Source: an uncultured Flavobacteriales bacterium
GTDB taxonomy: Bacteria > Bacteroidota > Bacteroidia > Flavobacteriales_D > Sanyastnellaceae
Direction: 5' to 3'
DNA: 64,000 nucleotides
NCBI GenBank assembly: GCA_938082505.1
Contig: CALLLH010000005.1
Coordinates: 62,001-126,000, forward strand
A program made the translations under genes and the position numbers. The notes under the pieces were generated by a model. The model worked only from the letters and a program-made list of their open reading frames with translations. It made no database searches and was not told where the DNA came from. Below are positions 1 to 64,000 of this stretch, piece after piece; position 1 is the first letter of the stretch, and every line of letters starts with the position of its first letter.

Positions 1-372
1 GACAGTCCCTATCGGGAGACTTCCAACATCTATGACGGCTCCGCCCTGACGGCCGACATGGCGGTCCAGAATTTTGTCGGTGATGCATTCCGCGGCGCCA
101 CCTGGGTATCGCTGCACAACGGTGGCGGCGTGGGTTGGGGAGAAGTGGTCAATGGCGGCTTCGGCATGCTGCTTGACGGTTCTTCCGAAGCCGAGGCCAA
201 GCTGACATCCATGCTGCATTGGGACGTCAACAACGGCATTGCACGCCGCAGCTGGGCCCGCAACAAGGAGGCCCAATTCGCCATCCGCCGGGCCATGGAG
301 GCAGAACCCCGACTGAAGGTCACCCTGGCCCAGAACGCCGATCCCGACCTCATCCGCCGCGCATTATCCTGA
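1..372 (+). CDS. hutU: Urocanate hydratase, C-terminal part (5' truncated by window edge)
   Basis: The open frame enters from the left edge and ends with TGA at 370-372. It encodes the last 123 residues of urocanase, which converts urocanate to 4-imidazolone-5-propionate in cytosolic histidine degradation. The segment WVSLHNGGGVGWGEV followed by NGGFGMLLDG is the highly conserved C-terminal glycine-rich stretch of the family that contacts the bound NAD cofactor. The remaining hut genes are not in the window. Its stop overlaps the start of the next gene (TGATG), so the two are probably translationally coupled. The identification is firm because this motif is nearly invariant; only completeness is unknown. 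Confidence 0.93.
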   Translation, partial: DSPYRETSNIYDGSALTADMAVQNFVGDAFRGATWVSLHNGGGVGWGEVVNGGFGMLLDGSSEAEAKLTSMLHWDVNNGIARRSWARNKEAQFAIRRAMEAEPRLKVTLAQNADPDLIRRALS

Positions 373-950
373 TGGAGCATTTTCAATGCCATTGGACCTC
401 CGAACCCGGCGGCCCTGTACCCCTTCCCACCGGACCCTGGGTGGGCCATCATTTCGAGGAGTGCGAATTCGAAGGCCTCGACCTGACAGGATTCGATTGC
501 CGCAACGCCCGTTTCGAGAAATGCACTTTCCGCGGCTGCATCCTCGAGAACATCCGGCTCACCGGAACCCGCTTGCACGGTGTTCGGTTCGAGAAATGCA
601 GCCTGCCCGGGCTTCGCTGGTCGACACTGGACACCACGATGGTGGACTTCACGATGGTGGACTGCCGAGCACCCCTCGGGGATTGGGAGGAAATGGACCT
701 CCAAGGTGTGCAGTTCCGAACGACTGATTTGAGCGGCGGAAATTTCCACGGAAGTGACGCGCGCAAGACCGGTTGGACCGGTTGTCGGTTGCGCAACGCC
801 ATCTTCGACCGCACGGACCTTAGGGATTCCGACTTCCGTGGTGCCACCGACTGGTCCATCAATCCCGCCGAGAACCGCCTCAGGGGTGCGCGTTTCGATG
901 CCGCGGACCTCACCGGTCTGGTCCAGTCCCTCGGCATCCTGCTGGACTGA
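372..950 (+). CDS. Pentapeptide-repeat protein
   Basis: This 192-residue protein consists of tandem five-residue repeats of the A(D/N)LxX type, for example CEFEGLDLTGFDCRNARFEK and later RNAIFDRTDLRDSDFRGA. Such repeats fold as a right-handed quadrilateral beta-helix. No signal peptide or membrane segment is visible, so it should be cytosolic. The C-terminal tail (INPAENRLRGARFD...LGILLD) resembles the capping tail of stand-alone pentapeptide proteins related to the Qnr/McbG group, some of which mimic DNA and protect gyrase; that function is not demonstrable here. I chose the ATG at 372 rather than an upstream in-frame start because it forms a TGATG junction with the urocanase stop and avoids a long overlap. 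Confidence 0.8.
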   Translation: MEHFQCHWTSEPGGPVPLPTGPWVGHHFEECEFEGLDLTGFDCRNARFEKCTFRGCILENIRLTGTRLHGVRFEKCSLPGLRWSTLDTTMVDFTMVDCRAPLGDWEEMDLQGVQFRTTDLSGGNFHGSDARKTGWTGCRLRNAIFDRTDLRDSDFRGATDWSINPAENRLRGARFDAADLTGLVQSLGILLD

Positions 951-972
951 GCCTGTCCCACCAAGAAACGCA

Positions 973-1001
973 GGAAACGTTTTAACAAGCATTTCGTTTC
1001 C
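973..1001. promoter_or_regulatory. Inverted repeat, candidate TetR operator
   Basis: GGAAACG at 973-979 and CGTTTCC at 995-1001 form a perfect 7-bp inverted repeat with a 15-bp spacer. A further GAAACG copy lies just upstream at 965-970. The repeat sits immediately before the candidate -7 element of the tetR-efflux operon, where an autoregulatory operator would be expected. Binding by the neighbouring TetR protein is inference from position and symmetry. Confidence 0.4.
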
Positions 1002-1019
1002 GAAGGGAAAGCCCAACGG

Positions 1020-1027
1020 TATTTTTG
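1020..1027 (+). promoter_or_regulatory. Bacteroidota-type -7 promoter element for the efflux operon
   Basis: TATTTTTG matches the TAnnTTTG -7 consensus of Bacteroidota housekeeping promoters exactly and lies about 22 bp before the chosen tetR start. The region where a -33 TTG would be expected overlaps the inverted repeat at 973-1001 and has only GTTTC, so repressor and polymerase would compete. Confidence 0.45.
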
Positions 1028-1048
1028 CGGCCCGAAACCGGGAGAAAC

Positions 1049-1702
1049 ATGTCCCTTGATACCGCTACGTCCAGCCGGGATTCCCGCACCATAGAACTGC
1101 TCGAAAGCTGCGAATTGGCCTTTTGGCGTTTCGGCGTCCGTGCGGTCAGCATGGATGACCTCGCCAGCAACCTCGGCGTATCCAAAAAGACCCTGTACAA
1201 ACACTTCCAGGACAAGACCGACCTGGTCCTTCAGGTGTTCGACAACAAGTGTCAACGCCAGGACGCGCACATCTCCGCCCTTTCGGAAAGCGGACAAAAC
1301 GCCATCGATGCCATCATCGGGGCCATGGCCTACATGCAGTCCGAACTGCGGGGGATGCACCCCTCCATGCTCTTTGACCTTCAGAAATACTATCCTGATG
1401 CCATGCGACGGCTCGAGCAACACAAGCTCGAAAACATGCAAGGCTATTTGCTGCGCAACATCGAGCGCGGCCAAAAAGAAGGGGTCTACCGAAAGGACTT
1501 CGACGCCAAACTCATCTCCCGACTCCACATGGCGATGGTCCAGACCATGACCGACCCTTCCACGCTGCTCGAATTCGGCCGCCCCCTCTCCGAACTCCAA
1601 CAGGAACTCCACGCCTATCACCTCCGGGGCATCGCTACCCAATCCGGCATGGACTACTACCACACCCACAATGAGGCCCTCAAGGCCAAAACCACCGCAT
1701 GA
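1049..1702 (+). CDS. TetR/AcrR-family transcriptional regulator
   Basis: This 217-residue cytosolic regulator has an N-terminal helix-turn-helix: residues about 10-60 read ELAFWRFGVRAVSMDDLA then GVSKKTLYKHFQDKTDL, the classic TetR pattern ending in the YxHFxxK helix. The rest would form the ligand-binding and dimerisation domain. It precedes tolC, MFP and RND genes on the same strand and overlaps tolC (ATGATG at 1699-1704), so it is the likely local repressor of the pump. An in-frame TTG at 1025 could start the frame earlier, but the ATG at 1049 follows a GGGAG Shine-Dalgarno-like sequence and leaves room for the -7 element at 1020. The inducing ligand is unknown. Confidence 0.88.
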   Translation: MSLDTATSSRDSRTIELLESCELAFWRFGVRAVSMDDLASNLGVSKKTLYKHFQDKTDLVLQVFDNKCQRQDAHISALSESGQNAIDAIIGAMAYMQSELRGMHPSMLFDLQKYYPDAMRRLEQHKLENMQGYLLRNIERGQKEGVYRKDFDAKLISRLHMAMVQTMTDPSTLLEFGRPLSELQQELHAYHLRGIATQSGMDYYHTHNEALKAKTTA

Positions 1703-3102
1703 TGCGCCTCCTGATCCCGCTCTTCTCCCTGCTCCTTGTTGCCTCCGCTGGAAAAGCCCAATCCGGCATTCGCCTCACCCTTGAAGAGGCCCAGTCCATT
1801 GCAGCGGAGAGGTCCTACACTGTGCGTTATGCCACGATGGACAAGGAAGAAGCCGCCAGCAGCACCCGTGAAATCATCGCTTCAGGGTTTCCCCAAATCA
1901 GCGGAGCGGTCGAATACAACCGATACATCGACATTCCGACGCAGGTTTCCAGTGGTGATGCCTTCGGCTTCCCGGACTACCTCACCACCTTCCTCGGCAA
2001 TGTCTCCCAAAGCACAGGGGTCCCCCTCGATGCTCCCCAGGTCGACCCTGACGCCATTCAGGAATTCCAGTTCGGTGCCGAACAAACCGTCACCGCCGGC
2101 ATTACAGCGACCCAGCTCATTTTCAGCCCGAGCTACTTTGTAGGCATCCAGGCCTCCCGCGCCTATGCCAGCGCCATGGAAGCCGCTGAATCCAAATCGG
2201 TCGCAGATGCCCGCCGCGCCGCTGGCGAAGCTTACGCCGCTGCCCTCGCTGCAAAAGAGAATGTCGGCCTGCTCAAGGAAGCGGAATCCCTTGCGCGGGA
2301 AGCCGTGGACCAGACCCGTGCCCTGGTGCAGGAAGGGCTGGCCGAGGCCACAGATGCTGATCAACTCGAGCTCGCGTGGATGGAAGTGACCCAACAGCGG
2401 ATCACCGCCGAATCCATGGCCGCGGTGACACAAGACGTCCTGAAGTTCTCCATCGGAATGCCCGTAAAAACCAACGTCATCCTCGCGGACTCCTTCGGTT
2501 CCCTGGAGGACCGGTTTGACGGCGCTGCCGTGCTGGGCAAGCCGTTCGATGCCGTTCGTCTTCCGGAAATCCGGTCCCAATCCAAGAACCTCGAGCTCTC
2601 CGAACTGAACATCCGCAATGAAAAGTCCCTGGGACTTCCCAGCATCGGCGCATTCTACACGAACCAGCGCAATGCCCAGCGCGATGCCTTTGACTTCCTG
2701 GGCGAAGGAAGCTGGTATCCCATCCAATTGGTGGGGGTACAGATGAGCATTCCCATCTGGTCGAGTTTCGCAGGCAAGGAACGGGTAATCCAGGCTGAGT
2801 TGACACGGGACCGCGCCGCCACCGCACTGGAGCAACTGACCGAAGCCGCCACCCTCGAATACCGCGCGGCCGTTTCGGAATACACCGCAGCCCTCGAACA
2901 GCGCCAGCAAGCCCAACGCACCCTCGACCTCGCCGAACGCATCCTCGACCACACCCGTGTGCGGTTCACCGAAGGACTCGCCAGCAGCTTCGAGCTCACC
3001 CAGATCCAGAACCAACGCCTCACGGCACAGGGCAGCTTGACACAGGCCACCCTGCGTTGGCTCAACGCCCACCTCCGCCTCCAACGTTCCCTCAACGCTT
3101 GA
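1699..3102 (+). CDS. TolC-family outer-membrane efflux protein
   Basis: The 467-residue product has a signal peptide (MMRLLIPLFSLLLVASAGKAQ, cleavage after AxA) followed by two outer-membrane efflux protein repeats, the first beginning RLTLEEAQSIA. This is the trimeric channel-tunnel that carries substrates from the RND pump across the periplasm and outer membrane. Length and the long alpha-helical stretches rich in A, E, Q and L fit the family. It overlaps the end of tetR and lies 5 bp before the membrane-fusion gene, so all four genes should be one transcript. The substrate cannot be read from this gene. Confidence 0.92.
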   Translation: MMRLLIPLFSLLLVASAGKAQSGIRLTLEEAQSIAAERSYTVRYATMDKEEAASSTREIIASGFPQISGAVEYNRYIDIPTQVSSGDAFGFPDYLTTFLGNVSQSTGVPLDAPQVDPDAIQEFQFGAEQTVTAGITATQLIFSPSYFVGIQASRAYASAMEAAESKSVADARRAAGEAYAAALAAKENVGLLKEAESLAREAVDQTRALVQEGLAEATDADQLELAWMEVTQQRITAESMAAVTQDVLKFSIGMPVKTNVILADSFGSLEDRFDGAAVLGKPFDAVRLPEIRSQSKNLELSELNIRNEKSLGLPSIGAFYTNQRNAQRDAFDFLGEGSWYPIQLVGVQMSIPIWSSFAGKERVIQAELTRDRAATALEQLTEAATLEYRAAVSEYTAALEQRQQAQRTLDLAERILDHTRVRFTEGLASSFELTQIQNQRLTAQGSLTQATLRWLNAHLRLQRSLNA

Positions 3103-3107
3103 TCAAC

Positions 3108-4151
3108 ATGATCCGCTACTCCCTTCTCCTGACATTTCCTGCCCTGATGATGGCCGCCTGCAGCGGTCCTGCTTCGGAAAACACTTCGGAAACGGTTGAT
3201 GCCGTTCCGACCACCGCTGAAGCCCGGAAGGTCACCACCCTGGAGGCCTCACTCGCCTCTTTTGACCACCATTTCACCGTGCAGGGCAACGTCGAAACCG
3301 ACCGCATGGCCCAGGTTTTCCCCATGACACAAGGCACCATCCTGCGCGTCCTCGTGGAGGAGGGACAGGCCGTCCGCAAAGGGCAAGTCCTGATGGAGCT
3401 GGACAACGAGGCCATCGCCCGAAACCAGGACGAGCTTGAAACCCGGCTTTCCCTCGCCAAGGACGTGCTCTCCCGCCAAGAACGATTGTGGGAACAGGGC
3501 ATTGGAACGGAAGTGCAGCTCCTTGAGGCCAGGACCAACGTCAAGGCATTGGAAGAAAGCATCGCCGCGTTTTCCGAGCAGGTCGAGTTCGGAAAGGTGA
3601 CCGCGCCCTTCGCAGGAACCGTGGACCGCATCTTCGCCAAGGAAGGCGGCATGGCGTCTCCGATGGCTCCTTTGGCGCGGGTGCTCGACCTCACGGATAT
3701 GTATGTCCGGTCCAAAGTGAGCGACCACTACATCGGCAAGGTGAAGACGGGCCAGCGGGTCGAGATCATCCTCGCCGGCCGCGATACCCTGACCAGCGAA
3801 ATCACCCGGGTGGGACAGTACATCGAACCGGCCAACCGGACCTTCGAAATCGTGGTGCCCGTGCCTGACGGTTCGGGGCTTTTGCCCAACGAATTCGCCA
3901 CGCTCATGGTCAACGACCTGCACTTGGACAGCGCACTTTCACTGCCCTCGGGCCTGATTCTGCAAGACCGCTCCGGGCAGGACTTCGTCTACGTGATCGA
4001 ACAGGGAAAAGCGACGCGAAAGCCGGTCCGCCTGGGCATTTCCGCACTGGACCGCGTGCTCATCATCGAAGGAATCGCCCCCGGCACTGAGGTCATCGAT
4101 CGCGGAGCGGGACAGGTGGTCGAAGGCGAGGCCGTCCAGGTCATTGGTTGA
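3108..4151 (+). CDS. RND efflux periplasmic adaptor (membrane-fusion protein), lipoprotein
   Basis: The 347-residue protein starts with a lipoprotein signal (MMAACS, lipidated Cys about residue 16). It then shows the adaptor order: a first barrel-sandwich half (GTILRVLVEEGQAVRKGQVL), an alpha-hairpin (about residues 100-150), the second lipoyl half (GKVTAPFAGTVDRIFAKEG), a beta-barrel and a C-terminal membrane-proximal domain. It bridges the inner-membrane RND pump and TolC. The ATG at 3108 was chosen because it gives an intact signal peptide and lies 5 bp after the tolC stop; the frame is open further upstream inside tolC. Confidence 0.92.
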   Translation: MIRYSLLLTFPALMMAACSGPASENTSETVDAVPTTAEARKVTTLEASLASFDHHFTVQGNVETDRMAQVFPMTQGTILRVLVEEGQAVRKGQVLMELDNEAIARNQDELETRLSLAKDVLSRQERLWEQGIGTEVQLLEARTNVKALEESIAAFSEQVEFGKVTAPFAGTVDRIFAKEGGMASPMAPLARVLDLTDMYVRSKVSDHYIGKVKTGQRVEIILAGRDTLTSEITRVGQYIEPANRTFEIVVPVPDGSGLLPNEFATLMVNDLHLDSALSLPSGLILQDRSGQDFVYVIEQGKATRKPVRLGISALDRVLIIEGIAPGTEVIDRGAGQVVEGEAVQVIG

Positions 4152-4190
4152 TCCTCCGCCCTTTCCAACGACACCACAGCGACCATCCCC

Positions 4191-7100
4191 ATGGAACCAC
4201 AGAAACCCAAGGAATTCGGCCTGAGCTCTGCTTCAATCCGCAACAAGACGACGGTGGCGGTGCTGATCACCATCATTCTGATCGCGGGCATTTCCTCGTA
4301 CATCACCGTGCCCAAAGAGAGTTTTCCGGAGGTCAGTGTGCCCGAGGTCTATATCGGTACGGCCTATCCAGGGAACAGCCCCGGCGACATCGAAAAGCTC
4401 ATCACCCGCCCTATCGAGAAAGAACTGAAGGGCATCACGGGCATCGACAAAATCATCTCCACGAGCCAACAGGGGTATTCCGCCATCGATGTGAAGTTTG
4501 ACTTCTCCGTCACGCCCGAAGTCGCCTTGCGCAAAGTCAAGGACAAGGTGGACATCGCCATGAGCGACCCGAGTTTTCCTGACGACCTCCCCAGCGACCC
4601 CAACGTTTTCGACCTGAATTTCTCGGAGCTCATCCCGGTAATGCAAGTCAACCTCTCTGGCGACTATCCCATTGACCAGCTCGAGGACTTTGCAGAAGAA
4701 CTGCAGGACCGGATCGAAGACCTCGACCAGATCAACGAAGCGGAAATCCGAGGCGTCAATGCCAAGGAAATGGAAGTGGAGGTGGACTACCTCCGGGCAG
4801 AGGCAATGCTGGTCAGTTTCAACGACATCGCCCAGGCCATCGGACAGGAAAACGTGTCCATTTCGGGTGGCGATATCCTCATGGACGGCCGCAGGCGCAC
4901 AGTCCAGGTCGTAGGCGATTTCAGGAATGCCGAAGACCTCGAGTCCATCATCATCAAGGCCGAAGGCGGGCAACCCGTATACCTCCGCGATGTGGCCAAG
5001 GTGCAGTTCGTGGACCAGGACCCGACGAGTTTCGCCCGTGAATGGGGCGATCCGGTGGTGTCCCTCGACGTGCGCAAACGGGCCGGGGAGAACCTCATCA
5101 TCGCTTCCGACGAAATCAACCGCATCATCGCTGAAGCCCGGGCGGAATTCCTTCCGGCAGACCTCAACGTGAGCATCACATCCGACCAGTCCGACCAGAC
5201 CCGAACCCAGGTCGATGAGCTGCAGAACAGCATCATCCTCGGCGTCCTGCTGGTCGTCGGTGTCCTGTTGTTCTTCCTCGGGTTGCGCAACGCCCTCTTC
5301 GTGGGAATCGCCATCCCGCTTTCCATGTTCCTCAGTTTCGCCATCCTGAATGCCCTCGGCATCACCTTCAATGTGATGGTCCTGTTCGCCCTGGTGCTGG
5401 CGCTTGGCATGTTGGTGGACAATGGCATCGTCGTCGTCGAGAACATCTACCGCCTGATGGACGAGGGCATGTCTCCCTTCGATGCCGCGCGGTTCGGGGT
5501 CGGCGAAGTGGCCTGGCCCATCATCGCATCCACCGCCACCACGCTGGCGGCTTTCCTCCCTTTGGCGATCTGGCCCGGCATCATCGGTGAGTTCATGAAA
5601 TACCTGCCGATGACCCTCATCATCGTGCTGTCCTCATCCCTGTTCATCGCACTGGTAATCAACCCGGTGCTCACAAGCGTCTACATGAAGGTCGAAGAAG
5701 CCGAAATGAACGTCAGGCGCCTGTTCATCACCACAGGCGTGCTCATCGTTCTTGGGCTGCTGCTGCTGGGTTCGGGATGGAACACCCTGGGCAACCTCTT
5801 CGTTCTGGCCGGCGTCGTGGGCCTGCTCAACCGGTACATCCTCACACCCGCCACCGGCTGGTTCCAGAACAGCTTGTTGCCCTCTTTGGAAAACAGCTAC
5901 GAGCGGCTGCTTCAATTTGCCCTGAGGGGCGCCAAGCCCTGGCTCTTCTTCTACGGCATGATCGGGCTGCTCTTCGCTTCCCTTGCCCTCCTCGCTGTGT
6001 TCCCTCCCAAGGTGGAATTCTTTCCCCAGAATGAGCCTCAGTATGTGAACGTCTACATCGACATGCCCATTGGAACGGACATAGAAGAGACCAACCGCGT
6101 CACGAAAGAGGTCGAATCCATGGTCATGACGGCCATCAACCGCCCGGAATTCCTCGGGGAGGATGCCGATGGAAATCCGCTGCAGTATCTGACCAACTCT
6201 GTCATAGCCCAGGTTGGAGAGGGCACCTCCGATCCTGCCGAGGGTCCACAATTGGGCGCCACCCCACACAAGGGGCGCATCACGGTGAGCTTCGTCAAAT
6301 TCCAGGATCGACAGGGAATCAGCACCACCAACGTCCTCAATGCCATTCGGGAAGAGGTGCGGGGCTACCCCGATGCCATCATCCGGGCCACCAAGAATTC
6401 TGACGGGCCGCCACAGGGACTGCCCATCAACATTGAAATCACCAGCCCTGACTACGAAACGGCACTCGCCTATGCGGACGGGATGAAGCGCTTCATCGAA
6501 TCCACGGGCATAGGCGGTGTGGAGGGACTCAAACTCGACGTCGAGAAGTCCAAGCCGGAAATGCCCATCACCATCAACCGGGACAAGGCGCGGAGATACG
6601 GCTTGAGCACACAGCAGATCGGCTATGGCTTGCGCAGTGCCCTCTTCGGCCGTGAGGTCAGCCGATACAAGGACGGTGAGGACGACTACCCCATCAACCT
6701 GCGCTTTACGGATGTCTACCGGAACAACACCGACGCGTTGATGAACCAGAAGGTCATCTTCCGCAGCCAATCCGATGGTCAGATCAAGGAGGTCCCCATT
6801 TCCGCGGTGGCGACCGCCGGGCGCTCGACCACCTACAACGCCATCAAAAGGAAGGACCTCGACAGGACTGTCACCCTGGCTTCAAACGTACTGGGTGGCT
6901 ACAACGCCAACGAAGTCGTAGCGGCCATACAATCCTCTCTGGAAGACTACCCCGCTCAGAAGGGGGTACAATGGGAGTTCACGGGACAGCAGGAGGAACA
7001 GGCCAAGGAGATGGCCTTCCTATCCAAGGCCCTGGTGATTGCCCTGTTCCTGATTTTCCTGATCATCGTGGCTCAATTCAACAGCATTTCCACACCCTTC

Positions 7101-7631
7101 ATCATTGGTTTCAGTGTGCTGTTCTCGCTGACCGGAGTCTTCCTCGGACTCGTCGTTTTCCGCCAGGACTTCGTGATCATCATGACGATGATCGGCATCA
7201 TCTCCCTCGCCGGGGTCGTCGTCAACAACGCAATCGTGCTCATCGATTACACCAACCTGCTCATGGACCGACGCAAACGGGAACTCGACCTCGATGAGGA
7301 CGATCTGCTGCCGTTCTCCGACATCGTCCCCATCATCATTCAGGGAGGGCGGACCCGTTTGCGGCCGGTGCTCCTCACCGCCATCACGACGGTGCTGGGA
7401 CTGTTGCCCCTCGCCATCGGCATCAACGTGGATTTCATCAGCCTCTTGGCCGAATTCGATCCGAAGATCTACATCGGAGGAGACAACAACATCTTCTGGA
7501 AACCCATGAGCTGGGCCATCATCTATGGCCTCACATTCGCCACCTTCCTCACCCTCGTCATCGTACCCGTGATGATGTGGTACCTGACCAGGGCCAATTA
7601 CAAGTGGATCAAGCGGCAACCGATCTCATGA
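4191..7631 (+). CDS. RND-family inner-membrane efflux transporter (AcrB/HAE1-like)
   Basis: At 1146 residues this is a full-length RND pump: a first TM helix (TTVAVLITIILIAGISSY), a large periplasmic loop, TM2-6, a second periplasmic loop and TM8-12. The TM4 proton-relay region reads GMLVDNGIVVVENIYR near residue 410; the usual DD pair is DN, a substitution I associate with HAE1-type members. Between TM6 and TM7 there is an additional hydrophobic pair (LFITTGVLIVLGLLLLGS...LFVLAGVVGLL), and before the last TM an insertion (IGINVDFISLLAEFDPK...IFWKPMSW). The pump uses the proton gradient to expel amphipathic compounds; substrate unknown. Last gene of the operon; no terminator is evident behind it. 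Confidence 0.93.
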   Translation: MEPQKPKEFGLSSASIRNKTTVAVLITIILIAGISSYITVPKESFPEVSVPEVYIGTAYPGNSPGDIEKLITRPIEKELKGITGIDKIISTSQQGYSAIDVKFDFSVTPEVALRKVKDKVDIAMSDPSFPDDLPSDPNVFDLNFSELIPVMQVNLSGDYPIDQLEDFAEELQDRIEDLDQINEAEIRGVNAKEMEVEVDYLRAEAMLVSFNDIAQAIGQENVSISGGDILMDGRRRTVQVVGDFRNAEDLESIIIKAEGGQPVYLRDVAKVQFVDQDPTSFAREWGDPVVSLDVRKRAGENLIIASDEINRIIAEARAEFLPADLNVSITSDQSDQTRTQVDELQNSIILGVLLVVGVLLFFLGLRNALFVGIAIPLSMFLSFAILNALGITFNVMVLFALVLALGMLVDNGIVVVENIYRLMDEGMSPFDAARFGVGEVAWPIIASTATTLAAFLPLAIWPGIIGEFMKYLPMTLIIVLSSSLFIALVINPVLTSVYMKVEEAEMNVRRLFITTGVLIVLGLLLLGSGWNTLGNLFVLAGVVGLLNRYILTPATGWFQNSLLPSLENSYERLLQFALRGAKPWLFFYGMIGLLFASLALLAVFPPKVEFFPQNEPQYVNVYIDMPIGTDIEETNRVTKEVESMVMTAINRPEFLGEDADGNPLQYLTNSVIAQVGEGTSDPAEGPQLGATPHKGRITVSFVKFQDRQGISTTNVLNAIREEVRGYPDAIIRATKNSDGPPQGLPINIEITSPDYETALAYADGMKRFIESTGIGGVEGLKLDVEKSKPEMPITINRDKARRYGLSTQQIGYGLRSALFGREVSRYKDGEDDYPINLRFTDVYRNNTDALMNQKVIFRSQSDGQIKEVPISAVATAGRSTTYNAIKRKDLDRTVTLASNVLGGYNANEVVAAIQSSLEDYPAQKGVQWEFTGQQEEQAKEMAFLSKALVIALFLIFLIIVAQFNSISTPFIIGFSVLFSLTGVFLGLVVFRQDFVIIMTMIGIISLAGVVVNNAIVLIDYTNLLMDRRKRELDLDEDDLLPFSDIVPIIIQGGRTRLRPVLLTAITTVLGLLPLAIGINVDFISLLAEFDPKIYIGGDNNIFWKPMSWAIIYGLTFATFLTLVIVPVMMWYLTRANYKWIKRQPIS

Positions 7632-7728
7632 ATCCACCGTCAATCCCACACGGCCCTATTCCGGAAATCAAACCTCAATTCACTTTGCACCGCTCTAACT
7701 TCGCGCTTCCGGATCCGCCCGGCCCACG

Positions 7729-9630
7729 ATGAGTGACCTTCTCCAACACGAGTGCGGCATCGCCTTGCTCAGGCTCAAAAAGCCACTTCAGTACTACATC
7801 GACCAATACGGTACCGCCTTCTACGGCATCAACAAGATGTACCTGTTGATGGAGAAGCAGCGGAACAGGGGACAGGACGGCGTAGGCCTCGCCAACGTCA
7901 AACTTGACGTTCCACCGGGACACCGCTACCTGAGCCGTTCGCGCTCGGTCGCCAAACAACCCATCGAAGACTTGTTCGGACAAGTCATGGGCCGTTTTTC
8001 GGAAACCCGCGAACACCATCCGAAGCGATTGAAGGATGCCGATTGGCTCCAACGGAATTTCGCCTTCACCGGAGAGGTCTTCCTCGGACACCTGCGCTAC
8101 GGCACCTACGGCCACAACACCATCGAAAGGGTGCACCCCTTCCTGCGGCAGAACAATTGGCGCAGCCGCACCCTGGCCCTTGCCGGCAATTTCAACCTGA
8201 CCAATGTCGATGAGCTGTTCGACATTCTGGTCGGGTTGGGACAGCACCCCAAGGAAAAGGCAGACACGGTAACGGTGCTCGAAAAGTTGGGGCATTTCCT
8301 GGATGAGGAAGTGGAATCCGCCTTCCGCCAGTTCAAGAATGACGGCCACGAAAATGACGCCATCAGCGGACTCATCTCAGACAACCTCAATGTATCGAGG
8401 GTGTTGGAGCGCGCTTCACAGAGTTGGGATGGCGGCTACGTCATGGGGGGCATCATCGGGCATGGAGACGCCTTCATCACCCGCGATCCCAACGGCATCC
8501 GGCCGTGTTTCTGGTATGAGGACGATGAAGTGGTGGTTGCCGCATCCGAGCGGCCGGTGATCCAAACCGCCTTCAACACCAAAACGGCGGATGTAAAGGA
8601 GCTGCAGCCCGGTGAGGCCCTGATCGTGACCCGCGACGGAAACGTCCAGATCCAACAGGTCCGCCCCGCTGCAGAGCGAACCCCATGCAGCTTCGAGCGC
8701 ATCTACTTCTCGCGGGGCAATGACGCGGACATCTACCGGGAGCGGATGGCTCTCGGCGAATCCCTCGTGCCCAAGGTGTTGGAAGCCATTGAACACGACC
8801 TGGATTCGACGGTCTTCAGCTTCATCCCCAACACGGCGGAGACCTCCTTCTATGGTCTGGTCCGTGGAATGGAGAGCCACCTCAACCAAAGCAAGATCCA
8901 GCGCATTCTGGGCATGGGCACCTCCCCCGACCCAGAAGAGGTGAAGTCGATTCTGGAAGAGCGCCCGCGGGTGGAGAAAGTCGCATTGAAAGACGCCAAA
9001 CTGCGCACCTTCATTGCCGATGATGGCGCCCGTGACGACCTCGTCGCCCACGCCTACGACCTCACCTACGGCACCATCGAACGGGGAAAGGACCAGCTGG
9101 TCGTCATCGACGACAGCATTGTACGGGGCACCACATTGAAGCGGAGCATCCTGCGCATGCTGGACCGCCTGGGCCCACGCCGCATCGTCGTGGTCAGCAG
9201 CGCCCCACAGATCCGCTATCCCGACTGTTACGGCATCGACATGGCCCGCCTGGGAGACTTCATCGCATTCCAGGCCGCCATCGCTCTGCACCGGGAGCGG
9301 GGCCATGATGCCTTGATTGAAGAGGTGTACTCCGCTTGCAAGGAGGAATTAAAGAAACCCTACGAGGTACAGGAAAACAAAGTCAAACCCATCTACGGAG
9401 CGCTCTCCATCGAAGACACTTCGCGCAAGATTTCAGAACTGCTCACACCCGAAGACATGCGGGCCCAGGTACAGATTGTCTACCAGAGCATTACGGGACT
9501 TCATGCGGCCATCCCGAATCACAAGGGCGACTGGTACTTCACGGGGCAGTTCCCTACACCAGGAGGCAACAGGGTCGTGAACCGGGCATTCGTCTACTGG
9601 AAGGAGGGGCGAACAGAGAGGGCCTACTGA
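7729..9630 (+). CDS. Amidophosphoribosyltransferase-like protein (PurF paralogue, long form)
   Basis: The 633-residue protein has an N-terminal class II glutamine amidotransferase domain: Cys9 (QHECGIAL) would become the nucleophile after removal of a short leader, followed by NRGQDGVG, GHLRYGTYG and RDPNGIRPCF. The C-terminal phosphoribosyltransferase domain carries the PRPP loop VVIDDSIVRGTT. All motifs expected of an active PurF are visible; PurF makes phosphoribosylamine from PRPP and glutamine in purine synthesis. It is over 100 residues longer than typical PurF (about 470-510), mainly through insertions in the glutaminase half. Long forms of this type occur in Bacteroidota alongside a standard PurF, so the exact role is uncertain. 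It is monocistronic here, with no purine genes nearby. Confidence 0.78.
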   Translation: MSDLLQHECGIALLRLKKPLQYYIDQYGTAFYGINKMYLLMEKQRNRGQDGVGLANVKLDVPPGHRYLSRSRSVAKQPIEDLFGQVMGRFSETREHHPKRLKDADWLQRNFAFTGEVFLGHLRYGTYGHNTIERVHPFLRQNNWRSRTLALAGNFNLTNVDELFDILVGLGQHPKEKADTVTVLEKLGHFLDEEVESAFRQFKNDGHENDAISGLISDNLNVSRVLERASQSWDGGYVMGGIIGHGDAFITRDPNGIRPCFWYEDDEVVVAASERPVIQTAFNTKTADVKELQPGEALIVTRDGNVQIQQVRPAAERTPCSFERIYFSRGNDADIYRERMALGESLVPKVLEAIEHDLDSTVFSFIPNTAETSFYGLVRGMESHLNQSKIQRILGMGTSPDPEEVKSILEERPRVEKVALKDAKLRTFIADDGARDDLVAHAYDLTYGTIERGKDQLVVIDDSIVRGTTLKRSILRMLDRLGPRRIVVVSSAPQIRYPDCYGIDMARLGDFIAFQAAIALHRERGHDALIEEVYSACKEELKKPYEVQENKVKPIYGALSIEDTSRKISELLTPEDMRAQVQIVYQSITGLHAAIPNHKGDWYFTGQFPTPGGNRVVNRAFVYWKEGRTERAY

Positions 9631-9713
9631 TCCTTCGGCCAACCCCGATGGCGGCCGCACTCTTTCGTTGACTGTGCACACCACCACCGGCCTTCTTGGT
9701 CAGCATGACCCCC

Positions 9714-10703
9714 TTATTGGACGATGAACCGCACCGGCCGGCTGGCCGTTTCCGGGATGAACAGATAGGGGCCCTGCCTCCAATCAGCCGTGGACACCAA
9801 GACCGCTCCGCACTCATCGGGAGCGGACTTCCAGACGACCCTTCCCCCCAGGTCCATGACCCGGGCCCCACCTTCCGGTATGAACAGGTTGACATCACCA
9901 CCGCGGCTCACTGGGTTTGGACTCACTGAAAGGCGGCGGGGATCCCGCACCGCCTCTCCAACGCCCAGGGTCAGGTTTCCATACCAGGCCACATCATCCG
10001 CGTAGTACAGCTCATCGCCTTCAAGACTCTCCACCCTCAACACCTCGTGAAAAAACACCGGCAAAGCCGCATCCGGGGCATGATATGAGACCTGATGGTA
10101 ATACCACACCGCGGTGTCACCGGCATACGATTCCACATGCACTTGATCGTACACCATCCTCAACACCTCCGGATAATACTGGCCTCCCGGTGCCGCCAAA
10201 GAACCGTGCGCATCGATTTCCGTGCTGGCCGTTCCTTCCAAAACATAAGGCTGTCCCAATAGCTGCAACTCCACTCCATAGGTATCGGACGCCGTATCCC
10301 CGTATGCCATGGGGTAGCGCCACTGCACGAGGGGGTCATCAAATGGGACCGTGATCATCTGAACCGAATTGGCATTGCCCATCAACGTGAATTCACCTCC
10401 AGGCGCAAAAGCATAGAACCCCAGGTTGTCCCCATTGGCCATGACCCACTCAGCGTCAGGAAAGGCCGACACGAAGGGGGAGACAGACGCAACATCGAGC
10501 GAAAGCAACCCTACTGAAGTGCCTGAAACATCGCCGAAATCCCAATTCTGTGGCTCATCCCCTCCAAGCGTGGGCTCAATGTAGAAGCTGGCGACTACGT
10601 CGGCAGTCAGCCCCACTTCGGGCCATTGACCCTCCGAAATCACCACCTGCGCTGATGCGAAATGAGCCACACAGGACAACACGAAAAAGGTCAGCCGCTT
10701 CAT
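9714..10703 (-). CDS. Secreted protein with T9SS type A sorting domain
   Basis: This 329-residue protein has a signal peptide (MKRLTFFVLSCVAHFASAQ) and a C-terminal sorting tail of T9SS cargo. The tail opens with VSPNPVSRGGDVNLFIPEG, has the middle MDLGGRVVW and ends with GPYLFIPETASRPVRFIV, matching the type A pattern of SPNPxxxG, a D/N-x-x-G-x-x-V turn, and G-x-Y-x-V ending. The roughly 230-residue middle is beta-rich, repeatedly mentions aromatic and acidic residues, and has no catalytic motif I recognise. It would cross the outer membrane through T9SS and be anchored or released. The internal ATG at 10703 was preferred since the signal peptide starts there. It is convergent with the PurF-like gene. 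Confidence 0.8.
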   Translation of the reverse strand: MKRLTFFVLSCVAHFASAQVVISEGQWPEVGLTADVVASFYIEPTLGGDEPQNWDFGDVSGTSVGLLSLDVASVSPFVSAFPDAEWVMANGDNLGFYAFAPGGEFTLMGNANSVQMITVPFDDPLVQWRYPMAYGDTASDTYGVELQLLGQPYVLEGTASTEIDAHGSLAAPGGQYYPEVLRMVYDQVHVESYAGDTAVWYYHQVSYHAPDAALPVFFHEVLRVESLEGDELYYADDVAWYGNLTLGVGEAVRDPRRLSVSPNPVSRGGDVNLFIPEGGARVMDLGGRVVWKSAPDECGAVLVSTADWRQGPYLFIPETASRPVRFIVQ

Positions 10704-10817
10704 GCTTCCGAAGTTATGCCTCACATCTCAATACATCCTGACGGCCCATTCGAAAGCGCCTCGGGTCTTCGAAACCCAACATGGCCTTCAAGGCCTGCCA
10801 GCATTGAGCTGGCGTAG

Positions 10818-10898
10818 TACCCGGAGTGGGAATCGAACCCACACTCCAAAGGAACGCGAGTTTGAGTCGCGCGCGTCTACCAATTCCGCCATCCGGGC
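10818..10898 (-). tRNA. tRNA-Leu (anticodon CAA)
   Basis: On the - strand the gene starts GCCCGGATGGCGGAATTGG and folds into a full cloverleaf with a long variable arm. The acceptor stem GCCCGGA pairs with TCCGGGT (one G-U pair), the anticodon loop is CTCAAAC flanked by CGCGA/TCGCG, and the T arm contains GGTTCGATTCC. Anticodon CAA reads UUG leucine codons. CCA is not encoded. A matching promoter lies just upstream within the end of the histidine kinase gene. Confidence 0.95.
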
Positions 10899-10909
10899 AA
10901 GGAGGACGG

Positions 10910-10938
10910 CAAATTTAGACCACTTCTTCCGAAACCAA
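10910..10938 (-). promoter_or_regulatory. Promoter of tRNA-Leu
   Basis: On the - strand TTG (10938-10936), an 18-bp spacer and TAAATTTG (10917-10910, exact TAnnTTTG match) precede the tRNA by 11 bp. The -7 element overlaps the stop codon of the histidine kinase gene, so the tRNA can be transcribed independently of that gene. Confidence 0.6.
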
Positions 10939-12414
10939 CGGCACCGAAACGCGGAAGGTCGTACCCGTCCCTTCCTCGCTCTTGAGAATGAGGATCTGGC
11001 CCCCATGATAGTCGCGAACAATCCTGCGTACCAGACTCAGCCCCAGTCCCCAACCGCGCGCCTTGGTGCTGAAGCCCGGGTCAAAAACTTGACGCTGCAC
11101 CCGGCGCGACATGCCCTTTCCGGTGTCCTCCATGTCGAGAACGGCATGCCCGTTCTCGGAGAAGAGCGTCAAACTGAGGTGACCGACCCCCTCCATGGCA
11201 TCCACCGCATTCTTGGTGAGGTTCTCCAGGACCCAGCCGAACAGGGCAGGATTGAAGGCGGTGATCAATGGGGCCGACGGCATGTTCACCTCGAAATGCA
11301 CCCCCTTGGGCATCCTCGGCTGCAGATAGGACATCGCATCTCCGATGAAGGCCACCAAATCGTTGGGGGCCAGCTCCGGGTCAGAACCAATCTTGGAAAA
11401 CCGGTCCGTCACGGTCCGCAATCGTTCGAGGTCCTTCCCCAATTCCTTGAGCACGGATTCGTCTACCCCTTCGGTCCGCAACACCTCCACCCAGGCGAGC
11501 AAGGCAGACAGGGGTGTCCCCAGTTGATGGGCTGTCTCTTTGGCCATGCCCGCCCAAACCCGGTTCTGCTCCGAGCGACGCAATGCGCTGAAGGCAGAAT
11601 AGGCCAGCAGGAGAAAGCCCCCGATGATCAGCAGCTGGACCACGGGGAAAAGCCGCAGTTGCTTGAGCACGAGGGACTCATCATAGAGAATCCAACGGCG
11701 CTCGGTATCGGGCAAATCAAGGGCAATGGGCAGGTTCACTTCCGCCAATCGCCCAATGAGCGCCGCGGTGTCGATCAGGTCATGTTGCTCGAACCGGTCC
11801 GCCTTGATGATCCGATTCAGTGAAGAGTCCACCAACAAAACCGGAATGGAAGCCGAATTCAACACCGTCTCCGAAATGAACGAATGGATGATGTCATCCA
11901 TGACCGCCTGCAGGTCGCGAAAACGATTGCTCTGGTCATAATACAATGTCAGTCCCTGCTCGAAAGAAATCACCGAACCCCTTGATTCCATCGCATCGCG
12001 CAGCGAATCCAACTGGGCTGGAGAGCGCATCGCGGGGTCGACATTGATGTCCGCCTGCAGCAGGCTGTCCTTGTACACGAGAACGGGAATGGTGCGGTTC
12101 GTCTGAATGAAGTTCGTGACGAACGTGAGGTCGATGGGCGCCCCCGGGTTCGCACCTTGAATGATCCGGTAGGCCTTGCCGGTGAGATCGGCCTTCTCAC
12201 GCTCCTCCTCGCGCAGGGCACTGAACAGGTCCTCCGTATACCGCACAAGCTGCGCCCTCTGGACGATGGCCTCGGACCACAATTCCACCTTCCGCTGCTC
12301 CTCCTCGCGCAACGTGCGTGCAATGTTTCCACTGGACCATAAAGTCAGCGCCACGATGGTTGCGGCCCCGAACAAGAGGACAACCCGAGAATATTGCTTG
12401 CTGTTGATGCGCAC
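10915..12414 (-). CDS. Membrane sensor histidine kinase
   Basis: The 499-residue kinase has an N-terminal TM (VVLLFGAATIVALTLWSSG), a periplasmic sensor of about 220 residues, a second TM (LFPVVQLLIIGGFLLLAYSAF) and a cytosolic kinase core. The phosphoacceptor H-box is AKETAHQLGTPLSALLAW (His about residue 296), a variant with Q instead of the usual E after His, as is common in this Bacteroidota subgroup. The ATPase domain shows the N box (LTKNAVDAM), G1 (DTGKGM) and G2 (GWGLGLSLVRRIV). No response regulator gene adjoins it, so it is an orphan kinase with an unknown partner and signal. A short palindrome lies 14 bp before its start. Confidence 0.88.
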   Translation of the reverse strand: MRINSKQYSRVVLLFGAATIVALTLWSSGNIARTLREEEQRKVELWSEAIVQRAQLVRYTEDLFSALREEEREKADLTGKAYRIIQGANPGAPIDLTFVTNFIQTNRTIPVLVYKDSLLQADINVDPAMRSPAQLDSLRDAMESRGSVISFEQGLTLYYDQSNRFRDLQAVMDDIIHSFISETVLNSASIPVLLVDSSLNRIIKADRFEQHDLIDTAALIGRLAEVNLPIALDLPDTERRWILYDESLVLKQLRLFPVVQLLIIGGFLLLAYSAFSALRRSEQNRVWAGMAKETAHQLGTPLSALLAWVEVLRTEGVDESVLKELGKDLERLRTVTDRFSKIGSDPELAPNDLVAFIGDAMSYLQPRMPKGVHFEVNMPSAPLITAFNPALFGWVLENLTKNAVDAMEGVGHLSLTLFSENGHAVLDMEDTGKGMSRRVQRQVFDPGFSTKARGWGLGLSLVRRIVRDYHGGQILILKSEEGTGTTFRVSVPLVSEEVV

Positions 12415-12427
12415 TTTAAAGCTCTTG

Positions 12428-12444
12428 CGACATCTGCGATGTCG
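12428..12444. repeat. Short perfect inverted repeat upstream of the histidine kinase
   Basis: CGACATC-TGC-GATGTCG is a 7-bp inverted repeat with a 3-nt centre, 14-30 bp before the kinase start at 12414. It could be an operator or a small hairpin in the mRNA leader. No -7 element of the usual type is visible nearby. Confidence 0.35.
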
Positions 12445-12516
12445 TGCTCAATGTATTGGGGTAAAGGGCGCGCCCGACCCTGACCCAGCACAAGAAGTTC
12501 CAACCTCTGACAATGA

Positions 12517-12542
12517 AAAACGTCGACCGAAGTCGACGTTTT
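12517..12542 (-). terminator. Rho-independent terminator with UUCG tetraloop
   Basis: An 11-bp stem (AAAACGTCGAC with GTCGACGTTTT) encloses CGAA on the + strand, which reads as the very stable C-UUCG-G tetraloop on the - strand and is followed there by a T run. It lies about 130 bp after the stop of the AsmA-like gene and would end that leftward transcript, insulating the histidine kinase gene. Confidence 0.8.
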
Positions 12543-12673
12543 AATGACCATAGGCAAAAGACAGAGGTCCAATTTGGTTAAGCACCTGCTCACGGTTTTA
12601 CCCGTGAATGACAGGACAGCTAAGATACAAAATATTAACGTTCGACCATCAACAACTTGCGTTCGTCTTGCAT

Positions 12674-15322
12674 TTAAGGTGAGAAATCGTCTCCATCGTC
12701 AATGAACCCGGGCGGTTGGCGCTTTGGTTTCAATACAGAATCCGCCCCCTCCCGCTGCCGGATCAGGTCAACTCCCAAGCCTTGCGACAGCGAATCAGCC
12801 CGCAGCCCCTCCTGCTCACCGCCCCGCACGAGGTTGCGCAACCGATCCACCGCATTGCGTCGCTCCACACGCCTGTGCGACTGATGTGCAGCACGGTCGT
12901 ATCCGAATTCCGGCGCTTCCAAAGTCCCGCCGATCGCCAGGAAAAACCGGTGTCCAAGGCCATCGTCCTCCGTAATCCCGAATTCTTCCTTGTTCGACTT
13001 CAAATCCCTCAACGCAAAGTCAAGGGTGTAGTCCATGCCGCCAGACAACCGCTGCCAACCGCTGATTCCGACATCCATGGCATCTGAAACCACATCCGTC
13101 GGCGCCAACGTGAACACACCCTGTTCCAGCGAGACTTCAGCCTCTATGGTGTTGAAACGCACCCTGCGCAGCCTGCGCCGAAGGTCATTCGCATCCGCCA
13201 ACAACCGGTATTTGCCTTCTGCCTCCAGTGTTTCGGGTATTCGCTGCAACAGCTCGAAATCAATCAACTCACCCTGCTCCAACCTGACCACCAGATCAGT
13301 CTCCCACGTCAAATCGTCCTCGGCGCCGAAATGGTAGGTCAAGCCCCCCTCCGCCCATGCTCGCCCTTTGACATGGCTGGGCAACAGCGTAGCCTGGCCC
13401 AGTCCTCCGGTCCCCGAAAGCAATGCGGCCACATCCACGTCCACCATCCTGCCATCGAACCGGATTCCGCGACGGTCCCACCGGCCCGACGCCATCAACG
13501 CCCCTTCGAACACCTCCGACTCCACATTTTCAATCCGCCCTTCCTGAATGCGGGGCTGGTACTCACCACGCGCAGACAGCCTGTCCGCTGTCAAGGCATC
13601 CCATGCGACGTCCTCCACACTGATGTTCCACAGGACCCGTCCGGGCAGATCTCCAGGGTCCCCGTCTCCACTCCCGAAACCTGAAATCGCACGCTGAAAC
13701 AGGGGCACCTCCAATCGATTCAGGGCAACCTCAAGGCTCAACCCCCCTTGCCCGCCTTCGGCAATCGACATACGTCCGTCAAACCCGGGCCCCTTGAAAT
13801 CGCCCACACCCACAGACCACGTTTTCGGACCTGCCTCAAATTGTCCTTGGCCCAATTTCCACGGGTTTTCCGGCCCCCCGCTTCCCATGGACTGGATCAG
13901 ACCAACGTCAAAGGTGCCCTCGCACGATCCACTGGACCACTTCCAATCTCCACTTTTCGGGCGTTCCAGGTTGACATCCGCTTTCAAGGACCAGGTCCCT
14001 CCATCACCCAACACCACCCCTGTCGGAAGCGCCGCCGCCATGCCCATCAACGCCACAGCCTCGGCCGGGCGCACAAGCGCTTCTCCCTTCAAGTGCACAT
14101 TCGAGTGGCCGCGCGCATCGGTCCATGATCCGTCACACCGCCACTCCCCTCCGGCAACGCGGCCATGAAGGCCCTCCCAGCCTACCTCCCAGCCCTTCCG
14201 GGATGAATACGCTGTCGCCCCCCCATTCACGTCCTCCACGAGGACATCCCCATTCCTGATTCCAAGGCCGTCCATGCGCAACCGAACAGCCCATGAGCCG
14301 GACCAAACATCTGAAACGGGCCCATTCCAGCCCCCGCTTTGTGCACCACGCCCGACGACAACCTCCACGGAAACACCGCCCGACAACACCGTCTCCTTCA
14401 TCCATGTGTCCGTCATCAGATGCGGTGGAATCAGCAAAGCGACTGCATCGGCTTCCACATCCGGAAATCCCAAGGACATCGAGAACCCATCGGCATCCGA
14501 CAACCAAGCATGGCAGTTGGACACGCGCCCATCACGGCGGACGACACCATCCAGAATTTCCACATGAACCTCGTCTCCGGACCATTCCATGTCCATCCCC
14601 GCACCCAGGTCCCATCCGGAAATCCATTCTTGACCCCCTGCCTCGAGCCGAAGCGATTTCACATCGACGGAGCCGCTGCACTGCCAGGATCCACCATCAA
14701 CGCCTTCACGCGCCACACTCAGTCCGGCATGTCGACAATGACCACCCCACTCCAGCACATCCTCTGCGCCCGGAGCCCACCAGTCACCCACCGTCCTCAC
14801 GTCCACCAGGGTGACCTCATCAATGCCCCACTCCACATCGTCTGCAGGGCCTTCCACCGAACGCCAGAATTTCCAGTTCACATCCCCATTCCGACGCCGG
14901 ACCAAGGAGACCTCCCCCCCGGATGCGCGCACTTCAACGGCATGAAATCGACCCGAAAGCAACGCCCTCCACCCAAAAACAACCCCCAATTCCTGCAATT
15001 CCAGAAAGGGCGTCCCCTCCTCCAATGCATCTTCAATCCAAACATCCTGCAAAACGACTTCAACATCAGGCCAGGTCTGACTGACAGAAAGCCTCACAGC
15101 GCCGATCCTGACATCCTTGGCCAAATGCGGCTGTATGGCCTCAAGCACGCGTTGCTCGAGCCCCCTTGCCTGATACAACAGGACCGCGGTCAGTGATCCT
15201 GAAACAACAAAAAGGAGGGCCACCACCCACACCATCGCACGGCGCCAACCTGAAAGGGAGCGCATTCGAACGGCACCGGTCCCCCTTACGTCCTGTTCAG
15301 AATGTCCGTTCTCTTGATTCAT
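12674..15322 (-). CDS. AsmA-like family protein
   Basis: This 882-residue protein has a basic cytosolic start, one TM (MVWVVALLFVVSGSLTAVLL, about residues 29-50) and a long periplasmic part opening with the AsmA N-terminal pattern (VRIGAVRLSVSQTWPDVEVVLQDVWIED). The remaining 750 residues are beta-rich, and near the C-terminus the AsmA C-terminal pattern appears (LLADANDLRRRLRRVRFNTIEAEVSLEQGVF ... DVVSDAMDVGISG). AsmA/TamB/YhdP relatives form bridge-like proteins between inner and outer membrane, thought to move phospholipid. The gene stands alone, divergent from the superoxide dismutase, with a terminator behind it. Which AsmA subgroup it belongs to is not certain. Confidence 0.82.
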   Translation of the reverse strand: MNQENGHSEQDVRGTGAVRMRSLSGWRRAMVWVVALLFVVSGSLTAVLLYQARGLEQRVLEAIQPHLAKDVRIGAVRLSVSQTWPDVEVVLQDVWIEDALEEGTPFLELQELGVVFGWRALLSGRFHAVEVRASGGEVSLVRRRNGDVNWKFWRSVEGPADDVEWGIDEVTLVDVRTVGDWWAPGAEDVLEWGGHCRHAGLSVAREGVDGGSWQCSGSVDVKSLRLEAGGQEWISGWDLGAGMDMEWSGDEVHVEILDGVVRRDGRVSNCHAWLSDADGFSMSLGFPDVEADAVALLIPPHLMTDTWMKETVLSGGVSVEVVVGRGAQSGGWNGPVSDVWSGSWAVRLRMDGLGIRNGDVLVEDVNGGATAYSSRKGWEVGWEGLHGRVAGGEWRCDGSWTDARGHSNVHLKGEALVRPAEAVALMGMAAALPTGVVLGDGGTWSLKADVNLERPKSGDWKWSSGSCEGTFDVGLIQSMGSGGPENPWKLGQGQFEAGPKTWSVGVGDFKGPGFDGRMSIAEGGQGGLSLEVALNRLEVPLFQRAISGFGSGDGDPGDLPGRVLWNISVEDVAWDALTADRLSARGEYQPRIQEGRIENVESEVFEGALMASGRWDRRGIRFDGRMVDVDVAALLSGTGGLGQATLLPSHVKGRAWAEGGLTYHFGAEDDLTWETDLVVRLEQGELIDFELLQRIPETLEAEGKYRLLADANDLRRRLRRVRFNTIEAEVSLEQGVFTLAPTDVVSDAMDVGISGWQRLSGGMDYTLDFALRDLKSNKEEFGITEDDGLGHRFFLAIGGTLEAPEFGYDRAAHQSHRRVERRNAVDRLRNLVRGGEQEGLRADSLSQGLGVDLIRQREGADSVLKPKRQPPGFIDDGDDFSP

Positions 15323-15450
15323 GCGCCAACGATGAAATTACCCGCCTCTGCATGCGGTCCACACGTACCCGTTGAACCAACGTGAACAGCAATGGTTGGA
15401 TTATGCACTCCCGTCGCCAAATTCAACCTCACTGTTTCACTCCCCTTTCC

Positions 15451-16209
15451 ATGGACAAGCGCACATTTCTCAAAATCAGCAGCCTTGCAGGAGCAGGCGT
15501 CGTAGCCGTACCGCTTGTGTCCTCCCTCATCGGTTGTGGCGCTGCCCCTTCCGGGGATGGTGGTAATTCCGACGCCATGCCTGGAGATGCTCCTGCCGGT
15601 TTCACCCTTCCCGACCTGGGGTTTGCCCATGAAGCCCTGGAGCCGGCAGTGGACCGGAAGACCATGCGCATCCACCATGGCAAGCACCACGCTGGCTACG
15701 TCCGAAAACTCAATGCCGCACTGGAAGGGCACCCCATGGCCGGCTCCTCGCTCGAGACCCTCCTCGCCTCCATCACAGCTGATGATACCGCCCTGCGCAA
15801 CAATGGTGGTGGGCATTTCAACCACGCCCTATTCTGGAACATCCTGACCCCGGGCGGAGAACAGCGCCCCTCAGGCCTTTTGGCCCAACGCATCGACAGC
15901 GCCTTTGGTGACCATGAAGGTGTCCTGAAGTCCCTGACTGCTGCTGCGGGAAGCCGCTTCGGTTCCGGATGGGCTTGGCTCGTGCAGGATGTCAATGACC
16001 CCGATCGCCTTTTCGTGACATCCACCCCCAACCAGGACAACCCCCTCATGGTGGACATCGTGGACGCGTCTTCCCAAGGCCGCCCCCTCTTGGGCATCGA
16101 CGTTTGGGAACACGCCTATTACCTCAATTACCAGAACCGCCGCACAGATTACGTTGCCGCATTGCTGGATCGCGTCAATTGGACAGCGGTATCCCGCCTG
16201 ATGGCCTGA
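15451..16209 (+). CDS. Exported Mn/Fe superoxide dismutase, probable lipoprotein
   Basis: The 252-residue protein starts MDKRTFLKISSLAGAGVVAV, a Tat-like signal in which the twin-arginine pair is KR, then SLIGC, a lipobox. The mature part is a complete Mn/Fe SOD: metal ligands are His in HHGKHHAGY, His in GGGHFNHALFW, and Asp and His in GIDVWEHAYYL. The GGHFNH and TPNQDNP combination is typical of the Mn-preferring subgroup. It disproportionates superoxide, here outside the cytoplasm. The ATG at 15451 was chosen because it begins the signal peptide; the frame is open for 23 codons upstream without a good start. Its last 35 bp overlap the convergent lipoprotein gene. Confidence 0.88.
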   Translation: MDKRTFLKISSLAGAGVVAVPLVSSLIGCGAAPSGDGGNSDAMPGDAPAGFTLPDLGFAHEALEPAVDRKTMRIHHGKHHAGYVRKLNAALEGHPMAGSSLETLLASITADDTALRNNGGGHFNHALFWNILTPGGEQRPSGLLAQRIDSAFGDHEGVLKSLTAAAGSRFGSGWAWLVQDVNDPDRLFVTSTPNQDNPLMVDIVDASSQGRPLLGIDVWEHAYYLNYQNRRTDYVAALLDRVNWTAVSRLMA

Positions 16210-16738
16210 CCACTCCGCCGTTGGGAAGCGGACAAGACTCACCGGACGCATCATACAACCCCTCCTCGAGCAGCGCTTTGAACTCCTTGGTGCTCGGGCT
16301 CAGAAGAAAATAAGAATAGCCTGGGGTGCCCTCCGACTTCCTGCGTTCAACCCCACCTTCGAGCAGGACCTGCATCCTGGCAATGGGCTCGTCATGGCCA
16401 TCGAAACTGCCCGTGAAGAAGGTGTTTCCCTCCTTCTTGAACACCACCACCTCCCAATGTCCGGTCTCCACGACCGGTCGGCTGAACACCAGGTGACGCG
16501 CAACCTTGCGCAACAGAAAATCCTCGCCGTTCACCAGAACTTCATCCCCGAGCCGCAGTGTATCCTTTCCAATGACATAGAGCATGTCCCCATCTGTAAT
16601 GACGCCGCGAAACGCCTTGGGGATATTGGGGAGATTCGGCCGATCAGGTGGCATGGGACCATCGAACTGCACGGTCGGGTTGCACGCTGCAAACAGCATG
16701 GTGCAAATCAATAGGCACGAAAAAGGGCGTGGGGTCAT
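16175..16738 (-). CDS. Hypothetical lipoprotein
   Basis: A 187-residue protein with a lipoprotein signal (LICTMLFAAC, lipidated Cys at residue 19) and a proline-rich linker after it (MPPDRPNLPNIPK). The rest looks beta-rich with few motifs; I do not recognise a family. It is the last gene of the leftward envelope cluster: its ATG lies 3 bp after the uppP stop, so it is probably co-transcribed and perhaps coupled. Its 3' end overlaps the convergent SOD gene by 35 bp. The signal and the tight spacing support it as a real gene despite the unknown function. Confidence 0.7.
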   Translation of the reverse strand: MTPRPFSCLLICTMLFAACNPTVQFDGPMPPDRPNLPNIPKAFRGVITDGDMLYVIGKDTLRLGDEVLVNGEDFLLRKVARHLVFSRPVVETGHWEVVVFKKEGNTFFTGSFDGHDEPIARMQVLLEGGVERRKSEGTPGYSYFLLSPSTKEFKALLEEGLYDASGESCPLPNGGVVRPSGGIPLSN

Positions 16739-16741
16739 GAA

Positions 16742-17536
16742 TCAGGAGATTACCAAGGCCGCAATTCCAGCCAACGCGCAGTAAACGGCAAATCCATTGA
16801 ATCCATTGCGCTTCACGAGGGATATCATGGTCCGACAAGCCCACCAGCCACTGACGAAGGCCGCCAAGGCCGCCAAGACGAGGGCTGCGACACTTACCGG
16901 TGTATCCGCCGCTATTGTGGGGTCCATCAGGTCCAACACCTCGAGCGCGGTCGCCCCCAGAATCGGAGGCAACACCATGAGAAAACTGAACCGAGCAGCC
17001 TCCTCACGGTCCACACCGAGCAGCAGTGCCGTGGCGATTGTCGCTCCACTGCGGCTGATGCCCGGCAGGACAGCCACGGCTTGCGCACAACCGATCACGA
17101 AAGCCTGCCTTGGACCAACCGCCGCGCCTGATCGTCCGCGTCGTTGCGCCCAGAACAACAGGGCCGCCGTCACCAGAAGGGCCGCCCCGACGGCCGTCAA
17201 GGATCCGTCAAGCCTGGCCTCGATTTCGTCCATGAACAAGACGTACACCACCGCCAAGGGTGACATGGACAACAGCACCAACCCCGCAAAGCCCCGGGAC
17301 TCGCGGCCCTGCGGACCCGAGCCCACCAGACCCGTGACCAATCCCCAGATGTCCTTCCTGAACACCACGATGGTGCTGAGCGCCGTGGCCCCGTGCACGA
17401 CCACACTGAAAGCCAGCCCCCCCTCGTCAATGCCCAACAAGGCCTTGCCCAATTCGAGGTGACCGGAACTGCTGACAGGAAGAAATTCCGTCAACCCCTG
17501 GACCAGGCCCAGGAGAATGGCCTCCCACAATTCCAT
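16742..17536 (-). CDS. uppP: Undecaprenyl-diphosphatase
   Basis: This 264-residue integral membrane protein dephosphorylates undecaprenyl pyrophosphate and so recycles the lipid carrier for peptidoglycan and other surface glycans. The N-terminus shows the diagnostic EAILLGLVQGLTEFLPVSSS with GH following, and the second motif LPGISRSGATI is present. About eight hydrophobic segments fit the UppP/BacA fold. Its ATG overlaps the stop of the DUF3098 gene (TGATG), indicating coupling. The order ftsX-DUF3098-uppP is one I know as recurrent in Bacteroidota. Confidence 0.95.
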   Translation of the reverse strand: MELWEAILLGLVQGLTEFLPVSSSGHLELGKALLGIDEGGLAFSVVVHGATALSTIVVFRKDIWGLVTGLVGSGPQGRESRGFAGLVLLSMSPLAVVYVLFMDEIEARLDGSLTAVGAALLVTAALLFWAQRRGRSGAAVGPRQAFVIGCAQAVAVLPGISRSGATIATALLLGVDREEAARFSFLMVLPPILGATALEVLDLMDPTIAADTPVSVAALVLAALAAFVSGWWACRTMISLVKRNGFNGFAVYCALAGIAALVIS

Positions 17537-17802
17537 CAGGAACCGGACTCCTCGGAGGGGAAACGCTTGAGTATGCTGTAAAATATCACCCCATAGCCGG
17601 CCATGACCGTCAGCGGTGCGATGGTGATGCGGCGGACGCTGAAAATGGCTTCCGAAAAATCATTGGGGTCTTCGACTCCGCCACCACTCATCAAAAGGTA
17701 CCCGACCACCAACAGGGCTATGCCCGTCAGAAAATAGATGTAGTTCCGGCGCTCAAACGGAAACGCATTGCGTCCGGAGCTGAGATCGGAGGGCGTGCTC
17801 AT
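17536..17802 (-). CDS. DUF3098 small membrane protein
   Basis: The 88-residue protein has two TM helices (YIYFLTGIALLVVGYLLMSGG and ITIAPLTVMAGYGVIFYSIL) connected by the acidic loop EDPNDFSEAIFSVRR, the signature of the DUF3098 family. Function is unknown; consistent placement between ftsX and uppP suggests a role at the inner membrane in envelope growth or division. I use the ATG at 17802 (MSTPSDL); an in-frame start at 17850 would add 16 residues. The stop overlaps the uppP start. Confidence 0.85.
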   Translation of the reverse strand: MSTPSDLSSGRNAFPFERRNYIYFLTGIALLVVGYLLMSGGGVEDPNDFSEAIFSVRRITIAPLTVMAGYGVIFYSILKRFPSEESGS

Positions 17803-17857
17803 GTTGCGAAAGTACACGATGGGCTCCGCGTGGAAGCCTTTGTCGGACATGTGCTCC

Positions 17858-18745
17858 TCACACCAACTTGTCGAGACGCGCCCCGAAATAACGGCTCACC
17901 GCCCAACGCGCGCTCAATCCGGTCAGCACCAACCCGACGAACAACTGAAACGCAAGGACCCACATCAACTCCTTTGCACCCCAAAAGCCCAACGCTCCGG
18001 GAAGAATGGTCCTCGCCCCTGCCAGCGCGAACACCACTGCGGCATAGGCCAGCAAAGCGCCGATCAGGCCATACCCCATGGCCTCCAGAATGAACGGCCG
18101 CCGGATCTTGGCCGGAGGTGCCCCAACCAGCTCCATGCTGCGGATCAGAAACCTTCTTCCGAACACACTCAGCCGGACCACATTCAGGATCTGCGCCACC
18201 ACCACCACCATCAGGGCCAACACCAAACAGAGGCCGGGAATCGTCCATTCATCGAAACCCCGCTCGAGACGAAGCAAAAGGGACTCGGGATAATCCACCC
18301 GGGACACGCCTTCCATGCTGCCCCATTCCTCCACCTGCTGCTGAAGTCCAACGAGGCCTCGATCCTGCATCCAATCCCGGTCCAACGACAATTCCATCAC
18401 AGGCGGCAGCGGAGCCTCCCCCAGAAAGTCCATGAACGGCTCACCCAACGCTTCCTCCAGTTCCCGGGAGGCAGTCTCCGGATCCACATATTCCACCTGG
18501 GATACGGCCGCATCCACCTCGAAACGCTCGGTCCATTGCAGCACTTCCTGCTCCGACAAAGCCCCGTCCATGAGCACCACCTCCACCCTCATCGAGGACA
18601 TCCAATCCAACTTGAGGTCCCGAACCAACATGGCCCCGGCAACCAGGGTTCCCAGAAGAAACAGGGTCAATGCCACCCCCAACGAGGTGGACAGGGCCGA
18701 GAAATCATGGGCCCGGCTGCGTCTCGTTGTTCTCGTTCGCGACAT
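17858..18745 (-). CDS. ftsX: FtsX-like cell-division permease
   Basis: The 295-residue protein has the FtsX layout: a cytosolic basic start, TM1 (LGVALTLFLLGTLVAGAML), an extracytoplasmic domain of about 120 residues containing the family core (MRVEVVLMDGALSEQEVLQW ... VSQVEYVDPETASRELEEALGEP), then three TMs. FtsX works with the ATPase FtsE, controlling cell-wall hydrolases at the division site; ftsE is not in this window, as is usual in Bacteroidota. I use the ATG at 18745 (MSRTRTTRR) rather than the upstream in-frame start because the basic stretch fits the family N-terminus. It lies 51 bp behind the SlyD-like gene. Confidence 0.88.
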   Translation of the reverse strand: MSRTRTTRRSRAHDFSALSTSLGVALTLFLLGTLVAGAMLVRDLKLDWMSSMRVEVVLMDGALSEQEVLQWTERFEVDAAVSQVEYVDPETASRELEEALGEPFMDFLGEAPLPPVMELSLDRDWMQDRGLVGLQQQVEEWGSMEGVSRVDYPESLLLRLERGFDEWTIPGLCLVLALMVVVVAQILNVVRLSVFGRRFLIRSMELVGAPPAKIRRPFILEAMGYGLIGALLAYAAVVFALAGARTILPGALGFWGAKELMWVLAFQLFVGLVLTGLSARWAVSRYFGARLDKLV

Positions 18746-18796
18746 GAGGATCGTTGCGTCCGAAGTTAATGGTGGCGCTGCTTCATCAGGCCTCAC

Positions 18797-19225
18797 TCAC
18801 TCACGTCCCATGACCTGTACCGTGAAGTGCAGGTCGATTCCCGCGAGGGGGTGATTGAAATCCACTTCCACCTCGTCCTCGCCGACATGCACCACGACGC
18901 CATGCACCTCATCTCCATCGTCATCGCGCATGACCACGACCTCCCCCTCTGCCATCACACTTTCATCGAACCCTTCATCGTCGATGAACTGTTCCTTGGG
19001 CAAGACGGCAAACGCGCCTTCCATTTCAGGCCCATAAGCCTGGTCGAAAGGGACCAGCAATTCAAACTGGTCCCCGACGTCGGCCTTCGACACCGCCTCT
19101 TCAAGCGCGTCCAAGACCTCATCGCCCCCCTCTGTGAAGGCAAAGGGCTCCTCCGGAACCGTCGCCTCGATGATTTCACCTTCCGGACCTTCTGCCCTCA
19201 AGGTGTAGTGAATGATGTGTTTCAT
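18797..19225 (-). CDS. SlyD-like FKBP-type peptidyl-prolyl isomerase
   Basis: A 142-residue cytosolic FKBP of the SlyD type: FKBP strand around residues 5-45 (TEGGDEVLDALEEAVSKADVGD), the AYGPEMEGAF turn, an inserted insert-in-flap chaperone domain (about residues 70-120) and the closing FNHPLAGIDLHFTVQV. It should catalyse prolyl isomerisation and hold unfolded proteins. Unlike E. coli SlyD it has no His/Cys-rich metal tail; it ends at GRE. Six bp separate it from DUF4837 upstream, consistent with an operon. Confidence 0.87.
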   Translation of the reverse strand: MKHIIHYTLRAEGPEGEIIEATVPEEPFAFTEGGDEVLDALEEAVSKADVGDQFELLVPFDQAYGPEMEGAFAVLPKEQFIDDEGFDESVMAEGEVVVMRDDDGDEVHGVVVHVGEDEVEVDFNHPLAGIDLHFTVQVMGRE

Positions 19226-19231
19226 ATGGTC

Positions 19232-20314
19232 TCATTGAACAGGGGCAAAGGAGCGCACAATGGCCTCCACTTCCCTCAGGTATTCCCTTTTTCCGAAGTA
19301 TGGTGCGTAAACATAGCCGTCCACCGTCACCAATTGTCCCCTTCCCTCATCCACCCAGGCTATCGACGTCCATGGGCCCCCCATGAAGTCGCCTTCCATC
19401 CTCCAGAGCCCCCGCATGGTGGCAGCAAACCCGTCCCTGAATGACACTTCCTCATACAGGGGGGGGAGGCGATATTCAGTCGTCATGTAGCTTCCTTCCT
19501 TGCGACTCGAAATACGCGCCTTGAACAACGAGTCCCTCCGCTGCAACATGCCCTCCATGGAAAAGTCCACCGGGCCTCGATACGGCGTTCGGTGGACCAC
19601 CAATCCCATTTGAACATCATGGTTGCGTCCACCCTTCATGCGGGTCAAGGACCGCTCGATCCAACAGAAACCTCCTGAACTGGCCACCATCTGCGCGTCA
19701 TTGGGCAGGATCGCGGTCAGCCCGTGTTGTTCAGCAAGCTCCTGCTCCAATGGCCGATTGCGCCCAAGACCCAACAGGTCCGCATACCGCCGCGTCTCTT
19801 CCTGCTCCATCATGTCCGCGAGCATCCAAGCGCCGTCCACCGCTTCCAAGGCCTTAGCGGCCCCAGCAGCATCCTTGGCGGTCACCTCTGCATAAACCTG
19901 CCCTTTGGAATAGCGGTTCCGGTACACGGTCAACCTGGGCTCTTGCGTATCGATGCGGTCCGCCACGTCGAACACGACCAGGTTGCGGTGGGGCTTCCAG
20001 AATCGATCGAACTCTTTCGGATCCAATCGGATCACATCGAAGCGGGGCTCGTATTGCGGCAGTACCCGCACCGGATGGCCGAACACACTGTCCACCACCG
20101 CGCCCACGCCATCATTCCACAAGGCCTGGGACGCCACCATCACGACCTCGCCACTGGGCCCCACCTTCCCTGGAAGCATGGCGAAGCGCTCGGCCTTGGT
20201 CGGCGGTTCCCCCGTGCCGACACATCCCAACATCACCACGGCCAATGTCACGAGTGTACCGACAAGGAAAGACCTTGGGCCGGGCACTGAAATCGTCAAT
20301 TGTCTTGCTTTCAT
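19232..20314 (-). CDS. DUF4837 family lipoprotein
   Basis: The 360-residue protein has a signal peptide ending in a lipobox (LAVVMLGC) and a mature domain starting with the DUF4837 pattern (PSGEVVMVASQALWNDGVGAVVDSVF ... PRFDVIRLDPKEFDRFWKPHRNLVVFDV). The family is restricted to Bacteroidota as far as I know and has no assigned function. It sits between a lytic transglycosylase and a SlyD-type chaperone, so a periplasmic or outer-membrane envelope role is likely. I use the ATG at 20314; an in-frame start 8 codons upstream is possible. Confidence 0.78.
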   Translation of the reverse strand: MKARQLTISVPGPRSFLVGTLVTLAVVMLGCVGTGEPPTKAERFAMLPGKVGPSGEVVMVASQALWNDGVGAVVDSVFGHPVRVLPQYEPRFDVIRLDPKEFDRFWKPHRNLVVFDVADRIDTQEPRLTVYRNRYSKGQVYAEVTAKDAAGAAKALEAVDGAWMLADMMEQEETRRYADLLGLGRNRPLEQELAEQHGLTAILPNDAQMVASSGGFCWIERSLTRMKGGRNHDVQMGLVVHRTPYRGPVDFSMEGMLQRRDSLFKARISSRKEGSYMTTEYRLPPLYEEVSFRDGFAATMRGLWRMEGDFMGGPWTSIAWVDEGRGQLVTVDGYVYAPYFGKREYLREVEAIVRSFAPVQ

Positions 20315-20353
20315 ACCGGTGGTGTGACCAAACAACATGCCGAAACGACCGGC

Positions 20354-21643
20354 TCAACGCCGGGCCGCATGGATATACAATTTCTGTCCAACCCGAATCA
20401 TGTCGCTTCTCAGGCCGTTCCAGAATTTCAAATCCCTCACACTGACCCGGTGCTTTCGGGCGATGGTGCCAAGCACATCCCCCGAACGGACGCGGTAGAC
20501 GACAACCTCGGGTTCGAAACTGACTTCTGGGGTTTCCTGCGCCTCTTGCTCGAGGATGCCCGGTAAAGCGTCGAGAAGCATCCCGACCCGCTCAGCCGGC
20601 ATCACCACCGGCCACCCGCCATCCACCGCCCCGGGCACCACTTGCTTGCGGTACTGTGGGTTCAATTGGGCCACTTCTTCCACCGGTCGGGCCATGGCCC
20701 TTGCCAACTGGTCAAACGTGACGTTCTCATCCAGCATCACGGAATCCAAGGTGAACCGGGGTGCCATGGGTTCACTCGGAACCAAGCCGGCATCAACAGG
20801 GTGCTCGAACAGATAGACCAAGGCAATCAAGGAGGGCACATACTTGGCCGTCTCTCGGGGAAGAAACCGCCTCACCGTCCAAAAGTCGCGCGAGCCTGAC
20901 CTGCGAATGGCCTTGTTGACATTGCCAGGGCCCGCATTGTAAGCCGCCAAAGCAAGGTGCCAGTCCCCCTCGTACATGTCGTACAACCGCGACAAGAACC
21001 GACATGCGGCCTCTGTGGAAGCCGTGGGGTCACAGCGTTCATCGACCCAACTGTTGATCGCCAGCTCCTGCTTTCGGGCCGTAGCATACATGAACTGCCA
21101 CAAACCCGTGGCCCCGGCCCCGCTGCGCGCAAGCGGGTTCAGTCCACTTTCCAACACAGGCAGATATTTCAATTCAAGCGGCAGATCATGTCGGTCCAAT
21201 GCCTCCTCGAAAAGGGGAAAATAATGGTCCGCCCTGCCCATCATCCGGCCCAGGAAAATCGGCCGGTGCCCCATCATGAAGGCAATGCGGTCCAGGACGG
21301 CACCGTGGGGAGCGAGGTCGAAAGGGGTGCGCAGGTCGAGGTCATGCAAGGCCTGCACGACCACAGCCGTATCCAAGTGACGGGACAGTTCAAGGCTGGG
21401 CGTGCCTGCATACCATACCGCGCTATCCGTACTCAGGCAATGGGCGTCGGCACACCAGGCCAGCCACAAAGAATCCGCCCGATCGGCCAACCTGCTGGCC
21501 ACGGCAACCGAATCCACTCCGACGGAATCAACACGCTCAACCGTTTGGAGAGCCGCCCGGCCCTCCATCAATGGCAAACAAAACAGAGCAAGGGTGATCG
21601 CCGCGGCAACCAAACCGGACTGATCAGGCTTTGCCCGCGTCAT
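20354..21643 (-). CDS. Membrane-bound lytic transglycosylase, MltD-like, with LysM
   Basis: The 429-residue protein begins with a signal peptide ([20 protein letters not shown]). Its SLT domain spans about residues 150-270, with the catalytic Glu in the segment [20 protein letters not shown] followed by [12 protein letters not shown] and the [14 protein letters not shown] motif. A single LysM closes the protein ([20 protein letters not shown] ... [10 protein letters not shown]). It cleaves peptidoglycan glycan strands to 1,6-anhydro products in the periplasm. The ATG at 21643 lies inside tatA (20-bp overlap); the frame is open further upstream but without a signal peptide there. Confidence 0.88.
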
Positions 21644-21794
21644 CCTGCCCCTTGCCGTCGTCTTGGGTCGCGTCCTTGAATTCCTTGACACCGCGACCCA
21701 GACCGCGCATGAGTTCTGGAATCTTTCGTCCGCCGAAAAGGAGCAAGACAACGAGAACAATCAGAATGACTTGTGTAGGACCGATGGCACCCAT
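21624..21794 (-). CDS. tatA: Twin-arginine translocase subunit TatA/TatE
   Basis: The small protein has one N-terminal TM ([19 protein letters not shown]) followed by the amphipathic helix [21 protein letters not shown] and a charged tail, the TatA architecture. TatA oligomers form the translocation path for folded proteins together with TatC, which is not in the window. With the start at 21794 it is 56 residues, the family length. An in-frame start at 21842 would add 16 residues before the TM; a -7-like TGTCTTTG at 21841-21834 (one mismatch) argues for the shorter form. The export machinery is relevant to the Tat-like SOD at 15451. The gene overlaps the transglycosylase by 20 bp. Confidence 0.85.
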
Positions 21795-21874
21795 CCTGTG
21801 GAATTTGCCGGCAAGTTCGGCGAAATCCAACGACAAAGACAATCACCCGTGCCCAACTCTCCCCAACAAGGGCG

Positions 21875-22732
21875 TCAATTCCCACACGGGAAATTGTCGA
21901 TGAGGCGCACCCCGCCCAGACAAACGGCGGCAAACACCCTCATGGCGCCTGGTTCCCAAGGGGCCTCCGCCAGCGTCAACCCGTGCCGAACTTCCAAGTA
22001 TTCAACCTCGAAACCGGCCCGTTCAAGCCGTTCGACAGCAAACCCGACAACTGCTCGAGGACGCGCATGTCGCGCGACCTTCATCATCTCGGCAGACAAC
22101 ATGGAAGCCTTCTTGCGGTCCGCCTCCGACAACCTGGAATTTCTTGAGCTCATTGCCAAGCCGCTGGATTCCCGGACTGTCTGGACGGGCACCACATCCA
22201 GCGTGTCAAACTCCAATTCAACCAGCCTCTGGACGATCGCCAACTGCTGCCAGTCCTTTTCTCCGAAGAACGCCGAAGTCGGTTGGGTCTTCTTGAACAG
22301 ACTGCGCACCACGGAAACGACCCCATCAAAGTGACCCGGCCGCATCGCTCCTTCCATCACGGAAGTCAAAGCGCCGAAGTCCACCATATCCGACGTTCCG
22401 GGAATGCCCGAGGGATACATCTCGTCCACGGATGGAAAAATCACCGTATCGGCCCCCGCCGCAGCCAGCAAGGCTACATCCTCTTCCGGGGTGGCCGGAT
22501 AGGCCATGAAGTCCCCCGGTTCGTTGAATTGGGTGGGATTGATGAAGATGCTCACGACCACCTCCACAGGCCGAAGGGCATCAGCATCCGCCATGCGCCT
22601 CGCCTCTTTGACGAGTGCAGCATGTCCCTGATGCAACGCCCCCATGGTGGGAACAAAGAAGACCTCCAACATTCGGCCTTCCGAACGGTCACCGATCCAA
22701 GCGGCAAATGACCCGAACCGCTTCATCTTCAT
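21875..22732 (-). CDS. panC: Pantothenate synthetase
   Basis: The 285-residue enzyme joins pantoate and beta-alanine with ATP to make pantothenate, the precursor of coenzyme A. Class-defining motifs are present: PTMGALHQGH (HxGH nucleotide-binding), INPTQFN (pantoate binding), FFGEKDWQQ (KDxxQ) and MSSRNSRL (KMSKS-like). I start at MKMKRFGS (22732), since the longer frame upstream has no family similarity and would overlap the divergent promoter region. It faces the GT5-like gene divergently, with tatA 80 bp downstream. Confidence 0.95.
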   Translation of the reverse strand: MKMKRFGSFAAWIGDRSEGRMLEVFFVPTMGALHQGHAALVKEARRMADADALRPVEVVVSIFINPTQFNEPGDFMAYPATPEEDVALLAAAGADTVIFPSVDEMYPSGIPGTSDMVDFGALTSVMEGAMRPGHFDGVVSVVRSLFKKTQPTSAFFGEKDWQQLAIVQRLVELEFDTLDVVPVQTVRESSGLAMSSRNSRLSEADRKKASMLSAEMMKVARHARPRAVVGFAVERLERAGFEVEYLEVRHGLTLAEAPWEPGAMRVFAAVCLGGVRLIDNFPCGN

Positions 22733-22860
22733 ATTGTGCACATCAACGGACAAAACGAATGGGATTGTGGTGGTGGTGGGTCGGATCAGGTCGGGGTCAA
22801 AAAGACCGTTAATGAGTGCCAACAGACACGAATTCAGGCGCCCGAAAGTAGCGGTATTCC

Positions 22861-22891
22861 TTGGATTTCCGGCTCTTCCGCCCTATATTTG
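22861..22891 (+). promoter_or_regulatory. Promoter of the GT5-like / DUF4270 / glmS unit
   Basis: TTG at 22861-22863, a 20-bp spacer and TATATTTG at 22884-22891 (exact TAnnTTTG match) precede the ATG at 22929 by 37 bp. This is the spacing expected for the housekeeping sigma factor of Bacteroidota. Confidence 0.65.
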
Positions 22892-22928
22892 AACGTAGCC
22901 TGTACAGAAATTCCGGAAAGAAAGATTC

Positions 22929-23759
22929 ATGAGCAAGACCCGCATTCTCTACGTCAGTCAAGCGATCCAACCCTTTCTTCCGGAGAGCCCCATCAGCAAA
23001 GCCAGCCGCGTCATTCCCCAGGGAATTCACGAGCGCGGCCGAGAAATCCGGGTGTTCATGCCCCGCTACGGTGTCATCAATGAGCGCCGGCATCAGCTCC
23101 ACGAGGTCATCCGTCTGAGCGGAATGAACCTCAACATCAACGATACAGACCACCCCCTGATCATCAAAGTAGCCTCCATTCCTACGGCCAGAATGCAGGT
23201 GTACTTCATCGACAACGAGCACTACTTCAAGAAGAAGGTCACGTGGCTTGACGCCAAGGACAAGCTTGTGGCCGACAACGACGAGCGCGCCATCTTCTTC
23301 GCACGGGGTGTGCTGGAAACCGTGCGCAAGCTCAGCTGGGCTCCGGACATCATCCACTGCCATGGATGGATGACTTCCCTCGTGCCATTGTACGCGAAGA
23401 AAATGTTCAAGGGAGATGCCCATTTCGAAAACACCAAGATTGTGACGAGTGTCTACGATGAAGGCTTCAATGGAACCCTGAACGGGAGCCTGCATGAAAA
23501 AATCGCGTTTGATGGCCTCGACAGCGCCGGACTCACGGACCTTCAACTGCCCACGTTCGACGCCCTCAACAAAATGGCGATGAAGCATTCTGACGCCGTC
23601 ATCGCGGGATCGGAAGCGCTGACAGAGGAAACCCAAGTGGCCTTCAGCAGCCTCGACATACCCACCATGCCCTATATGGACGCCGAATTGAGCGCCGCCG
23701 ACATCGCGACATTCTACGACACCATTCTTGAGGGAAAGGGGGTGGCCGTTGAGGAATAA
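22929..23759 (+). CDS. Short GT5-fold protein (annotated elsewhere as glycogen/starch synthase), N-terminal domain only
   Basis: The 276-residue protein resembles the N-terminal Rossmann domain of glycogen synthase: RILYVSQAIQPFLPES, GREIRVFMPRYG, DNERAIFFARGVLE and IIHCHGWMTSLVPLYAK correspond to the GT5 motifs. Two features are missing. The substrate-binding KxGG loop after the first strand is replaced by SPISKAS, and the whole C-terminal domain with the catalytic E-x7-E region is absent. Glycogen synthesis is therefore unlikely. The order panC (divergent), this protein, DUF4270, glmS is one I recall as recurrent in Flavobacteriia. Function unknown; possibly a regulator or scaffold around sugar-nucleotide metabolism. 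Confidence 0.75.
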   Translation: MSKTRILYVSQAIQPFLPESPISKASRVIPQGIHERGREIRVFMPRYGVINERRHQLHEVIRLSGMNLNINDTDHPLIIKVASIPTARMQVYFIDNEHYFKKKVTWLDAKDKLVADNDERAIFFARGVLETVRKLSWAPDIIHCHGWMTSLVPLYAKKMFKGDAHFENTKIVTSVYDEGFNGTLNGSLHEKIAFDGLDSAGLTDLQLPTFDALNKMAMKHSDAVIAGSEALTEETQVAFSSLDIPTMPYMDAELSAADIATFYDTILEGKGVAVEE

Positions 23760-23871
23760 GAATCGGTACGTCACACGTATCTCTCCTGGACCGACCCATG
23801 CGGGGAGGACGGTCCTTGACGGCCTTCGCATACCCAATTTCTGAACGACCTTGCGGGCTCTTAAGTCAGCC

Positions 23872-25155
23872 ATGAGCATTCGATCATCCCGAATTTTGCC
23901 GACCGCCATCGCCACCGTTTTGGTGGTCGTCGTTGCAGGGTGCAGAAAGCCCGATGGCAACATCGGACTCGCCCTGCAACCCGAAGAGGAACTCCTCGCG
24001 CTGAAGACGGACACCATCCCTTTCAGCATGTCCATGGTGCCCGTGGATTCCTTGCGTTCTGACGAAAGAAGCCGGCTGTTGCTCGGAAGCACGGTAGATC
24101 CGGTCAGCGGATTGACGGAAGCCTGGTTTTCGACAGAGTTGCGCCTGTCCCAAACCTCAGTGGATTTTGGGGAAACTCCAGTCTGTGACAGTGTGGTGTT
24201 TACGCTGCGGCACAACGGACCTTCCTACGGCCTCAACTTCAGCCAGAAGCTCAGGGTTGAACAGCTCGCAGACACCCTGTCCATTGACAGTAGCTACTAC
24301 GCCAACAATCGGCAACAAACCACAGGAGTAAATCTCGCGGATCCCTTGCGCCAACCCGTCCAAATGCACCCGAGCAATCCATTGTACGTGGGCAATGACA
24401 CCCTGACAGCGCAAGTTCGCATCATGCTTGACCCCCTGTTCGGTCAATCCATCCTCGATGCGGACACCACGGTATTCTCGAGCAATGTCGAGTGGAGGAA
24501 GTGGTTCAAAGGGGTGTCCGTGAGGTCAGAATATGCCCAAGGAGGCATCGTCAGTCTCGAGCCGAATGTCGGTGTGTCGTACATGCGGATCCATTATCAC
24601 AACACAACGGACACCACCAGTTATGACCTCGTGATCAACAGCAATGCTGCCCGCGTCAGCCATTTCCGGCACGTTTGGCCTGAACCCTACGGCGCCCTCA
24701 ATGACAGCCTGGCCACCGAGGCCACCGAGCAGGCCGTGTTGCTGGGAGCGGGAGGATCATACCTCAGGTTGGACCTGTATGGCCTCGATTCCTTGGAGGC
24801 CCCGGAGGGCGCGGTCATCAATCGCGCGGAGATCATCTTGCCCGTTGACCAAACACCTTCCAAACTCCGACGTCCCAATTTCCTGACGGCTTTTCTCAAG
24901 GGAAACAATGGGGGCATCGAACTTGCGCCCGAGGCCACCTCTCCAGGTGTGGCCTATGATGGCGCCTACAATCCTGAGCGGAATGCCTACGTGTTGAACT
25001 TGCCCATTTATGCGCAGCGCCGACTGAACGGAGAGGATGAGCGGCCCTACGTCTTCCTGTATTCGGAATTGTCTTCGGTCGCGTTGGAACAACTCGTCAT
25101 CAATACCCCAGACGCCGAAGAGCCCGCCACCATGGTGCTCACCTGGTCCCAGTGA
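23872..25155 (+). CDS. DUF4270 family lipoprotein
   Basis: The 427-residue protein has a lipoprotein signal (IATVLVVVVAGC) and a beta-rich mature part beginning KPDGNIGLALQPEEELLALKTDTIPFSM, the DUF4270 pattern. The domain recurs as an outer-membrane or surface lipoprotein of Bacteroidota with no known role. It lies 112 bp after the GT5-like gene and 37 bp before glmS, all on the + strand, so the three may share the promoter at 22861. The ATG at 23872 was chosen over a TTG at 23851. Confidence 0.8.
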   Translation: MSIRSSRILPTAIATVLVVVVAGCRKPDGNIGLALQPEEELLALKTDTIPFSMSMVPVDSLRSDERSRLLLGSTVDPVSGLTEAWFSTELRLSQTSVDFGETPVCDSVVFTLRHNGPSYGLNFSQKLRVEQLADTLSIDSSYYANNRQQTTGVNLADPLRQPVQMHPSNPLYVGNDTLTAQVRIMLDPLFGQSILDADTTVFSSNVEWRKWFKGVSVRSEYAQGGIVSLEPNVGVSYMRIHYHNTTDTTSYDLVINSNAARVSHFRHVWPEPYGALNDSLATEATEQAVLLGAGGSYLRLDLYGLDSLEAPEGAVINRAEIILPVDQTPSKLRRPNFLTAFLKGNNGGIELAPEATSPGVAYDGAYNPERNAYVLNLPIYAQRRLNGEDERPYVFLYSELSSVALEQLVINTPDAEEPATMVLTWSQ

Positions 25156-25192
25156 GCCCGGAAAAGCCCACATTACGCCGTATCTTTCGGGG

Positions 25193-27040
25193 ATGTGCGG
25201 GATTGTCGGTTATCTGGGGGAACAAGACGCATTTCCCCTCCTCATCAAAGGTCTGAAACGGCTTGAATATCGAGGTTATGACAGCGCAGGCATAGCGGTC
25301 ATCGGCGATGACGGAACACTGGAGCATCACCGCAGAAAGGGCAAGGTCGATGATCTGCTCACCCACATGGAGGGACACCAGCCCTCGGGCCGTGTTGGAA
25401 TCGGGCATACGCGCTGGGCTACACACGGGCCACCCAATGATCTCAACGCCCACCCTCACTTGAGCGGCGATGGCCAACTGGCCTTGATCCACAACGGCAT
25501 CATAGAGAACTACCACGCCCTGAAGGAGACCCTATCCAACAGGGGTCACACCTTCTACAGCGATACGGACACCGAAGTGTTGATCCACCTCATCGAGGAG
25601 ATCATGAAAAACAGTGAGGGTCTCGACCTGTTCGAGGCCACCCGCGTTGCCCTCAATGAAGTCGTCGGCGCCTATGCCATCGCGGTCATCGACAGGGCAA
25701 AGCCCACGGAATTGGTGCTCGCAAGGAAGTCGAGCCCACTCGTCATCGGAATCGGAGACGGGGAATTCTTCATCGCTTCGGACGCCACCCCCATCATCGA
25801 ATACACCAAGAACGTAGTGTATCTCGAAGACGAGGAAGTGGCCCGGGTGTCCCTTGCCAGTGGCCTGAAAATCCGCACCATCAAGAACCACAAAGTAACT
25901 CCGGTCATTACGGAACTTGAGATGGCGATGGAGTCCATCGAGAAGGGGGGATACGAGCACTTCATGCTCAAGGAAATCCACGAACAACCCCGATCCATAG
26001 CCGATTGCCTGCGCGGACGGTTGCGCCTGGGCCACGGCTCCATCCGCATGGCCGGAATCGAGGATCACGAAGAAATGTGGACGGAAGCCCAGCGCCTGAT
26101 CATCGTGGCGTGCGGTACAAGTTGGCACGCCGGCCTCGTGGCGGAATACATGTTTGAGGACTTTGCCCGGATTCCGGTGGAAGTCGAATACGCCAGTGAA
26201 TTCCGCTACCGGAATCCCGTCATTGGCCCGGGAGACATTCTGATCGCCATCAGCCAATCAGGTGAGACCGCCGATACGCTGGCGGCCATTCGGATGGCCA
26301 AGGAAAAGGGCGCCCACGTCTTCGGGATTTGCAACGTCGTGGGGTCCAGTATTTCAAGAGAGTCCCACAGCGGCGCCTACACACACGCCGGCCCGGAAAT
26401 CGGCGTGGCCTCAACCAAAGCCTTCACCGCTCAATTGGCCGTTCTCGCATTGGTCGCCATCCGGGTCGGGAGGCTCCGCGGACAACTTGAGGAGCAGCGC
26501 TTCAACCGGCTGATCGTCGAACTCAACGGCATCCCCGAAAAAGTGGAGGCCCTCATGGAAAGGGAGGACGAGGTGAAGGCCATTGCCGAGACTTTCATGG
26601 GTGTCCCCAACGCCTTGTTCCTGGGGCGCGGCTACAACTTCCCAGTTGCATTGGAAGGGGCCCTGAAGCTCAAGGAAATCAGCTATATCCACGCTGAAGG
26701 ATACCCTGCCGCGGAAATGAAGCACGGCCCCATCGCCCTCATCGACGAAAACATGCCGGTCTTCTTCGTGGCCACGAAAGATGCACATTACGACAAGGTC
26801 ATTTCCAACATACAGGAGGTCAAGGCGCGGGGAGGCAGGGTCATTGCCATCGTCACGGCGGGAGACACGGAAGTCACCAAGCTCGCTGAGAAAGTGATTG
26901 AGGTCCACAGTACGGTTGACGCCTTGGTGCCCATCCTCAGCACCATTCCATTCCAGCTTTTGAGCTACCACATAGCCGTAAAGCTCGGACGAAATGTGGA
27001 CCAGCCCCGCAACCTGGCCAAGAGCGTCACCGTCGAGTAA
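25193..27040 (+). CDS. glmS: Glutamine-fructose-6-phosphate aminotransferase (isomerising)
   Basis: The 615-residue enzyme makes glucosamine-6-phosphate from fructose-6-phosphate and glutamine, the first step toward UDP-GlcNAc for peptidoglycan and lipid A. The start MCGIVGYLGEQ sets the catalytic Cys at position 1 after Met removal; GHTRWATHG and HNGIIENY complete the glutaminase site. Two SIS domains follow (VACGTSWHAGLVAEYMFED; SQSGETADTLAA; GRGYNFPVALEGALKLKE) and the conserved tail is PRNLAKSVTVE. The frame is open upstream of 25193 but the CGIVGY start is diagnostic. I see no glmS ribozyme or other leader element in the 37 bp before it. Confidence 0.97.
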   Translation: MCGIVGYLGEQDAFPLLIKGLKRLEYRGYDSAGIAVIGDDGTLEHHRRKGKVDDLLTHMEGHQPSGRVGIGHTRWATHGPPNDLNAHPHLSGDGQLALIHNGIIENYHALKETLSNRGHTFYSDTDTEVLIHLIEEIMKNSEGLDLFEATRVALNEVVGAYAIAVIDRAKPTELVLARKSSPLVIGIGDGEFFIASDATPIIEYTKNVVYLEDEEVARVSLASGLKIRTIKNHKVTPVITELEMAMESIEKGGYEHFMLKEIHEQPRSIADCLRGRLRLGHGSIRMAGIEDHEEMWTEAQRLIIVACGTSWHAGLVAEYMFEDFARIPVEVEYASEFRYRNPVIGPGDILIAISQSGETADTLAAIRMAKEKGAHVFGICNVVGSSISRESHSGAYTHAGPEIGVASTKAFTAQLAVLALVAIRVGRLRGQLEEQRFNRLIVELNGIPEKVEALMEREDEVKAIAETFMGVPNALFLGRGYNFPVALEGALKLKEISYIHAEGYPAAEMKHGPIALIDENMPVFFVATKDAHYDKVISNIQEVKARGGRVIAIVTAGDTEVTKLAEKVIEVHSTVDALVPILSTIPFQLLSYHIAVKLGRNVDQPRNLAKSVTVE

Positions 27041-27102
27041 TCCACCGGATTCCACTCGTGGATTGCGTCGAATCCGCGCGCCAAAGACTTCCCACGAGAG
27101 GT

Positions 27103-28572
27103 CTAGGTCCAACCCTGATTCAGCATCTCCTTGGCAAGGACCTCGAAACCATCCAGCATGGCTTCAAGGTCCTCAGGCTCCGTCAGTGGATTCATCAGTG
27201 TGCAGCGCAACCACACTGCGCCATTGAAACGGGTCTGCACCACATAGTGGGCCCCTTCTTCGAGGTGCCTTTGGCGCAACGCTGTGGTGAAGGCGTTGTG
27301 CCGACCTGCTGCGATCTCCTCCGGGACCAGGCGAAAACAAACAATATTGGACTGCGGCACCATGGCCAATTCCCAACCCTGACCCCTTCTCCTGCCGATG
27401 CTCCCGGCCAGCTCCTCTCCCAGTCCGAATAGCCGATCCACCAGGACACCCCATACCTCCGCGCCATACTCCTCGAGCACCGCAGCCACCCGGGTGGACA
27501 ACATCCGCTTGGTGCATTCAAAAGTGCGTTTGCCGAAATTCCACCACTCCGGATCTTCCGCATCACTCCACAAATACTCTGCCGCCTGGGTAAACGGCAA
27601 AAAACTCTCGTCCTGCCTCTTGTAGAACAGGCCGGTACACAAAGCCGGCACCCCCATGATCTTGTGGAAGTCCATGGCAATGCTGTCCGCACGGTCCATA
27701 CCGGCCACAAGGTGTCGGTATCGTGAACTGAATGCCGCCGGAGCACCATGGGCGCCATCGACATGAAACCAAAGGCCGTGCTCCTCGGCAAAATCCGCCG
27801 TCAACTCCAAATCGTCATAAGCTCCCGAGCTTGTCGTGCAAGCGCTTCCCACCACGGCCACGACCCTCCTGCCCTGCGCCGCCATCTGTTCCATGGCCTT
27901 GTCCAATCCGGTGCGGGTCATGCTGTGGCGGCCATCCGTCGGCACCAAACCCACGCCTGCCGCTCCCCAACCCATGATCCGCACAGCCCTGTCGACACAG
28001 TAGTGGGCCTGGTCCGAGACCAGGACAGCCCCTTTTCCATCGTCTCCTTGGACCCATGCATCCGCACCCTCACTGCCCCTTTTCCTGCGGGCCGCCAACA
28101 GCGCCACAAGATTCGCGAGGGTCCCTCCGTGACACATGACGCCGCCACTGCCATCCGGCAGCCCCATGGCCTTTCCGATCCGGGCCATGAGCACATCCTC
28201 CATGGCGGAATTCGTAGGCCCCATCTCGTAGATGGCACCTCCGTTGTTCAACAGGTCGGTGACCAGGCCCACCAGCGCCCCGTCGGGAAATGGAACGGCC
28301 ACCTGGTGTCCCATGTATCGGGGGTCTTGAAGGCCATTGGAACGGTCCACCACTTCCCTCAACAATGCCGGCAATCCCTTGGGATGGGCCAGCCGGCGTT
28401 CCCAGTGCTTCCTTTCCTCCTCGGGCGGCACCCAGGGCATGGACCGGCTCCGCTCCCGGGCCTGAGCCTCCTCCAGATGCCGCTTCAAGTCTCCCAACAC
28501 TTCAGTACCCAGCGCGGCAAACCGGTCCGGGTCGTATGCCTTGCGCAAAAGCGGGTGCAACGGGTCGATCAT
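27103..28572 (-). CDS. PLP-dependent group II decarboxylase-like protein
   Basis: The 489-residue protein is a fold-type I PLP enzyme of the glutamate/aromatic amino-acid/diaminobutyrate decarboxylase group. Visible landmarks are the N-terminal HPLLRKAYDPDRF, PRYMGHQVAVPFPDGALVG, the cofactor-stacking region GVMCHGGTLANLVALLAARR, the Asp in HVDGAHGAPAAFSSRY, and the Schiff-base Lys in SIAMDFHKIMGVPALC. It should decarboxylate an amino acid in the cytosol; which one cannot be read safely, and aminotransferase-like roles occur in the group. Monocistronic, convergent with glmS (62-bp gap). Confidence 0.82.
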   Translation of the reverse strand: MIDPLHPLLRKAYDPDRFAALGTEVLGDLKRHLEEAQARERSRSMPWVPPEEERKHWERRLAHPKGLPALLREVVDRSNGLQDPRYMGHQVAVPFPDGALVGLVTDLLNNGGAIYEMGPTNSAMEDVLMARIGKAMGLPDGSGGVMCHGGTLANLVALLAARRKRGSEGADAWVQGDDGKGAVLVSDQAHYCVDRAVRIMGWGAAGVGLVPTDGRHSMTRTGLDKAMEQMAAQGRRVVAVVGSACTTSSGAYDDLELTADFAEEHGLWFHVDGAHGAPAAFSSRYRHLVAGMDRADSIAMDFHKIMGVPALCTGLFYKRQDESFLPFTQAAEYLWSDAEDPEWWNFGKRTFECTKRMLSTRVAAVLEEYGAEVWGVLVDRLFGLGEELAGSIGRRRGQGWELAMVPQSNIVCFRLVPEEIAAGRHNAFTTALRQRHLEEGAHYVVQTRFNGAVWLRCTLMNPLTEPEDLEAMLDGFEVLAKEMLNQGWT

Positions 28573-28738
28573 GGGGCCAAATTCCGCATATCAGGAGCAA
28601 TTCGCACCACGCCGTTCTTTAATTATTTCGCTGATTAAGAGGGGTTCAACATAGCGCCATGTGGAAAAGGCGTGGATATGTTCTAAAGCTTCGGCGGAAT
28701 TCCCTTTCTTGCGGCCGGAAACTTTTTGAAACCTCAAG

Positions 28739-29683
28739 ATGAAGCACATCCTGACCGCCTTGGCACTCGTTGCCTTGTTTGCCACTACAGCTACCGCTCA
28801 GAAGCAATTCGGCGGAGAGCACAACATTGAATTGCAATTCACCCCCTTCGGTGATTCCCCCATTGATGGCACGACCATCAAGTACCGGAATTTCACCGAT
28901 GAAGAGTCTGCATTCCGTCTGAGCCTGACCCTGAACAGCGCCAACGAGAAGTCCATCGGCTTCCGTGAGTTCGACTTCAATGGAGTCGGCCGGCCTGAGC
29001 CCTACTTCTCCATCATGCCCGACGGTACTGTTGTGGAAGGAGGAATTCCCGCCATCGCCGGTGCTTACGTGACTTCCGGCGACGACGAGATTCCTAGCCC
29101 GGACCTTTACGATACCTACAGCACCTCCACCTTCATGATTGCTCCCGGTTACGAGAAGCACTTCGATGCCGGTGGTGACAACCTCAGCCCCTACATCGGA
29201 TTTGAAGTCGGCTATGGCGTGACGAACAGCTCCATGGAGCAGGAATTCTGGAGCGCTGACGACGAGAACCAAGTGGGTGACCAGGACCAGTACATTGTCT
29301 GGACCCAGACCATCAGCCAGAGCGCCAGCATGTTCAAGATTGGCCTCGTTACCGGTTTTGACGCTTACTTGACCGACTACCTGTACTTCGGTGCTGAGGC
29401 CGGACTCGGCTTCATGAGCTCCAAGGTGAACGACATGGAGATTGCCGCCACCGACAATGTGGCGTACAACCTCTTCTGGGGCACCCAGAACGCTGTCGAT
29501 CCAAGCGACCTGACCGAGATGCCCGCTCCCATCCAGGGCAGCGTAGACCTCGCAGGTCACGCTTACAGCGGTCAGCACCCCGCCAACATCAACGACCGTC
29601 CTTTCTGGACGGGCAGCCAGCAGGCCGGCGGACTTGGAACCACCTTCCAAGCCCAGCTGCGCCTCGGTTACCTCTTCCAGTAA
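28739..29683 (+). CDS. Hypothetical outer-membrane beta-barrel protein
   Basis: The 314-residue protein has a clear signal peptide (ILTALALVALFATTATAQ) and a mature part of alternating beta strands typical of a small porin-like barrel, closing with TFQAQLRLGYLFQ, a C-terminal strand ending in an aromatic-x pattern. Strand-like stretches include FMIAPGYEKHF, SPYIGFEVGYGVTNSS and LYFGAEAGLGFMSS. No enzyme motif is visible. It is monocistronic with its own terminator. Codon usage looks unusually uniform (many GCC, ACC, CTC), consistent with strong expression, but I did not compute this. Confidence 0.72.
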   Translation: MKHILTALALVALFATTATAQKQFGGEHNIELQFTPFGDSPIDGTTIKYRNFTDEESAFRLSLTLNSANEKSIGFREFDFNGVGRPEPYFSIMPDGTVVEGGIPAIAGAYVTSGDDEIPSPDLYDTYSTSTFMIAPGYEKHFDAGGDNLSPYIGFEVGYGVTNSSMEQEFWSADDENQVGDQDQYIVWTQTISQSASMFKIGLVTGFDAYLTDYLYFGAEAGLGFMSSKVNDMEIAATDNVAYNLFWGTQNAVDPSDLTEMPAPIQGSVDLAGHAYSGQHPANINDRPFWTGSQQAGGLGTTFQAQLRLGYLFQ

Positions 29684-29704
29684 TCGGAAGGCCAAACCCT
29701 GTTC

Positions 29705-29739
29705 AAAAGCCCTGCCCTCACCGGCAGGGCTTTTCTTTT
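29705..29739 (+). terminator. Rho-independent terminator after the outer-membrane protein gene
   Basis: A 12-bp stem (AAAAGCCCTGCC with GGCAGGGCTTTT) with a 6-nt loop is followed by CTTTT. It begins 21 bp after the stop codon at 29683. Confidence 0.88.
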
Positions 29740-29773
29740 GCCCCTTTCGGTGAACCGACAGAACTTCAAGCCC

Positions 29774-30547
29774 ATGGCATATCGAATGGAATTGGATCAC
29801 GGCGAGCACACCTGGCATGCTTCGGGTCAACCCACCGATCTGAGCATTCCCATCGACCCCCATACCGGCCTACCTCGGGCATGGTACCGTGGAGCCGCTC
29901 AAGCCATCCCTGTCCGAGCGGATGGGTGGGTCGGCTCCGTTGCCGATGGCGGCAGCGTGAACTTCCGGGACATCACGTTCAATCCACACGCACACGGCAC
30001 CCACACGGAAACACGGGAACACATCCACGATGCCTTTCAGCCCATCGACGCGCTGGCGCGGTCAGGGCAGCTCCCCTTCCTGCAGCCCGCCATATTGTTC
30101 GACGCGACTCCCCAGCCCCAAGGAGAGGATTGGGTCGTCGAGATGCGAGAAGCAATGCCTTCAACATTGCGGAAATGGCGCCCCAGCGCCGTCATCCTGA
30201 GGTGCACCGAGGGCCCCTCCCTCATGGATTGGAGCAACACCAACCCGCCCTACCTCGCCGATGGTTTCGCCGAGGTCCTGGTCCAACATGGAGTGCAACA
30301 CCTGCTCCTCGATTTGCCCAGTGTGGACAAGGAAGTCGACAGCGGCATTTTAAGGGCCCATCACGCCTTCTTCGGACCATCTGACAACCCTCGTGTGGGC
30401 TGCTCCATATCAGAGCTTTTGTGCGTGCCAAAAAGCCTTGATGAGGGCCCAGGACTTCTGGCCATGCAAGTCGCTCCCTTCGTCAACGACGCTGCCCCTT
30501 CCAGGCCCCTTTGGTTTCCAGCCAACATTGTTGAACGCCGCCATTGA
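29774..30547 (+). CDS. Cyclase-family (kynurenine formamidase-like) hydrolase
   Basis: The 257-residue protein belongs to the metal-dependent cyclase/arylformamidase superfamily. The metal motif reads NPHAHGTHTETREHI, where the usual HxGTHxDxPxH has Glu in place of Asp and lacks the Pro; I believe this variant is common in Bacteroidota members. Later landmarks are VILRCTEG, LLDLPSVDKEVDSG and HHAFFG. Probably a cytosolic amidase or lactonase; the substrate is unknown, and I see no tryptophan-degradation genes nearby. The ATG at 29774 was used because earlier starts lie inside the terminator at 29705-29739. Confidence 0.78.
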   Translation: MAYRMELDHGEHTWHASGQPTDLSIPIDPHTGLPRAWYRGAAQAIPVRADGWVGSVADGGSVNFRDITFNPHAHGTHTETREHIHDAFQPIDALARSGQLPFLQPAILFDATPQPQGEDWVVEMREAMPSTLRKWRPSAVILRCTEGPSLMDWSNTNPPYLADGFAEVLVQHGVQHLLLDLPSVDKEVDSGILRAHHAFFGPSDNPRVGCSISELLCVPKSLDEGPGLLAMQVAPFVNDAAPSRPLWFPANIVERRH

Positions 30548-30589
30548 AGGCCGGCTTGATGCCCTGACCACCCCGTTTCCCTGGAAATG

Positions 30590-30620
30590 AAAAGGCCCGC
30601 CCCGATGGGGCAGGCCTTTC
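30590..30620 (-). terminator. Terminator shared by the convergent cyclase and SusCD genes
   Basis: On the - strand AAAGGCCTGCCCC pairs with GGGGCGGGCCTTT (one U-G pair) around a 3-nt loop and is followed by TTTTC. On the + strand the same position is a C-A mismatch, so it should work better for the leftward susD transcript, whose stop is 28 bp away. Confidence 0.75.
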
Positions 30621-30647
30621 CGTTGCGTTGTGAATCGCAGAACGATC

Positions 30648-32120
30648 TCAGTCCACGTCCCACCAGAGGTTGGTCTCCAAGGCATCCGCACCACCAAGGG
30701 CGGAAACACCGGATGCATAACCACTGGAGTTCAGCGTCTGCTCATCAAGCGGGTACTCGAAACGGCTCGGCACTGAGCCATCACCGGCCAGGTGGCCATC
30801 AGCACATGGGTACAGTTCAGGAGCATCCAAACGACGGACCTCTGCCCAGGCCTCATGGCCCTGCATGTAAAGCGCTGCCCATTTCTGCGAACCGATCTTC
30901 TGCTTCCAGTCGCCAGGGGCAGTGGAGTAAGCCACATCCGCCTGACCGAGGTAGGCGTTGATCGCATCTGCGTCCGTCAGACCCCACCACTGCATGCTGA
31001 GCGTCACGGCCGCATTGTAGTGGCCCTCGGCATCCAATGGCGCACCGGACCAACCCCGCTCGACAGCTTCAGCGCACAAGAAGTGCGTCTGTGCTGCGTC
31101 GAAGAAGATGCCCGGCAAGTCACCGGCGAGCACCGCGGCACCCCGCTGGGACACAGCGTCATTCGGTGTCAAGGCAGCATTGGCCTCATCCAGACCATAC
31201 ACCTCACCTACGTATGTTCCACTCGCCACAGCAGGGCTGAAGTACACCCCCAGGCGTGGGTCGTTCATGGCTGTCAGCCAATCCACCATCGTGTTGGAGG
31301 CAGCGAAATCGTTCCGCGTCTTGTAGTCCTCATTCACGGGGTTGTTGTTCGGAGCAGCGTTGATGTACGGGAATTGGGCGTTGTCCTCGTTCGCTGCAAT
31401 GATGCCTCCGCCGAGGGCGGCTTCACCTGCGGACTTGGCCGCAGCAGGCGCCACATCAGACATGCGCATGGCGACACGAAGCTTGAGTGTGTTGGCAAAC
31501 TTTTCCCACATGCCCATGTCTCCACCGTAGACTTGGTCACCCTGCGGTCCTGCACCGTTGTCCATGGCGGCCATGGCGCCGTCAATCAAGCCGAGGATAC
31601 CGTTGTACACGGCCTCTTGGCTGTCATAGGCAGGGGTGGTGTTGTCCACACCTTGAAGCGCCTGCGTCATGGGGATGGGACCCCATGCGTCCGTCATCAT
31701 CTGATAGACCCACGCCTGCATCAATTGAGCCACAGCAATCTGATTGCCGTTTGAACCGAAACCCGCCATGTCCTCAGGGCTGTCCGTATTCAACGCAATA
31801 ATCTGCTGCAAGTCCTGAAGGGGTCCAGCATAGAGGCCACTCCAATTGCCATTGGTCACCTCCGTACGGAACTGGTAACGGCTTTCATTGGAGTACTGGT
31901 TGGAGGACCAGTGCTGCGCCAACTGCATGCCACGGCGACTGCCCCAGAATGAGTTGTACATGATGTCCATGGTGGACTTCTGCGCATTGGTCAGAAGGAA
32001 GCCCGGAGAAACCGCAGCGGGTTCGTTCGGATTCGAGTTGATGTCCTCGAAATCCTTCGTGCAACCCGTGAGGGCAAAGACGAGGGCGAGGCCGGCGAGG
32101 AAGAAGATGTTCTTGTTCAT
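30648..32120 (-). CDS. SusD/RagB-like nutrient-binding outer-membrane lipoprotein
   Basis: The 490-residue protein has a lipoprotein signal (GLALVFALTGC) and then the SusD/RagB pattern (KDFEDINSNPNEPAAVSPGFLL) and GMQLAQHWSSNQYSNESRYQF. It resembles the SusD-like_2 subgroup. The family forms the lid over a SusC transporter and captures nutrients on the cell surface. Repeated motifs such as AQLMQAWVYQMMTDAWGPIPMTQAL mark the TPR-like helices. It lies 28 bp behind the SusC gene and the pair ends at a good terminator. There are no glycoside hydrolase or peptidase genes beside the pair, so the ligand stays open (oligosaccharide or peptide). Confidence 0.9.
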   Translation of the reverse strand: MNKNIFFLAGLALVFALTGCTKDFEDINSNPNEPAAVSPGFLLTNAQKSTMDIMYNSFWGSRRGMQLAQHWSSNQYSNESRYQFRTEVTNGNWSGLYAGPLQDLQQIIALNTDSPEDMAGFGSNGNQIAVAQLMQAWVYQMMTDAWGPIPMTQALQGVDNTTPAYDSQEAVYNGILGLIDGAMAAMDNGAGPQGDQVYGGDMGMWEKFANTLKLRVAMRMSDVAPAAAKSAGEAALGGGIIAANEDNAQFPYINAAPNNNPVNEDYKTRNDFAASNTMVDWLTAMNDPRLGVYFSPAVASGTYVGEVYGLDEANAALTPNDAVSQRGAAVLAGDLPGIFFDAAQTHFLCAEAVERGWSGAPLDAEGHYNAAVTLSMQWWGLTDADAINAYLGQADVAYSTAPGDWKQKIGSQKWAALYMQGHEAWAEVRRLDAPELYPCADGHLAGDGSVPSRFEYPLDEQTLNSSGYASGVSALGGADALETNLWWDVD

Positions 32121-32148
32121 GTCCTAGAGTTTTCCAGATTGAAGGGAA

Positions 32149-35100
32149 TCAGAGGCCGAACTTGAGGTTCACGCCGATTGTGCGCTCTGCGGGAAGCTGA
32201 CCGCCCTCGAAGCCCTGGATGTTGGAGGCCGAGGTGGCCACCTCCGGGTCGATGTTCGGCACATTCTTGTGCAGAATCGCCAGGTTGCGACCGAAGACAC
32301 CCAAGCTGACGTTGCTGAATGGCGTGCCGTCCACCACGTCCGCAGGAAGGCTGTAGTCCAAGCGCATCTCCCTCAACTTCACGAAGCTCGCATCATACTG
32401 GTCTGCGGCATGGATCACATATCCCTGGTTGTAGAAGAAGTGCGCCTGCGGGTTGATGGCAGCCGTATTGGCTGCTCCGGTACTGGCATTCACACCCTCA
32501 ACGACGACACCGGCGTAACCGGGATCACGCATATCGTTGCCATCGGCATCGAACACGGTGCCCTCCAACGTGCCGGAATACTTACCCCACTGGTTGGAAT
32601 AGCTGTGCAGTGAGCCTCCGTCCTGGAAGTCTACCAAGGCGTAGAAACTCAAGTTCTTGTAATCCAACGTGGTGTACACTCCACCCGTGAAGTTCGGGAG
32701 GATGGTACCCAACGGCTGCACCGTCTCCGAGCGGAGGTAGTAACCGTTGTCGTCCACCAATTTGTTGCCCGCATCATCGTATTGGTAGTCAAATCCGTAG
32801 AACGTGCCCAATGGCTGACCCGGACGTGCCTCGAGGGTCACGCCGAACAGGCTGGTGTAACGGATGTTCTCAATGCCATCAGCAAGCTCGAGCAATTCAT
32901 TCTGGTTCTTGGCGAAGTTCACCCCGATGTCCCAGCGCAAATCATCCGTCTGCACCGGTGTTGCGGCCAAGCTGAGCTCGATGCCCTTGTTGCTCGTCTT
33001 CCCTGCATTCAACACAGCGCTGCTGTATCCGCTGGACGCGGACACTGGCACGTTGAAGATGAGGTCCTCAGTGGTGCTGCTGTAATAGGTGAAGTCAAAT
33101 CGAACCTTGTCGAGGAACAGGTTCACCTCGAAGCCGGCCTCCCAACTGCTCGTCTTCTCCGGACGGAGGTTCGGGTTGTTCTGAGAGTTTGGAACGGTAG
33201 CGGAACCGCTGTTTCCGAAGTTCGTGTTGACGGCATAGGTCGTGGCCGTGCGGTAAGGATCCGTATCGTTGCCGACCTGCGCCCAACCGAAGCGAACCTT
33301 GGCAAAGCTTACCGCATCGATGTCGAGGTCCTCGCTGAGGACATAGCTCGCTGTGGCGGAGGGGTAGAAATAGCTGTTGTTCTCAGCCGGAAGCGTGGAG
33401 CTCCAGTCGTTGCGGCCCGTCAAGTCGACATAGAACTTGCGCTGGAAGCCGAAGCTGGCACTCGCCAAGACCGAGTTCACCGTCTTGCTGCTTGAGAAGT
33501 CTCCCACCTCGTAGCCGTCAGCACCGTTGTTCACGGTGTAGAGACCCGGGGTGTTCAAACCGCCCAGCGTATAAGCGTTGAGGCGCTTATAGTTCCGAAT
33601 CCGCCTGTTCACACCGACGAAACCGGTCAGGTTGAGGTCATCACTCAGATCGTCCGCGAAATTCAAGTACGCGTCCAGGTTGGTCTCCTGAAGCTGACGG
33701 GTGCTCTCACTGTAGGAGCTCTCGTTCACGCCACCTACGGCCACGCGCTCCTCACGGCGGTCGATGTAGAAGTCACTCAACGCGCGGCCCATCAGGCTGA
33801 ACACATCGTTGATCTTGTACTTCATCGTGACATTTCCGAACACGCGATCACGCTGGTCGTTCTGGACGTTCTCATAACGCTCCCAGAAAGGGTTGTCCCA
33901 ATAGTGGGGGCTAGGATCCGTGACGCTGTTTCGGTTCCAGGTCCTGTGGCTGCCATCCGGATTCTTGTAGTTGCGGAGGCGCTCCATGCTGAGCTGACGC
34001 TGTCCCCACTGGGTAAACTGCGACATGATGGAGGAGCCGTAACCCGTCTGCGGACGCCCCTTTCCCTTCGACTGCACGTAGTTCATGGAGACGCTGGCCT
34101 CGAGGTCCTCACTCACCTTCTGGCTTCCCGAGAAGCTGAGCGTATTGCGGTCAAGGGAGCTGTTCTCATAGACTCCAGTCTGGTCGTGGTTCGTGTAGCT
34201 CAGTCGGAAGGCGCTCTCATCGGTAGCACCCGTAACGTTCACGTTGTTCGTGAGGGTCACCCCTGTCTGGAAGTACTCGTCCACGTCACTGTCAGTCGCT
34301 GACCATGGGCGGGTCGTGCCAAAATCGGCATCGCCTGCATAGTCGTACCAGCTGTCCCAGTGGCGCACCGGGGTGCCGTCCAGTTTGGGTCCCCAGCTTC
34401 CGTCATAGCCATAGTCCGGGATGAAGTTGCCACCAATGGTGTCGATCCATGATTGTCCGGCTCCACCGCCATAGGAATTCTGGTATTCAGGAAGAACGTA
34501 AACGTTGTTGAAGGCAACCCCGCTGTTCACGCTGATGCCGATGCCCCGCTTGCCAGAAGACTGGTAGCCCTTGCCCGACTTCGTCGTGATGACGATGGCA
34601 CCGTTCGAAGCACGCGAACCATAGAGGGCCGCAGCAGCCGGACCCTTCAAAACCGAAACCGACTCTATGTCATCGGGATTGAGGTCCTGAATGGCGTTGC
34701 CATAATCGTAACCGCCTACGGACCGCTGGGTGTTGCCACTCGAGTAGTCCGCGTTGTCCATCGGGACACCGTCCACCACGAAGAGGGGTTGGTTGTCACC
34801 TGTAATGGAACTGGCGCCACGGAGGAGCACCTTGGATGAAGATCCAATGGCCGTTCCGGAAGTCACCTGGACACCCGCAATCTTACCGGTCAACGAACGG
34901 ACCACATTCTCGGTTCGGGAATCGGTGAAGGCATCATTGCCGAGTTCCTGCACGGAGTAACCCAATGCCTTCTTCTCCCGGCTCACGCCGAGTGCGGTCA
35001 CCACAACCTCATCCAAGGCCACGCCACTCTCCATGGAAACATCCATGGTGGCACCGTTTACTTCCTTGCGAACGGTATTGTAGCCCACGAAGCTGAAAGT

Positions 35101-35307
35101 CAAGACTTCGCCAGTTGCCGCTTGAATGCGGTACATGCCGTCCATGTCAGACATGACCCCGGTATTCGAGCCTTCTACGACGACCGCCACACCGGGCAGG
35201 CCTTCACCATTGGAGCCATCCGTCACCTTTCCGGATACCGACTGGGCCATGGCCGCAGTGATACCGAAGGCGAACGAGGCCAACAGAAGCAGGAGTTGGT
35301 TCCTCAT
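32149..35307 (-). CDS. SusC/RagA-family TonB-dependent outer-membrane transporter
   Basis: The 1052-residue protein begins with a signal peptide (LLLLLASFAFGITAAMAQS). Next comes a carboxypeptidase-D-like domain (VSGKVTDGSNGEGLPGVAVVV) with a TonB-box-like region after it, a plug domain with the SusC signature (DEVVVTALGVSREKKALGYS; SVLKGPAAAALYGSRASNGAI) and a 22-strand barrel ending AERTIGVNLKFGL. It imports the ligand offered by the SusD partner using TonB and the proton gradient. The internal ATG at 35307 was preferred because it starts the signal peptide. No sigma/anti-sigma pair or hybrid regulator adjoins it. Confidence 0.93.
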   Translation of the reverse strand: MRNQLLLLLASFAFGITAAMAQSVSGKVTDGSNGEGLPGVAVVVEGSNTGVMSDMDGMYRIQAATGEVLTFSFVGYNTVRKEVNGATMDVSMESGVALDEVVVTALGVSREKKALGYSVQELGNDAFTDSRTENVVRSLTGKIAGVQVTSGTAIGSSSKVLLRGASSITGDNQPLFVVDGVPMDNADYSSGNTQRSVGGYDYGNAIQDLNPDDIESVSVLKGPAAAALYGSRASNGAIVITTKSGKGYQSSGKRGIGISVNSGVAFNNVYVLPEYQNSYGGGAGQSWIDTIGGNFIPDYGYDGSWGPKLDGTPVRHWDSWYDYAGDADFGTTRPWSATDSDVDEYFQTGVTLTNNVNVTGATDESAFRLSYTNHDQTGVYENSSLDRNTLSFSGSQKVSEDLEASVSMNYVQSKGKGRPQTGYGSSIMSQFTQWGQRQLSMERLRNYKNPDGSHRTWNRNSVTDPSPHYWDNPFWERYENVQNDQRDRVFGNVTMKYKINDVFSLMGRALSDFYIDRREERVAVGGVNESSYSESTRQLQETNLDAYLNFADDLSDDLNLTGFVGVNRRIRNYKRLNAYTLGGLNTPGLYTVNNGADGYEVGDFSSSKTVNSVLASASFGFQRKFYVDLTGRNDWSSTLPAENNSYFYPSATASYVLSEDLDIDAVSFAKVRFGWAQVGNDTDPYRTATTYAVNTNFGNSGSATVPNSQNNPNLRPEKTSSWEAGFEVNLFLDKVRFDFTYYSSTTEDLIFNVPVSASSGYSSAVLNAGKTSNKGIELSLAATPVQTDDLRWDIGVNFAKNQNELLELADGIENIRYTSLFGVTLEARPGQPLGTFYGFDYQYDDAGNKLVDDNGYYLRSETVQPLGTILPNFTGGVYTTLDYKNLSFYALVDFQDGGSLHSYSNQWGKYSGTLEGTVFDADGNDMRDPGYAGVVVEGVNASTGAANTAAINPQAHFFYNQGYVIHAADQYDASFVKLREMRLDYSLPADVVDGTPFSNVSLGVFGRNLAILHKNVPNIDPEVATSASNIQGFEGGQLPAERTIGVNLKFGL

Positions 35308-35438
35308 TGCTGATTGAATTTTGAATTGTTTGATGGTTTTTGGCAATACTTCACCATTCGCAAATCACGATAAGTTGTGTCAATGAGACACCGTAGGAAT
35401 TCACCTATAATCACCAAACGCACTGTTGATAACCGCCG

Positions 35439-36899
35439 TCAGGCACTCCATACCACCCGAAATACCGTTCCTTCTCCGAGGGTGGATGTGCACTCGACCC
35501 TGCAACCATGACGGCCTGCAATCGCTTTGACCATGGGCAATCCAAGCCCTGACCCGCTGCCCCGTGTTGTGAAGCGGGGCTCAAAAATGCGCGCCAGGAT
35601 CTCCGGTTTCATGCCGGGTCCGGTGTCCACCACTTCCACGCAAAGTGGTTGATGAAAAACCTTGATGATGACCTCGCCCGGGCCGTTTCCCACGGCTTGT
35701 AGTGCATTCAGCACGAGATTCTGGAACAATCGGACCATCTGGTCGGCATCACATTCAATCACTGCGTCACCCTCCATCACCAACACCGGACCCACTTCCG
35801 GTTTTGCCCACAACTCCACCACCTGCTCCAACACACTGCGCAATGAGACGGCCGTGATCTCGCCCTGGGGCAACCGGGCGAGTGTGCTGAACTCATCCGC
35901 AATCCTGGACAAGACATCGATTTGGCCCTGCAAGACATCTGACAGCGACACCACCCTCTCCCGCAGCTCACCGGAATCCACGGTGTCGTCCTTGGCCCTT
36001 CGCTCCAACTGTTGGATTCCCAGCTTCATTGGGGTCAAAGGATTCTTGATCTCGTGGGCCACCTGCATGGCCATTTCCCTCCAGGCACTCTCTCTTTCAG
36101 ACTGGGCCAGCGCCGCTGTGGACCGGCGGACGTTGTCCGCCATCTTGTTGTACCGGTTCACCAAAACACCGATCTCGTCCCCGGCCGGAGCCGTGTAGCG
36201 CAATGGTTCAAATCCCGCATCATTGGACACATCCATCCGGTCCATCATCGTACCGAGCCGAGACAGGGGACGGGTGATCGACCGCGACAACAGGAAGGCG
36301 AATCCAGCGGCCACCGCAAAGACCAATCCGAATACCCCACCCAGACTGCGCAACAAATCCCGTCTGCCCGAAGCCTCCAAACTGCGCGACGCGTAGCGCA
36401 ACGCCACCAGCGCCACGGGTCTTCCCACGGCATTCAGCTGATACCAATACGCCAGGTACTCCCCGCTTCCGATGGGCACCTCCATCCGACCGGCACCCTG
36501 CGCCATGGCGATGAGCACTTCCGGATCTGCGTCAATGGCAAAGCCTTGCGATTCAGGACGCTCGAATGACGACGTAACGAAAAGGCTCCCGTCCAGTCTG
36601 TACACCGCCAACGGCAGCCCGTGAACTTCCTCAATCTGCACGATGCGGTCAGCAAAGGCTCCGGGCATCACCGTCCAACTCAAGGAGGTCGCCTCTACAG
36701 TGTCGCCAACCGCACTCCGCAGGGCAAACCGCAGACTGCGCGCCACGGCATCCTCCTTCCTGACGAGCCTCGCCGCATTGTAGTCCTCGTCCAACCTGGC
36801 AAACCCAATGAACGTAGCGGCACCCGTCAGGACGAATCCCAACAGCACCACGCCCAGCATGGCGAGGAACAAACGTTGTCGTAAGGGTAGTCGAATCAA
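35439..36899 (-). CDS. NtrY-like membrane sensor histidine kinase
   Basis: The roughly 486-residue kinase has TM1 (FLAMLGVVLLGFVLTGAATF), a sensor domain of about 150 residues, TM2 (GVFGLVFAVAAGFAFLLS), HAMP (RSITRPLSRLGTMMDRMD), the H-box MAMQVAHEIKNPLTPMKLGI, characteristic of the NtrY/NtrB group, and an ATPase domain (NLVLNALQAVGNG, DTGPGM, GSGLGLPMVKAIAG). Start choice is uncertain: TTG at 36899 gives an RR-containing cytosolic start 10 bp after the atpG stop, TTG at 36941 would overlap atpG by 32 bp, and ATG at 36860 is also possible. It is the last gene after the ATP synthase operon, with no response regulator beside it. Confidence 0.87.
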   Translation of the reverse strand: MIRLPLRQRLFLAMLGVVLLGFVLTGAATFIGFARLDEDYNAARLVRKEDAVARSLRFALRSAVGDTVEATSLSWTVMPGAFADRIVQIEEVHGLPLAVYRLDGSLFVTSSFERPESQGFAIDADPEVLIAMAQGAGRMEVPIGSGEYLAYWYQLNAVGRPVALVALRYASRSLEASGRRDLLRSLGGVFGLVFAVAAGFAFLLSRSITRPLSRLGTMMDRMDVSNDAGFEPLRYTAPAGDEIGVLVNRYNKMADNVRRSTAALAQSERESAWREMAMQVAHEIKNPLTPMKLGIQQLERRAKDDTVDSGELRERVVSLSDVLQGQIDVLSRIADEFSTLARLPQGEITAVSLRSVLEQVVELWAKPEVGPVLVMEGDAVIECDADQMVRLFQNLVLNALQAVGNGPGEVIIKVFHQPLCVEVVDTGPGMKPEILARIFEPRFTTRGSGSGLGLPMVKAIAGRHGCRVECTSTLGEGTVFRVVWSA

Positions 36900-36909
36900 G
36901 TTTGCGGGA

Positions 36910-37794
36910 TCAACCTTCAAGCGCTTCTGCGCCGCCCACAATCTCGAGAATTTCTGCGGTAATGGCCGCCTGACGGGCCTTATTGTAGCTCAATTTGAGG
37001 TCGCGCAGCATATCTCCTGCGTTCTCAGTGGCCTTGTGCATCGCCGTCATCCGTGCTCCATGCTCGGACGCATAACTGTCAAGCAATGCTTTGTACAGCT
37101 GCACCTTCAGCGTGTTCGGTACAATGTTCTGCGCAATCTCCGCCCGGCTGGGCTCGAAGATGTACTCCACACTGGTGGCCACGGTCTGTGCCGTCTCAAC
37201 CAACGCAGCCTGCTCGATGGGGAGCATCTGCTCGCACATGACATCCTGCACCGCGGCATTGACAAACCGGTTGTACAGGATCTCCACCCTGTCAAACTTG
37301 CGCTCGCGGAATGCCGTCATGACCTGCTCCGCAATGATGGCTGCATGGGCAAAATCGAGGTTGTCGAAAATGCTGTGCGGGGTTTCACCGAGGTCAAGCT
37401 TGGTCACACAACCCGTCCTCCTAAAAGCGTCGTTCGCCTTTTTCCCAAGGCACAACACACTGACTTCGCTTCCGGACAACTCCTCAATCCGCTGGTTGGC
37501 CAGCTTGATGATGTTGTTGTTGAACGGACCACACAACCCCCGGTTGGACGTGACCGCAACCAGCAGGACACGCTTCGCCTCCCGCTCCTCTGCGTATGGG
37601 TTTTCGGAGGCTTCCAAGGAAGCGCTCACATTCACCAGGATCTCCTGAAGCTTCTCCGCATAAGGCCGCATGCGGGTCACGGCGTCTTGCGCACGGCGCA
37701 ATTTTGCCGCAGACACCAGTTTCATGGCCTGCGTAATCTGTCGGGTGGACCCGACGGATGCAATGCGGTTGCGTACTTCCTTGAGACCGGCCAT
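36910..37794 (-). CDS. atpG: ATP synthase F1 gamma subunit
   Basis: The 294-residue subunit is the central rotor shaft linking the c-ring to the catalytic head. Diagnostic stretches are the N-terminus MAGLKEVRNRIASVGSTRQI followed by TQAMKLVSAAKLRRA, and the C-terminus ENAGDMLRDLKLSYNKARQA followed by AITAEILEIVGGAEAL, which together form the coiled-coil axle. It lies 9 bp after atpA, in the operon atpBEFHAG. Confidence 0.97.
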   Translation of the reverse strand: MAGLKEVRNRIASVGSTRQITQAMKLVSAAKLRRAQDAVTRMRPYAEKLQEILVNVSASLEASENPYAEEREAKRVLLVAVTSNRGLCGPFNNNIIKLANQRIEELSGSEVSVLCLGKKANDAFRRTGCVTKLDLGETPHSIFDNLDFAHAAIIAEQVMTAFRERKFDRVEILYNRFVNAAVQDVMCEQMLPIEQAALVETAQTVATSVEYIFEPSRAEIAQNIVPNTLKVQLYKALLDSYASEHGARMTAMHKATENAGDMLRDLKLSYNKARQAAITAEILEIVGGAEALEG

Positions 37795-37803
37795 CGTATT
37801 TGC

Positions 37804-39384
37804 TTAGCTGGCGAATTGCTTGCTCACCTCCATTGCCGCCTCCGCCATGGTGGCCTGCGCCTCGTCGGTGTATTTGCCGGTCTTCAACTCACCCAAGGTG
37901 TCAGCATGCTTGGTCCTGAGGTAATCCAGGTAGGCCGTTTCGAACGCCTTCACCTTGTCGACCGGAACATCCTTCAATAGGTTCTTCGTGCCAGCATAGA
38001 TGATGGCGGTCTGCTCTTCCACCGGCATCGGCGAGTTGAGGTTCTGCTTGAGAATCTCCACGTTCCGCATGCCCTTGTCGAGCACGGCCTTGGTTGCACT
38101 GTCCAGGTCGGAACCGAACTTGGCAAACGCTTCGAGCTCGCGGTATTGGGCCTGGTCAAGCTTCAGCGTTCCGGATACCTTCTTCATGGACTTGATCTGG
38201 GCAGATCCTCCCACTCGGCTTACCGAGATGCCGACGTTGATGGCCGGGCGCACGCCGGAAAGGAACAAGTTGCTCTCCAAGAAGATCTGACCGTCCGTGA
38301 TCGAAATCACATTCGTTGGAATGTATGCGGATACGTCACCTGCCTGCGTCTCGATGATCGGCAAGGCCGTCAATGAGCCGCCACCCTTCACCATGGAGCG
38401 GATGCTCTCCGGAAGGTCGTTCATGTCCTTCGCGATGTTGTTGTCCGCGATGACCTTGGCCGCACGCTCCAGCAAGCGGGAGTGCAGGTAGAAAACGTCA
38501 CCGGGATAGGCCTCACGGCCCGGAGGGCGACGAAGCAACAGGGACACCTCGCGGTAGGCCACGGCCTGCTTCGAGAGGTCATCATACACCACCAGTGCGG
38601 GGTTTCCAGTATCACGGAAGAACTCACCAATCGCCGCACCCGTAAATGGTGCATAGAACTGCAGTGGAGCGGGGTCGGAAGCCGTAGCAGCCACAACGAC
38701 CGTGTAGGACATGGCTCCCGCTTCCTCCAACGTCTGAACGATGCCCGCCACAGTAGAGCCCTTCTGGCCAATCGCGACGTAAATACAGAACACCGGCTCT
38801 CCGGCGTCATAGAATTCCTTCTGGTTGATGATGGTGTCCACCGCAACCGTGGTCTTTCCAGTCTGACGGTCACCAATGATGAGCTCGCGCTGTCCGCGGC
38901 CAATCGGAATCATGGAGTCCACCGCCTTGATTCCCGTCTGCAGCGGCTCATTCACCGGCTGACGGAAAATCACACCCGGAGCCTTCCGCTCAAGCGGCAT
39001 CTCGTAGAGGTCCCCTTCAATGTGTCCCTTGCCATCAATCGGCTCACCCAGGGTGTTGACGACACGGCCCAACATGCCCCGGCCCACCTTCACAGAGGCA
39101 ATGCGGTTCAGACGCTTGACGGACGACCCCTCCTTGAGTTCACCGGATGGCTCGAGCAATACCGCACCGACATTGTCCTCCTCGAGGTTCAATGCGATTC
39201 CGCGGACACCGTTCTCGAACTCAATGAGCTCACCAGCCTGCACATTGGACAGGCCATAGATGCGGGCGATTCCGTCTCCAACCTGGAGGACGGTGCCAAC
39301 CTCCTGGAGGTCGGCTTCGGTCTGGTTGCCGGCCAACTGCTCTCGCAGGATGGCAGATACTTCGGCGGGTTTGATCTGGGACAT
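37804..39384 (-). CDS. atpA: ATP synthase F1 alpha subunit
   Basis: The 526-residue subunit carries the non-catalytic nucleotide site; Walker A is [15 protein letters not shown] and the family motif [17 protein letters not shown] is intact. N-terminal residues [13 protein letters not shown] and [13 protein letters not shown] match the alpha crown region. The partner beta (atpD) and epsilon (atpC) genes are not here, in line with Bacteroidota, where they form a separate unit. Short spacings on both sides (9 and 15 bp) indicate one transcript. Confidence 0.98.
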
Positions 39385-39399
39385 GAGGTTGATATACGC

Positions 39400-39954
39400 T
39401 CAGTAAGCCGGTTCGTATGGATTGTTGGTGAGGTTGCGGTGCATGGACCTCAAGGTCTGGAACACCGAAGCGTCGATCATCCGATCACCGACGCGCAGCT
39501 TGAAGCCACCAATCAGTTTGGGATCGACCTTTTCCGACAACTCCACGCCTCCCTCGTGGACCTTGCCGATCAGTTCATTGATTTCTGACCTCCTCACATC
39601 ATCCAGCGGGGTGGCCGTGACCACTTCCGCCAACACGATGCCGCGCTCCTCTCGGACGAGCGCAACGAAAGCGTCCGCCACTTGACCCAACAAGCCCGCC
39701 CGCCCCTTTCGGGCCAGCAGGGCGAGAAAGTCGATGGACAGAGCATTCGCCTGTACAAACACCGCCCGGATGATGGCCTCCTTCTTCTCGGGACGAACCA
39801 CGGGGCTGCCAAGGACGGCAGCCAATTCCCGGTTTTCGCCAACGATTTGGGCCAACACCCGCATGTCCGCATCAACGGCGTCAACCGAACCCCGCTCTTT
39901 GCAGAGGGTCAGCAGGGCTTTGCCATAACGACGAGCAACAGCGGTGGATGCCAT
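39400..39954 (-). CDS. atpH: ATP synthase delta subunit
   Basis: The 184-residue protein is the stator cap joining the b subunits to alpha. The N-terminal six-helix domain pattern is STAVARRYGKALLTLCKERG and the C-terminal part shows the family closing motif KLIGGFKLRVGDRMIDASVF followed by QTLRSMHRNL. It lies 4 bp after atpF and 15 bp before atpA in gene order. Confidence 0.95.
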   Translation of the reverse strand: MASTAVARRYGKALLTLCKERGSVDAVDADMRVLAQIVGENRELAAVLGSPVVRPEKKEAIIRAVFVQANALSIDFLALLARKGRAGLLGQVADAFVALVREERGIVLAEVVTATPLDDVRRSEINELIGKVHEGGVELSEKVDPKLIGGFKLRVGDRMIDASVFQTLRSMHRNLTNNPYEPAY

Positions 39955-39958
39955 GGGG

Positions 39959-40456
39959 TCAGTTCAGTTTTGAGTCGGAAATCATGCGGCCGATCAGCTC
40001 CTGCTGGGCCTCGTCACCATTGAGCTCCTTGCGGACAAGTTGCTCGGCAATCTCAAGGCTCAACTTGGCCACTTCGGCCTTCAGCTCCGCCACGGCCGCA
40101 GCGCGCTCACCATCGATGGCCTGTTTGGCCTGCTCGATCATGCGCTCGCCTTCTTCCTTGGCCAGGCTTTTGGCGTCCGCCACCAGGCGATCGGCCATGT
40201 CACGGGCATCCCGCATCATGCCATCACGCTCAACGCGGGCCTCCTGCAACAGCCGCTCATTGTCGGAGTGCAGGTTTTGGATTTCCGCCCGTGCTTCTTT
40301 GGCGGCATTGAGCGCTCCTTCAATTTCCTCTTCCCGGTCCTTGAGACCTTGGAGGATTGGGCCCCACGCCATCTTGCGCAGCAAGAAGAGGACCACAAGG
40401 AAGGAGATCGTCGCCCAAACGACCGATCCAAAAGCGGGTGTCAACAACGCATCCAT
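39959..40456 (-). CDS. atpF: ATP synthase F0 b subunit
   Basis: The 165-residue peripheral-stalk subunit has one N-terminal TM (FGSVVWATISFLVVLFLLRKM) and the family start KMAWGPILQGLKDREEEI, followed by a long charged helix (EAKQAIDGERAAAVAELKAE region) that dimerises as a coiled coil. Located between atpE and atpH. Confidence 0.96.
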   Translation of the reverse strand: MDALLTPAFGSVVWATISFLVVLFLLRKMAWGPILQGLKDREEEIEGALNAAKEARAEIQNLHSDNERLLQEARVERDGMMRDARDMADRLVADAKSLAKEEGERMIEQAKQAIDGERAAAVAELKAEVAKLSLEIAEQLVRKELNGDEAQQELIGRMISDSKLN

Positions 40457-40474
40457 GTCGGAGTGCGCTGGCGA

Positions 40475-40717
40475 TTAAGCGAAGACGACGAGAAGGCAGA
40501 CGATGACCGCGAACAGTGCCACACCCTCAACGAGGGCGGCTGCGACGATCATGTTGGCCCGGAGGTCTCCGCTCATTTCAGGCTGACGGGCCATGGCTTC
40601 GAGGGCGGACCCACCGATGCGGCCTACGCCGATGCCGGCTCCGATTGCAGCTACGCCGGCGCCGAGACCTGCGAGACCTTGATTCATTGATTCCAGAAGG
40701 ATCATTGCGAGTTCCAT
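40475..40717 (-). CDS. atpE: ATP synthase F0 c subunit
   Basis: The 80-residue hairpin has TM1 with the packing motif GAGVAAIGAGIGVGRIGG, the loop ARQPE, and TM2 with the ion-carrying Glu in AALVEGVALFAVIVCLL. The residues after the Glu (G, V and A-L-F) are those of proton-type rings rather than the S/T and Y of sodium-binding rings, so the enzyme is inferred to be H+-coupled. Of several in-frame starts I use the ATG at 40717 (MELAMILLES); ATG four codons later is equally plausible. Confidence 0.95.
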   Translation of the reverse strand: MELAMILLESMNQGLAGLGAGVAAIGAGIGVGRIGGSALEAMARQPEMSGDLRANMIVAAALVEGVALFAVIVCLLVVFA

Positions 40718-40748
40718 GATGTATGGATTTGGGTTGAATTGGGTTGTC

Positions 40749-41891
40749 TTAGTGATGTGCTTCGTGGGTCGCCTCACCGAAGTAAAGGGCTGCAAGCAAC
40801 GTGAAAACGTAGGCCTGCAAGAAGGCTACCAGGAATTCGATCAGGTACATGAAAATCATGAAGAGCGTGGAAAACGCCCCAGTACCGAAACCGACGCCTC
40901 CACCGAACTGCTCTCCGAGAATGAAGATGAGCGAGGTGAAAGACAGAATGATGATGTGCCCGGCCGTAATGTTGGCCGTCAGACGGATCATGAGGACCGC
41001 CGGCTTGATGAAAATGCTCGCGATCTCGATCGGAACGAGAATGAACTTGATGGGCAGGGGTACGCCTGAGGGCCAAAGAATGTGGCCCCAATAGTGCTTG
41101 TTGCCCGACACCGTGGTGATGATGAAGACCAGGCTGGCCAGCACCAACGTGATCCCGAGGGTGCCGGTAATGTTGAATCCTCCGATGAACGGGATCAAGC
41201 CCAACAGGTTGCTGAAGAAGATGAAGAAGAAGACCGTCAACAGGAAAGGCAAGTACCGGTCTGCCTTGTGCTTTCCAATGCTGGGAATCGCCACCTCATC
41301 CCGAATGAAGAGTACGAGCGGCTCCAATGCGTTCTGCAAGCCCTTCGGTGCCTGCCCCTTGCGCTTGCTGTAGGCGCGTCCGGCGCGTCCGAAAAGCAAG
41401 AGTACCAGCCCCATCATCATGAGCATGCCGAAGATGCTCTTCGTGATGGAGAGGTCCATTATTTCAACGCCCCCTGAATGGTGATCACCATGGTCGTGGC
41501 CCGCATGATCACCGTGCTCGTCATGATCACCATGCTCATGGACATGGCCGGAAGGGTCGTGATCGTGTGCGGCCAGCACGCCGTGGTCCATGGTGTACCA
41601 CAAACCTGAGCTTCCCTGATGCGCACCGTGATGAAGCGCACTGCTCATGAAGACATCGAACTGGCCCGAAGCCGGCGCGTATGCGATGACCGGAAGAGGA
41701 ATGTGAACGTTCCCGATGACGTGAATCTCGTGGGCGTCCTGGATGTGGTGGATGATGAATTCGCTCGGATTGAACGCCGCGTCACCGTGGGGTTCGCCCG
41801 CCGCGTCAACCGCTCCGACTGCCCCGAAAAACAGGCCTATGGTCAAGGCCTTGGACGTGCACCGCTGAAAACGGGTGAAAAGGGAAATCAT
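40749..41891 (-). CDS. atpB: ATP synthase F0 a subunit with His-rich N-terminal extension
   Basis: The 380-residue subunit forms the proton half-channels. The C-terminal half has the conserved helices, with the essential Arg in VLMIRLTANITAGHIII and the closing FLVAFLQAYVFTLLAALYF. Compared with the usual 240-270 residues there is an extra N-terminal region: a signal-like hydrophobic stretch (LTIGLFFGAVGAVDA), then a soluble segment ending in a striking His/Asp-rich run, about residues 109-138 (41,478-41,567, with 14 His). Extended a subunits are known in Bacteroidota; the His cluster could bind metal, which is inference. It heads the F0 part of the operon. Confidence 0.95.
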   Translation of the reverse strand: MISLFTRFQRCTSKALTIGLFFGAVGAVDAAGEPHGDAAFNPSEFIIHHIQDAHEIHVIGNVHIPLPVIAYAPASGQFDVFMSSALHHGAHQGSSGLWYTMDHGVLAAHDHDPSGHVHEHGDHDEHGDHAGHDHGDHHSGGVEIMDLSITKSIFGMLMMMGLVLLLFGRAGRAYSKRKGQAPKGLQNALEPLVLFIRDEVAIPSIGKHKADRYLPFLLTVFFFIFFSNLLGLIPFIGGFNITGTLGITLVLASLVFIITTVSGNKHYWGHILWPSGVPLPIKFILVPIEIASIFIKPAVLMIRLTANITAGHIIILSFTSLIFILGEQFGGGVGFGTGAFSTLFMIFMYLIEFLVAFLQAYVFTLLAALYFGEATHEAHH

Positions 41892-41975
41892 AATCGCGTC
41901 CTGCGAATTTGGGTGCGAAGATAGTGCCCGTTTTCCTTACGTCTCATGCCCGGTCGGGTCGCCCGCAAAGAACTT

Positions 41976-42356
41976 TCAACGCGGGTCCGTGGGTCGCTCA
42001 GAATGGCGCATGGATTCAGCGACGAGTATGCTGGTGAAGGCGAGGTATACCACGTAGGAAGAAACCCCGAACACACGGGGGTCTGGACCCCCAACCAGCA
42101 GATACGCCAGAATGAGGCCCAACATCGCGAACATCTTGATCATGGTCACGCCCATCACCTTCCGCACCTGCCCTCCCGACGTTGATCCTCCAACAGGCCT
42201 CAACCAACGCTCCAACAGCGGCGTGAGCAACGCAAGAAACAACACGAGCAAACTCAAGGGACTCCGCACGGCCTCCGTCATGATGGGGGGGGCCAGTGTC
42301 CATATCAACATCAGGAATCCCCCGGCGGTCAGAATGTTGAGCAACATGAATTTCAT
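41976..42356 (-). CDS. AtpI-position integral membrane protein
   Basis: The 126-residue protein has four hydrophobic segments (MLLNILTAGGFLMLIWTLAPP; LSLLVLFLALLTPLL; VTMIKMFAMLGLILAYLLVG; SSYVVYLAFTSILVAESM), the topology of AtpI-type accessory proteins that help assemble the c-ring or deliver Mg2+. Sequence similarity to AtpI is weak to my eye, so the call rests on size, topology and position between atpZ and atpB. The start ATG at 42356 overlaps the atpZ stop (ATGA), an upstream in-frame start at 42473 being less likely. Confidence 0.65.
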   Translation of the reverse strand: MKFMLLNILTAGGFLMLIWTLAPPIMTEAVRSPLSLLVLFLALLTPLLERWLRPVGGSTSGGQVRKVMGVTMIKMFAMLGLILAYLLVGGPDPRVFGVSSYVVYLAFTSILVAESMRHSERPTDPR

Positions 42357-42577
42357 GGGTTCAAGTTGCGCAGAACGATGGTGAAGGATGCGGCGAGACC
42401 CAGCAGCGCGCACAGGGCTGTTGCCCAAGCCACTTCGTGCCCTGCAGCGGCATCCCAGCGTGTGCCCAGCCATGTGCCCCCACCGATTCCGACAAGAAGC
42501 GTGGTGGCCATGCCCGTGTGCCGCATGATTGCGGGGCCCTGATCAGGCCGATTGCTGGAGGGGCGCTTGCTCGACAT
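42353..42577 (-). CDS. AtpZ/AtpI-family small membrane protein
   Basis: The 74-residue protein has a basic start and two TM helices (MATTLLVGIGGGTWLGTRWD and VAWATALCALLGLAASFTIVL). The GIGGGTWLGTRWD segment at the end of TM1 is the AtpZ/AtpI signature, thought to support ATP synthase assembly and Mg2+ or Ca2+ passage. It starts inside the end of the bactofilin gene (35-bp overlap) and ends in an ATGA junction with the next membrane protein, so translation is tightly coupled. Confidence 0.82.
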   Translation of the reverse strand: MSSKRPSSNRPDQGPAIMRHTGMATTLLVGIGGGTWLGTRWDAAAGHEVAWATALCALLGLAASFTIVLRNLNP

Positions 42578-42971
42578 CGTCTGCCTCACCGGCCCGGCTT
42601 CCTGCTAATTTGACTTCGGGCTCAGCGTCCAGTCTGCAAATACCCACCACCTGTGCGCCGGCCTCCACGGCCATCCGGCCATATTGGATTTCACCGTCAA
42701 CTCGGCTCGAGGCCTTCAAGCTCAACAGACCAGCCACCCTCAATTCACCCAACACAAGGCCTTCGGACTCACAGTCCATACAATCCACCCGGCCTTCCAC
42801 CCGGCCGCTCGAGCCGATGACCAACCTTCCGGAAGTGTGAATGTCCCCCTTGAAGGAGCCATCAATGCGAATGCTGCCCTCGCTGCGGATGTTCCCCTCC
42901 ATGTGGGTGCCCTCCACAATGCGGTTGATGCCTTGCTCCAGGGATACGTCGTTGGTCCGTTGTCTGGCCAT
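42543..42971 (-). CDS. Bactofilin (polymer-forming cytoskeletal protein)
   Basis: The 142-residue protein has the bactofilin core, a short right-handed beta-helix of repeating Gly-Val/Ile turns: NRIVEGTHMEGNIRSEGSIR, DGSFKGDIHTSGRLVIG, GRVEGRVDCMDCESEG and RVDGEIQYGRMAVEAGA, flanked by a disordered N-terminus and an acidic tail. Bactofilins polymerise without nucleotide and help place cell-wall enzymes. It sits between sprE and atpZ, and an M23 peptidase, a typical bactofilin neighbour, is encoded divergently 3 kb away. The 3' end overlaps atpZ by 35 bp. Confidence 0.92.
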   Translation of the reverse strand: MARQRTNDVSLEQGINRIVEGTHMEGNIRSEGSIRIDGSFKGDIHTSGRLVIGSSGRVEGRVDCMDCESEGLVLGELRVAGLLSLKASSRVDGEIQYGRMAVEAGAQVVGICRLDAEPEVKLAGSRAGEADDVEQAPLQQSA

Positions 42972-43000
42972 GGTTGCTTCTTCCTATGTGAAGTTCAACT

Positions 43001-45721
43001 TCACTCCCGAAGGTAATAATGGTCGAAGAACATGAGATAGCCATCCACATCCTTGCCTTTGAACAGCTCGACATAATTCTCCGTGTGGATGACAAACACC
43101 TTGTAGCCGCTGGTATTGAAGTCGATCATCGACTCCCTGTTGTTCGTCAGCACCCTGTAATAGTCCAGGGCCCGATCCTTCCGCACGAACTGCTTGACCA
43201 GAATGAGTTGGTTTTCCCGATCCAAAAGGTTGCTGGTCACTTTCAGGTCCGCGCTTGCGAAGAATTGTCGGTTGAAGTCAGACAAGGCGGCCTTGGCGCC
43301 TTCAGCATTTCCGTCCCGCACAGGAATCACGACACCGAGATAATGCTCGAGAACCGGGTTGTCCTTGTAGATGCCCATTCCCTCGGGAAGTGTTGGAACC
43401 GCATCGGTCTTCTTCTTTTTCTCCTGGGCCCCCTCGGCGCCGAGCCCAAGCAGTATTTCCTGCGCAGCAATGCCTTGTTCGGAGGAATCACAGGCCGCAA
43501 CCACCTCCTTCAGCGCCTCAATGTAATTGTCCCTGCCGCGCGCGCGCCCGTCCAACCAACCGATGCACTGGGCCCTCAAAAACCGGTAACGGCAGGATTG
43601 GGTGTGGTTGGGAACCGTGTCGAGCGTCGTATTGATTTCCTGCAGGATGTTCTCGTAATCCTTTTGGGCATAATAGCGAATGACATGGGCCTCATAGGCG
43701 GCAAGCTCCTCGAGCCGGCGTTGCTCCTCGAAATCCACGAAATCGGGATCCTCGACCAATTGTGCCCACTCACTGTCGGGATATCGCAACGAGATCTGAT
43801 CGGCCCAATACTGTGAGTTGCAGGTTGCACAGAACGGGTTGGTGTAATTCTCGGTCTCCTCCAGCAACAGGTAGGTCCGGTACAATTGATAGTGGGCCAA
43901 CGGGTGTTCCTGGCTCTCCTCGAAACGATCGAGGAGGTCCACCCACGCCTCGATCGCATTGTCCGAATCTTCCAGCTTTTCCTTGTAGATGACCCCGCTC
44001 TGATACACGGCGGTTGCCGTCTCTGTTTCCGCAACTTCACGGTCCTCCTCGTCACAGGGCAGGCCCTCCATCAACTCCTCAGGTGTCGGCAACACACCTC
44101 CCGCCAACAGAAGGTCCCCTGCCGCGACAATCTCCGCCACCTCCTCGATGGTGCCGAAGCCCGACGCCATCTTCCTGCTTCTCCTCCAATCATCCTCCAA
44201 GGGTCGGTCTCCCCAACGGTCCACAAAGAAAGACTGGCCTGCAGTGCGCAAACGCGGGTTGTAGGGCCAGAAGGCCGTGGCGCTTCCGGGGCCGTTCAGG
44301 CTGGCCTCCAGCTCCTCTTCCGCCATACGTTCAGCCTCGGCCTCAGCCTCCTCCTGTGCAATGCGCAGGTCTTCAATGATGTCCTCCAGTCGGGCATAGC
44401 GTTCGTCCTCATCGAGGTCACACAATTCAAGCAGGCTGTCATTGCGGACAATGATGGTCAGTTGTTCGACCAGCTCAGTCAAGCTCCTTGCATTGTTTCG
44501 CACCTCCGCATACCGGGGGTGGTCCTCATCCATATTGGCGAGCGTACTGTCGTAGTAAGCTTGAGCCAACTCATACTCCCTGTCCTCCAGGTGGAGGTCG
44601 GCCAACGAAAGGAAGGACTTCATTCTCGGACGCCGGTTTCCCGAGTCCTCGGCGAGTGCGTCCCTGAGGTATTCCTTTCCCGCTTCACGGTTCAGCTCCT
44701 CCAACTCGATTTGTGCCAAAGCATAGTAGACCTGGTCGCGGAACGCTTCGTTCTTGTCGTCTTCGAGCATGTCAAAGAACAGCTCCCGAATTTCCTCGCT
44801 TCTTCCCCCGCGACGGTCATAGGCCAATGCCTGCTGCATCCGCGCCTGGAACTCCATCTCGTAGGGCGTGCGCAACTTGACCACGTCATCAAACAGGTCA
44901 ATGGCCTGCTGATTGCGTCCATAACGCTGCTTGAGCTGCGCCAACACGAACATGGGCCGGGCCCGGTCCCGCTTCTTTCGAATCAAGGGAATGGCGCGTT
45001 CAATGGCTTCAATTGCCTCATCGATGTTCTGTTGGATCAAGAGGAATTCGGCCTGCACGAGAAAGGCATCGGCCCTGAGCTCATCGGAAGCGTCCCGCTC
45101 GCCAATCGCCTTCAGCAAAGCCGAATTGGCCTTGGGCATATTCTCCATGGCCATGTACGTCCGCGCCAACCAGGCGCCCGCCGCAACTTGACTGTCCGGC
45201 TCCTTGTGCTTGCGCTGGAGGTATTTGAAGACCTCCTCCGCCATCACGAAGTCCCCCTTGTAGAAATGACCCTTGCCGATGATGGTGTAGTTGTCGTCAA
45301 TCCACCGGTTGAGTTGTGGCCGCTTGAAATCCTTCTTCAAACTGGAGGGTGGCGTCATGGCGTGGCGGTCCACCACCCTGGAGCACTTCTCGATCGCCCG
45401 CTCCATCAAGGGGTAGAGAAAGTCCGCCTGATCCTCCGAGCCATAAATGAACAGCGGGATGACCTCGTCCCAATCCTCATCATGGGTCTCGGCCAACTTC
45501 TGGTCCGCTTCCTCCATCGCCAAGCGGGCAAAATGAAACCCGTTGAAGCGGGACGTCGTGTTGTGATAAGCCCGATAGGCGCGGCCATCCCGTTGGGTGC
45601 TGCAGCCCGTCCACAAGAGGGCAACCGCAGCCAGCAGCGCCAATGAGGTCCCCGCACCCGTCCTCCAGAACTGGCGGGGCGCCGACAACACAAAATCTCT
45701 GAAAGGGAATCGATCCGCCAT
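43001..45721 (-). CDS. sprE: SprE/PorW-type T9SS/gliding lipoprotein with TPR repeats
   Basis: The 906-residue protein has an N-terminal signal ending in a lipobox (LLAAVALLWTGC, Cys about 40) and then the SprE/PorW start (STQRDGRAYRAYHNTTSRFN followed by GFHFARLAMEEADQKLAETH). The rest is helical TPR-like repeats, e.g. KGDFVMAEEVFKYLQRKHKE and ANSALLKAIGERDASDELRA. SprE/PorW is an accessory of the type IX secretion system linking the PorKN ring to the translocon and is needed for gliding in Flavobacterium. Location upstream of bactofilin and ATP synthase genes is typical of the phylum. A T9SS cargo is encoded at 9714, so the system should be present. Confidence 0.85.
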   Translation of the reverse strand: MADRFPFRDFVLSAPRQFWRTGAGTSLALLAAVALLWTGCSTQRDGRAYRAYHNTTSRFNGFHFARLAMEEADQKLAETHDEDWDEVIPLFIYGSEDQADFLYPLMERAIEKCSRVVDRHAMTPPSSLKKDFKRPQLNRWIDDNYTIIGKGHFYKGDFVMAEEVFKYLQRKHKEPDSQVAAGAWLARTYMAMENMPKANSALLKAIGERDASDELRADAFLVQAEFLLIQQNIDEAIEAIERAIPLIRKKRDRARPMFVLAQLKQRYGRNQQAIDLFDDVVKLRTPYEMEFQARMQQALAYDRRGGRSEEIRELFFDMLEDDKNEAFRDQVYYALAQIELEELNREAGKEYLRDALAEDSGNRRPRMKSFLSLADLHLEDREYELAQAYYDSTLANMDEDHPRYAEVRNNARSLTELVEQLTIIVRNDSLLELCDLDEDERYARLEDIIEDLRIAQEEAEAEAERMAEEELEASLNGPGSATAFWPYNPRLRTAGQSFFVDRWGDRPLEDDWRRSRKMASGFGTIEEVAEIVAAGDLLLAGGVLPTPEELMEGLPCDEEDREVAETETATAVYQSGVIYKEKLEDSDNAIEAWVDLLDRFEESQEHPLAHYQLYRTYLLLEETENYTNPFCATCNSQYWADQISLRYPDSEWAQLVEDPDFVDFEEQRRLEELAAYEAHVIRYYAQKDYENILQEINTTLDTVPNHTQSCRYRFLRAQCIGWLDGRARGRDNYIEALKEVVAACDSSEQGIAAQEILLGLGAEGAQEKKKKTDAVPTLPEGMGIYKDNPVLEHYLGVVIPVRDGNAEGAKAALSDFNRQFFASADLKVTSNLLDRENQLILVKQFVRKDRALDYYRVLTNNRESMIDFNTSGYKVFVIHTENYVELFKGKDVDGYLMFFDHYYLRE

Positions 45722-45754
45722 GTGCAGGAGTCCGTGCAGGAAACTCCGAAGGCG

Positions 45755-45783
45755 CGAAAATATTGCAATCGAAGCGGCCCAAA
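45755..45783 (-). promoter_or_regulatory. Candidate promoter of the sprE-bactofilin-ATP synthase operon
   Basis: On the - strand TTTG (45783-45780), a 17-bp spacer and TATTTTCG (45762-45755, one mismatch to TAnnTTTG) precede the sprE start by 33 bp. The spacer is slightly short, so this is a tentative call. Confidence 0.35.
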
Positions 45784-45832
45784 GGCAAAATGAACATCAG
45801 TGAGCGCGGTTCTCCGCCATCTTTGAACCCTC

Positions 45833-46708
45833 ATGAAGCGGCAGAACGGCCAGAAAGCCAACAAAGGCAACGCCAGCAAATCAAAGCAGAACTATCGCCT
45901 GATCCTCCAGGAAGAGGGTTCGTTTGCAGAAAAGTGGGCCCTGCGGGTCAAGCCCGGACAACTGCGGTGGATGGCCCTCGGCACGGCTTTAGCCATCATC
46001 GGCCTGACCTATTCAATCATCGCGCTGACCCCCTTCAAGGAGTGGGCCGTTCCGGGTTACGTTTCCTCGGAGACACGCCAACTCCAGCAAGACTCCTGGC
46101 TTCTCGTTGACTCCCTCTCCAAAGAACTCGGCGTCCAACGCCGCTATCTCGACAACCTCGTGGCGGTCATGGAGGGCCGCATCACACAGGAGATGCTCCG
46201 CGACAGCATTTCAACAGGCCCGCCCGAAGAAGGACAATCTGCCCCCCCCATCAACCCGAGTCCCTCCCTTGAACGCCTGCAAGACGAAGTGGACGAGGAA
46301 GACGCCTTCACCATCGGACGCAACAGCGGCCTCGACCACGCGGGACTCTGGATGGCGCCTGTGGAAGGCCGTGTTTCTTCTCCATGGAATCCCGCCCAGG
46401 GTCATTGGGGTGTAGACCTTGTCGCGCCTGAAAACAGCCCGGTCAAAGCCGCAGCAAATGGCACCGTCATATTCGCCGGTTTTACTGCGGGCGGTGGACA
46501 CACCGTGATGGTGCAACACGCCGAAGACAGGTTGTCCGTCTACATGCACAACAGCCGCTTGGAAGTCTCAACAGGAGACCGCGTCAGCCGGGGAGACGTC
46601 CTTGCAATCATCGGTAATTCCGGAGACCACAGCACAGGACCCCATCTTCATTTCGAGTGGTGGGAAAGCGGGGTGCCGATTGACCCCGCAATGAGGATCA
46701 GCCTCTGA
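45833..46708 (+). CDS. M23/LytM-family metallopeptidase
   Basis: The 291-residue protein has a basic cytosolic start, one TM (LGTALAIIGLTYSIIALTPF, about residues 49-70), a helical periplasmic linker and a C-terminal M23 domain. All catalytic elements of active LytM are present: HWGVD (His and Asp Zn ligands), YMHNSRL (catalytic His) and HLHFEWW (HxH). It should cleave peptidoglycan cross-bridges at the inner-membrane face. It is divergent from sprE, an arrangement I know from other Flavobacteriia, and convergent with the PfkB gene. Confidence 0.9.
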   Translation: MKRQNGQKANKGNASKSKQNYRLILQEEGSFAEKWALRVKPGQLRWMALGTALAIIGLTYSIIALTPFKEWAVPGYVSSETRQLQQDSWLLVDSLSKELGVQRRYLDNLVAVMEGRITQEMLRDSISTGPPEEGQSAPPINPSPSLERLQDEVDEEDAFTIGRNSGLDHAGLWMAPVEGRVSSPWNPAQGHWGVDLVAPENSPVKAAANGTVIFAGFTAGGGHTVMVQHAEDRLSVYMHNSRLEVSTGDRVSRGDVLAIIGNSGDHSTGPHLHFEWWESGVPIDPAMRISL

Positions 46709-46714
46709 ACGGAA

Positions 46715-47683
46715 TCACACCCGAACACCCGCGCTTACGCGGTGCGCCTGCCAATCCGTCATACTGCGGAAGGCGGCCAAGCGGACTTCCAGTGCGCCAC
46801 CATCCAAGGCGCGAATGCCTTCGGTTCCAAAGGACTCACAGGTAAAACTGGCCAAGGCACTGCCCATGACCACGGCGGACTTCATGGCTTCGAAGTCCGT
46901 CCTGCCCAACGCCGCAAGATGACCGATGAACCCGCCGGCAAATGTGTCTCCGGCACCCGTGGGGTCTACAACATCTTCAAGGGGCAAGGCGGGACAGAAG
47001 AAATACCCGAGCCCCTCGGCTCCCTGGTTGAACAGCAAGGCACCGTGCTCACCCTTCTTGATGATCAGGTATCGGGGGCCCATGCCGAGAATGACGCGGG
47101 CCGCCTTTACGAGACTGCGCTCACCTGAAAGCTGCCTCGCCTCCTCGTCGTTGATGGTCAACACATCGACCCGCGCAATGACCGCCTTGAGCGGCTCAAG
47201 GGCGATGTCCATCCAGAAATTCATCGTGTCGAGCACCACCAGTTCAGGCCTGGCCTCCAATTGATCCAACACAGATGCCTGAAGCGTAGGGTCGATGTTG
47301 CCCAGCATCAGCCACTTGGCATTGCGCCACGCCCCCGGAATCACAGGGTTGAAATCCGCCAACACATTCAACTGGGTCTCCAGCGAATCCCGGCCGTTCA
47401 TGTCCATGTGGTAAGAGCCTGACCAGTAAAAACTCTTTTCTCCGGGCTTGCGCTCGATGCCATCCAACATCATGCCCGCCGCCACCATATCGGACAGCTC
47501 ACTTTCCGGGAAATCATCGCCCACGACACTCACCAATCCGGTGCGCACGCCCAATCGGCTGGCTGACCATCCGATATACGTCCCGGCGCCACCCACAATC
47601 CTGTCGCGGAAGCCGAAGGGGGTTCGAATGGAATCGAAAGCAACGGTGCCGACGGCAAGTACTGAGGAAGAATCAAATGACAT
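46715..47683 (-). CDS. PfkB-family (ribokinase-like) carbohydrate/nucleoside kinase
   Basis: The 322-residue cytosolic kinase has the N-terminal PfkB motif region (GGAGTYIGWSASRLGVRTGLV followed by SVVGDDF) and the C-terminal signature DPTGAGDTFAGGFIGHLA with the catalytic Asp in GAGD. It phosphorylates a sugar or nucleoside with ATP; the substrate cannot be told, since the lid region (YWSGSYHMDMNGRDS) is not one I recognise. The ATG at 47683 fits the family N-terminus (SVLAVGTVAFDSI) better than the start at 47716. A -7 element lies just upstream. Confidence 0.87.
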   Translation of the reverse strand: MSFDSSSVLAVGTVAFDSIRTPFGFRDRIVGGAGTYIGWSASRLGVRTGLVSVVGDDFPESELSDMVAAGMMLDGIERKPGEKSFYWSGSYHMDMNGRDSLETQLNVLADFNPVIPGAWRNAKWLMLGNIDPTLQASVLDQLEARPELVVLDTMNFWMDIALEPLKAVIARVDVLTINDEEARQLSGERSLVKAARVILGMGPRYLIIKKGEHGALLFNQGAEGLGYFFCPALPLEDVVDPTGAGDTFAGGFIGHLAALGRTDFEAMKSAVVMGSALASFTCESFGTEGIRALDGGALEVRLAAFRSMTDWQAHRVSAGVRV

Positions 47684-47700
47684 GGCAAAAAAGTCAGACG

Positions 47701-47708
47701 CAAAGATA
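47701..47708 (-). promoter_or_regulatory. -7 element of the PfkB kinase gene
   Basis: TATCTTTG on the - strand matches TAnnTTTG exactly, 17 bp upstream of the ATG at 47683. No TTG is found at the expected -33 distance. It is identical to the -7 element of the divergent tRNA-Asn promoter. Confidence 0.4.
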
Positions 47709-47735
47709 GCTTGCACCTGAATGGCGCTTTGTGCA

Positions 47736-47766
47736 TTGTACGAATTGCTGAAACCGCGTATCTTTG
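47736..47766 (+). promoter_or_regulatory. Promoter of tRNA-Asn
   Basis: TTG (47736-47738), a 20-bp spacer and TATCTTTG (47759-47766, exact TAnnTTTG) lie 27 bp before the tRNA. A short hairpin ACCCTT-GAAA-AAGGGT (47,770-47,785) occupies the leader between promoter and tRNA. Confidence 0.7.
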
Positions 47767-47793
47767 CGCACCCTTGAAAAAGGGTCTGAGCAT

Positions 47794-47867
47794 TCCCCTA
47801 TAGCTCAGCTGGTTAGAGCGACTGACTGTTAATCAGTAGGTCCCTGGTTCAAGTCCAGGTGGGGGAG
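47794..47867 (+). tRNA. tRNA-Asn (anticodon GTT)
   Basis: The 74-nt gene begins TCCCCTATAGCTCAGCTGG and folds as a standard cloverleaf. The acceptor stem is TCCCCTA/TGGGGGA (one T-G pair), the D arm is GCTCAGCTGGTTAGAGC, the anticodon loop is CTGTTAA with stem ACTGA/TCAGT, and the T arm contains GGTTCAAGTCC. Anticodon GTT reads AAC/AAU. CCA is not encoded. A strong terminator begins 4 nt after it. Confidence 0.96.
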
Positions 47868-47871
47868 CAAG

Positions 47872-47901
47872 AAAAACCCCGGAGGAGACTCCGGGGTTTT
47901 T
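47872..47901. terminator. Bidirectional Rho-independent terminator
   Basis: A 13-bp stem (AAAAACCCCGGAG with CTCCGGGGTTTTT) with the tetraloop GAGA lies between tRNA-Asn (+) and the end of the LytTR regulator gene (-). T runs on both strands let it end both transcripts. Confidence 0.92.
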
Positions 47902-47921
47902 CATTTGAATGCGGTGGTCGT

Positions 47922-48671
47922 TCAGAGCAGGTTGATCCTGCTGGCCAGCAAATCCTTGTAGCTGCCCCCGATGGGGATTTCCTTCTCCATGTCCCTTACC
48001 TGGATCATGGAGTACTTGATGCTGTGGATGGCATCGAGGTTCACGATGTAGCTGCGGTGAACCCGCATGAAACGGCGCTCATTCAGCTTATTCTCCACAT
48101 CCTTCATCGTGCTGTGGATGGTGTAGCTCTGCTCCGGAGTATGCACCACCACGTAATCCTTCAGGGCCTCAATGAACAAGAGGTCATTGTGGTCAATTTT
48201 CATCAGGCGACTGCGGTTCTTCACGAAGAGGTATTCCGCCGTCTCCTTGTGCTCGGCCATGTTCCTCAGGAACTCATTCTCCAGACGGGCCTCCTGCTCC
48301 TTGGAGAATTTATGGATGGCCATCTCGATACTCGTCTGAAGATCGACGTCCTTGAATGGCTTCAACACATATCCATGGGGCTCAGCCAGCTTGGCCTCTC
48401 CCAATGTGCTCCGATCCGCATACGCTGTCAAGAAAATGATGGGCACATCGAGCGTGCGCTTGATCTCCTCTGCCGCCGCTATGCCATTCATATCACCCTT
48501 CAGCATGATGTCCATGAGGATGACGTCAGGACGATGGCGAATCGCAAGCTCTATGGCGTCTTCACCGTTGTCTGCGGTGGCAACCACGTTGTAGCCGATT
48601 TTTTCGAGCGTCTGCTCAATGTCTTTGCGAACGATGCTCTCGTCCTCAGTGACCATAATGTTGATGGACAT
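47922..48671 (-). CDS. LytTR-family response regulator
   Basis: The 249-residue protein has an N-terminal receiver (acidic TEDE at 8-11, phosphoacceptor Asp54 in ILMDIML, Thr/Lys in LTAYAD and VLKPF). A helical linker of about 30 residues (KFSKEQEARLENEFLRNMAE) follows, then a C-terminal LytTR DNA-binding domain (FVKNRSRLMKIDHNDLLFIE; FMRVHRSYIVNLDAI). It binds direct-repeat DNA sites after phosphorylation. Its gene follows the PAS histidine kinase gene by 57 bp on the same strand, so that kinase is the likely partner. Confidence 0.92.
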   Translation of the reverse strand: MSINIMVTEDESIVRKDIEQTLEKIGYNVVATADNGEDAIELAIRHRPDVILMDIMLKGDMNGIAAAEEIKRTLDVPIIFLTAYADRSTLGEAKLAEPHGYVLKPFKDVDLQTSIEMAIHKFSKEQEARLENEFLRNMAEHKETAEYLFVKNRSRLMKIDHNDLLFIEALKDYVVVHTPEQSYTIHSTMKDVENKLNERRFMRVHRSYIVNLDAIHSIKYSMIQVRDMEKEIPIGGSYKDLLASRINLL

Positions 48672-48728
48672 TTCCTTTCAAATTTTCACCCGTAACCCTA
48701 ATCGAATTGTTCGATGGATGTCGGCCCA

Positions 48729-50954
48729 CTATCCGTCAAACAGGTTTTTCGGGCGCCGAAAGCTAATCAAAAACCGGGTTCCCTCGTCGGATTCCGCGGT
48801 CAATTCCGCATCCAACTGCTCACTCAGGGCCTGAACCAGATACAATCCCAATGAGTCCCGGGTGCTCCAATCAAACCCCTCAGGCAACCCTACTCCATTG
48901 TCCCTCACCTCTATCCGAATCTCCTCGGTGTCGTCGGAACCCTCGACATCAACCGCCTTCAATCGAACTGTGATCACGCCTTTTTCTCGTCCCTGAAATG
49001 CATATTTCATGGCATTTGACACCCATTCGTTCAAGATCAGGCCACATGGTATGGCCTGATCCAAAGGAGCTTCAATGTCCTCGAGTTCTGTGATCAGCTC
49101 CACCTCCGTGTTGCTCTGATATCCCTGGATGATGTTGCCCGCAATCCGCGTCATGTAACCCGGAAAACCAATGCGGGACACATCCGTGTTCTGGTACAGC
49201 GTCTCGTGAATGATGCTCATCGTGGACACCCGGTTCTGTATCTCCTCCAATCCGACGATGGTCTTCTCGTCGTGCACAAAGTTCTTCTGCAGATTCAGGA
49301 TGGAGTGGATGATCTGCAGGTTGTTCTTGACCCTGTGGTGCACTTCCTGCAACAGGATTTCCTTCTCCTTGAGCGCCCCCCGTATCCTCCTGTCAATCCG
49401 CTTCCGCTCGGTGATGTCGTATGCTATGGCACTGATTTCCCGCGCCCCATGCGGTGATTCAATGGGGTTCAAGAACAGCTGCAACCAGCGTCTTTCTGAG
49501 TCCGATTCATCATTGCCCACCGCCCACTCGAAACGTTGGGGCTTCCCATCCAGCGCGCGAACAAATCGGTCATTGACATCGAAGCCGTTCAATCCCCGCG
49601 TTTCGTTTACCAGCGTCCTCAGCGCCGCGGAGCTTTCCTCCACCGTCGCACCCTTCTTTTTCAGGTCCAACCAGGACTTGAAATTCATGTTGCTGCTCGT
49701 GACGGCGTGTCCCTCTGATTCCGTCCAGATGATGAAGTCCTCTCCTGATTCGACAATCGAACGCATGCGGGCAGTGGCATCCCTCAACGCGCTTTCTGCC
49801 GCAATCCGCTGCTCGATTTGCTGTGTCAGTTGCTGATTGGCTTCTTCTGCCAATTCTGCCCGGATCCGCTCCTGCATCAGGGTATACCGGTCCGTAACAT
49901 CAGAGAGGTTGACCTGGACCGCCGGTTGGCCATCGAAAATCGTCAGGCGCCATTTCAACATGAGTCGCCGACCGCCCGGATTCAATTCAAGCTCCCATTC
50001 CTCAACATTCCTGCCTTGTCGGGTCTGACGCGCACTGGTTGCCACACGCTCCTGGTGCTCCTTGATGAAAAGGGCGGCAAACCGCATGCCCTCCAGTTCA
50101 TCACCGATTCCTGAAAACAAGCTGTTCGCCACGGGGTTGGAGTAACGGATCAACTCGTCCACCAGGATCATGATGCCGTTGGGAGAGCTCTGGACCAGCA
50201 AACGAAACCGCTCGCGCTCCTGCACCAGGTCGAATTCAATCTTCTTCCTGTCCGACACATCATACATCATCCACACCTCAGAACCATCCTCCAGCCGACC
50301 CTTGCCGATGTCCAGGTGCAGTTCATCTCCATTTTTATTCGTCAGCATCCAATCCGCTCGGTCGAATACTCCGCTCCCGGCAATCGGCTCAAGGTTGCCC
50401 AGCCTTCTGAAGCCCAACTGACTGATGGCATCGCCCACCACTTGCTCAGGATGATCGACGCCCATCATGACCAAGAACCGGGAATTCACATCCAGAACGA
50501 TTTCATCCTGCACCAGAATGATGCCCTCCTGTGCAATGTCATTCAGCCTGCGATAGTGCGCTTCCCTGTCCTGCAGTGCCTGCTGCCTGAAACGCTGTTC
50601 GCTGATGTCCACCAATTGCAGCATGCCCTTTCCACCAGGTCCAGGAGAGAGGCGAATCTCACATTGGAACCGCTGACCTTCGCCGCGCTGGATCTCCAAT
50701 TCCATGCGGATCGGGGTACGCTCCGCTTCCGACAATTTGCGCCAGCGCGCATTGAAATACATCCGATCCTCCTCACGCCATAAGAAAGCCTGATGCTGCA
50801 ACCAATCAAACGGTTCAAACCCAACGCGAAGCCCCAACAAGAAGAGGCCCCTGGCATTCGCATGGGTCACCCGATCACCATCGAGCATCAGGAGCGCTGA
50901 CGGCAAGGAATCCATCCATTCCGATGGCCAATGTTCCTCCTTCTTGTCTGTCAT
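48729..50954 (-). CDS. Multi-PAS sensor histidine kinase of the HisKA_2 type
   Basis: The 741-residue kinase lacks a clear TM and is probably cytosolic. It contains about four PAS-type sensor modules (e.g. LNDIAQEGIILVQDEIVLDV; LLVQSSPNGIMILVDELIRY; RSIVESGEDFIIWTESEGH) with a PAC segment WLQLFLNPIESPHGAREISA and a coiled linker. The kinase core carries the HisKA_2 H-box LLQEVHHRVKNNLQIIHSIL and an ATPase domain (LILNEWVSNAMKYAF; VRDNGVGLPEGF; DSLGLYLVQAL). The ATG at 50954 overlaps the stop of the MORN gene (ATGA); an upstream in-frame start at 51047 would overlap more. Likely partner: the LytTR regulator downstream. Signal unknown. Confidence 0.9.
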   Translation of the reverse strand: MTDKKEEHWPSEWMDSLPSALLMLDGDRVTHANARGLFLLGLRVGFEPFDWLQHQAFLWREEDRMYFNARWRKLSEAERTPIRMELEIQRGEGQRFQCEIRLSPGPGGKGMLQLVDISEQRFRQQALQDREAHYRRLNDIAQEGIILVQDEIVLDVNSRFLVMMGVDHPEQVVGDAISQLGFRRLGNLEPIAGSGVFDRADWMLTNKNGDELHLDIGKGRLEDGSEVWMMYDVSDRKKIEFDLVQERERFRLLVQSSPNGIMILVDELIRYSNPVANSLFSGIGDELEGMRFAALFIKEHQERVATSARQTRQGRNVEEWELELNPGGRRLMLKWRLTIFDGQPAVQVNLSDVTDRYTLMQERIRAELAEEANQQLTQQIEQRIAAESALRDATARMRSIVESGEDFIIWTESEGHAVTSSNMNFKSWLDLKKKGATVEESSAALRTLVNETRGLNGFDVNDRFVRALDGKPQRFEWAVGNDESDSERRWLQLFLNPIESPHGAREISAIAYDITERKRIDRRIRGALKEKEILLQEVHHRVKNNLQIIHSILNLQKNFVHDEKTIVGLEEIQNRVSTMSIIHETLYQNTDVSRIGFPGYMTRIAGNIIQGYQSNTEVELITELEDIEAPLDQAIPCGLILNEWVSNAMKYAFQGREKGVITVRLKAVDVEGSDDTEEIRIEVRDNGVGLPEGFDWSTRDSLGLYLVQALSEQLDAELTAESDEGTRFLISFRRPKNLFDG

Positions 50955-52465
50955 CGATCCGTTTTGGAACCATTCACCTTGACAATGCGGCCCGCTCTGT
51001 ATTGTCGCACCAACCGCACGATACCTGAAGTATCGAAATAACGCCAATTGCCTTCAGGCAACCCACCCTCGTACCGTCCACTTGAAGCCCGTATTCCGGA
51101 AGGCCAATATGTCACATGTTCTCCCGTCGGAACACCGGAAACATATTCTCCCTCAAACCTCACTTGTCCATCGGGGCCATCATGACGCCAAACTCCATCC
51201 CGTTCCCCATCCAGATAAACACCGGACCTGCGGTCATCGTTCACATGTTCCACCCAAGGCCCTTGCTTCATGCCGCGTTCATATCTGCCAACCGCCAGGG
51301 TGTCGCCCTGTCTTGACAGCTCGACGAAATCTCCATCTTCCTTGCCTTTGCGGTATTGCTCATCCCGATGCAAAGCCCCGCCCTCATGATACCACTTCCA
51401 GCGGCCATGCCATGCATCCGCCCGGTATGCACCCTCCTGCTCAGTGGTGCCATCCACCCTCAAAAAAGTCCAGGGCCCATCCCGTTTTCCATCGAGGTAT
51501 CCGCCTTCGGCCTTCACCTCGCCCGATGGCCAGAACAGCTTCCATTCGCCTGACCGTCTGCCTAGACTATCCAAGGAACCCGATGCGTGAAGCATCCCTT
51601 CACGAAACACGCGAACCTCGACCAAGTGCCCCTTCTCATCAAAAAAACGATGGGTACCCATGGGCACATCCTCACGCCAAGGCCCGGATCTCGAAACCTG
51701 ACCGTTCGGATGAAAAGCCTTGCGTAAATCAAGCGCTACAGATTGCGGAGCATCCTTGACCTGCTCCCCCCGTTTCCAAGTCTCCGTTCGCTCCAAATCA
51801 CCGCTTCGGCTGAAAAACTTGAATACACCCTCTTTCAAACCGCGTTCGTAAGGCCCTTCAGATCGAACCCCTCCATTCGGCCAGAACGTCATCCATTTGC
51901 CGGTCTTCCGCTGTTGTGCATCGTAGCGATTGATGTCCTCCACCCAGCGCAACAGGTCATCGCGGTAGCCACTTCTCCGGATGATCCTTTCACTTCCCTC
52001 TTCATCCACCGCCAGATTGATGGCAATGCCTTCTTTTCGACCCGCCTTCCATGGAATCCTCGCGATCTCGCGGCCCAGTTCATCAAATTCCAACGCCCAA
52101 CCATCCATCGTGTCTCTTCTCCATGGAATGCTTCTGACCAAGGTTCCCAGCGTATCCCATTGTTGCTCCACTCCTTCCTTTCTGCCCTCGAGATAACCCA
52201 ACGTCGTCTCCACCCTGCCCTTTCGGTCATAGAACACCCACTCGCCATCCAAGTCCCCATCCCTCCAATTTCCCTCGCTCTTCCTGGTTCCATCCTCATG
52301 AAATGAGGTCCAGAACCCCGCCGGAACGCCTTCCACCAACCATCCCCTGCTGCTGATCGATCCATCCCCAAATCGGTATTCCACGGCTACGCTGTCTTGT
52401 CCAGCTCCCTCCAGCACAGCGCAAGAACAACCGATCAGCAAAACCATATTTTTCCAGGAACCCAT
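50951..52465 (-). CDS. Exported MORN-repeat protein
   Basis: The 504-residue protein has a short hydrophobic start (MVLLIGCSCAVLEGAG; lipobox-like LIGC, or signal peptidase I cleavage after GAGQ). More than a dozen tandem MORN_2-type repeats of about 23 residues follow, pattern G-x-W-x-x-G-x-x-x-G-x-W-x-x-Y/F, e.g. GEWVFYDRKGRVETTLGYLE and GEWKLFWPSGEVKAEGGYLD. The repeats build an extended beta sheet, often found in YwqK-type proteins; function unknown. The ATGA overlap with the PAS kinase gene points to co-expression and perhaps a shared pathway. I use the ATG at 52465; a start at 52501 would add 12 residues before the signal. It begins at the edge of the putative origin region. Confidence 0.8.
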   Translation of the reverse strand: MGSWKNMVLLIGCSCAVLEGAGQDSVAVEYRFGDGSISSRGWLVEGVPAGFWTSFHEDGTRKSEGNWRDGDLDGEWVFYDRKGRVETTLGYLEGRKEGVEQQWDTLGTLVRSIPWRRDTMDGWALEFDELGREIARIPWKAGRKEGIAINLAVDEEGSERIIRRSGYRDDLLRWVEDINRYDAQQRKTGKWMTFWPNGGVRSEGPYERGLKEGVFKFFSRSGDLERTETWKRGEQVKDAPQSVALDLRKAFHPNGQVSRSGPWREDVPMGTHRFFDEKGHLVEVRVFREGMLHASGSLDSLGRRSGEWKLFWPSGEVKAEGGYLDGKRDGPWTFLRVDGTTEQEGAYRADAWHGRWKWYHEGGALHRDEQYRKGKEDGDFVELSRQGDTLAVGRYERGMKQGPWVEHVNDDRRSGVYLDGERDGVWRHDGPDGQVRFEGEYVSGVPTGEHVTYWPSGIRASSGRYEGGLPEGNWRYFDTSGIVRLVRQYRAGRIVKVNGSKTDR

Positions 52466-52970
52466 CACCTCCGCAAGTTGGTCATCCCCCCTCAACTCCA
52501 CTTCTTCTGCTCCATGGTTTCTTTCCCCAACACACTATCTAATCTTTTATTCTTTAAAAGAAGTTTAGTGGTCATAGTAGGTCTGTTCATACTGATGAAA
52601 ACTCCTTCACCGCAAACTTGGAGCTGATGGAAATCCATGGTGTTTGGTCAGTTTTCACGCATTATTGACGAAGGCAGAATATTCAATATCAGTTGAATGA
52701 ATCAAGTTTTCACACAAAATCGTGAATTGGTGGTAACCGCCATTCTCAGCAACTGTCTTCGCTTCCCAGTGTGGATATGAGCGGCAACCATGTGGGGATG
52801 ATTGGGAGAAGTAGAGGTAAAACAGAGGGTGTTTTGCGTCACGATTGTGCAAGCCAGATTGGGCACGTAAAAACCAAATTTTCTTATGGAGAGTTTACAC
52901 ACATCAATTCGTGCGAATTCACATTTTCATGTGGACGAATCGTAATCGAGGAATACAGGAACTTCGGGGC
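52466..52970. other. Candidate chromosomal replication origin (oriC)
   Basis: This is the only gene-free stretch over 300 bp. It is AT-rich: rows 52501-52560 and 52681-52740 are each 35% GC, against nearly 50-60% in the flanks. Particularly AT-rich is 52,541-52,567, a candidate unwinding element. DnaA-box-like sites (consensus TGTGGATAA / TTATCCACA) are TGTGGATAT at 52,770-52,778 (8/9), TGTGGACGA at 52,930-52,938 (7/9) and TTACACACA at 52,895-52,903 (7/9). GTTTTCAC occurs twice (52,651 and 52,706). GC skew of the + strand changes sign here from C-rich to G-rich, as at origins, and mnmG with two parS-like sites is 5-7 kb away. No dnaA or dnaN gene is in the window; origin function is inference. 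Confidence 0.6.
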
Positions 52971-53399
52971 ATGAGGATTCACCTTGGAAACGACCACGCA
53001 GCTGGTCCTTTGAGAGCAGCGGTGATGGCCTGGTTGGCTGACCGGGGGCATGAAATCGTGGACCACGGAACCAACGGTGATGGCAGTGTGGATTACCCGG
53101 ATCACGTGCACCCTTTGGCCATGGGTGTAAAGGAGGACGCGGCCTTGGGTATCCTCATCTGCGGCTCTGCCAATGGGGTGGCCATGACGGCAAACAAGCA
53201 TGAGGGGGTGAGGGCGGCCATAGCGTGGAGGCCGGATATCGCGGCACTGGCGAGACAGCACAACAATGCCAATGTCCTGTGTCTTCCGGCCAGGTTCATT
53301 GCCATTCCCGATGCAATCGATTGCATCGACACATTCATTGAAACCGCTTTCGAAGGGGGTCGGCATGAGCGCCGGGTCGCCAAAATCACTTGCGCATGA
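52971..53399 (+). CDS. rpiB: Ribose-5-phosphate isomerase B (RpiB/LacAB family)
   Basis: The 142-residue enzyme interconverts ribose-5-phosphate and ribulose-5-phosphate in the pentose phosphate pathway. Family landmarks are NDHAAGPLRAAV near the N-terminus (phosphate site), DHGTNGDGSVDYPD, the active-site Cys in LICGSANGVAMTANKHEGVRA and HNNANVLCLPARFI. The first Asp pattern GNDHAG reads GNDHAA, a mild change. The start at 52971 is set by homology; the frame is open upstream through the putative origin. It overlaps the M28 gene (ATGA), so the two are coupled. Confidence 0.9.
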   Translation: MRIHLGNDHAAGPLRAAVMAWLADRGHEIVDHGTNGDGSVDYPDHVHPLAMGVKEDAALGILICGSANGVAMTANKHEGVRAAIAWRPDIAALARQHNNANVLCLPARFIAIPDAIDCIDTFIETAFEGGRHERRVAKITCA

Positions 53400-54982
53400 A
53401 ACACGCCATTCTTCCCTTTTCATTGGTCCTGTGTTGTCTCCTGCCGATTGCAGTGGCCGGCCAGGTCTTGCAACACATGGACGCAGCCGGAACCTGGGCC
53501 GAGACGATCACGCCTGAGGACCTGGCAACCCACCTTTACATCCTGGCGTCGGACTCCATGGAGGGCCGGGAAACAACCAAACCCGGTCAGCGCAAGGCAG
53601 CGGATTATATCGCGACACAATTCGAATCCATGGGCCTGGAACCCGTCAATGGAAGCTACTTCCAGGACGTGCCCATGCGGGTAAGCAAGTTGTTGGGTGG
53701 TGTGGTATCCGTGAGGGATGAAAAGCTCTTGTTCAAGGAAGATTTTGTGCCCTACCCAGGGATTGAGGTGAAGGACCTTACAGCCGAAGCGGTATTTGTG
53801 GGGTATGGAATCCAGGAGGGTGAGTGGGATGATTATGCCGGCCTCGATGTTCGGGGAAAGGTGGTGGTCATGATGTCAGGAGAGCCCGGGGACGAGAAAA
53901 ACGGCTTTGAATTGACGGCGGATGGGTCGCCTTCCCGGTGGAGCAAGGAGCGCAATGCGAAACGGGAACTGGCTGACAGCCTCGGCGCCGAGGGGGTGAT
54001 TGTGGTCACGCCGGATTTTGGCACGATGCGTTCACGCATGGTGCCGTGGTTGAGCCGGGAGCGGATGCGGTTGGATGTGGATCGGGAAGGCGAGGGCACA
54101 GATCTGCCGACGTTGTTGACCTCGGAAGAGGTGCTCCTGAGGATGACGGGGTGGAAGAGCATGAAGGATGTGCGGAAAAAATGGCCGAAGCGAAAACTCA
54201 AGGCCACGGACTTTGGGGTGATGGAAATGGGCTTGGCCCGAAAAGACGAGCGGATCATGGCCTCCAACGTCTGGGGCCTGCTTCCGGGTTCCGATTCCAC
54301 ATTGGCGGACGAAATTGTGGCCCTGACGAGTCACTACGATCATGTGGGCATCGATAAGGACGGGCTGATTTACAATGGAGCTGACGATGACGGCAGCGGA
54401 ACGGTGAGCCTGCTTGAAAACGCGGAAGCGTGGACCCTGGCCGCGAAGGCGGGCGACGGTCCCCGTCGAAGTGTTTTGTTCATGGCGTTCGTAGGCGAGG
54501 AAAAGGGCCTTCTGGGATCAGAATGGTACAGTGAAAACGCCGCTTTCCCACTGGAACAGCATGTCTGTGATCTCAACATGGACATGGTGGGCCGCGTCGA
54601 TGAGGCACATCCCGATGATGACCGCTACATCTATTTGATCGGCAGCGATAAACTGTCCAGCGAATTGCATGAAATCAGCGAGGCGGTGAATGAATCCCAC
54701 GTGGGTTTGGACCTGGACTACACCTTCAACGCGCCCGATGATCCCAACCGGTTCTATTACCGGAGTGACCACTACAACTTTGCGAAGCACGGCATCCCCG
54801 TCATCTTCTATTTCAGTGGGGTTCACGAGGATTACCACGGCCCCGGAGACACTCCGGACAAGATCCTCTATCCGAAGATGTCGGAAATCGGGAAGCTGGT
54901 CTTTCTGACCTCTTGGGAGGTGGCCAATCGGGACGCGAAACTTGAAGTGGACCGCGTCAACGACTTTCCGACGAACCGCTGA
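53396..54982 (+). CDS. Secreted M28-family zinc aminopeptidase with PA domain
   Basis: The 528-residue protein begins with a signal peptide (MKHAILPFSLVLCCLLPIAV with cleavage after VAG). An N-terminal part of the peptidase fold is followed by an inserted protease-associated domain (about residues 110-240) and then the zinc site. Ligands are His in SHYDHVGI, bridging Asp in NGADDDGSGT, catalytic Glu pair GEEKGLLGSEWY, Asp in NMDMVG and His in EDYHGPGDT. It should release N-terminal residues from peptides in the periplasm or outside. The ATG at 53396 overlaps the rpiB stop. The 3' end overlaps the convergent lipoprotein gene by 26 bp. Confidence 0.9.
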   Translation: MKHAILPFSLVLCCLLPIAVAGQVLQHMDAAGTWAETITPEDLATHLYILASDSMEGRETTKPGQRKAADYIATQFESMGLEPVNGSYFQDVPMRVSKLLGGVVSVRDEKLLFKEDFVPYPGIEVKDLTAEAVFVGYGIQEGEWDDYAGLDVRGKVVVMMSGEPGDEKNGFELTADGSPSRWSKERNAKRELADSLGAEGVIVVTPDFGTMRSRMVPWLSRERMRLDVDREGEGTDLPTLLTSEEVLLRMTGWKSMKDVRKKWPKRKLKATDFGVMEMGLARKDERIMASNVWGLLPGSDSTLADEIVALTSHYDHVGIDKDGLIYNGADDDGSGTVSLLENAEAWTLAAKAGDGPRRSVLFMAFVGEEKGLLGSEWYSENAAFPLEQHVCDLNMDMVGRVDEAHPDDDRYIYLIGSDKLSSELHEISEAVNESHVGLDLDYTFNAPDDPNRFYYRSDHYNFAKHGIPVIFYFSGVHEDYHGPGDTPDKILYPKMSEIGKLVFLTSWEVANRDAKLEVDRVNDFPTNR

Positions 54983-56192
54983 TGGCCTCGACGAAGGCGG
55001 CCTGCTCGAGTGTGTGCTTGACGCCGGTGGCCGGGCCGTTGAATCCCGAGTGAATCCAGGGCTCCTTGGCGTTCGGGCGCAAAACGAGGGTGGTGGGAAA
55101 ACTGACCACCCGGTCGAGGAAGGGCAGGGCTTTCTGAGCCTCTTGCTTTGATGCAGGACCGGCCAACGCAATGGACCAGCGCCCTTCATGGCGCCACATC
55201 TCCATGGACTCGCTGTACGCCTTCAGTCGGTTGAGTGCCCTTTTTTCGCCGGATTCGCGGTCAAGCCCGCGTTCAAACGCAAGGGTGTGCACGATGACGT
55301 GGGGGTGGGAATCCAGCAAGGAGGCCAACAACCGGTGCTCGTCCATGCAATTGGGACACCAGCTCCCCATGATGCTGAGGATGTGGACCGCAGTATCGGT
55401 AGGTTCCCAATTCCAAGAGACCGAGTCACCGACCAAATTCAAGCCCGAATAAGCGACGGGTTGTCCGGTCCATAGGGCTTTCATCCCGTCGTTCAGGGCG
55501 GGCGTTTCCTCCGTCATCGCAGATCCCACAAATGGTGTGCTGTAATGGTTGCCGCTGTAGAACCACCCCGCGGTCAACCCCCCATCGACAGATCGACGGG
55601 CTGAAAACAGAAAAAGGTGGGCCCCATCGAAGGTCTGCAGGGTGATGTTGCCGCCGTCTTCACTGCCGTGGAGGTAGCGAAAGTCGCCTGTGGCCGTCTC
55701 AATCGTCCCGGTCAGGCCCCCATCACGATCGGAACGCATAACCAGGTCTCCGAACCAGGGGTCTTCGTTTCCGAATGCGAGGCGCCAGACCTCCTCTTTG
55801 TGGGGGTGTGCCGGAGCGGCCTGCCCGCCCTCTCCCGCTCTCCAGGAAACATGGACTTCATAGGGGTCCTCCCCGGTGCGGAGGACATCGGTCCATTGGC
55901 CGTGACCCTCCCCGTTCAAACACACGGAGCCATCAAAGACGGGAACCGTGTAGCACCCGTCTTGTTGGGTGAGGTCAAGACGCTCTGCACCATTGAACAA
56001 TGCGAGGAATTCGGGCGTCTTGGAACCCGGAATCCGAACGTCCACACTGTCGGAGAGGTGGAACACCAAAACGCCATTGTTTCCCCCGTGAGCCGAGCTG
56101 TTTAGGGTTGCGCGGGACGTGTGTTCAACCGCTTCTTGACACCCCGTGCAGAGCAACAGCACGAAGAGCGCACCACGCCACAGGGGACCCAT
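54957..56192 (-). CDS. Lipoprotein with thioredoxin-like (TlpA/ResA) domain
   Basis: The 411-residue protein has a lipoprotein signal (ALFVLLLCTGC, Cys about 18). A beta-rich N-terminal domain of about 240 residues follows, and then a thioredoxin-fold domain with the redox motif GSWCPNCMDE (about residue 280) and the cis-Pro loop VSFPTTLVLRP. The N-terminal domain resembles the DUF4369-like or similar extension of Bacteroidota TlpA-type proteins, but I do not recognise it safely. It probably reduces or isomerises disulfides in the periplasm. Its start overlaps the ALDH stop (TGATG), so they are co-expressed. The 3' end overlaps the M28 gene by 26 bp. Confidence 0.8.
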   Translation of the reverse strand: MGPLWRGALFVLLLCTGCQEAVEHTSRATLNSSAHGGNNGVLVFHLSDSVDVRIPGSKTPEFLALFNGAERLDLTQQDGCYTVPVFDGSVCLNGEGHGQWTDVLRTGEDPYEVHVSWRAGEGGQAAPAHPHKEEVWRLAFGNEDPWFGDLVMRSDRDGGLTGTIETATGDFRYLHGSEDGGNITLQTFDGAHLFLFSARRSVDGGLTAGWFYSGNHYSTPFVGSAMTEETPALNDGMKALWTGQPVAYSGLNLVGDSVSWNWEPTDTAVHILSIMGSWCPNCMDEHRLLASLLDSHPHVIVHTLAFERGLDRESGEKRALNRLKAYSESMEMWRHEGRWSIALAGPASKQEAQKALPFLDRVVSFPTTLVLRPNAKEPWIHSGFNGPATGVKHTLEQAAFVEAISGSSESR

Positions 56193-57724
56193 CAGAATTC
56201 GAACTTGATGCCTTGGGCCAAGGGCAGTTCCGTGCTGTAATTGATCGTGTTTGTCTGGCGACGCATGTAGGCTTTCCAGGCATCACTGCCGGATTCGCGG
56301 CCGCCGCCGGTCTCTTTCTCACCGCCGAACGCCCCACCGATCTCTGCGCCGCTGGTTCCAATGTTCACGTTCGCGATGCCGCAATCGCTGCCGTTCGGAG
56401 AGAGGAAGCGCTCAGCACTGCGAAGGTTGCTGGTCATGATGGCGGAGGACAGGCCTTGCACAACCCCGTTCTGCATTGCAATGGCTTCGTCAAGTGTGTC
56501 GTAACGCATCACATACAGGATGGGCGCAAAGGTTTCGTGCTGAACGATTTCCATGTTGTTGTCGGCCTCCGCGATGGCGGGCTTGACATAACAGCCGGAT
56601 TCATATCCTGCACCGTCGAGCACACCGCCTTCGACGATGATCCGGCCCCCTTGATGGACCACCGCCTCCAGGGCGCTGTTGTATGCCGCAACTGCATCGG
56701 TGTCAATGAGGGGTCCGACGTGGTTGTTCTGGTCCAGGGGGTCACCGATGCGAAGCTGTCCGTAGGCGCTCTTGAGGGCATCCACCACCTTGTCGTAGAT
56801 GCTGCTGTGGATGATGAGTCGGCGGGTGGAAGTGCAGCGTTGTCCGCAGGTGCCCACAGCACCGAAAACGGTGCCGGGAACGACCATTTTGAGGTCGGCA
56901 TCAGGCTCGACGATGATGGCGTTGTTTCCTCCGAGTTCGAGCAGGCTCTTGCCCAAGCGGGCCGCCACGGCTTGGGCGACAATCTTGCCCATTCGGATGG
57001 AACCCGTAGCCGAAATGAGCGCAACACGCTTGTCTGATGTCATCATCTGGCCTACAGTGTAGTCGCCTTGAATGATGCAGGACAGCCCGTCGGGAACATG
57101 GTCCATATCAGCGGTCACCTCATTCCAGATGTTCTGACAGGCTACCGCGGTCATCGGCGTCTTTTCGGAAGGCTTCCAAATGCAGGCATTGCCACACACC
57201 CAGGCGAGGGCGGTATTCCAGTTCCAAACGGCAACCGGGAAATTGAATGCGCTGATGATGCCCACGACCCCCAGGGGGTGCCACTGCTCGTACATGCGGT
57301 GTCCGGGGCGCTCTGAATGCATCGTGAGGCCATACAGCTGTCTGGACAGACCGACGGCGAAGTCACAGATGTCAATCATCTCTTGCACTTCACCAAGGCC
57401 TTCCTGGAGGCTCTTTCCCATTTCATAGGAGACCAAGGCACCGAGGGCGTCTTTGTGTTTCCGCAGTGCTGCCCCATACAAGCGAACAACCTCTCCGCGT
57501 TGCGGTGCGGGAACGTTCCTCCAAGCCAGAGAGGCTTCGGTTGCAGCGGCGACCACTTTCTCGTAATCGGCAGCCGAACAAACACCGGTGCTTCCAATGG
57601 ACGCGCCGTCCACCGGACTGACGCTCGTGATGTTGGATCCGGTGCTGAGGTTGTGCGAACCTATCTGCGTGCCGGGGTTGATGGTGGTCAGTCCCAATTG
57701 GGAAAGATGGGCTTTCATGTCCAT
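56192..57724 (-). CDS. Aldehyde dehydrogenase, ALDH7 (antiquitin / alpha-aminoadipic semialdehyde) type
   Basis: The 510-residue NAD-dependent enzyme has the ALDH landmarks: [32 protein letters not shown], catalytic Glu in [10 protein letters not shown] and catalytic Cys (about residue 297) in [14 protein letters not shown], then the [20 protein letters not shown] motif near the end. The GGNNA and RCTSTRR combination marks the ALDH7A1 group, which oxidises alpha-aminoadipic semialdehyde in lysine breakdown; substrate assignment is by group only. Overlap with the thioredoxin-like gene (TGATG). Upstream 57,725-57,891 holds nothing I recognise before the parS-like site. Confidence 0.88.
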
Positions 57725-57891
57725 GGTGCTCGGTTTGTGGGTCGCGAAGTTACTCTTCCGCCTGTTGCGCGGTGGTTTTTGTTTAATGTGTTGGCAATCA
57801 GTGGTTTGTGTTTTGGGCTTTTCTCCGCGTTTGAGGGGGTTGGGTGCGGCGGCTGGAGAAAGCCCGTTTTTCGCGTCCCTATGGCTGTTTG

Positions 57892-57913
57892 GGATGTTCC
57901 ACGTGGAACATCC
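57892..57913. promoter_or_regulatory. parS-like ParB-binding palindrome, copy 1
   Basis: The 16-bp core TGTTCCACGTGGAACA (57,895-57,910) is a perfect palindrome that extends to 22 bp (GG and A outward on one side, CC and T on the other, 57,892-57,913). It differs from the general parS consensus TGTTTCACGTGAAACA at two symmetric positions, and the CC/GG version is known as parS in other bacteria. It ends exactly before the mnmG stop codon. Confidence 0.75.
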
Positions 57914-59776
57914 TCACCTACCGAGGTAGACCATCAGTACTGAGAGGTCTGATGCGGAAACACCACTGATCCGAGAGGCATCGCCCAGTGTTGGTGGTCG
58001 GTGCTCGTCAAGCTTCTGTCTGGCCTCCGTGCTCAGTGATGTGAGCCGCATGTATTCCAAATCGGGGGGGAGCTTGAGGTGTTCAAGGTCTTTCATGCGT
58101 TCTGCTTGGGCCTGTTCTTTTTCGATGTACCCCCTGTACTTCACCCCGGTTTCGATGTGGTCGATCCATTGGTCTGGAATCCCGGTAAACGCGGCCGTGA
58201 GCGCCTCTGATTGGGAAATGAGGGTTTTGAGTTTGAGTTGGGGCCTTGAGACCAGTTTGTCCCAGCGTGTCTTTTGTTGGATGCTGCTGCTTTCATGCGC
58301 CTCCAGTGTGGGGTTGACGTCTGATGGTTCTGCGCTGCTGTTGGAAAGCAGATCGCTCAGTTCATCAAGCCGGGCTTGTTTGTTTTCGAAAAGTGCCCAG
58401 TCTTGGTCGCATATGAGTCCTGTCTCTCTGCCCAGGGGGGTGAGTCGTTTGTCTGCGTTGTCTTGTCTGAGCAGGATCCTGTATTCAGCCCTGCTGGTGA
58501 ACATGCGGTAGGGTTCGTCCGTGCCTTTGGTGACGAGGTCGTTGATCAGCACTCCGATATAGGCCTGGTCTCGTCCGAGGATGAGCGGTGGTTGGTGTGT
58601 GCGGGAGCGGTGGCAGTTGATACCGGCCATGAGTCCTTGGCACGCGGCTTCCTCGTATCCTGTTGTTCCGTTGATTTGCCCTGCGAAGTACAGGCCGGGT
58701 AGGGCTTTCGTTTGGAGAGTGTGGTCCAGTTGCGTTGGAGGGAAGTAATCGTATTCAACGGCGTAACCGGGCCTGAACATCCGGGCGTTTTCTAGGCCTG
58801 GAATCTGGCGCATGGCTTCTAGCTGGACTTCTTTGGGTAGGGATGTGGAGAATCCGTTGATGTAGGTTTCTATGGTGTTGCGCCCTTCGGGTTCTATGAA
58901 GATCTGGTGTCTGTCCTTGTCTGCGAACCGGTGGATCTTGTCTTCTATGCTCGGGCAGTACCGGGGCCCTTTCCCTTGAATGGCCCCCGAAAACATGGGG
59001 CTACGGTCGAGTGCTGATGCCAGTATCTCGTGCACTGCTGGGTTTGTGAAGGTGATGTGGCAGGGCAGTTGGGGTGCTATGGACAGGCGCTCGAAGTAGC
59101 TGAATGCTTCTGCTGTTTCTTCTCCTGGTTGTGGCTCGGTTTTGTCGTAGTCTATGCTGCGGCCGTCTACCCTGGGTGGGGTCCCGGTTTTCATCCGTCC
59201 GGTTTGGAGGCCGTGGCTGCTGAGTTGGCCTGTGATCCCTTCCGCTGCCCGTTCCCCTGATCTTCCGCCGGAGAATTCTTGGGTTCCCAGGTGAATGCGG
59301 CCTTGAAGGAACGTTCCCGAGGTCAGGATGGTGTTGGGTGCTTTGATGGTGAGTCCCAGTTGGGTGTTGACGCCCAGGACCCGCCCGTCTTTGATGAGCA
59401 GGCTGGTGACCATGTCCTGCCACAGGTGGATGTTCTCTTGTGCTTCCAGTTGTTGGCGCCAGGCCCATGCAAATGTGTGCCGGTCGTTCTGGGTTCTGGG
59501 GGACCACATGGCAGGGCCCTTGCTCTTGTTGAGCATGCGGAATTGGATGGCGCTGCGGTCGGATATCCGTCCGCTCATGCCGCCCAGTGCATCGATTTCG
59601 CGGAGAATTTGGCCTTTGGCCACGCCGCCCATGGCGGGGTTGCAGCTCATGGCACCGAGTGTCCCCAGGTTCATGCTGATCAGGAGAACGCGTTCTCCGA
59701 GGGTGGCTGCGGCATGGGCTGCTTCGTTGCCGGCGTGACCTCCGCCGACTACGATGACGTCATATTCTTGAAGCAT
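57914..59776 (-). CDS. mnmG: tRNA uridine-5-carboxymethylaminomethyl modification enzyme MnmG (GidA)
   Basis: The 620-residue FAD enzyme, together with MnmE, modifies U34 of tRNAs reading split codon boxes. The N-terminal FAD motif is [17 protein letters not shown], followed by [23 protein letters not shown]; downstream are [40 protein letters not shown] and the C-terminal [10 protein letters not shown] and [17 protein letters not shown] segments. All are family hallmarks. In many bacteria this gene adjoins the origin. Its two ends abut parS-like palindromes (57,892 and 59,783). ybeY is 27 bp upstream. Confidence 0.97.
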
Positions 59777-59782
59777 GGTCTG

Positions 59783-59798
59783 TGTTCCACGTGGAACA
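59783..59798. promoter_or_regulatory. parS-like ParB-binding palindrome, copy 2
   Basis: A second perfect copy of TGTTCCACGTGGAACA lies in the 27-bp gap between the ybeY stop (59,804) and the mnmG start (59,776). The 16-bp core is identical to copy 1; the flanks differ. Two identical 16-mers 1.87 kb apart are very unlikely by chance. Confidence 0.78.
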
Positions 59799-59803
59799 TG
59801 GTG

Positions 59804-60235
59804 TTAAGGAAAGGCCCGGTGGTCAAGCCAGCGGTCTTCCTGGTGTCTCATGGTGCTTTGCTCTTCGTCCGTGGCGTCGTTGTGCCCCAACAGGTGCAGT
59901 ACGCCATGGGCCATGACCCTATGGAGTTCGTCCAAGGTGTTGTGGTTCAGTGTTTTCGCGTTGTCACGAACCCGGTCAATGGAAATCAGGATGTCACCCG
60001 CAATGCCCGCTGCTGACGGCATGGGAAAGGTGAGGATGTCGGTGAGGTAGTCGTGGGCGAGGAATTGTCTGTTGGCTTCAAGCATGTAGCCGTCCGTGCA
60101 GAACTGATAGTGTATGCCGTGCAGCTTGTGCCCGTCCATGGACGCACAGCGGTCCAGCCACGCACGAATGTGGGAGCGGTGGCGTAACCGGAATGTGGGG
60201 TGCTGGAAGTGGAAAGTGATGGTCTTTTCGGCCAT
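59804..60235 (-). CDS. ybeY: rRNA maturation endoribonuclease YbeY
   Basis: The 143-residue zinc-dependent RNase acts in 16S rRNA 3' maturation and ribosome quality control. The metal motif HGVLHLLGHNDATDEE with following MRHQED contains the three His of the H3xH5xH type. DYLTDILTFPMPSAAGIAGD is the conserved substrate-side segment. Its start overlaps the stop of the RsbW-like gene (TGATG), and the order ATPase-ybeY-mnmG is one I know from other Bacteroidota. Confidence 0.94.
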   Translation of the reverse strand: MAEKTITFHFQHPTFRLRHRSHIRAWLDRCASMDGHKLHGIHYQFCTDGYMLEANRQFLAHDYLTDILTFPMPSAAGIAGDILISIDRVRDNAKTLNHNTLDELHRVMAHGVLHLLGHNDATDEEQSTMRHQEDRWLDHRAFP

Positions 60236-60663
60236 CAGTCGGCGCGCTCCATCTGTGGAATGGCCTGCTCGAAGCGCAGAATGGCGATGCGGCCCAGTTC
60301 TTGGAACTCGCAGTAGTCCGCGAGTTGCCGCATGAGGAATACGCCCCGCCCGTTGGGTTTTTCGATGTTCTCCGGGGAGGTGGGGTCGGGTATGTTCTCG
60401 TAGTCGAATCCGGGACCTTCGTCGGCAATCCTGAACTCCAGAATAGGGCCCTCCACAGCAACTTGAATGTCGACCATTTTGTTGGCATTCAGTTTGTTAC
60501 CGTGGACGATGGCGTTGTTGACCGCCTCGGTCATCGCGATGAGGATCTCTCCATAGTGGGTCTCCTCCACACCGAATTCCTCGCAGAGATCGTTGATGAG
60601 GGCTTCAACCTCTGTGATGCCTTCCATGCGGGAGGCGATGTGCAATTGTCGCTGTACGGACAT
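60235..60663 (-). CDS. RsbW/SpoIIAB-like GHKL ATP-binding protein
   Basis: The 142-residue cytosolic protein is a stand-alone histidine-kinase-like ATPase domain of the anti-sigma-factor kinase type: N box EAVNNAIVHGNKLN, G1 ADEGPGFDYENIPDPT and G2 GRGVFLMRQLADYCEF. RsbW-type proteins phosphorylate an anti-sigma antagonist and bind a sigma factor; whether this one does so is unknown, since no antagonist or sigma gene adjoins it. It lies 9 bp after the DUF4175 gene and overlaps ybeY. Confidence 0.88.
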   Translation of the reverse strand: MSVQRQLHIASRMEGITEVEALINDLCEEFGVEETHYGEILIAMTEAVNNAIVHGNKLNANKMVDIQVAVEGPILEFRIADEGPGFDYENIPDPTSPENIEKPNGRGVFLMRQLADYCEFQELGRIAILRFEQAIPQMERAD

Positions 60664-60672
60664 GATATGGCT

Positions 60673-63600
60673 TCACTCCCGTTCCGGGGCCTCCAAAGTA
60701 TTGAAATAATCGTTGACCTTCTCCTTGTAGTAAGGGTTCAAGTCTGCAGGCACGGTCCTGAGCAATTCGATCTCCTGGGTCTTGCGGCGTTCGTATTCCT
60801 CAAGACTGGGGGGTGTTTCCCTCTGGATTTCTTGTGCTGTGCGGGATTCCCGTTCCTCTTTTTCTCCTCGGATGCGCTCGGCATTCTCCGCTTGCAGAAG
60901 GCGGGTCAGGATGTCCTGATGCCTGTCCAGGCTCAGTTGATCGAGTTGTCCGTTCACGATGTCCTTCTCCAGCTCCTCCATCTCCTTTGCGATTTGATTG
61001 AGGCCGTTTCCTTCTCCTGACCCGTCCTCGTTGAGCTGCTCACCCAATTCCTGGGTCATCTGACGAATGGCAGCTTGCTGTGCGGCCATCTGGGCGAGTT
61101 CCTTGCTCAGTTTTCGCTGCCCTTCCTTGCCCTCTCCTTGGTTGAAGCCCTTCATTTTCTGCTTCATCTGCTCCAGCTGCTTGCTCAGCGATTGCTGCAT
61201 TCCCTTCAGTTGCTTTGCGCTCGGGGAGGGCTTCGATCCGCTCCCCCCAGGCTTTTCGCAGTTGCCCGTCCCGGGCTTGTTGCAGCTCGATTGATTCTGC
61301 ATCTGCTGGAGGACTTCGTCGAGGAGCAGTGCGAGGTTGTTGAATGAGGTCATCACATACTGCTGGTTGGTCGTGATGACACTGGTCTCCCGGTCGGTAA
61401 ACCCATCGAGGGCCTGGCCCATGTGCAGGTTGACCAGGTTGATTTCCCTGTTGACGATGGATTGCAGTTGAGTGACGCGCTTGCTGAGGGCAAAGAGGCT
61501 GTCCTTGACCATTTCAGCATCGTCCTTGAGCTTTCTCTGTTCCTGTCCGTGGAACACGTAGCGGGGGTCGTCCTTTTGGGTGGTGCCCACAGAAGCCATC
61601 AGGTCCTCCTCATCGAAGGACAAGGTGATGATGTTCTCCAGCAGTGCCCTCAGCGCCTCCATGTCCTCGTCCATGGACTCCTGCTCCCCCTGTTCCATGG
61701 CGCTCTCCATCTGCTGCGCCATCTGGCTCATCTTGCCTGCGGCATTCTGCTGCTTTTCGGAGGCCTTCTTCTCCTTGCCGCTGTCCAGCTGTTCGCTGGC
61801 GTCCTGCATGTCCTGTTCAATCTCCTGTTGGAGGTCCTCCATCGTGGGGACCTTGTTGGGGTTTTCCAGCTCTTTGTTGAGCTTTTCGGCGTCATCCAGG
61901 GCCTCCTTGATCTTGTCGAATTCCTGGTTCAGGGAGTCCTGCTTGGCGGCCAACTCTTCTTCAGGGGTCTCCCCTTCTGCTGTTTCTTCCGCAAGCTCTT
62001 CCTGCTTCTTGGCGAGCTCCTCCAGATCGGAAATGGCCTCTTCCATTTTCTGTTCCCACTGAAGCTGCTTGAACTGTTCCAACGCCCGGTCCAGCTCTTG
62101 TTCCAGCGACTCCTGGTCGAGGTCCATCTGTTCCAGCTGTTGCTCAATCTGTTCCTTGTCCCCGTCCTCGATCTGTTCCATCAGCTCCCGGAGTTCATCG
62201 AACATGCGCTGCAGTTCGTCCGTCATGACTTCATCCATCAGTTTCTGCAGTTCTTCCTGCTTCTTCTGGATTTCCTCATTGGGAGGGTTGAATTCTGCCT
62301 GCTGCTCGTTTTTCTGCCGGTTTTGCTCCTGCATCTCTCGAACCTGCTCCTTCAGGGCCTCCTGCTGCTTGAGCATCTCTTCCAGGGCCGCCTTCTCCTC
62401 CCAACCCAGCTCTTCTTCCTCCATCAGGTCGCGGCGGAGTTCGCGCATCTGCTCCCGCAAGCGGCGGGCCTCCTCCAGGTTTTCTTCAAGTGCCGCGGTG
62501 AGTTCGGCGTCGGCGCTGTCGAGCTTTTCGGCCAGCTCCTCCTCCGAGGGGGCAGCATAGCTGAAGGTCCTGGAGCGGGTCACCTTGGGGCCGTTGACAC
62601 CGTCGTTGTCCCGCACCTCGAACCAATACTCCACCTGGTCTCCAAGGCCGATTCCAATGTCGGCCAGGTCCCAGAGGTGGATGAACGCATCCTGTCGTCC
62701 ACGGGGGCGGTCCAGGTCCAGGTGCTCCACGGCGCCTCCTTTGGGCTTCCAAACGAAACGAAGGCCGTTGAAGCCATAATCGTCCTGCACAACCCCACTG
62801 AACGCCATGCGCATCAGGGATAGGCTGTCGCTGCGCTCGGCCACCCGGATGGTCGGGGGGCGGTCCACGATGCTGCGCAGTCGGTAGCGCACGGAGTCGA
62901 CAATGCCGACCGCTTCGGACTGCGGGTACAAGGTGTAGTCGAGGTCTTTCTCTGCCGTTCGGGAGAAGCTGAAGCGGTTGCTGACATCGGGCGAAAGCCT
63001 GTCGAGTTCCGAGCCCCACATCAGGCCCAGCGCGGTGGTGTTTCTCGTGCCCAATTGAAACGCGAGCACGCTGCCCTCGGGGACATCGAGGTCGCCTTCA
63101 TTGCGCTGCTGGTAGGGGGGGAGGCCGGTGTGCGCCGGAGGCCGGATTTCGATCTTGAGGTCTTGCAGTTCAGGGCGTGGCAGCACGGTCAGGCGCAAGT
63201 CCAATGCTGGAGTGCCCGAGGCGGAAACAACGATGTCCATGGATTCCCGGACGTTGCGGAAACGGTATTCCCAGAGTCCACTGGCTTCTCGCGACATCCT
63301 GAATCGACCTTCTCCGGCCATCAACTCTACCCGGCTGGGTACGACCGTTCCTTCGGTTCGGATTTGAAGGGTGTAGTCGGTTTGGGCAATCGCCTCGAGA
63401 GGCCCATCGCAGAACAACCTGAAATCGGGCGATGCCACAAGCTCCGTCCGGTGACGGATCAAGCGCTCGGTCGGGGCCTCGACCACCTCGGGGACCACGA
63501 GGTACAACGCGGCAAAGGCCAACATGGGCGGAAGCACATACTTGAAATAGCGGCGGTTCTCACCGAAATCGACGGCCGCAGTGAAGCGGAACGGCCGCAG

Positions 63601-64000
63601 TTGTTCGCTGCGCTGAGCAATGGACGCCAGCAGGAGTTCCTGGTTGGAATCCCGGGAGCTGTCCGCGCGATGCTGAAGTTGCAGCGTATTGAGCAGCCGG
63701 TCCTCGATTTCAGGAAAGTGCTGCCCGATGATGCGCGCCGCGTCGTCATGCCCAAGGCCGCCGCGAAGCCTGAAGAGCTTGAGGGCCGGCAACAGGATGG
63801 AGCGCACGATGACGAAGGAGACGGTCGCCAGAAAAGTGTAGAAAAGGGCAGTCCGAACGTCCGTTCCGAATTGTCCGACCACCTCCATGCCGAGCACGAC
63901 GAGCCATGACGCAGGAAACGCCACCCCAAGCATCAGCAATCCGCGCAGGATTTCATTGCGGTGATACTTTCGGATGAAGGCGTCCAGGTTCTGGCGCAAA
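60673..64000 (-). CDS. DUF4175-type membrane protein with long coiled coil (5' end beyond window)
   Basis: About 1108 residues are visible. The start lies just beyond the right edge: the frame is open to base 63,999 and the family begins a few residues before LDAFIRKYHRNEILRG. Two TM helices come first (LLMLGVAFPASWLVVLGMEVV and ALFYTFLATVSFVIVRSIL), then a third at about residue 150. A beta-rich periplasmic region of about 350 residues is followed by roughly 500 residues of Glu/Gln/Lys-rich coiled coil (e.g. EEKAALEEMLKQQEALKEQV) and a Cys pair (SSCNKPGTGNCEKPG). The C-terminal tail reads ETPPSLEEYERRKTQEIELL. Function unknown; the family is widespread in Bacteroidota beside this ATPase-ybeY-mnmG set. 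Confidence 0.78.
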   Translation of the reverse strand, partial: LRQNLDAFIRKYHRNEILRGLLMLGVAFPASWLVVLGMEVVGQFGTDVRTALFYTFLATVSFVIVRSILLPALKLFRLRGGLGHDDAARIIGQHFPEIEDRLLNTLQLQHRADSSRDSNQELLLASIAQRSEQLRPFRFTAAVDFGENRRYFKYVLPPMLAFAALYLVVPEVVEAPTERLIRHRTELVASPDFRLFCDGPLEAIAQTDYTLQIRTEGTVVPSRVELMAGEGRFRMSREASGLWEYRFRNVRESMDIVVSASGTPALDLRLTVLPRPELQDLKIEIRPPAHTGLPPYQQRNEGDLDVPEGSVLAFQLGTRNTTALGLMWGSELDRLSPDVSNRFSFSRTAEKDLDYTLYPQSEAVGIVDSVRYRLRSIVDRPPTIRVAERSDSLSLMRMAFSGVVQDDYGFNGLRFVWKPKGGAVEHLDLDRPRGRQDAFIHLWDLADIGIGLGDQVEYWFEVRDNDGVNGPKVTRSRTFSYAAPSEEELAEKLDSADAELTAALEENLEEARRLREQMRELRRDLMEEEELGWEEKAALEEMLKQQEALKEQVREMQEQNRQKNEQQAEFNPPNEEIQKKQEELQKLMDEVMTDELQRMFDELRELMEQIEDGDKEQIEQQLEQMDLDQESLEQELDRALEQFKQLQWEQKMEEAISDLEELAKKQEELAEETAEGETPEEELAAKQDSLNQEFDKIKEALDDAEKLNKELENPNKVPTMEDLQQEIEQDMQDASEQLDSGKEKKASEKQQNAAGKMSQMAQQMESAMEQGEQESMDEDMEALRALLENIITLSFDEEDLMASVGTTQKDDPRYVFHGQEQRKLKDDAEMVKDSLFALSKRVTQLQSIVNREINLVNLHMGQALDGFTDRETSVITTNQQYVMTSFNNLALLLDEVLQQMQNQSSCNKPGTGNCEKPGGSGSKPSPSAKQLKGMQQSLSKQLEQMKQKMKGFNQGEGKEGQRKLSKELAQMAAQQAAIRQMTQELGEQLNEDGSGEGNGLNQIAKEMEELEKDIVNGQLDQLSLDRHQDILTRLLQAENAERIRGEKEERESRTAQEIQRETPPSLEEYERRKTQEIELLRTVPADLNPYYKEKVNDYFNTLEAPERE

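Follow-up and report, generated by a model that had tools for sequence, protein, structure and literature searches.

The intergenic gap at 52466-52970 beside rpiB is very probably the chromosomal replication origin (oriC) of this genome, a function that we infer from sequence. Its location away from dnaA, as proposed by the first-pass annotation, is supported by six lines of evidence, namely the contig-wide skew minimum, an unwinding module at that minimum, the conservation of this module, nearby parS sites, the agreement of a complete relative, and a dnaA contig without a skew switch. The window analyzed here is a 64-kb stretch comprising bases 62001-126000 of contig C5 (257,471 bp), which belongs to a draft genome of 60 contigs and 2.45 Mb. 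Features are collected in Table 1.

Strand composition around the gap

GC skew in this genome was computed on all of C5 and on the contig carrying dnaA (C9). Along the whole of C5, cumulative G-C fell to a single minimum at window position 52552 and then rose, and the 64-kb window taken by itself gave the same position, in line with the switch near 52.5 kb seen in the first-pass annotation, whose four row counts (G15/C21, G7/C22, G23/C14 and G29/C10) were exact on recount. All 10-kb bins to the left of the switch were negative (-0.047 to -0.155, 114 kb) and all full bins to its right were positive (+0.002 to +0.056, 143 kb), with bin 48001-58000 being the only one to span the switch. Fourfold-degenerate sites were counted per gene strand to part gene orientation from replication. 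At these sites, the skew of + genes changed from -0.29 on the left to -0.07 on the right, and that of - genes from 0.00 to +0.23. Since the shift of about +0.23 is common to both gene strands, the switch is positional and not a gene-orientation effect, so that the earlier statement that the sign of the skew follows position rather than gene strand was borne out. A strand-independent C-to-G switch, as expected of an oriC, is thus present on the 257-kb contig, and the complete relative agrees.

Gene orientation does add to the skew, with a difference of about 0.29 between + and - genes at fourfold sites both left and right of the switch, and the gap holds the start of rpiB and presumably its promoter. 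We nevertheless consider it extremely improbable that gene orientation or the breakpoint of a recent inversion produced the switch and that the gap holds no more than a common AT-rich promoter: the shift is equal on both gene strands and sustained over the distances given above, the placement of module and parS is conserved in dozens of genomes, and the skew fit of the complete relative (G012) points to an origin at the corresponding place.

The gap is AT-rich, as annotated before (56.8% AT vs 42.0% for the window), and its AT content ranks in the top 0.2% of 505-bp windows across the 64 kb. The 60-mers at about 52532-52601 are among the most AT-rich of the window and provide a putative AT-rich unwinding region within an intergenic gap, as expected of an oriC. 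An Rfam search of the gap found no RNA family. The gap had been described as the only long one; it is indeed the longest, but not the sole long one, as a simple ORF pass left about 442 bp at 11824-12265 without any ATG-started ORF of at least 80 aa. That stretch has an ordinary AT content (43%).

Table 1. Features of the proposed origin region and of the dnaA contig (window positions, unless genome and contig are named).
Feature	Position	Strand	Remarks
MORN_2-repeat gene	50951..52465	-	divergent from rpiB, other side of gap; Pfam PF07661, E 4.1e-25
Putative oriC-bearing intergenic gap, 505 bp	52466..52970	.	between MORN_2 gene (-) and rpiB (+); longest gap of window
Putative core unwinding module (BUS-like), 57 bp as scored	52547..52603	+	sits on skew minimum; matrix 48.8 bits; profile E 4.9e-13
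Imperfect dyad TTCTTTAAAAGAA	52550..52562	+	box-distal module end; part of putative AT-rich unwinding stretch
DnaA-trio tract TAG TGG TCA TAG TAG	52566..52580	+	imperfect; two clean proximal units
Trio-proximal degenerate DnaA box GTATGAACA, 6/9	52584..52592	-	family + strand consensus TGTTGATAC; TGT invariant in 26 family sequences
Second, abutting degenerate DnaA box TTTTCATCA, 6/9	52593..52601	-	family + strand consensus close to TGTGGATAA (column frequencies +9 to +17)
DnaA box match ATATCCACA, 8/9	52770..52778	-	mismatch count
Weak DnaA-box match TCATCCCCA, 7/9	52793..52801	-	mismatch count
Weak DnaA-box match TTACACACA, 7/9	52895..52903	+	mismatch count
Weak DnaA-box match TCGTCCACA, 7/9	52930..52938	-	mismatch count
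rpiB (LacAB_rpiB)	52971..53399	+	conserved neighbor of module; Pfam PF02502, E 3e-48; linkage in 48 genomes
parS site 1, TGTTCCACGTGGAACA	57895..57910	.	just past mnmG 3' end
mnmG/gidA	57914..59776	-	between the two parS sites; Pfam GIDA, E 2.7e-157
parS site 2, TGTTCCACGTGGAACA	59783..59798	.	just ahead of mnmG start
dnaA (L001)	G000:C9:5741-6226		contig other than that of oriC
parB (L275)	G000:C9:15261-15539		ParB_N match, E 6.8e-35

A conserved module on the skew minimum

The block on the skew minimum (52547-52603) reads TTATTCTTTAAAAGAAGTTTAGTGGTCATAGTAGGTCTGTTCATACTGATGAAAACT on the + strand, and the same place in relative L004 reads TTCTTAAGAAAAGAAGTAGTAGATGTAGTAGGCCTGTTGATAGGTCTGATAACT. 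A scoring matrix derived solely from other genera (18 sequences) singled out this site, the runner-up among 654,098 positions of C5 and C9 reaching 16.1 bits. For searches across genomes, a strict pattern (TAGTAGGNCTGTTNATA), which matched only three genomes, was replaced by a profile (R1). The profile had a single match in this genome and matches in 49 of 61 family genomes. In 48 of these 49, the best match was on the strand of rpiB and preceded that gene by 321-523 bp; half of the rpiB-linked genomes (24/48) were absent from the training of the profile. The exception, G027, showed a weak match (L265, G027:C291:654-722) 4.8 kb upstream of rpiB, possibly because of an insertion between module and rpiB or a moved rpiB.

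A search of 199 genomes of the order revealed eight profile matches outside the family. Five of them, from two other families, were located upstream of rpiB, and in every case the skew was lower to the left than to the right; the other three (L262-L264) were partial, had no rpiB nearby and were discarded as false positives. Among 80 named rpiB loci across Bacteroidota, clear matches were confined to L033, L034 (both in the model) and L077; L105 gave a weaker match at a contig end (E 2e-4), and none of the remaining loci matched convincingly. The closest named relatives, L034 (the MAG Crocinitomicaceae bacterium TMED114) and L033 (Flavobacteriales MOX_bin5), place the genome in the Flavobacteriales. 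As only four of the 80 named loci matched, the rpiB linkage is limited to part of the Flavobacteriales, and we make no claim for Flavobacterium or Cytophagales. Matches to TAGTAG upstream of rpiB in other Bacteroidota looked unrelated.

The family profile runs from a T-rich and an A/G-rich part through in-phase TAG units and TAGG to the abutting TGTTgATac and tGtGgAtAA. Conservation in the dyad region (25-26 family sequences) likewise passes from T-rich to A/G-rich. The proximal TAG is nearly invariant in the family, and over the 12 bases beyond it the TAG phase amounted to 0.503, compared with 0.310 in 5000 shuffles (sd 0.027, maximum 0.423). In B. subtilis, the basal unwinding system (BUS) of oriC consists of DnaA boxes 6/7 and DnaA-trios (PMC8287927, PMC6669920); the boxes are followed by 3'-GAT-5' trios, and the box-proximal trio is most often GAT (PMC8287927). 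The BUS order of a DnaA box, most often a tandem, closely followed by trinucleotides was also found here, as two abutting boxes, a 3-bp spacer and TAG TAG; on the - strand, the module reads box, box, GAC, and then CTA CTA. Outward from the boxes, the trio tract is 3'-GAT-GAT-ACT-GGT-GAT-5'. A central A occurs in five of the first eight trio units of this genome, with only two consecutive units beside the boxes, while the published search rule calls for at least three 3'-NAN-5' trios next to the box (PMC8287927). Two features of this genome count against the assignment: its tract, read away from the boxes as TAG TAG TCA TGG TAG, is imperfect, and its tandem boxes match at 6/9 each. Because its own boxes are degenerate and its tract is interrupted, it is the family, rather than this single sequence, that carries the assignment as BUS.

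The best-conserved core lies about 170-340 bp to the left of the DnaA boxes found by mismatch counting. Such matches had been noted in the gap before, and they are present (one 8/9 and three 7/9), but their number is within chance for the gap alone, which makes them weak by themselves. With at most one mismatch to TTATCCACA, one site was seen in the gap vs 0.15 expected (P 0.13), and with two mismatches four vs 1.9 (P 0.12); TTWTNCACA with one mismatch gave P 0.024. As they are not significant, single-gap box counts were not used as evidence on their own. When the 26 homologous gaps were pooled, 25 sites were found for TTATCCACA vs 4.0 in shuffles (maximum 9), and 123 vs 48 for TTWTNCACA. Box-like sites are thus enriched across the gaps of relatives; the first-pass annotation had named a lack of conservation of such sites in relatives as a reason to abandon its origin call. 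At the position corresponding to 52930-52938, G041, G059 and L033 carry TCATCCACA (8/9; alignment A1). Just before rpiB, the same alignment shows strong conservation of the block GTGCGAATTCACATTTTNATGTGGATGA (52910-52939) among some members of the genus; this block could represent a box pair, part of a promoter, or both.

Given an oriC in this gap, unwinding might also begin at 52661-52720 or 52868-52927, where further AT-rich 60-mers are located, with the block at 52547-52603 serving another role such as regulator binding; the conservation of GTGCGAATTCACATTTTNATGTGGATGA in part of the genus speaks for this option as well. We regard it as unlikely, since only the module is conserved family-wide with the trio phase and a fixed geometry, and since the skew minimum falls on it.

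parS sites, dnaA and a complete relative

Exactly two TGTTNCACGTGNAACA sites exist in the whole genome. Both read TGTTCCACGTGGAACA and lie 5.3 and 7.2 kb from the module, while the reversed control pattern of parS had zero matches in this genome. In the 29 family genomes with both elements on one contig, parS was found 2.8-15.6 kb from the module (or rpiB). A pair of parS sites about 1.9 kb apart was also observed in G016, G034 and G026. ParABS bacteria as a rule have parS close to oriC (PMC7022226), and here two exact sites near the module go together with a ParB gene in the genome. As in other ParABS systems, the sites are of consensus type and clustered within 8 kb of the origin (B. subtilis consensus TGTTNCACGTGAAACA; PMC7022226). 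In contrast to these, parB is not beside parS and oriC but near dnaA, and it is distant from the origin in complete relatives.

On C9, dnaA and parB are about 9.5 kb apart, and a spacing of 9-14 kb is shared by this genome, G041, G012 and G043. The two genes lie on a contig other than that of oriC and parS or, in the near-complete relatives, at a great distance from both. The skew of C9 was negative or near zero throughout, without any C-to-G switch, and the matrix scan of this contig returned no module.

The complete relative G012 (4.10 Mb) was sampled over about a fifth of its length for a two-switch skew fit, which placed the origin at 3.64-3.65 Mb and the terminus at 2.06-2.21 Mb. The fit was confined to G012, as the values for G043, a genome in two contigs, were noisy. 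Its module is located at 3.633 Mb and its sole parS at 3.639 Mb, 5.9 kb from the module. The local skew minimum, at 3.647 Mb, is 14 kb from the module, which counts against the assignment. As dnaA (1.98 Mb) and parB (1.97 Mb) lie close to the fitted terminus, the two genes together are near the terminus in this genome, dnaA being 1.65 Mb from the origin. The first-pass annotation had named a skew minimum elsewhere as a reason to abandon its origin call; such a minimum was found neither on C5 nor in G012.

Origins linked to dnaA are the textbook case, and accessory DnaA-binding sites occur in other bacteria. The true origin could accordingly lie elsewhere, for example beside dnaA, in which case the present locus would only bind DnaA for regulation or serve parS-based segregation near mnmG. 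We judge this very unlikely, as the dnaA contig has neither a C-to-G switch nor the module, dnaA of G012 is remote from the skew-fit origin, and origins distant from dnaA are described as common in Bacteroidetes (PMC4755523).

Relation to known origins and significance

By analogy with the BUS model of B. subtilis and with ParABS, replication from the gap beside rpiB can be pictured as follows. DnaA made at its distant locus would bind boxes in the gap and load onto the two abutting degenerate boxes (52584-52601). The filament would extend over the GTC spacer onto the + strand TAG (3'-GAT-5') trinucleotides at 52566-52580 and melt the AT-rich DNA on its left side (about 52532-52565). Helicase would then be loaded and two forks would leave, after which ParB bound at the pair of parS sites 5-7 kb further right would move the copied origins apart.

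The putative unwinding module shares with the B. subtilis BUS the tandem boxes, a short G/C-containing spacer, 3'-GAT-5' trinucleotides of which the proximal one is best conserved, and AT-rich DNA. It differs in that the trios are interrupted and the boxes degenerate, in that a conserved TTCTTT-AAAAGAA dyad follows the trios, and in that dnaA is not adjacent. A survey of DnaA-trios tested six further species biochemically, with no Bacteroidota among them (PMC8287927). Origins far from dnaA have been described as common in Bacteroidetes, with a predicted origin in Prevotella intermedia (PMC4755523), and in Mariniflexile litorale (Flavobacteriaceae) oriC was predicted beside mnmG (PMC11278836), although a figure legend in that report swaps the ori and ter labels, which renders the case uncertain. 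The proposed origin beside rpiB is thus a further case of a known type. It resembles those of P. intermedia and M. litorale in being placed at a skew switch far from dnaA, and the text on M. litorale puts the origin next to mnmG, a gene 5 kb off in our window. It differs from both in having rpiB as the immediate neighbor and a module aligned across many genomes. Our literature search, which had partial coverage, found no report of rpiB beside a replication origin. Possible novelty lies in the module shared across the lineage, with its TTCTTT-AAAAGAA dyad, and in the separation of oriC and parS from dnaA and parB.

As a speculative proposal, to which we give a rather low probability, the cis sites (oriC, parS) and the genes of the proteins acting there (dnaA, parB) would form two far-apart clusters in this Flavobacteriales lineage; in G012, the only complete genome that was fitted, these genes lie near the terminus. 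Under the same proposal, the TTCTTT-AAAAGAA dyad may be more than passive AT-rich DNA and act as an origin element particular to the lineage, at which, for example, a helicase-loading factor could land in a strand-specific manner. A DciA gene is present in the genome. Additional elements of this kind exist, as shown in B. subtilis by the DnaD recognition element, which occupies the strand opposite to that of the trios (PMC10201434) and of which the dyad might be an analogue.

The module provides a testable origin for an uncultured lineage, with a position good to tens of bases, and an origin element that can be aligned across at least three Flavobacteriales families. In combination, module, rpiB, parS and mnmG represent a usable marker for setting the chromosome start. 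The same marker serves growth-rate estimates from metagenome read depth, for which a start placed at dnaA would be badly wrong.
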